From positions 1 through 21,598 of the IMG/VR virus record IMGVR_UViG_3300036770_002729: a DNA stretch of 21,598 nt. One strand, given 5' to 3'. The position numbers were made by a program, and so were the translations under genes. The notes under the pieces were generated by a model, which had not been told where the DNA came from, searched no databases, and saw only the letters and a program-made list of their open reading frames with translations. This document shows positions 1-21,598 of the stretch, piece after piece; the stretch's first letter is position 1, and each line of letters opens with the position of its first letter. The stretch comes from a virus.

Positions 1-57
1 GTTGGCATAAATTGGGATGTTATTGAAGCAGCATGTGACGATATGCTTGATATTTAG
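1..57 (+). CDS. C-terminal end of an unknown protein (partial)
   Basis: An open frame enters from the left edge and ends at a TAG at 55-57. The visible 18 residues read VGINWDVIEAACDDMLDI, which is too little to assign a family. It lies on the same strand as the next five genes, but a good promoter stands between it and them, so it is probably the end of a preceding unit. The call rests only on the open frame and the position of the stop; it could also be chance coding. Confidence 0.45.
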   Translation, partial: VGINWDVIEAACDDMLDI

Positions 58-72
58 TTACTCAATTAACAC

Positions 73-100
73 TTTACAATCAAATACAATACTATATAAT
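73..100 (+). promoter_or_regulatory. Sigma70-type promoter for the left early operon
   Basis: TTTACA at 73-78 matches the -35 consensus at five of six positions. After 16 bases comes TATAAT at 95-100, a perfect -10 box. The region is very AT-rich. It lies about 30 bases upstream of the first small gene at 132, so transcription would start near 106-108 and run right. No operator-like palindrome is obvious over it. This is read from the sequence only. Confidence 0.7.
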
Positions 101-131
101 ATAATTTTAACAAAAAATACAAGGAGATAAC

Positions 132-365
132 ATGACACTAGATGAAATTATTGAAGACTTTGATATTTATATTAACGGCATTTATGAACCGTTTGTTCTT
201 GATGAACTGGTCATACCTGCTTCAACAATACTTAAAGATTACCCGCGCCACTATGACGATAAAATCACAAAGTATATGCATGATAAAAACGTTATTGTAT
301 CAACAGACAGCGACGGCGATGATTGCTATACATACACAAACTTTTACGACGAAAATGAGGAATAA
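132..365 (+). CDS. Small acidic phage protein, unknown function
   Basis: A 77-residue protein that I do not recognise. It is strongly acidic, rich in Asp and Glu with many Tyr, and ends in an Asp/Glu-rich tail (FYDENEE). I see no signal peptide, membrane segment or metal-binding motif. The start is supported by AAGGAGATAAC directly before the ATG, an excellent Shine-Dalgarno site; nearly the same leader precedes the gene at 779. It is the first gene after the promoter at 73-100 and is followed after four bases by the next gene. Small acidic early phage proteins are sometimes DNA mimics or host-takeover factors, but nothing here shows that role. Confidence 0.75.
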   Translation: MTLDEIIEDFDIYINGIYEPFVLDELVIPASTILKDYPRHYDDKITKYMHDKNVIVSTDSDGDDCYTYTNFYDENEE

Positions 366-369
366 TAAA

Positions 370-585
370 ATGAAAACAGCAAATGAAACCTTAATTGACT
401 ACATGCTAAACCAACTTACTTATTTGCAAGGCTGCTTTAACATTCTTGAAACTGAAGACATGTACAGCAAAAAAAGCGTTGCGCATGTTAAAGAATTTGT
501 AAAGTTTACAGCAAACGAACTTATCAAAATCAAAATGGACATTGCAGAACTTAAGGGCACTGAAAATGACACTTTACACAATTAA
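370..585 (+). CDS. Small helical phage protein, unknown function
   Basis: A 71-residue protein starting MKTANETLIDYM. The frame is open further upstream to 142, but that part lies out of frame over the gene at 132-365 and has no ribosome site, so I place the start at 370, where GAGG stands nine bases upstream. The sequence looks mainly alpha-helical, with no Pro and only one Gly before the end, and alternating hydrophobic positions, which would suit a small coiled or bundled protein. No known domain was recognised. Its last 20 bases overlap the start of the next gene, suggesting coupled translation. Confidence 0.65.
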   Translation: MKTANETLIDYMLNQLTYLQGCFNILETEDMYSKKSVAHVKEFVKFTANELIKIKMDIAELKGTENDTLHN

Positions 586-757
586 GCAATTTGTAAAAGC
601 CTATCCCTTCGAAAGCTTCGGTGGGCTACGCTGGAAAATATTTAACCGCAATCGCAATGGACTTGCTGAATCATGTGCTTTAATTCGAGATGGTGGGCGC
701 ATACTTATTGATGACAAAAAATATTTGGCTTGGTTACGTGAAAAAAACAATATTTAA
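566..757 (+). CDS. Small excisionase/AlpA-like DNA-binding protein
   Basis: A 63-residue protein from MTLYTIKQF. The pattern is a short N-terminal helix, FGGLRWKIFNRNRNGL, a charged Arg/Asp/Gly turn (IRDGGRILID) and a final KKYLAWL helix. This is the layout of short phage proteins related to the winged-helix excisionase/AlpA-type fold: recognition helix, small wing, terminal helix. I chose ATG 566 over the in-frame TTG at 542 because AAGGG at 552-556 sits correctly before it. The start overlaps the preceding gene by 20 bases. Known relatives bind DNA as transcription or recombination accessory factors. The precise role is open, and no integrase is in view. Confidence 0.6.
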   Translation: MTLYTIKQFVKAYPFESFGGLRWKIFNRNRNGLAESCALIRDGGRILIDDKKYLAWLREKNNI

Positions 758-778
758 CAAACAATATAAGGGGATAAC

Positions 779-997
779 ATGTACATATTAATCGTAAATC
801 GCGCGGAGCGTTTAGAATTTGCTTATGAATCAAAGTGTCAAGAGATGGCGCGCCTGCTATATACACATCACGATGCGCATTTGCAAAAAGTTATCGTACA
901 CAAAGACATGATTTACATCTTGTCGCATGAGCAAGTTATTAAAGAATTACAGGTTAATCAAGAAAACGATTCTAACGATGATATAGCGTGTTTTTAA
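779..997 (+). CDS. Small phage protein, unknown function
   Basis: A 72-residue protein starting MYILIVNRAERLEF and ending in an acidic stretch (ENDSNDDIACF). The middle has a beta-alpha-beta look: a hydrophobic strand, a helix with CQEMARLLY, a His-rich turn (THHDAHLQK) and two more strands. I do not recognise a family. The start is secured by AAGGGGATAAC immediately upstream, almost identical to the leader of the gene at 132, so the two probably share high translation. It is probably transcribed with the genes upstream; a hairpin at 1043-1072 may end the transcript. Confidence 0.7.
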   Translation: MYILIVNRAERLEFAYESKCQEMARLLYTHHDAHLQKVIVHKDMIYILSHEQVIKELQVNQENDSNDDIACF

Positions 998-1042
998 AGT
1001 AACCCGCATACTTTGTACTACTTAACTAAAAAAATGCAATCT

Positions 1043-1072
1043 ATACCCTTTAAAATTCGTTTTAGAGGGTAT
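1043..1072 (+). terminator. Stable TTCG-loop hairpin, terminator or leader element
   Basis: ATACCCTTTAAAA at 1043-1055 and TTTTAGAGGGTAT at 1060-1072 pair over 13 positions with one G-U pair, closed by a TTCG loop. Three further Ts follow, then ACTAAGG. The stem is strong but the T tract is short, so termination may be partial. It lies after the gene ending at 997 and 16 bases before the gene at 1089, whose ribosome site (AAGG) comes just after the stem. It could therefore attenuate the last gene of the operon or protect or structure its leader. Confidence 0.5.
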
Positions 1073-1088
1073 TTTACTAAGGATTTAT

Positions 1089-1559
1089 ATGGCAATAGAA
1101 AAATACTATCGTTCACCCATTGATAAGCTTGTTGTTGAATCAGGGATGACAGCAACACTTATCGCTCAATATATGCAAATAAAGTATCACCGTATGGTGG
1201 CCTTACGTAGACTTAAAGATGTCAAAGAAGAAGATATTGAACTATGTAAGCAAGCTATAGCAAAGATTATTGATGATAAAATACCATACCGGCGTGGCAA
1301 TATACCTGTTGACGTTAAGCCGTCCAATCCGACACCTAAATCGTATAAAGTTGAACCGCCCATCACGGTATCAAAAGTAAGAACTATGGCTCAATTAAAA
1401 CGTGAGCATGTTACACATTTTGCTTACATGCTTGGCCAGGTTTTGGGACTGTTAGATGCTATATTTGACACTTTAGATACTAATCACGTTGAAATACCAC
1501 AATTATTAGAACGAAAAAAGCAACTTAAAGAACAATGCAACAAGTTGCTAGGTATTTAA
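1089..1559 (+). CDS. Hypothetical phage protein with possible N-terminal HTH
   Basis: A 156-residue protein. Residues about 9-45 (DKLVVESGMTATLIAQYM, then a basic stretch and RRLKDVKEEDI) have the spacing of a small helix-turn-helix. A Pro-rich linker follows (about 70-95), then a helical C-terminal part (about 100-155) with heptad-like Leu and Ile that may oligomerise. I do not recognise the family, and the DNA-binding reading is only an inference. AAGG seven bases before the ATG supports the start. The TAA at 1557-1559 directly abuts the stop of the leftward helicase gene at 1560, so the two operons meet tail to tail with no spacer and no terminator. Confidence 0.7.
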   Translation: MAIEKYYRSPIDKLVVESGMTATLIAQYMQIKYHRMVALRRLKDVKEEDIELCKQAIAKIIDDKIPYRRGNIPVDVKPSNPTPKSYKVEPPITVSKVRTMAQLKREHVTHFAYMLGQVLGLLDAIFDTLDTNHVEIPQLLERKKQLKEQCNKLLGI

Positions 1560-2906
1560 TTACAGTACATTCAAGATATTTTCGTCATCACGTTTAACAG
1601 GTCTTCTAAACTGGAAATGTGGTGACAATTCTCTAAAAGTTCCATTCGCAAACTCTAGACTAATTCTAAAATTCATTAAGCCATGCCTGTTTTTACGACA
1701 AACAAGTTCAAAATGGTTTGGGTCATGACCTGATTGCTCGGTATGTCGTCCAATGCCTATCCATATGCTACTAGCTTTTTCAGGGCCTGAGCTGTCACTA
1801 GCATCGGAGGCTATCGGTACAATATCATGGGTTTCTCGTTTATAATAATCACGATTAACTTGCTGTAAAAGTATGATGATACAACCGAGTTTTTTTGATA
1901 ATGATAAAAGTTGGTAAGCAATATCCTCAAGCATTTGCGCTTTTGATTCTCGATAACCTTCTATTTTAACAAGACCGATGAAATCAATAACAATAACAGA
2001 GATAGGCTTACTATAACTTGATAAAATGCTATGCCTGATAATATTATGAACATATTTTATGTCGGGGTAATCTAGTAAATCAAAAACCTTGATGTTTGGA
2101 CGCTCTATTGCTGCAAGTGTCGCTTTTTCAATATTTGATTTAGTCATTTGCGAATAAGGTTTTTTAATCAAAACGCCAAGGTATCTTTCCATCAACTCGA
2201 TTTTGTCTAATTCAAGACTGAAAAACAAGCTTTGTTTTTCGGGTTGCAGGCTTGCAATACTATCAAGCAAAAACAAAGAAAAACTAGATTTTCCGACACC
2301 TGAAGCACCAGCGACTATACACAATGTTCCAGCTCGTATGCCTTTATGCTCTAATGACTCATTGAGTTTTTTAAACGTTGTTTGATAATGAACAACACTT
2401 TCCAGCTCATTTGAAGCATTTAATGCAATTAAAGTATGTAAGTCTGTTTGTTTACTTGAGCTAATATTTTCAAAATTGTTAATTGCATTGAGATTATCAA
2501 AAAACAAAGCCTCTAGTTCGTCAATATCAGTCACAGAGTTTAAACTTTTGTTAATGTTGTCGAGATACACCACTCTGTTTTTTAACGCATTAAAACGCTT
2601 AAGCTTTAAAATATTATCTTCAAACCCTGTAAAAAATACGCCATTATCTGCAAGTTTAATATAATACTCTATGCGCGCTATAACATCTTGATGTTGAGTG
2701 TCGCTCATCAACTCAAAACTGTAGTAAATTGAATCTGACTTAATTTTATTAGCTACAAGTTTAAATAAATCTTGGTCTGCTAATGCTGTGAAGTCTTTTG
2801 GTTTTAATTCAATCACCGCTTTTTGTAATAAATTTTTGTTGGTGATATCAATACCGCCATTGACCAGCACCAGCATAATCGATTGCTCTAAAATTCTAGT
2901 ATTCAT
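1560..2906 (-). CDS. DnaB-family replicative DNA helicase
   Basis: A 448-residue protein with the architecture of replicative helicases. A DnaB N-terminal helical domain lies at about 1-100, a linker follows, and a RecA-like ATPase core starts near 185. Visible motifs are Walker A GASGVGKS (200-207), FFSLEL with the catalytic Glu (228-233), Walker B VIVID (304-308), LLQQVNRD (346-353) and an arginine-finger-like KNRHG (405-409). The enzyme forms a hexameric ring and unwinds DNA at the fork using ATP. Its ATG overlaps the TGA of the initiator gene (ATGA), and AAGGG precedes the start. Initiator followed by a phage-encoded DnaB-type helicase is the P22 gene 18/12 plan, in which no separate helicase loader gene is needed. 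The family call is firm. Confidence 0.93.
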   Translation of the reverse strand: MNTRILEQSIMLVLVNGGIDITNKNLLQKAVIELKPKDFTALADQDLFKLVANKIKSDSIYYSFELMSDTQHQDVIARIEYYIKLADNGVFFTGFEDNILKLKRFNALKNRVVYLDNINKSLNSVTDIDELEALFFDNLNAINNFENISSSKQTDLHTLIALNASNELESVVHYQTTFKKLNESLEHKGIRAGTLCIVAGASGVGKSSFSLFLLDSIASLQPEKQSLFFSLELDKIELMERYLGVLIKKPYSQMTKSNIEKATLAAIERPNIKVFDLLDYPDIKYVHNIIRHSILSSYSKPISVIVIDFIGLVKIEGYRESKAQMLEDIAYQLLSLSKKLGCIIILLQQVNRDYYKRETHDIVPIASDASDSSGPEKASSIWIGIGRHTEQSGHDPNHFELVCRKNRHGLMNFRISLEFANGTFRELSPHFQFRRPVKRDDENILNVL

Positions 2907-3667
2907 CTTTTCCCTTGTTTATCGTGTGCAATTAACCTTTCTATAGCTCTTTGCATGTTGCTAATTCTACAAAATGCAATCATGCCAGCGTCCTTTTCAG
3001 GCTTAAACATCCAATAGTCAATTTCTTTGAGTTTTTTTATTAGCGCCCTAAAGGTATCCTTGGTTAACTGATTTCCTTTTTCGCTAATGTCAACAGGCCA
3101 GCGCTTTATCAAAGTATTTAACAACCTCGCAAGCTCTTTTGATGGTTTTTGTGGGTTTCTCGGATGCGACAATGTAGGTAATTCTTCAATGTAAATATTT
3201 ATTAAATCACTTTGAGTAACAAGAGATGAATCGACAGATTCACATATATTTTCTATTTCATTATTGGTTTTTAATTTACTGGTATTTTGGGTGTCGCTGG
3301 AAGACACTAGCGGGGTGTCGTTGTGCGACACTAGTGGGGTGTCGCCGGAAGACACTAGCACACGTTTTTTTACAGTGTTCCACAAATAATCTTTTCCATT
3401 TATTTTGGTTCTAGTTATATATCCTTTTTTCTTTAATTTATTTGCAATGTTTATAGCGTTTCTTCGATTAATGCCAAGCATGTCTGCAATCCATTGGTAT
3501 GAAAAGGTAGCGTTTACGTCTGGATTCGGGTTACTCTCAAATTGCTCAATTTGACCATAAAAACGTAAATCATTTCCATTTAAATCAGTATCCCAAAGAA
3601 TGTAAAAAGGTATAACAGCTCTGTACCCAAGTTCTCGTTGATTAATGTTGCTTTTTTGTCCAGACAT
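2903..3667 (-). CDS. Replication initiator with winged-helix domain
   Basis: A 254-residue protein. Residues about 12-95 form a winged helix-turn-helix like that of phage replication proteins of the O/gp18/DnaD-like kind: FYGQIEQF, then FSYQWIADMLGINRRNAINI as the helix-turn-helix, then KKKGYITRTK as the wing. Residues 104-127 are three copies of an eight-residue repeat (LVSSGDTP type) within a polar, probably disordered linker. The C-terminal part (about 155-254) is helical and may contact the helicase encoded next. The start has AAAGGA upstream. The repeats encoded at 3289-3360 look like an origin inside the gene, as in lambda O and P22 gene 18. The role follows from domain plus context; no close homologue was identified. 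Confidence 0.8.
   Translation of the reverse strand: MSGQKSNINQRELGYRAVIPFYILWDTDLNGNDLRFYGQIEQFESNPNPDVNATFSYQWIADMLGINRRNAINIANKLKKKGYITRTKINGKDYLWNTVKKRVLVSSGDTPLVSHNDTPLVSSSDTQNTSKLKTNNEIENICESVDSSLVTQSDLINIYIEELPTLSHPRNPQKPSKELARLLNTLIKRWPVDISEKGNQLTKDTFRALIKKLKEIDYWMFKPEKDAGMIAFCRISNMQRAIERLIAHDKQGKR
3289..3360. repeat. Three 24-bp hairpin-forming iterons, candidate replication origin
   Basis: Three direct copies of 24 bp lie head to tail at 3289-3312, 3313-3336 and 3337-3360. Each has GTGTCG near its start and GACACTAG near its end, so each can fold. In copy 2, GTGTCG and CGACAC pair over six bases around TTGTG; in copies 1 and 3, GTGTC pairs with GACAC. Both flanks are very AT-rich (3241-3288 and 3361-3440), suitable for duplex opening. 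The block encodes a repetitive Ser/Asp/Thr/Pro linker of the initiator. Iterons inside the initiator gene are the known design of lambdoid origins. Function is inferred. Confidence 0.6.
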
Positions 3668-3707
3668 GGTAAAATCCTTTTGTTGTTATTGTTGTTGTAA
3701 GATGCAC

Positions 3708-3723
3708 CCCGACTGCAATCGGG
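3708..3723. promoter_or_regulatory. Operator-like palindrome before the initiator gene
   Basis: CCCGACTGCAATCGGG is a near-perfect 16-bp palindrome, with arms CCCGA and TCGGG around a TGCA core and one mismatched pair. It lies in the 83-base spacer between the winged-helix gene at 3751 and the initiator gene, about 40 bases before the latter's start. No T run follows on either strand, so it is not a terminator. It could be a binding site for one of the three helix-turn-helix proteins of the operon, or an RNA hairpin in the leader. Confidence 0.4.
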
Positions 3724-3750
3724 AAAGCATGGAAGCTGTATTTTTACAAC

Positions 3751-3960
3751 TTATACCACTATTCTTAAAATTTCCGCTATTACCTTATTAACAGTTTCAT
3801 CATCTAAGCTAAATCTTTGTTTTATTTGCCTAATGCTGATATTCGCATCATTAGACTTTTCTTGGTTGCAGCGTATATATGTAAGCACAGCCAATCCTAA
3901 AACAGACAAACCTGACATCTCAGAATCACTAATGCTAATTACATAATTTCTATCTATCAT
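3751..3960 (-). CDS. Minimal winged-helix DNA-binding protein lacking its wing
   Basis: A 69-residue protein. MSGLSVLGLAVLTYIRCNQ is the first helix, ISIRQIKQRFSLDDETVNKVIAEIL forms the helix-turn-helix, and the protein ends at once with RIVV, where a beta wing would normally begin. Its layout parallels the 89-residue protein at 4445-4714, and the two may be paralogues. AAGGAAAG seven bases before the ATG gives a good ribosome site. It is read in the Cro-initiator operon, after a 188-base structured spacer. It may be a replication or transcription accessory factor; the function is unknown. Confidence 0.65.
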   Translation of the reverse strand: MIDRNYVISISDSEMSGLSVLGLAVLTYIRCNQEKSNDANISIRQIKQRFSLDDETVNKVIAEILRIVV

Positions 3961-3973
3961 TATTCTTTCCTTA

Positions 3974-4117
3974 AGTTAGAAAAATTTTAACTAGAGGTTT
4001 ACAGACGAGAATAGTATGGTTATAATTTACCCATACCGTAACTGTCCTAAACCTCAAGTTGCGGTATTCAATGGCCTACGCCAAGGTTAGCTGGGAGGTA
4101 CGAACTCCTAACTAACC
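3974..4117. other. Structured intergenic element: several inverted repeats
   Basis: This stretch lies in the gene-free 3961-4148. AGTTA (3974-3978) pairs with TAACT (3988-3992). GAGGTTTA (3994-4001) pairs with TAAACCTC (4048-4055) and is continued inward by CAG/CTG across a three-base bulge. GTATGG (4014-4019) pairs with CCATAC (4031-4036) inside that stem. AGGTTAG (4084-4090) pairs with CTAACCT (4112-4118), continued by TGGGAG/CTCCTA around a seven-base loop. In addition ATACCG (4033-4038) could pair instead with CGGTAT (4062-4067), excluding part of the inner stem. No T run follows any stem, so these are not ordinary terminators. No tRNA cloverleaf fits. It may be an RNA leader or a protein-binding region. 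Confidence 0.5.
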
Positions 4118-4148
4118 TCATCTTACATCACAATATAATTTAAAACAA

Positions 4149-4448
4149 TCACATAATCATAGATTTATCTTGTGCATAACATGTTTTACACTGCTTGTCT
4201 TCACAAACATCAGCCATTCTTAATTTGCCTTTGCGCAGCGTTTCAATGCTGTTTTTTTTCCATTTGCCATAGTTTTCTGCTTTTCCTGTAAATCCATACT
4301 CTAAGTCACAATAAGAGCAAGCATATAAATCACCATATGATTTAAAACACTTGTACCCACACTTTGGACAAAAATATACATAAGGCTTATCAGCGTAATA
4401 GCGCAATAATTCTAAGAATGTATGTCTTATCATGTACTCGCAGCTCAT
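4149..4448 (-). CDS. Small zinc-ribbon protein
   Basis: A 99-residue protein with CPKC at 27-30 and CSYC at 44-47, the two knuckles of a treble-clef or zinc-ribbon fold, and a further C-x4-C-x2-C cluster at 82-90. An N-terminal helix (about 6-20) precedes the ribbon, and a Lys-rich stretch (62-76) follows it. Such ribbons usually bind nucleic acid or protein. I do not recognise a named family. Its ATG overlaps the TGA of the preceding winged-helix gene (ATGA), which favours this start although its own ribosome site is weak. It is part of the leftward early operon. Confidence 0.75.
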   Translation of the reverse strand: MSCEYMIRHTFLELLRYYADKPYVYFCPKCGYKCFKSYGDLYACSYCDLEYGFTGKAENYGKWKKNSIETLRKGKLRMADVCEDKQCKTCYAQDKSMIM

Positions 4449-4714
4449 CGCGTCACTATAAGCTTGTATGACTGCATAAACTCAGTATCTAAGTTGTCAT
4501 CAAGACACTTGATAAATCCTTTCGCTGATAAATTGCTAATTGCTTCAGTTACAGCATCACTATCAAGTCCTGTAAATTTAGATAGTTTAATGCTTGATAC
4601 ACGCACTATTTGCTCATCATCACTCATGTCAGCCAGGCCAATCAAAATTAACTTTTCATGCGGCGTGATTGTGTCAGGATGCTGTCTCAATGCCCATGCT
4701 AATGCTCTTATCAT
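4445..4714 (-). CDS. Winged-helix DNA-binding protein
   Basis: An 89-residue protein. PHEKLILIGLADMSDDEQ is the first helix and turn, VRVSSIKLSKFTGLDSDAVTEAISNLSAKGFIK is the helix-turn-helix, and ends of strands follow as the wing (IKCLDD ... YKLIVT). This matches the N-terminal domain of phage replication proteins and MarR/GntR-like regulators. The start has AGGGAG upstream, and the gene begins 41 bases inside the end of the Cro-like gene in another frame. It occupies the place that cII holds after cro in lambda, but I see no similarity to CII. It could control late steps of the operon or take part in replication. Confidence 0.75.
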   Translation of the reverse strand: MIRALAWALRQHPDTITPHEKLILIGLADMSDDEQIVRVSSIKLSKFTGLDSDAVTEAISNLSAKGFIKCLDDNLDTEFMQSYKLIVTR

Positions 4715-4949
4715 CTTTACTCCCTGTGTTATTGTTATTTTTATTTAATCTGCTCTTATAAAACTTGCTATGCGTGTTCACATCGTCTGCTAGTAATTCT
4801 CCTTCAGTTAACCTTTCTAAATTAAGTTGATGCAAATATGGTATATAACCCTGTTTGCGCCAAAACTGTATTGCCTGTGGCGTTATATTTAAAGTTTTTG
4901 CCATCTTATAATATGTCTTAAAGTACTGCTTTGCTTCTTCTAATGTCAT
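4674..4949 (-). CDS. Cro-like transcriptional repressor
   Basis: A 91-residue protein. Residues 1-55 have the form of phage Cro proteins: a short N-terminal helix (EAKQYF), a helix-turn-helix at about 14-34 (KMAKTLNITPQAIQFWRKQG), then the typical IPYLHQLNLERLTEGEL segment. The remaining 35 residues are a polar Asn/Lys/Ser tail, longer than in most Cro proteins. Cro proteins dimerise on palindromic operators and shut off early promoters. GGAGG eight bases before the ATG supports the start. It is the first gene of the leftward early operon, and a 17-bp palindrome lies in its presumed promoter. No CI gene is present on the other side of the control region, where recombination genes stand instead. 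Confidence 0.82.
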   Translation of the reverse strand: MTLEEAKQYFKTYYKMAKTLNITPQAIQFWRKQGYIPYLHQLNLERLTEGELLADDVNTHSKFYKSRLNKNNNNTGSKDDKSISMGIETAS

Positions 4950-4972
4950 TTTTTAATCCTCCGTTGCTAACA

Positions 4973-5001
4973 ATATTAGTAAAATAAATTTACTTTTACA
5001 A
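4973..5001 (-). promoter_or_regulatory. Leftward promoter with 17-bp operator in its spacer
   Basis: On the minus strand, TTGTAA (4996-5001) and TAATAT (4973-4978) are separated by 17 bases and lie about 25 bases before the Cro-like gene. The spacer is filled by the palindrome AGTAAA-ATAAA-TTTACT at 4978-4994. A dimeric repressor bound there would cover the promoter, so autorepression by Cro is a natural reading. On the plus strand the region also contains TATGAT (5006-5011), a possible -10 for the exonuclease gene, but I could not find a convincing partner -35. Confidence 0.5.
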
Positions 5002-5043
5002 TAGATATGATAAAATTATTTTAACTATTATAAAGGAGAAACT

Positions 5044-5868
5044 ATGTTAACTGAACAACAACGTATAGATAGAAGGCTGGGTATAGGAGGCTCTGACGTG
5101 CCTATAATCATGGGGCAATCAAGTTTCATGACACCAGTTCAATTGTGGCTACAAAAACGCGGTGAACTAGAGCTTGATGACACGCAAAGTCCTCAAGCTT
5201 ACTGGGGTAGTATGCTAGAGGATTTGGTTAGGCAAGAGTTTGTTAAACGTAATAACGTAACTGTAGAGCAACCAGACACTATTATACATTCTAAATATGA
5301 GTATCTGCGAGGTAACTTAGATGGCTATATACCTGAGCTTGATGCTGTTCTTGAGGTTAAAACTTGCAATCAATTCATGAGTCATGAGTGGGGGCAAGAA
5401 GGTACTGGAATTCCACGCAGGTATTTATTGCAGATAGCTTTTTATTGTAATGTTAAAAACGCTTCGAAGGCTTACTGTGCGGTTTTAATCGGTGGACAAG
5501 ATTATCGTGAGTATGAATATGTGCGTGATGAATGGCTTGAAGATGAAATACTTGAGGCTTGTCATAAATTCTGGAGCTGCGTGCAATCAGGTGAGCAACC
5601 TGCGGCACAATACGCAGATATGAAGTACTTGTACAAAGGTGATGCCGATAAAAGCATTGTTATGCAGGCAGAGCATTTTGAAAAACTCAAAACATTGCGA
5701 GATATTAAAGTTCAACGCGCATTATTGGATAAGACTGAAGAAATTACAAAGTTTAATATCATGGACTACATGAAAGACGCTGAATATTTGACTGATAATG
5801 ACGGTAAAGTACTTGTAAGCTGGAAAGCAAACAAGCGTGGCAGAACATTTTTAGTAAAAGGTGAATAA
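5044..5868 (+). CDS. YqaJ-type viral recombination exonuclease
   Basis: A 274-residue nuclease of the PD-(D/E)XK superfamily, YqaJ viral recombinase group, to which lambda Exo is related. It contains IGGSD (14-18), WGSMLEDLVRQEF with Glu59, LDGYIPELDAVLEVKT with Asp93, Glu104 and Lys106 as the metal-binding and catalytic set, and LLQIAFY with Gln130. The enzyme would digest one strand of double-stranded DNA ends 5' to 3' and leave a 3' tail for the annealing protein. AAAGGAG six bases before the ATG fits. Its stop TAA is followed at once by the start of the Bet gene, the usual exonuclease-annealase pair. Confidence in the family is high. Confidence 0.92.
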   Translation: MLTEQQRIDRRLGIGGSDVPIIMGQSSFMTPVQLWLQKRGELELDDTQSPQAYWGSMLEDLVRQEFVKRNNVTVEQPDTIIHSKYEYLRGNLDGYIPELDAVLEVKTCNQFMSHEWGQEGTGIPRRYLLQIAFYCNVKNASKAYCAVLIGGQDYREYEYVRDEWLEDEILEACHKFWSCVQSGEQPAAQYADMKYLYKGDADKSIVMQAEHFEKLKTLRDIKVQRALLDKTEEITKFNIMDYMKDAEYLTDNDGKVLVSWKANKRGRTFLVKGE

Positions 5869-6777
5869 ATGAATACACAATTACAGCAAATTGCATTGGC
5901 TGAAAAGATGCAAACTAAAGTATTGGCTCTATGGGAAGATAATAAATCGTTGGCTGATATACGAAAGGCTTATGCTAAAAATGCCACAGATACAGAATTT
6001 AATATGCTTATTGAAATGGGTAGAGCTACAGCACTTAATCCTTTTTTAAGAGAAATCTGGCTTGTTAAATACGGTAACGGCGCAGCACAAATATTTATCG
6101 GTCGAGATGGATATAGAATAGCAGCGCAACGCCAACCAGATTATGATTATCATTTGGTTGATGCAGTATATAGCAATGACAAATTCCAAATGTGGAATGG
6201 AGAAGTGCAACACCAGTATGAAATAGCTAACAGAGGTCACTTAATTGGTGCGTATTGCGTGGTAAAACGTAAATCAGCGTCACGTACAATGTATGTCTAT
6301 GTTGAGCTTACAGAATATGACTTAAAGCAAGGGTTATGGAAAAGTAAGCCTGCAACAATGATTAAGAAAGTTGCTGAAGCACAAGCTATAAGAATGGCAT
6401 TTCAATCCACATTTGCAGGAACTTATGCTGAAGAAGAACTTCCGGAAAGCAAGTCAAAAATACCAGAAGATAAACCAGTGGCAGGCAATGTTTACGATGC
6501 TCAGGTTGTTAAATCTGAAGTGGTAATGATAACTGAAGAACAAGTTACTAAAATTGATGACTTAATGATGCTTGGCGATATATCATATGAACGTATTATT
6601 GACGCAATTAAAAAGTTTTATAAAAAAGATTCGCTATCAAAATTAACTGCATTTGAGGCTGATAATTTTATAACAAGATTAGAAAAAAGGGTTCAGAATG
6701 AGCTTTCTCAGAATAATGATGTTAAAGGCGTTGTTGAACATACTGAAGCATCAACAGATGAGAGCGAAGAATCCTAA
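5869..6777 (+). CDS. bet: Bet/RecT-family single-strand annealing protein
   Basis: A 302-residue protein of the phage Bet (RecT superfamily) annealing proteins. Diagnostic segments are NPFLREIWLVKYG (57-69), IFIGRDGYRIAA (75-86) and the WKSKPATMIKKVAEAQAIRMAF core (157-178). It would coat the 3' single-stranded tails made by the upstream exonuclease and anneal them to complementary strands. The annealing domain ends near 190. The remaining 110 residues are a linker, a small helical region and a Ser/Glu-rich acidic tail, making it longer than lambda Bet (261). Its ATG directly follows the TAA of the exonuclease gene, with AAAGGTG as ribosome site, so the two are probably made together. Confidence 0.92.
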   Translation: MNTQLQQIALAEKMQTKVLALWEDNKSLADIRKAYAKNATDTEFNMLIEMGRATALNPFLREIWLVKYGNGAAQIFIGRDGYRIAAQRQPDYDYHLVDAVYSNDKFQMWNGEVQHQYEIANRGHLIGAYCVVKRKSASRTMYVYVELTEYDLKQGLWKSKPATMIKKVAEAQAIRMAFQSTFAGTYAEEELPESKSKIPEDKPVAGNVYDAQVVKSEVVMITEEQVTKIDDLMMLGDISYERIIDAIKKFYKKDSLSKLTAFEADNFITRLEKRVQNELSQNNDVKGVVEHTEASTDESEES

Positions 6778-6839
6778 AAAATGGGCGCAAATTGAAATAA
6801 AAAAAATAATAATTTTTATAAAAATAACGGAACTCAATC

Positions 6840-7250
6840 ATGTTAAACGAAGTTACAATCATAGGGCACGTTGGAAACATTGAATCAAAAACATTACCGA
6901 GTGGTAGTGCTATGACAAAATTATCAATTGCTGTCAAAGATGGATGGAAAGATAAACAAGGAGAATGGCAAGAAAAGACTACTTGGTTCGGAGTGCAAAC
7001 TTATCAAAAGCTTGCTGAAATCATTGTCAAAAAAACTTCAGTTGGCAACTTAGTTTACGTGAAAGGTAAGATGCAGCCCAACAAATACACTGATAAAAAT
7101 GGTGTAGAGCATAACATTACTAATATCATTGTTAATGAGTTTAAAAATCTTACGCCAAAAAGCCAGCGTGAAGCTTCACAACCAAATGAAAATCGTGGTA
7201 ATGTAAAAGAGCCAGAGATAGTAAGCTTTGATGATGACATCCCTTGGTAG
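6840..7250 (+). CDS. ssb: Single-stranded DNA-binding protein
   Basis: A 136-residue SSB. The OB fold covers about 1-108 (MLNEVTIIGHVGNIES, LSIAVKDGW, TTWFGVQTYQKLAE, GNLVYVKGKM), followed by a short polar linker and the acidic tip SFDDDIPW. The tip matches the bacterial SSB tail that recruits repair and replication partners, but ends in Trp where DDDIPF is usual. It protects single-stranded DNA during replication and recombination. It follows the Bet gene after 62 bases of very AT-rich sequence that may hold its own weak promoter (TTGAAA 6792-6797, TATAAA 6817-6822, but 19 bases apart). The ribosome site is weak (GGA). Confidence 0.92.
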   Translation: MLNEVTIIGHVGNIESKTLPSGSAMTKLSIAVKDGWKDKQGEWQEKTTWFGVQTYQKLAEIIVKKTSVGNLVYVKGKMQPNKYTDKNGVEHNITNIIVNEFKNLTPKSQREASQPNENRGNVKEPEIVSFDDDIPW

Positions 7251-7265
7251 TTAAATCGTCCCTAA

Positions 7266-7292
7266 GCTACTCGTGCACTCCTCACGGGTAGC
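7266..7292. terminator. Hairpin between convergent operons
   Basis: GCTACTCGTG (7266-7275) and CACGGGTAGC (7283-7292) form a ten-pair stem with one G-T pair around a seven-base loop. It lies between the end of the SSB gene (7250) and the end of the leftward nuclease gene (7295). TTTT occurs only after a short gap on the plus strand (7301-7304), and no clear T run follows on the minus strand, so it may be a weak two-way terminator or need Rho. Confidence 0.6.
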
Positions 7293-7294
7293 GT

Positions 7295-7636
7295 CTAAGT
7301 TTTAAGGTAATTTATAATCGCCTCAATTGCTGCATCCGCGCCCCATATTACTTCTGCATAGTAACCTTTATCTTTTAAACGTTGTATAAAATTACTTTGC
7401 GCAGGAGTAGGTTTATTCTTGCCCCATTTAAGCTCTATAAAACAGCCGTGGTACGTTTTTGTTGGATAAGGTATAAATATGTCAGGGGTTCCAGGACGCA
7501 AGCCCATACGCTTGTATAATCGCCCTAGAATTAAACTACGCTTACCCTCATTGGGTATGCTAAAGGCCAAGTCTTTTAACTCATAATGCAAGTTAATCCA
7601 GTTGAACAATTTTATCTGTTCGTCACGCTCAGCCAT
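7295..7636 (-). CDS. VRR-NUC domain nuclease
   Basis: A 113-residue protein that is nearly a bare VRR-NUC domain of the PD-(D/E)XK nucleases. It shows IPNEG (27-31), RMGLRPGTPDIFI with Asp52, FIELKWGKN with Glu68 and Lys70, and TPAQ with Gln80. In other phages such single-domain proteins are thought to act on branched or recombining DNA; the domain also occurs in FAN1. Its ATG shares one base with the TAA of the endolysin gene (TAATG), so translation is probably coupled and the own ribosome site is poor. Finding it as the last gene of a lysis block is notable. Assignment to the domain is firm, the exact substrate unknown. Confidence 0.88.
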   Translation of the reverse strand: MAERDEQIKLFNWINLHYELKDLAFSIPNEGKRSLILGRLYKRMGLRPGTPDIFIPYPTKTYHGCFIELKWGKNKPTPAQSNFIQRLKDKGYYAEVIWGADAAIEAIINYLKT

Positions 7637-8175
7637 TAACTTACCGCTCTTTTTAACCAGCCTTTAAGAAACTTTGAAAAGGTAGCATTTTTTTCTACTA
7701 AGCTTAAATAGAACTGTACGCACTCATAGCGCAATGCAGAGATTAGTTCTTGACTGGAAATAGTATCAATTGCAATCATGCTTGCAGGGCCTAACTTGCC
7801 ATCAACATCTAAGCTTTTCCCGCACGCATTACAAGCACGTTGTAATAACTTAGCTGCCTGAGTCAAGCCCATGTTTACAGACATATCAAATAACTTTGCA
7901 GCAAGTTCATTTGATGCTATTGAGTCACATTTTTGCTTTTTCCAGAAATGCTCAAAATAGATTTTTTTGGCATCGTCAAGAGTAAGGCCACGGATATCAG
8001 CCGCATCAACTTTGCCATCATTATTAATGTCAACCCAGTCAAAACCCTTATAAACATCTTGCAGAAACCGCAAACTAACACCAAAATTAGTAGCGCCACC
8101 CGCATCACCTTTAACATCATTGTAACCGCCTTCATGTTTTATTGTTTTTTTAAATGCTAGCTCAAAATCAGCCAT
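7636..8175 (-). CDS. GH108 N-acetylmuramidase endolysin
   Basis: A 179-residue endolysin. MADFELAFKKTIKHEGGYND carries the glycoside hydrolase 108 signature, with Glu15 as the expected catalytic residue. Residues 49-60 (DINNDGKVDAAD) form a dockerin/EF-hand-type calcium loop. LAAKLFDMSVNMG (91-103) belongs to the core, and about 110-175 is the peptidoglycan-binding part (LDVDGKLGP). It would cleave the glycan backbone of the host wall. The frame is open to 8280, but ATG 8175 has AAGGAG upstream and begins the conserved domain, so I start there. It overlaps the end of the DUF1353 gene by eight bases. There is no signal peptide, so release needs a holin or similar, and none is evident here. Confidence 0.9.
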   Translation of the reverse strand: MADFELAFKKTIKHEGGYNDVKGDAGGATNFGVSLRFLQDVYKGFDWVDINNDGKVDAADIRGLTLDDAKKIYFEHFWKKQKCDSIASNELAAKLFDMSVNMGLTQAAKLLQRACNACGKSLDVDGKLGPASMIAIDTISSQELISALRYECVQFYLSLVEKNATFSKFLKGWLKRAVS

Positions 8176-8692
8176 GATTACTATTCTCCTTGCTGTAATA
8201 TTCTTTTTCTTTTTGTACAACAATTTCCTCACAAACACTGTTTTCAGTAAAATGTGACCTGCCGAATATACGAACTGCAATATACATTTTTAAACTTGAA
8301 TATAACGAATTGCCTTCATTACGCAATAACCAAAAAAACATGTCATCAATTTCTTTTCTTGTTCTTTTTTCAGGACAACTGTAATTATAGTCATGCCAAA
8401 TAGATGGATATACAAACGATGATTTATATGGCGCATCAATAAACCACAGCGCTTTTGGTATACTTGCAAAATCTGTGCGGTAGAAAGCAGGAACAACACT
8501 TGATTCTTTGTTGATATTATAAATAGTATCTTCAGTGGTTAAATAATCATATTCTTGATAGGGAAATAATGGGCTTTTTTCAATCACATCAACTTCATAA
8601 GTTTCTATTTCTTGAAACATCATTGCACACCCAAAGTATGTAATGATTAAAATCCCTAATGTTATTACCATAGCATTTTTTATTTTAGACAT
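8168..8692 (-). CDS. DUF1353 family protein with membrane anchor
   Basis: A 174-residue protein. The N-terminal 8-25 (MVITLGILIITYFGCAMM) is a membrane segment, with Cys22 in a poor lipobox-like context. The rest resembles DUF1353 phage proteins: VPAFYRTDFASIPKALWF (67-84), then YPSIWHDYNYSC with the conserved His-Asp, then KEIDDMFFWLLRNEG. The biochemical activity of DUF1353 is not established to my knowledge. Many relatives lie next to phage lysis or tail genes, and the anchor suggests action at the inner membrane or periplasm. AAGGGTG precedes the ATG. Only 16 bases separate its start from the terminator hairpin of the late operon. It could assist lysis, but it lacks normal holin or spanin form. 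Confidence 0.75.
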   Translation of the reverse strand: MSKIKNAMVITLGILIITYFGCAMMFQEIETYEVDVIEKSPLFPYQEYDYLTTEDTIYNINKESSVVPAFYRTDFASIPKALWFIDAPYKSSFVYPSIWHDYNYSCPEKRTRKEIDDMFFWLLRNEGNSLYSSLKMYIAVRIFGRSHFTENSVCEEIVVQKEKEYYSKENSNHG

Positions 8693-8708
8693 TTTTCACC
8701 CTTATATT

Positions 8709-8730
8709 AAAAAACCCCATTTTCTGGGGT
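8709..8730 (-). terminator. Rho-independent terminator of the late operon
   Basis: ACCCCA (8714-8719) and TGGGGT (8725-8730) form a six-pair GC-rich stem with loop TTTTC. Read leftward, the stem is followed by six Ts (8709-8714 as As on the plus strand), the classic form. Rightward it is followed by CTTTTT, so it works both ways in principle. It closes the late operon 8 bases after the stop of the gene at 8738-9424. Confidence 0.88.
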
Positions 8731-8737
8731 CTTTTTA

Positions 8738-9424
8738 TTATGGGGTTAATGTTAATGCTTGCCAAGCAAAAACAGAAGCTCCAGGGTCGCCAGAGCATAA
8801 AACAGTAATGGTATTAGCAGTTGGTGTTACTTTTTGAATTTCTACAGGGTTAGCACTTGATTCAATAGCAACAAATGCTAAATCTGTAGCAGCTGCACCA
8901 GTTGCTGTAATTGTAACAGTTGCAGAGCCGCCAGCCTCGTTGTGTTTGTTTGCATATTTCACAACAGCAGCAGGTTGTAATGCAGTTTCTAGTTTTGCTT
9001 TAGTTACAGCCGCGTTGATGATTTTTGTAGTGGTTACTGCGTTAGCTGCAATTGTTAATGCACCCGATGATGCTATTGTCGCATCCCCAGACATCGAAAC
9101 TGCTGTCGCTACTCCCGCACCGTTTCCCACCAAGATATTTGCAGTAGCTAAAGGTAAAGTGGTGCTTGAAGCAACCAAAGACCAGTTACCGGAGCTATAG
9201 CTGATTTCAAGCCATGCTACTTGTACGCTTGTAGCACTTGGAGATGATTTGATAGTTACTAACGCCATATCTGATTCTTTGAGACTAGCGCCTTCTTGTT
9301 GGGCTTTATTTAAGTAGCCAGTAGTAGTTACAGTTGCTAAAGTGTCATTGGTGTCAATGTAGACTACGCGAGGATTTACACCCACAAGTCCAGTTACAGA
9401 TGTTACAATATTTAAAATTGCCAT
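8738..9424 (-). CDS. Virion structural protein with fibre-like repeats
   Basis: A 228-residue Ala/Thr/Ser-rich protein. Residues 1-90 are a compact N-terminal domain (IVTSVTGLVGVNPRVVYI, then NKAQQEGASLKESDMALV). About 95-145 (GNGAGVATAVSMSGDATI, then ALTIAANAVTTTKI) is the repeat style of trimeric tail-fibre shafts. The last 85 residues are a beta-rich domain ending FAWQALTLTP. It is probably a tail or capsid-surface appendage, not an enzyme. AAGGA, lying in the last codons of the upstream gene, serves as its ribosome site. It is the last gene of the late operon, directly before the terminator. Confidence 0.7.
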   Translation of the reverse strand: MAILNIVTSVTGLVGVNPRVVYIDTNDTLATVTTTGYLNKAQQEGASLKESDMALVTIKSSPSATSVQVAWLEISYSSGNWSLVASSTTLPLATANILVGNGAGVATAVSMSGDATIASSGALTIAANAVTTTKIINAAVTKAKLETALQPAAVVKYANKHNEAGGSATVTITATGAAATDLAFVAIESSANPVEIQKVTPTANTITVLCSGDPGASVFAWQALTLTP

Positions 9425-9427
9425 GAT

Positions 9428-9595
9428 TTATTTTCCTTTTTTGCGCGCCATACGGATATTATCAACCAAATTCGGATACTTTCTGCCCGCAGCTTTAGCA
9501 GCAGCCTTTGCAGCCGTTTTCTTCTTTGGTGATAGTGGTTTAGGTTTGCCAAGTTTTGCGGGTCTTGGCTTGTCCCAAATTTCTTTGTGTGTCAT
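9428..9595 (-). CDS. Tiny Lys/Ala-rich basic protein
   Basis: A 55-residue protein starting MTHKEIWDKPRPAK. It is strongly basic: a Pro/Lys segment (PAKLGKPKPLSPKKK), an Ala/Lys helix (TAAKAAAKAAGRK) and the end VDNIRMARKKGK. The composition recalls histone H1 tails, so binding to DNA or RNA is a fair guess, but no family was recognised. Evidence that it is real: the frame is complete, its ATG overlaps the TGA of the upstream gene (ATGA), and it fills the gap to the next gene, leaving only three bases. It is conserved-looking rather than random, being short but tightly placed. Confidence 0.7.
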   Translation of the reverse strand: MTHKEIWDKPRPAKLGKPKPLSPKKKTAAKAAAKAAGRKYPNLVDNIRMARKKGK

Positions 9596-9855
9596 TTGCA
9601 ATCCCATTTTCTAAGTGCTAATGCTTTGCGTGTTGGTCTGCCTTTTTCATCCTTCATGGCTCCTTTAACGCCAGACATTCGGGCGCAAAAAGATGACCTG
9701 CGGGCGGCTGCCTTTGGTGATTTCTTGGCTTGCTCAGCACTTACTGGTGGTTTCAAATTCATGCCTTGAGCTTTGGCTGATGCACGACCTTTAGCGTTCA
9801 ATCCACCTGATTTTGCCTTACCCTCTTTGCGTTGCCATGCTGGAGTTTTCGCCAT
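9592..9855 (-). CDS. DUF6321-like basic phage protein
   Basis: An 87-residue basic protein starting MAKTPAWQRKEGKAK. The C-terminal half (SSFCARMSGVKGAMKDEK, then GRPTRKALALRKWDC) is a motif I know from small phage proteins annotated as DUF6321, and the N-terminal half (GGLNAKGRASAKAQG) matches too. No activity is known to me; the basic, Gly-rich nature suggests nucleic-acid contact or packaging in the virion. An upstream ATG at 9876 has no ribosome site, while GGTGG stands six bases before 9855. The gene starts one base after the preceding stop and is coupled by ATGA to the next. Confidence 0.8.
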   Translation of the reverse strand: MAKTPAWQRKEGKAKSGGLNAKGRASAKAQGMNLKPPVSAEQAKKSPKAAARRSSFCARMSGVKGAMKDEKGRPTRKALALRKWDCK

Positions 9856-9856
9856 A

Positions 9857-10102
9857 TCATCCACCCAAAGAATCATGAATCAGTTTTAGAGAATCCACAT
9901 CAGGACAAGTATTAATATCATTTTTAATTGCTGTGTACTTTTCACGAATCTTTACTCGCTCTGCTTCGGCCGCGTCATGGTCATCACCTGGAATCTGTAA
10001 TGCGATTACAGCATCAAATGGCTTAAACTCTTCCGCTCTAACTTCTCTGCGTTTTGCGTGAGTAATTTCTTTTGCTTTGTCTAAATTAATTACAATACTC
10101 AT
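9857..10102 (-). CDS. Small helical protein beside fibre genes, possible assembly chaperone
   Basis: An 81-residue protein: MSIVINLDKAKEITHAKRR, then EEFKPFDAVIALQIPGDD, then a long charged helix (HDAAEAERVKIREKYTAIKND) and a short end. This form is typical of small proteins encoded beside phage tail-fibre genes, several of which are called tail assembly chaperones. That role is an inference from resemblance and place. I start at 10102, not 10117, because GGAG lies nine bases before it and its ATG overlaps the stop of the preceding gene (ATGA). Confidence 0.7.
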   Translation of the reverse strand: MSIVINLDKAKEITHAKRREVRAEEFKPFDAVIALQIPGDDHDAAEAERVKIREKYTAIKNDINTCPDVDSLKLIHDSLGG

Positions 10103-10296
10103 TCTTGATACTCCCATGCATTTCTAAAAGTTCTATCTTGTGGTAATTCGCTAACATCAATGATTTTGTATTCAATGCCTTGGGGAACATCCTTAATGGC
10201 TATTTCTTCAATTGTCATTGTCTCCAAAGCCTCTAATGAAGGAATTATTATACTTACACTGCCATTAGGATTTTTATAAATTATTCTTTCGTTCAT
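10099..10296 (-). CDS. Small fibre-associated phage protein
   Basis: A 65-residue protein from MNERIIYKNPNGSVSIIIPS to DRTFRNAWEYQE. The pattern (Asn/Gly turn, strand ending in Pro, EEIAIKDVPQG, YKIIDVSELPQDRTFRNAWE) is one I recognise from small proteins near phage tail-fibre genes, where it usually precedes or follows a helical partner like the one encoded next. It has no assigned function that I can name. GAGGAG five bases before the ATG decides the start over 10332; that ribosome site overlaps the stop of the fibre gene upstream. Confidence 0.7.
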   Translation of the reverse strand: MNERIIYKNPNGSVSIIIPSLEALETMTIEEIAIKDVPQGIEYKIIDVSELPQDRTFRNAWEYQE

Positions 10297-10306
10297 AATT
10301 ACTCCT

Positions 10307-10852
10307 CTACTGATTTCCAAAGCATGCAACACCTACTATTGAAGAGTCTGCAAAAAGACCAGCGAAAGTCGTAGTTGCTATTCTTACAGCGGTTGTAGTT
10401 GGTGCTACGTAAAAATATGAACCCGAGCCATTATTGCCAGCATATGCGAAAAATACCCTTGAACCTGCTGTGTCAGCAGAAGTTCCAGAAACCGCATAGT
10501 TAGCCGAACTAAATGCCGTAGTAAAATTTATTGTATAATCTCCAGTATTGTTATCTGTGATTGACGTAACATTGAATGAGGTATTTATTGCAACCGTGCC
10601 TGTGCCATTAAAATTCACCCATGCTTTAGCTGCTCCAGTACTAGCTGCATTGGCTTGAAACGTAGGTAACGCCCCTGCGCCATTACTGGTAAGTAACTGT
10701 CCAGATGTTCCTACTGATGCAATAGATTGCAAATTTCCTGTAGATGTTGTCCCTCCACACACTACGGCATAAGCGGTTGTACTAGTTAATCCGCTTCCAC
10801 CCTGCGCAACTGGCAAAGGGACGGGTAGTTGTGATGTAAATCCTTGTGACAT
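10307..10852 (-). CDS. Short tail-fibre protein with shared adaptor module
   Basis: A 181-residue protein. Residues 9-67 are a Gly/Ser/Thr-rich module (GGSGLTSTTAYAVVCGG, then SIASVGTSGQLLTSNGAGAL) shared with the products at 10862 and 11902. Residues about 73-181 form a beta-rich end domain (AWVNFNGTGTVAINTSFNV, then TGDYTINFTTAFSSANYAV), a type known from distal ends of phage fibres. I read it as a small receptor-binding or structural fibre protein. It begins MSQGF like its neighbour at 10862, suggesting duplication of the gene start. AAGGAT precedes the ATG. Confidence 0.75.
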   Translation of the reverse strand: MSQGFTSQLPVPLPVAQGGSGLTSTTAYAVVCGGTTSTGNLQSIASVGTSGQLLTSNGAGALPTFQANAASTGAAKAWVNFNGTGTVAINTSFNVTSITDNNTGDYTINFTTAFSSANYAVSGTSADTAGSRVFFAYAGNNGSGSYFYVAPTTTAVRIATTTFAGLFADSSIVGVACFGNQ

Positions 10853-10861
10853 AATTTATCC

Positions 10862-11560
10862 TTAACCAAAATAAGTTATATTTGCACTTCCAGCATTAAA
10901 GGTACCACCGCCAGATTGACCAATGTACACATCAGTTAATGCATTAGTACATGTTAAATAACCACCCGTGGATGAGCCTTTAGCACTTGTTCCGCCAGTT
11001 ACACCACCACTAATTGTCCAGGTATTATTAGTGTTGTCACTTAATGTTAAAATAACTGTGCCAGTAGCTGGTGTCGAAGCCGTATAAGTATTTGATTGTT
11101 GTATTACAAAATACCCTGTATTTGTAGAACCGTTAACAACATTTCCTGAGACTCCAGACCAACAGGCCGAAACATAACTAGATGTGATTTGGCCTCCGCT
11201 TGTGCCCAATCTTACCCAAAGGTCTCCAGCTAAAGAGCACGCTAACCCCATAAAATTAATGTAAATTATTTTAGCGGTTGATGGTATGCTAGAAAATTGG
11301 ATTGAACTACCTCCGCTACCTGTTGCACTTACTGTTACAGGACTAACAGAAGCAGCCTGAAACGTCGGCAACGCCCCTGCGCCATTTGATGTCAAAACCT
11401 GACCACTAGTACCGACACTTGCAATACTTTGTTCTGCACCAGTGCTTGTAGTGCCACCACATATTACTGCATAGGCTGTAGTCGATGCTCTACCTGAACC
11501 GCCATCGCTTACTGGCAACGGCAACGTAATTGTTTGTGGATTTACAAAACCTTGTGACAT
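10862..11560 (-). CDS. Short tail-fibre protein, same adaptor with a different end domain
   Basis: A 232-residue protein. It starts MSQGF, and residues 11-69 repeat the adaptor module almost residue for residue (STTAYAVICGGTTSTG, then SIASVGTSGQVLTSNGAGAL). Residues about 75-232 are a separate beta-rich domain with many Ser, Thr and Gly (FMGLACSLAGDLWVRLGTSG, then TGYFVIQQSNTYTA), unrelated by eye to the end of the product at 10307. This suggests a common base with exchanged tips. TAGGAG lies upstream of the ATG. It is probably a virion surface protein; whether it binds a receptor cannot be read from sequence. Confidence 0.75.
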   Translation of the reverse strand: MSQGFVNPQTITLPLPVSDGGSGRASTTAYAVICGGTTSTGAEQSIASVGTSGQVLTSNGAGALPTFQAASVSPVTVSATGSGGSSIQFSSIPSTAKIIYINFMGLACSLAGDLWVRLGTSGGQITSSYVSACWSGVSGNVVNGSTNTGYFVIQQSNTYTASTPATGTVILTLSDNTNNTWTISGGVTGGTSAKGSSTGGYLTCTNALTDVYIGQSGGGTFNAGSANITYFG

Positions 11561-11568
11561 AGTAACTC

Positions 11569-11898
11569 CTACGTATTTTCAACGCCAAAAATATTAAAAG
11601 AAAGTGTCGCTAAAGTATTATATACACGTATAACGTCCCCGCTTCCAAGGGTAATCCCGATTGTGGTTGCAAACGTGTTGTTACCAGGTATTGCAATATC
11701 GTAGTATAAATACTGAGCTGCCGTATCAGCTGCACCATTTACAGCCACACTAACCCTAAAACTTGTTGCTGTAGCACTTTGATTTGCTACTGTAATTGTA
11801 GATACTGTTGCTGTAGTTGCAGCAGGTACAGTATAAGCATCTGTTAATGTTGTTGCACTTGGCTTGCTTTGAGCAAGCACCTTGTAAGTTGTCGCCAT
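11569..11898 (-). CDS. Small beta-rich virion protein
   Basis: A 109-residue protein starting MATTYKVLAQSKPSATTLT. It looks like a single beta sandwich: VPAATTATVSTITVANQSA, then SFRVSVAVNGAAD, LYYDIAIPGNNTFATTIGI, and GDVIRVYNTLATLSFNIFG. Proteins of this size and pattern are common in phage late operons as decoration or fibre-associated proteins, usually of unknown role. A similar layout (N-terminal lead, then strands, then GDxIxL) is seen in the 122-residue product at 15056. It sits between two fibre genes with gaps of eight and three bases. Confidence 0.7.
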   Translation of the reverse strand: MATTYKVLAQSKPSATTLTDAYTVPAATTATVSTITVANQSATATSFRVSVAVNGAADTAAQYLYYDIAIPGNNTFATTIGITLGSGDVIRVYNTLATLSFNIFGVENT

Positions 11899-11901
11899 AT
11901 T

Positions 11902-12717
11902 CTACCCGCCCATTAAAAGGAATGAAAAAGCTGCATCAGCACCGCCAGCAGCAGCATTTTGAAAACTAGGCAATGCGCCCGCACCGTTTGAAGTTAGTAC
12001 TTGTCCAGCAGTTCCAACAGAAGCCACGCTTTGATAAGCACCAGTTGAAGTTGTTCCGCCACAAATAACCGCATAGGCTGTTTGTGATGTTGCACCTGTA
12101 CCGCCAGAGCTAACTGGCAATGCATTAGCAAGTGTTACAACGCCATTATTGTTAATTCGCATAGCCTCAACTGGCAATAATGCGCCATTTGGCGTGACGT
12201 TGAATTGCAGTCTGCCAGGCGCAGAGCCATCTGCTAGTGTTCCTGTTGCGTCAGCACTAAAAGTAATGCTTGCCATTGTGCCATAATAGCTATTAAGCCA
12301 TCCTGTGCCATAGATTGTCATTACTGGCATACCGTTAGTAACAGTCGCATGAGCAGAAGTATTAGAGTTGCTTCTTGCGCTTAACAATATAGGCTCTAAT
12401 GATGTGCTGTGCTTGTGTAAAATGACTTGAGCAGGGGCAATTCCGCCTATATCATTTACACGAAATGCTGTGTTAAATGTTGCGCCATCAATTAAAATAC
12501 CGCCAGTTTCTAACCCTGGGTCATCAACTTCAACCTGCCCAGTCCCATTTGCATTAAGCTGAATATTGCCATTGGAATTAGTACTGGTAATTGTATTACC
12601 GTTAATATTTATGTTATCAACTGTAGCATTCGACATCGTCGGGGCTGTTGACCCCACAAAACTACCAGTTCCTGTTTGCCCAGTTAAACTGTTATTTACT
12701 GCATTATTAGTTGCCAT
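11902..12717 (-). CDS. Tail-fibre protein with C-terminal adaptor module
   Basis: A 271-residue protein. Residues 33-66 (VDNININGNTITSTNSNGNI and on) repeat a segment of the large fibre product at 12727 (its residues 230-262). About 70-190 is a beta-rich domain with RSNSNTSAHATVTNGMPVM and ending LPVEAMRINNNGVVTL, of the kind found in intramolecular or knitted fibre shafts. Residues 196-253 carry the adaptor module shared with the short fibres, and the end is a short hydrophobic tail (AAFSFLLMGG). It is a probable fibre shaft or connector. AAGGAAT precedes the ATG. Confidence 0.75.
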   Translation of the reverse strand: MATNNAVNNSLTGQTGTGSFVGSTAPTMSNATVDNININGNTITSTNSNGNIQLNANGTGQVEVDDPGLETGGILIDGATFNTAFRVNDIGGIAPAQVILHKHSTSLEPILLSARSNSNTSAHATVTNGMPVMTIYGTGWLNSYYGTMASITFSADATGTLADGSAPGRLQFNVTPNGALLPVEAMRINNNGVVTLANALPVSSGGTGATSQTAYAVICGGTTSTGAYQSVASVGTAGQVLTSNGAGALPSFQNAAAGGADAAFSFLLMGG

Positions 12718-12726
12718 ATCGATTCC

Positions 12727-15045
12727 TTACGCTACAGTAATTGCGCCTTGTGGCCCAGTGATGACTGTCCATTGAGTATCAGCCGTGATACACAATAATT
12801 CTATGCTATCAAATTGCTGTGTACTTTGCAGATATCCAGTCACTCCAATTGTGGTTGCGCTTGAGCCAAAGAAAATTTCTTGCCCAGCATTTTGCGCTAT
12901 CTTCCATCCACCAGCACCTTTGCCTGCTATTGATAACGTTGTGCCTAATGCCGCTGTTGTAGGAAGTGTCAAAGTAACTAGGGCTGGGTTATTCGTAATA
13001 TATCCATTGTTTGCCGCCATCGTCTGGCTTGTGCCAGTGACCTCAGTCCAAGTGTATCCGCCTCCACCACCGCTAATAGTAATAGACCCTGCGCCATTCG
13101 TTACAGTAATTCCTGCTGTGCCTGTAATCGTTGCAGGAACAGGCGTTGCTCCCGTAGACCCAATCAAAATTTGGCCATTAGTCATAGAGCCTGTCCAAGC
13201 AGGGACTCCAGACGCATTAGTTACCAAAGTTGCACTATTAGCACTTGCTAAGCCACCAACTGTATTTGTTGCAGAGCTATAAAGCAATTGATTCGCTGTT
13301 GTCGTGCTTGGATAGGTTGCTGTAGTAAACGTATAAATTGAACCATTACTTTGAGCTAAAGTGCCATTTGCGCCAACGCTTGTTGCTCCTGTGCCACCAT
13401 ATCCTACAGCTATAGTGTTACCTTGCCATGTACCAGAGCCAATTGTGCCAACACTAGTAATGTTGCTTTGTACAGCAGTTGGTAATGTAGAACTTATGCT
13501 TGGAACGCCTGTGCCACTTGTAACTAAGACACCATTGTTTGCACTAGCTAACCCAGAAACCGCTGAGCCAGTTGTTGCATAATAAGCTAATTCATTTGCC
13601 GTGCCTGGATTAACTACACCACCAGCCGAGCTTGATATTTGAATTGTGCCAGCACCTGGAGTTACTGTGATTGAACCAGAGCCAGTAATGCTGCCTACAA
13701 CAGGGGTTGCGCCAGTTGAGCCAATAACAAGCTGGCCATCTGTCATGCTTGAAGTAAAACTTGGAACTCCTGAGGCATTTGTAACTAAAGCAGCACTATT
13801 AGCTGTTGTTATTTCGCTAATAACGTTATTAGCAGAACTGTATAAAATCTGATTAATGGTAGTCGTTGCTGGATATGTCGCAGTAGTTGCTACCCAGTTA
13901 GTACCATCAGCTCTTAAAATCGTGCCAGTTGCGGTGGCAGTTGCAGGATATGTTGCGGTAGTCCAAGCATATTTTGTGCCGTCAGACTGCGCTAATTGCC
14001 CAGCAGAGCCTAATGTACTTGTATTAGTACCGCCTCTCGAAATTGGCAATAATCCCGACCAACCCATAGTGATACTTGTTGCTTGCAATAATGCTGTTAG
14101 CGGTGTGCCACCAAGTGTTATGGTTACGTTAGAATCCGATGTGCTTGTTAATGCGGCAGGTGTGAAAGGTGCGCCAAAGCTTGCCCATCCTAATTGCCCA
14201 GCTCCGTTTGTCACTAATGCTTGGTTAGCTGTGCCATCAACTTGCGGCCAATTTAATCCATCTAAAACAATACTTCCTACAGTGTTAGGTGTAATGACAA
14301 TGTTGCCTCCCACGTCAGTGGAAGTAATTGAGTTGCCATTAATATTGATATTGTCAACTTGCAACTCAGATAAGTTGTAAAGCTTATCGGAAGAGTCAAG
14401 AGAAGCATTTGTGCTTTGCACCCAGTAAGTACCGTCACTTCTTAAAATCTTATTAGCAGGGCTTGCAGAAGGCAATAGCGTAATGTCGATTTGTAATTGC
14501 TGGAATGTAATTGGGCTTGTACCAATAACAAAAGGCCCTTGCGAATTTTCTTGAAATATTAGGCCTGCATTTTGTGTGCCCTGGGTGATTGCAACAACAC
14601 CAAGATAAACAATTTCTGCTGGCTGATTATAATCATCTGCTCTAGTTAAAACCCAGTTTGTTGTTAAATTACCTATGTTGCTGACAACATAAATACCATT
14701 TTCAAATGTATTTGTTTGATTTTTAATTAACACTCGGTCATTTAACGCTAAAGTCACACCATCAATTTGCAACCCAACTTGTGCGCCAGAATTAGTCAGT
14801 GTAGCGCCTACACCTGCTACACCATTTGCATAAGTTGCAGTTAAGGCAGCGGTTGTTGCAACACGGCAACTTGTATAAGTTGTGAAACCTTGTGCAATTA
14901 AAATGTACTGTAGTATGTCAACTAGATTGTATTTTAAAGTTGTACCATTAATAGATTGGCTTAAGTTTAAAGGGTTGGTTGCTGGCAACTCTATATTGCC
15001 GTTTGGCAACCCTCCTGGTGTAAGTTGACTAATAGGAATCGACAT
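12727..15045 (-). CDS. Large repetitive tail-fibre protein
   Basis: A 772-residue Ser/Thr/Gly/Ala-rich protein. The N-terminal 55 or so residues may attach to the virion. About 60-185 is a domain known from fibre proteins (RVATTAALTATYANG, LALNDRVLIKNQ, NGIYVVSNIG, WVLTRADDY). A DNININGNSITST segment lies at 231-243. From about 330 to 660 there are repeats (GQLAQSDGTKYAWTTATYP, NQILYSSANNVI, LVTNASGVPSFTSSM, GSTGATPV), including a direct repeat of 85 residues. The end (665-772) is a globular cap (WTEVTGTSQTMAANNGY, GKGAGGWKIAQNAGQEIFF). It is presumably a trimeric appendage for host contact. GGTGAG lies before the ATG. Confidence 0.82.
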   Translation of the reverse strand: MSIPISQLTPGGLPNGNIELPATNPLNLSQSINGTTLKYNLVDILQYILIAQGFTTYTSCRVATTAALTATYANGVAGVGATLTNSGAQVGLQIDGVTLALNDRVLIKNQTNTFENGIYVVSNIGNLTTNWVLTRADDYNQPAEIVYLGVVAITQGTQNAGLIFQENSQGPFVIGTSPITFQQLQIDITLLPSASPANKILRSDGTYWVQSTNASLDSSDKLYNLSELQVDNININGNSITSTDVGGNIVITPNTVGSIVLDGLNWPQVDGTANQALVTNGAGQLGWASFGAPFTPAALTSTSDSNVTITLGGTPLTALLQATSITMGWSGLLPISRGGTNTSTLGSAGQLAQSDGTKYAWTTATYPATATATGTILRADGTNWVATTATYPATTTINQILYSSANNVISEITTANSAALVTNASGVPSFTSSMTDGQLVIGSTGATPVVGSITGSGSITVTPGAGTIQISSSAGGVVNPGTANELAYYATTGSAVSGLASANNGVLVTSGTGVPSISSTLPTAVQSNITSVGTIGSGTWQGNTIAVGYGGTGATSVGANGTLAQSNGSIYTFTTATYPSTTTANQLLYSSATNTVGGLASANSATLVTNASGVPAWTGSMTNGQILIGSTGATPVPATITGTAGITVTNGAGSITISGGGGGYTWTEVTGTSQTMAANNGYITNNPALVTLTLPTTAALGTTLSIAGKGAGGWKIAQNAGQEIFFGSSATTIGVTGYLQSTQQFDSIELLCITADTQWTVITGPQGAITVA
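13072..13887 (-). repeat. Two 85-residue direct repeats in the large fibre
   Basis: Residues 387-471 (13633-13887) and 574-658 (13072-13326) of the large fibre protein align without gaps. Both run TTATYPxTTTxNQxLYSS, then ANSAxLVTNASGVP, then SMTxGQ, IGSTGATPV, ITG and GAGxIxIS. The copies are 187 residues apart and enclose a partly similar third unit (NELAYYATTGSAVSGLASAN at 484-503). This is typical of fibre shafts that lengthen by recombination. Confidence 0.8.
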
Positions 15046-15055
15046 GTCTCACCGC

Positions 15056-15424
15056 CTAATTTTGGTAGTTTTGTATCACTTGGAATTGCACTGATACAAG
15101 TGCGCCACCTGTGTCATTTGTAATTAAACTGATGCTATCACCCGCATTAACTTGCAAGGCAGGCGGATTTAATAAAGATGTTGCAGAACCAAAAGCGCCA
15201 GCAGGAACCGCGGCTGTTGCTGTTGTGCTAACAAATACGTTTTTACCTGATTGGTAGCTAAAAATTGCAATCCATTTTGGATAGTTATCAGGTACAGTTA
15301 TGCTTTGCGCTACAGTTGCAGCAAGCAAACCATTTTGAATATCCGTGCTAGGTTGTATACCAAAACCGTTTATTCCTGTGACACTACCGTTGATATCTCT
15401 TATAACATTATATTTTGTTGACAT
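15056..15424 (-). CDS. Small virion protein, probable beta sandwich
   Basis: A 122-residue protein: MSTKYNVIRDINGSVTGING, then AATVAQSITVPDNYPKWIAI, then FVSTTATAAVPAGAFGSA and QVNAGDSISLITNDTGGALV. The alternating strands and Gly/Asn turns suggest one beta sandwich, similar in design to small phage decoration or fibre-accessory proteins. No named family was recognised. AAGGAAT before the ATG and ten-base gaps to its neighbours place it firmly in the fibre cluster, between the two largest fibre genes. Confidence 0.7.
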   Translation of the reverse strand: MSTKYNVIRDINGSVTGINGFGIQPSTDIQNGLLAATVAQSITVPDNYPKWIAIFSYQSGKNVFVSTTATAAVPAGAFGSATSLLNPPALQVNAGDSISLITNDTGGALVSVQFQVIQNYQN

Positions 15425-15433
15425 GTTGATTCC

Positions 15434-17596
15434 TTAATTTTGTATTCCGTAACGCGCATCAGCAACCCATTGTAGCGACATGCCATTGCCAACTGCGCCT
15501 GCACCACCGGTTCCTGCATAAGTAAAAGAAAAATTAGACACGCCACTAGCAACAGAAGAGATTGCGTTGTCGCCAAGCACAGAGTTATAAACATTATTAA
15601 GCGCACCCTGCGTTGAATAAAGAGCTAGATTATAAACCCCTGTGCCTGAGTTCCATGTAGGTGCTGCACGCTTAGTTGTTTTGTAAAAACATGTTGTTCC
15701 TGCGGCACCTGCACCTCCACTTGTAGCGCCAAAAAAAGCATTTCCAATAGTGGTTATAGTTCCTGGTGCGACATTTAAGTTGTAGCTTTTTTCATAATAC
15801 TGCTGTAGCCCCGCCAATGTTTCGCCAAAATTCATCGCAGCAGGGGCTGTTGGAATATAACCTTTTTGCAGTGAGCAATATTCTAATGACACAACCTGGC
15901 CCGTTGTTCCAGTGGCAAAGCTTACAACAATTGCAAAATATTTTGCTGTATTTATATTTGGGTCTAATGTCGCGTTCCATCCAGCAAAAGAAAAGTTAGT
16001 ATGCGCGGTTGTTAATGTAAAATTAGCGTCACCTAAATTTGAGCGATTTACTTTATTCCAGTTACCAAAGTTTCCTCCACCACCTACTGTTGGTGCGCCA
16101 CCGCTTGATACCGATGAAACTAAGCTGTAGTTATTTGGATTTAAGGCGGGTAAATTGGTATCAGCAGTCCAATATAAGTTAATTTGACCTTGAATAGTGC
16201 CCGTTGTAATAAGGCCCCGTAATTGCACACATAAAGGGGAGTTTAATAATTCAACCGCCTCTTCTTGCCCTAAATACTGTATCATTGCAAAAGCAGTAGG
16301 GGTTGCAAGTTGCGTAAACTGGATACCAAATCCATAAATTTTTTGTACAGATATGCCGCCAGTCGATGTTTGAAATAAAATAGTCTGGTCTGCGCAATAA
16401 GCTGATTTTCCTGTCCCAGGACTATATGTAACAGATGACTGCCCCATGGCTTGAAATGGATTCATATTAAAATCCCAGCCTAATGTATAGCTTGGTATTG
16501 GCTTATATGCCAACTGGTCTTTGTAATACCAAAACGTTGCGTTGGTTTGTTGGGCATTAGTTTGTTGTACGTTAGTTACAAGAGATGAAGCATTTTGTAC
16601 TGTTACGCCAAAAAAACTTGTAAACGTTGTAATTCTTGCTGACGGAACTACTAAAGTAAAATCAACATAACCTGTTAATGGAGAGTCGGTGTTGTTTGTT
16701 TGTGTAATAAATACCGGTGCTCCACCAACTCCAGCTAATAATTCGTAAGCGTTGTTTGTTAATGTAACGCCACTCAATACTTGGTAGGTTGCGCCATTGC
16801 TTGCCACATAATTCATTATGATTGTATCTGCTGTGCCGCTATCACTTTTTACAAAAGCTGCAACACTTAAATATCTTGCATCAAATATTCTTGGCGATTG
16901 TAATAATCTTTGTGTAAGTTTGACATCAGTAACGCCCGCAGAAACATCAATTTTTAAAGCATATGATGGGTTAGTTTGCACCAACGCAGCATCAACTATT
17001 AAATCTTGGGTTAGTTTAATTGTACCTGTTCCCGCCCAGCTTAATGACCATCCAGGCGCAATCTGCATAGAACCTGTGGTTGAAACATTTATTGTAAAGA
17101 ATGTTTGTCCAGAGTCAGGAACAAAGTTAACTATTGAAAACTCTGGGTTGGTAAATAAGTTTTGTGAGCTTTCAAATACATCGGTAGGGCTAGAGCTTTG
17201 TACTAAATTAGGTGGCCATGCAGCTCTTGTAAATTGCAACACAGAGCCTTGTACGCTAGGATTGCCACTCCATACACGTATCCAATATAACTGTACTGTT
17301 CCTGGTGCTTGCGGTGTTCCAGTGTAAGGAAATAAAAATGGGATTATGTCAGCACCATTAGCATCTTGGAATGTTCCTACAGATGATAATTGCAATACAG
17401 AGCCAAGACTTGTGTAAGTATATGTTTCGGTGGGAGCTGCAACATAAGATTGTTGATAAACATCTTTAGGAACTGTAAACGCAGGGTCGCTGAAAAATTC
17501 GACATAGCCATTTGCTAGTGGAAATCCAGTGTCCTTGTTAACGAAATATTCCTGCAATGGGAAGCAGGCAACATATAACGGATTTGGTAATGCCAT
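15434..17596 (-). CDS. Large tail-fibre/receptor-binding protein
   Basis: A 720-residue protein. Residues 1-110 (LANGYVEFFSDPAFTVPKDV, then VQLYWIRVWSG) form an N-terminal domain of the type that anchors fibres. About 140-330 looks like a carbohydrate-binding beta sandwich (MQIAPGWSLSWAGTGTIKLT, then YALKIDVSAGVTDVKLTQRL). A second similar domain spans about 370-580. From 592 ETLAGLQQYYEKSYN is a motif I know from distal fibre regions, followed by a beta-rich end domain to IQN. It probably recognises the host surface. AAGGA stands six bases before the ATG, and a possible promoter lies just upstream. No depolymerase active site was seen. Confidence 0.83.
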   Translation of the reverse strand: MALPNPLYVACFPLQEYFVNKDTGFPLANGYVEFFSDPAFTVPKDVYQQSYVAAPTETYTYTSLGSVLQLSSVGTFQDANGADIIPFLFPYTGTPQAPGTVQLYWIRVWSGNPSVQGSVLQFTRAAWPPNLVQSSSPTDVFESSQNLFTNPEFSIVNFVPDSGQTFFTINVSTTGSMQIAPGWSLSWAGTGTIKLTQDLIVDAALVQTNPSYALKIDVSAGVTDVKLTQRLLQSPRIFDARYLSVAAFVKSDSGTADTIIMNYVASNGATYQVLSGVTLTNNAYELLAGVGGAPVFITQTNNTDSPLTGYVDFTLVVPSARITTFTSFFGVTVQNASSLVTNVQQTNAQQTNATFWYYKDQLAYKPIPSYTLGWDFNMNPFQAMGQSSVTYSPGTGKSAYCADQTILFQTSTGGISVQKIYGFGIQFTQLATPTAFAMIQYLGQEEAVELLNSPLCVQLRGLITTGTIQGQINLYWTADTNLPALNPNNYSLVSSVSSGGAPTVGGGGNFGNWNKVNRSNLGDANFTLTTAHTNFSFAGWNATLDPNINTAKYFAIVVSFATGTTGQVVSLEYCSLQKGYIPTAPAAMNFGETLAGLQQYYEKSYNLNVAPGTITTIGNAFFGATSGGAGAAGTTCFYKTTKRAAPTWNSGTGVYNLALYSTQGALNNVYNSVLGDNAISSVASGVSNFSFTYAGTGGAGAVGNGMSLQWVADARYGIQN

Positions 17597-17619
17597 TTTT
17601 AGTCCTTTTTTAATACAAC

Positions 17620-17648
17620 ATTATGCTATTAGTTCATCGATAATACAA
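17620..17648 (-). promoter_or_regulatory. Possible promoter for the fibre genes
   Basis: In the 56-base gap between the internal-protein gene and the large fibre gene, the minus strand has TTGTAT (17643-17648), 17 bases, then CATAAT (17620-17625), 24 bases before the fibre ATG. The -10 matches five of six positions, the -35 only three. The -35 overlaps an AT-rich hairpin, ATACAAT/ATTGTAT at 17643-17661. This could give extra transcription of the fibre genes; it is only suggestive. Confidence 0.35.
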
Positions 17649-17652
17649 TTTC

Positions 17653-19668
17653 TTATTGTATAATTTTATTTACAACTCTTGGTGCTGTTTTTATAAAGCT
17701 TGTTACATATTTTGCAACCGATAATCCAAGGCCATTTTTTATAACCCCTAACTTATCTCTTTGTTGTTGCAATTGTTCTAATCGTTTAAGGGCTTGCGCC
17801 ATTTCATTTTTTGTCATTTGTGTAGTGCGCATTTTTTCTTCTTGATTAGAAATTGCGCGAGATAATCTGCTAATATATTCATCTGTGTTAGCAACAACCC
17901 CACTAAGTTCCTCTCTTTTAATAGCTGCTTCTTTTTTTAGTTTTATTTTTTTCAGTATCTCATTACCGGCATTTTCAATTCTAGTTGATTCTTTAATTAG
18001 CTCTGCTTGTTCTTTTTCTGCTGACGGCAACCTTTTCAATGATTCACTTAATTGTTCAAAATACGGCTTAGATTGCGCATGGCTTTTTATGTATGGATTT
18101 AATAAAGCTTTCTTGTTTCCTTCTAATGCAGACTTTGGATTGCTTTCAATAGCCTGACCTAGTGCGGATTTTAGTATATTTGGATTACTTTTAACGGTTT
18201 CACGTAAAATTTGCTTGCCCTTTACATTACCTTCAATTGCTTCTAAAAAATTAGGAGGAGCTTTACCTTCTTTTTCCATATACCAAAAAGCATTTGTATC
18301 ATAAATAGGCGCATATTCATTTGCATAACGAGTATTTAAATTTTTTATTTTGTCTAAGGAGCTTTTATAACCATTTTTAGTCAATGTTGTTTCTAGCTTT
18401 GCAGCAGCAGCATCATATTTTTTTGCGGCCGATAACAATATATTCCTTTCATCTTGACTTAAATCTTTTGCTAAAGCGGTTGCCTTTCCTCTTGCTCTTT
18501 GTGCATATCGATTCAAAGAACGCCAATTGTCAAAAATTGTATTTACATCTTTTGTAACAGGAATTAATTGTTGGTTAACTCTTGTGCCTAATTCTTCAGC
18601 AGATTCAACGCCCTGTCCAAATAGTTGTAAAACTGTTGGGTCTGGTAGTTCGTCTATAATTTGATTGGCGTCTTTTACATAGCCTTCGTCAATAGTTTTC
18701 TCTGCGTGTTCTTTTTTAAAATCCTGATATTCTTTACCTAAAGCCTTTTGTTTTTTTGAGAGGTCTTGTTTCATTAAATTATGTATGTTTGTTTCGTGCG
18801 TAGGTTCATTTTCTTTTTGTATGAATATGTCTTTTAATTGTGTTTCGGCGTCCTCTGCTTTTTGTTTTGCAATATCAGCGACCCCCATCCCTTTCTCAGG
18901 CGCAAGCAGTGGAAGCCCTGGCCTTTCTTCGCTAATATCTTTCATACTTAATTCTTGCTTTGATGGCAAGCCAGATAATTGTTTTTCAGCTAGCAATTTT
19001 TTTCTTTTTAAATAACCTATGTCACTTACACCCGTTTTTTCTACGGCTTTTTGTTTTTCAAGCGCGGTTAATTTTTTTGCTGCTTCAAGTTCTGATTCTT
19101 GGCCAAGTAGTTTTGCCCCATATTCTGGCAATTGAGCCTCTTGTGCTCTAATTTCTCTGTTTAATTTAATTCTTTCTGGATGACCAGTCCCTACTGTTAA
19201 TGCTTCTAATAGCCCTGTTCCACCTGCACCTATTCGCTCTAAACCAACTCTTGGCCCTGGCTGTGTTAAATATTGCGCTCCAGCCGCGCCTAATAAAGCG
19301 CCTATTCCACTACCATACGGCCCTAAAGATTTTCCAAGTTTTGCGCCAGCCAAAGCGCCTGATACTGTTTTTCCTATATGGGCTAATCCAGAACCTGCAT
19401 ACTCTCTAGCTATTTCAGGAAAAGTTTGTTTTGCTGCCGGCATTTCATAGTCGGATGGTTTCCCAGTTATAAACTCTTGCAACCCTGCTTTTGATTTTTT
19501 TAATTGCCCCAGTACCCCTCTAGGAAATCCAGTCTCAAAGTAACCAGGTTCTTTAGGTTCTTTTTTTGGCGAAGCTTTAAATGTTTTGGAATGTAGCTTT
19601 CTTACTTGCTCTAATGTGACTCCGTTTCCGTATTCGTATTTTTGACCATCTAGTTCAATAGTTGCCAT
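17653..19668 (-). CDS. Putative internal virion/ejection protein with glycine-zipper segment
   Basis: A 671-residue Lys/Glu-rich protein. Residues 1-30 (IELDGQKYEYGNGVTLEQVR) are a small beta-hairpin-like start. About 92-132 is a glycine-zipper hydrophobic segment (SGALAGAKLGKSLG, GSGIGALLGAAGA) that could insert into a membrane. The rest is charged and helical, with coiled-coil stretches near 165-330 and 545-645. This design, long helices plus a small-residue membrane segment, is usual for proteins that leave short-tailed virions with the DNA and form a channel across the envelope. The gene lies next to another protein of that kind and before the fibres. GAGG precedes the ATG. Function is inferred. 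Confidence 0.68.
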   Translation of the reverse strand: MATIELDGQKYEYGNGVTLEQVRKLHSKTFKASPKKEPKEPGYFETGFPRGVLGQLKKSKAGLQEFITGKPSDYEMPAAKQTFPEIAREYAGSGLAHIGKTVSGALAGAKLGKSLGPYGSGIGALLGAAGAQYLTQPGPRVGLERIGAGGTGLLEALTVGTGHPERIKLNREIRAQEAQLPEYGAKLLGQESELEAAKKLTALEKQKAVEKTGVSDIGYLKRKKLLAEKQLSGLPSKQELSMKDISEERPGLPLLAPEKGMGVADIAKQKAEDAETQLKDIFIQKENEPTHETNIHNLMKQDLSKKQKALGKEYQDFKKEHAEKTIDEGYVKDANQIIDELPDPTVLQLFGQGVESAEELGTRVNQQLIPVTKDVNTIFDNWRSLNRYAQRARGKATALAKDLSQDERNILLSAAKKYDAAAAKLETTLTKNGYKSSLDKIKNLNTRYANEYAPIYDTNAFWYMEKEGKAPPNFLEAIEGNVKGKQILRETVKSNPNILKSALGQAIESNPKSALEGNKKALLNPYIKSHAQSKPYFEQLSESLKRLPSAEKEQAELIKESTRIENAGNEILKKIKLKKEAAIKREELSGVVANTDEYISRLSRAISNQEEKMRTTQMTKNEMAQALKRLEQLQQQRDKLGVIKNGLGLSVAKYVTSFIKTAPRVVNKIIQ

Positions 19669-19675
19669 GATAACC

Positions 19676-21598
19676 TCACAATCCTTTTACCATTTCTGGG
19701 GTAACTTTAATGACATTAGCTGCTTTAATGTTCTTTGCGCCAGAGCTTATGTTTTTTGCTAACGTCTTTTTTTCTGACTTTTGCGGAACATCAAAAGGTA
19801 TATAAAGATTCTTTATTTGTTCTTGTTCTTGCAAATTAGCCATTTCTTTAAATTTTTGGTCAAAGATAGAATCTATTTCGTTATTAAGTTCTGGGTCAGT
19901 GCCATAAGATTTTGATAAAAAGTCTTGTAGTTTTGCGCCAATTACTGAACGAGGGTCGACTGTTTCTCCAAATTTTTGCAAAGCAATTTTAACTTTTGGT
20001 GAGCCTGATGCCTGCATTTCGCCTAATGCACCAAGTATTTTAAATTTTTGCCCAACACCTAAGTTTATTAGCCGCTCTCTTGCTTTAGGGTCAAGTTTGT
20101 AATTATTTATATCTTCAACTAATCTAGCGGTACCCTTCGATATATCTCCTGAGTATGGTTCAGTGCCTTTTATGATATTTGGGTATGCATAAGTAAAACC
20201 TACCCTTGCTCTTGCTGTTCTTTGTTCTTCAGTTGTTTGCGGCCTGTAATACCCTAGTTTTTCACCTGTTTTTGGGTCAGTTTTGAAGTATTCATTTTTA
20301 CCTAAATTTATTGTTGTTGTTGCGCCGCGTTTTTTTGCGTCAATGAGGTCTTGGAAATCTTGTGCTCTTCCATAATCTCCCGCTGCTTGATATTCATCGC
20401 GTTTATTCAATAGCTGTTCAAGCTCTAACTGGCCTTCTTTAACTGCTTTATCTAATGCTTTTTTGGTAAACTCTTCGCCTTCTTTATTATTTGTTTCCCT
20501 GTAATGTCTTAAGTCTTCTAATAATTTACCAGTTGGGCTTTGTGCTTTAAAGTCAGGTGCGGCACCTTGAGCACCACCCAATGATTGTATGGTTGTTTTA
20601 GTTGCGCCACTTGGTAAAGTCATAGTGGTAATTTGTCGGTTACGTGGGAAATCATTGTAAGTTTTAATACCTGTTCCCGGTGACATTTCTTCTAGTATTT
20701 TTCTATGCAATGGGCTTTTTATGTAAAGCTCATCTGCCTCAGCATAGCCAGGTTTTACATTGTCAGTGTTAAATCCCGCTTGTTGTAATTGTTGCGCATA
20801 AGATACTGGTTGTTCTTGTGCTTGTTGAGGAGCAGGCATTCTTGCCGGCATGCCTTCAGTAAGTTCCATTTCCATAGGTCTTTGTAAATATTCAGGCGCT
20901 GCCATTGCCTGTTCTTCAGGTCTTAATTCCATGGCCATCGGACGTTGCCCAGTTAACTGCATTTCCATAGGGCGCTGACTATAACTAGGTTCAAATAAAT
21001 TTTGTTGTGCTGGCGTATAACCTTGTGGTAACTCAGGAGCTAGCAACATAGACTCTACAGGCATACCAAGTTCCATAGAGCGCTGTGAATATTGAGGCTC
21101 AAATAAGTTTGGCTGTAATGGTGTATAACCCTGAGGTTGTTCAGGAGCCAGCATTAGAGAGTCCGCGTATGATTGCGCTGCTTGTTGCTCAGGTGCAATA
21201 CTGGACAAGTATTCTGGCATGTTTTTGCCTGTTAACATGGCCGCAAACTCTGGCACATAAGGCTCTCTTAATGCGCCTTGCTGTGGTGCTTGTTGTTGTA
21301 CTTGTTGCACTGCTGCATTATGCGCTTGGTCATGGGTTGCCCCCATATTCTTAAAAGCATTGTACGCATCTTTGTACAAGCTTAATTTCATTCTGGCTTG
21401 TTCGTTAGCCATGCGTTGATGTTCTTGCGATAAACCAGCACTTGCAAGCTCTGATTCACGCATACGCCCATAATATTGATTAATCAGGCCTTGATGCTGT
21501 AAGTTAGCCAGCGCTTGGTCATATGATGTTTTTGCCATAGGTTCAGCATATTTAGCTTTAGCACGGTTAATTGTGTTAGCTAGCTGATTAGATACAAG
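19676..21598 (-). CDS. Putative internal virion protein (5' end outside window)
   Basis: The frame is open to the right edge. The ATG at 21538 lacks a ribosome site, and the 20 codons before it (ANTINRAKAKYAEP and more) continue the helical character, so the real start is probably beyond the window. The visible part has a Gln/Ala-rich helical N-terminal region, a Pro/Gln/Met-rich repeat region (about residues 115-245 counted from 21538) and a charged helical C-terminal half with LLNKRDEYQAAGDYGRAQDF. It is 7 bases upstream of the glycine-zipper protein gene. Gln-rich helical virion proteins of this kind are often ejected with the DNA. No lytic transglycosylase or other enzyme motif was seen. 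Confidence 0.65.
   Translation of the reverse strand, partial: LVSNQLANTINRAKAKYAEPMAKTSYDQALANLQHQGLINQYYGRMRESELASAGLSQEHQRMANEQARMKLSLYKDAYNAFKNMGATHDQAHNAAVQQVQQQAPQQGALREPYVPEFAAMLTGKNMPEYLSSIAPEQQAAQSYADSLMLAPEQPQGYTPLQPNLFEPQYSQRSMELGMPVESMLLAPELPQGYTPAQQNLFEPSYSQRPMEMQLTGQRPMAMELRPEEQAMAAPEYLQRPMEMELTEGMPARMPAPQQAQEQPVSYAQQLQQAGFNTDNVKPGYAEADELYIKSPLHRKILEEMSPGTGIKTYNDFPRNRQITTMTLPSGATKTTIQSLGGAQGAAPDFKAQSPTGKLLEDLRHYRETNNKEGEEFTKKALDKAVKEGQLELEQLLNKRDEYQAAGDYGRAQDFQDLIDAKKRGATTTINLGKNEYFKTDPKTGEKLGYYRPQTTEEQRTARARVGFTYAYPNIIKGTEPYSGDISKGTARLVEDINNYKLDPKARERLINLGVGQKFKILGALGEMQASGSPKVKIALQKFGETVDPRSVIGAKLQDFLSKSYGTDPELNNEIDSIFDQKFKEMANLQEQEQIKNLYIPFDVPQKSEKKTLAKNISSGAKNIKAANVIKVTPEMVKGL
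20960..21160 (-). repeat. Two 31-residue direct repeats in the virion protein
   Basis: The segments encoded at 21068-21160 and 20960-21052 match at most positions. The shared pattern is SxxLAPExPQGYTPxQxN, then LFEPxYSQRxMEx, with a period of 36 residues. Shorter echoes of QRPMxMEL follow at about residues 189-225, counting from the ATG at 21538. The region is Pro/Gln/Met-rich and probably disordered. Confidence 0.75.

Follow-up and report, generated by a model that had tools for sequence, protein, structure and literature searches.

We found that the gene-free gap at 3961-4148 of the window (the whole 21,598-nt stretch of DNA analyzed, which is a portion of an uncultured phage) carries among its inverted repeats a well-conserved predicted sigma-70 promoter on the plus strand, and that the DNA downstream of this promoter quite probably encodes a 93-nt plus-strand RNA of three hairpins ending in CATCTTA. 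As judged by sequence comparison, promoter and RNA represent a small new RNA family in uncultured phages that is like lambda oop in layout and not in sequence. We consider it possible, with a probability of about 0.4, that they form a pO/oop-like unit that would tune the expression of the replication operon or the activity of the origin.

Both ORFs that flank the gap in the ORF list are on the minus strand and belong to an operon with the order cro-like gene, 89-aa gene, 99-aa gene, variable gene, O, and dnaB. The features of the gap and its surroundings are given in Table 1.

Table 1. Positions of the promoter, the predicted RNA, and the neighboring genes and elements in the window.
Feature	Position	Strand	Description
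DnaB-type helicase	1560-2906	minus	Last of the operon genes listed
O-like initiator	2903-3667	minus	After the 69-aa gene
Iterons, candidate origin	3289-3359		Three 23-bp repeats with 24-bp spacing, inside the O-like gene
69-aa protein	3751-3960	minus	Just after the gap in transcription order
A/T-rich tract, possible UP element	3976-3991	plus	Upstream of the -35 box; contains the GTTA/TAAC repeat of the initial annotation
Outer repeat GAGGTTTA/TAAACCTC and inner repeat GTATGG/CCATAC	3994-4056		Left arms are promoter DNA, outside the predicted RNA
-35 box	3998-4003	plus	TTTACA; 6/6 bases invariant in the window, L014, L003, and L114
-10 box	4021-4026	plus	TATAAT; 6/6 bases invariant
Predicted transcription start	4033	plus	A; seventh base after the -10 box; A in all copies
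Hairpin 1	4033-4067	plus	ATACCGTAAC (4033-4042)/GTTGCGGTAT (4058-4067), loop 4043-4057
Hairpin 2	4072-4083	plus	TGGC CTAC GCCA; stem invariant, loop CTAC or CTAA
Hairpin 3	4084-4118	plus	AGGTTAG-C-TGGGAG/CTCCTA-A-CTAACCT; invariant C-A mismatch (4091/4111)
Unpaired tail	4119-4125	plus	CATCTTA; invariant in five sequences; end of the conserved block
99-aa protein	4149-4448	minus	Cys-X2-Cys pairs; just before the gap in transcription order
Terminator-like hairpin and T run	4235-4259	plus	Hairpin at 4235-4252; inside the neighboring 99-aa gene
O-like winged-helix fragment	4445-4714	minus	Second in transcription order, after the cro-like gene
P22-Cro-like regulator	4674-4949	minus	First in the transcription order of the operon
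Exonuclease, RecT, SSB	start 5044	plus	Recombination genes

Relatives were sought through the neighboring proteins and a conserved 17-base motif, and the RNA unit was found in L012, L011, L014 (a 37-kb phage contig), L003, and L114. The L012 spacer is identical to that of the window, and the L011 copy is incomplete because its contig begins inside the RNA unit; the distinct complete copies are thus four (window, L014, L003, and L114), and the distinct sequences five with the truncated L011. In this region, IMGVR_UViG_3300034073_002733 (L005/L010) and the window are 100% identical and may represent one virus; the record was left out of the counts. A covariance model, R1, was built from four sequences, with L114 not among them, and gave 97-113 bits for the complete copies, 107 bits for L114, and 82 bits for the truncated L011. 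The 17-base pattern occurs in at least 116 stretches of genome contigs, which is about the chance expectation; when R1 was applied to 80 of those loci, L114 alone was a strong match among the matches listed. Three more pattern scans of viral records gave no further copies, and R1 searches against samples of 385, 369, and 198 genomes from three classes returned the L114 contig again and nothing else. By blast, no match was found for the region against phages, for the spacer against plasmids, or for the L114 copy against phages. L114 sits in a bin labeled Chitinophagaceae, probably through a binning error, since its promoter appears to be of the sigma-70 type. The unit is dispensable, as L013, a member of the same phage group, lacks it at that place. 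In the same gap, L013 has instead, on the plus strand at about 6238-6268, a hairpin (ATAGCGTTAG/CTAACGCTAT) that resembles a terminator and carries a T run.

The putative promoter (TTTACA-17 nt-TATAAT; 3998-4026, plus strand) matches the sigma-70 consensus at 11 of 12 positions. The 17-nt spacing is invariant in the window, L014, L003, and L114, as are seven of the 17 spacer bases. Only two sites in the whole window reach a match of at least 11/12, this one among them, and promoter-like matches as a class are no commoner in the window than in shuffled sequences; the promoter claim therefore rests on conservation and not on match score. The other such site (73-100, plus strand; TTTACA-16-TATAAT) lies ahead of small plus-strand genes at the left end of the window. 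The tract upstream of the -35 box is A/T-rich in all four distinct complete copies, and the GTTA/TAAC repeat within it is missing from L003. In every complete copy, A4033 is also the first base of hairpin 1.

The inverted repeats named in the initial annotation are all present, and the gap folds far beyond shuffled sequences on both strands. What the annotation overlooked was the promoter lying within these repeats, and the fact that half of them are upstream of the predicted start. Because their left arms precede the start and overlap the promoter, GAGGTTTA/TAAACCTC and GTATGG/CCATAC cannot pair in the predicted RNA. Mismatches interrupt the outer repeat in L003, L014, and L114; the inner one is preserved in L003 by a paired change and broken in L114. 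The pairing of ATACCG (4033-4038) with CGGTAT (4062-4067), correctly spotted but proposed only as a competing alternative, is part of hairpin 1 and is retained among the copies.

On the plus strand, the predicted fold of the gap has an energy of -50.3 kcal/mol (z -4.9), equaled by none of 200 shuffles; the minus strand gives z -4.3. On both strands, the window's most extreme folding outlier lies elsewhere (8601-8800, around a gap between a gene start at 8692 and a gene end at 8738). The three hairpins recur in the minimum-free-energy fold of each of the four distinct complete copies (z -4.0 to -5.7). All 10 pairs of hairpin 1 are standard throughout; two have changed on both sides, both in the single lineage L014, and two via G-U, while the loop sequence varies between copies. 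Of the 13 pairs of hairpin 3, two have double changes, found in different lineages. An invariant TCAA separates hairpins 1 and 2. In the model-fitted alignment, 124 of 124 pair cells are standard and four pairs in all carry compensatory double changes; three of 500 shuffles reach this level, and sliding the partner strand by 1-3 columns reduces pairing to 28-50%. The cells include eight G-U and no A-C on the plus strand; these eight would be A-C on the minus strand, which leaves 116/124 paired there and points to structural constraint on the plus strand, with the independent wobble events being few (about four sites).

These results support the earlier suggestion of a folded or small RNA, given the common fold, the compensatory changes, and the promoter starting on hairpin 1. 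Searches for known RNAs were negative: the Rfam 15 covariance models gave no match at gathering score in the whole window and none at E<=10 in 3900-4250, and ARAGORN gave no tRNA or tmRNA match, in line with the absence of a tRNA fold noted before. Decayed or short coding sequence is also not what the copies indicate. The ATG frame of 14 codons at 4071 stops at codon 3 in L014 and at codon 8 in L003 and L011, and the gap contains no good ORF, as first described.

The conserved block corresponds to ~3980-4126 of the window, while the adjacent genes change between phages. The window and L114 are 89% identical over 161 nt (3967-4126), with no other match in the 2.3 kb compared; the window and L003 are 81% identical over 153 nt (3980-4128), with a further match solely in and just before the initiator gene. 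Homology to both stops at 4126-4128, and in both comparisons the two genes flanking the unit are unrelated. Each of the four phages has a gene of its own on the promoter side (69, 212, 166, and 107 aa, the 212-aa protein with HNH-like cysteines), with no blastp match, and this position looks like a cargo slot. The slot, with its four unrelated genes, is at 5495-6133 in L014, 3500-4000 in L003, 2192-2515 in L114, and 3751-3960 in the window. The gene on the other side belongs to one family in the window and L014 and to another in L003 and L114. Because the flanking genes vary, the conserved entity as judged from these alignments is the promoter plus the 93-nt RNA up to CATCTTA; no antisense relationship to a particular gene is conserved. 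The recombination genes lie ~1 kb downstream of the unit in sense orientation in the window, L014, L003, and L114, and the place of the unit relative to them is the same in all copies.

No copy has a U tract after hairpin 3, so the absence of a T run noted initially is correct for the hairpins themselves; however, a terminator-like hairpin with a T run follows ~115 bases on (4235-4252). This site is identical in L014 and weaker in L012, and L003 and L114 have no strong counterpart near the unit. In the window and L014, the plus-strand transcript probably ends at 4235-4259, and such an RNA, ~227 nt long, would be antisense to the 99-aa gene at its 3′ end. With no U tract after hairpin 3 and the 4235 terminator not conserved, a discrete end of the lambda OOP kind is not general in this family.

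The repeats inside the O-like gene of the window have counterparts in L014, L003, and L013, whose O genes also carry three 21-22-bp repeats, related in sequence (L003) or different. These repeats are candidate replication origins; in the lambda sequence, iterons are likewise found inside the O gene. A second conserved non-coding element (3668-3750) precedes the O-like gene, with a minus-strand hairpin (CCCGATTGCAGTCGGG) followed by CATCTTACA; it is 96% kept in L014 and 78% in L013, and was not seen in L003. The 9-mer CATCTTACA occurs twice in the window (3696-3704, minus strand; 4119-4127, plus strand; 0.17 expected), each time directly after a hairpin, once per structured gap and in opposite orientations. 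A boxA reading of CATCTTACA was considered on account of TCTTACA, which the boxA of lambda nutR also contains, and is too weak to claim. A pairing of the hairpin 1 loop with the Shine-Dalgarno site of O was considered and dropped because the loop, compared by eye, varies.

The closest layout is that of lambda. There, the intrinsic terminator tO inside the upstream gene gives the short antisense OOP RNA, which down-regulates cII with RNase III. The lambda promoter pO is convergent to pR and lies between cII and O, beside the iterons; it reduces pR transcription, and lambda replication suffers when it is lost (PMC3985674). Similarly, the promoter here faces an operon of the cro-cII-O-P type head-on from a position between O and an early gene, with the iterons inside O behind it; use of the 4235 terminator would add a further shared feature, an overlap with the upstream gene at its 3′ end. 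Unlike oop, the phage unit has a three-hairpin 5′ domain with no U tract after the structure, and one variable gene separates it from O. Furthermore, R1 finds no match in the lambda cII-O region, no cII homolog was identified here, and the gene that would be the antisense target is not cII and is not conserved among the phages. A candidate counterpart of tO, the 4235 site, has a limited distribution: L014 shares it with the window, L012 has a weak version, and L003 and L114 lack it.

In the pO/oop-like reading, the strong promoter and the 93-nt RNA from A4033 would form a compact unit transcribed head-on against the replication operon, with the iterons of the O gene behind it. By analogy with the lambda layout, the RNA and its convergent promoter would jointly lower or time transcription of the operon, as pO/oop does, and may influence the nearby origin. 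The RNA domain would add a function that needs structure: hairpin 1 at the extreme 5′ end may protect the RNA, and hairpins 2 and 3 with CATCTTA may bind a protein or RNA polymerase.

Other roles for the same RNA deserve consideration. In phage HK022, put RNA binds the zinc-binding domain of the beta′ subunit and leads to read-through of terminators. HK022 putL is located just downstream of PL, is ~70 nt long, starts near the 5′ end, and forms two stem-loops (PMC9378689). The unit here resembles putL and putR in being a hairpin RNA of similar size directly downstream of a phage promoter with no immediate terminator. If its hairpins likewise bound RNA polymerase, the enzyme could ignore pauses and terminators and read through the antisense genes toward exo, recT, and SSB, which lie ahead in sense orientation as described above. 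We regard this as rather unlikely, given that the RNA has three hairpins and not two and is oriented against the replication operon, that R1 has no match in the HK022 stretch searched, that exo has its own extended -10 promoter candidate, which is retained in the unit-less L013, and that the terminator-like site at 4235 is retained in L014. Among the rivals it is nevertheless the one that most deserves testing, because the unit ends right after its hairpins without a terminator of its own. A trans-acting sRNA whose targets would be mRNAs of host or phage, or a protein of the host, with its location incidental, is unlikely too. It would fit a unit that is conserved whatever its neighbors, the invariant CATCTTA and TCAA, and the known phage sRNAs VpdS and PreS of ~50-90 nt (PMC12197685), with which the RNA shares size class and phage origin and no known homology; against it are the lack of a terminator directly after the hairpins, the varying loop of hairpin 1, and the fixed position relative to the recombination genes. 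There is also a small chance that the family is a new class of promoter-proximal phage RNA acting on host RNA polymerase or replication initiation, the promoter-plus-RNA cassette being passed between phages with its neighbors irrelevant.

The two proposals of the initial annotation place the function elsewhere. A multi-site DNA element for helix-turn-helix proteins, such as an operator palindrome around the promoter for the cro-like or another such protein, or, beyond that annotation, a hairpin of single-stranded origin DNA, would be in keeping with the dyads that surround both promoter boxes of the window and with the paired change that preserves the inner one in L003. The decay of the outer dyad in three copies and of the inner one in L114 weakens this proposal, and hairpins 1 and 3, downstream of the start, vary in a paired, G-U-tolerant manner, which makes a DNA element improbable. 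A leader or attenuator within the replication-operon mRNA, the main idea of that annotation for the initiator and helicase genes, seems very improbable. The minus strand does fold, and a continuous operon would require its transcription, but the wobble pairs and the promoter place the RNA on the plus strand, opposite those genes; minus-strand folds differ between homologs, pairing on that strand is less complete, and promoter scans gave no conserved minus-strand promoter.

Convergent RNA units beside a phage initiator gene are few, and the unit described here adds to them a covariation-supported RNA family with its promoter. The unit is small enough for plasmid testing. If several unrelated phage groups have an RNA with its convergent promoter placed between O/ori and the early regulators, the layout of lambda pO/oop would be a general solution and not a lambdoid oddity.
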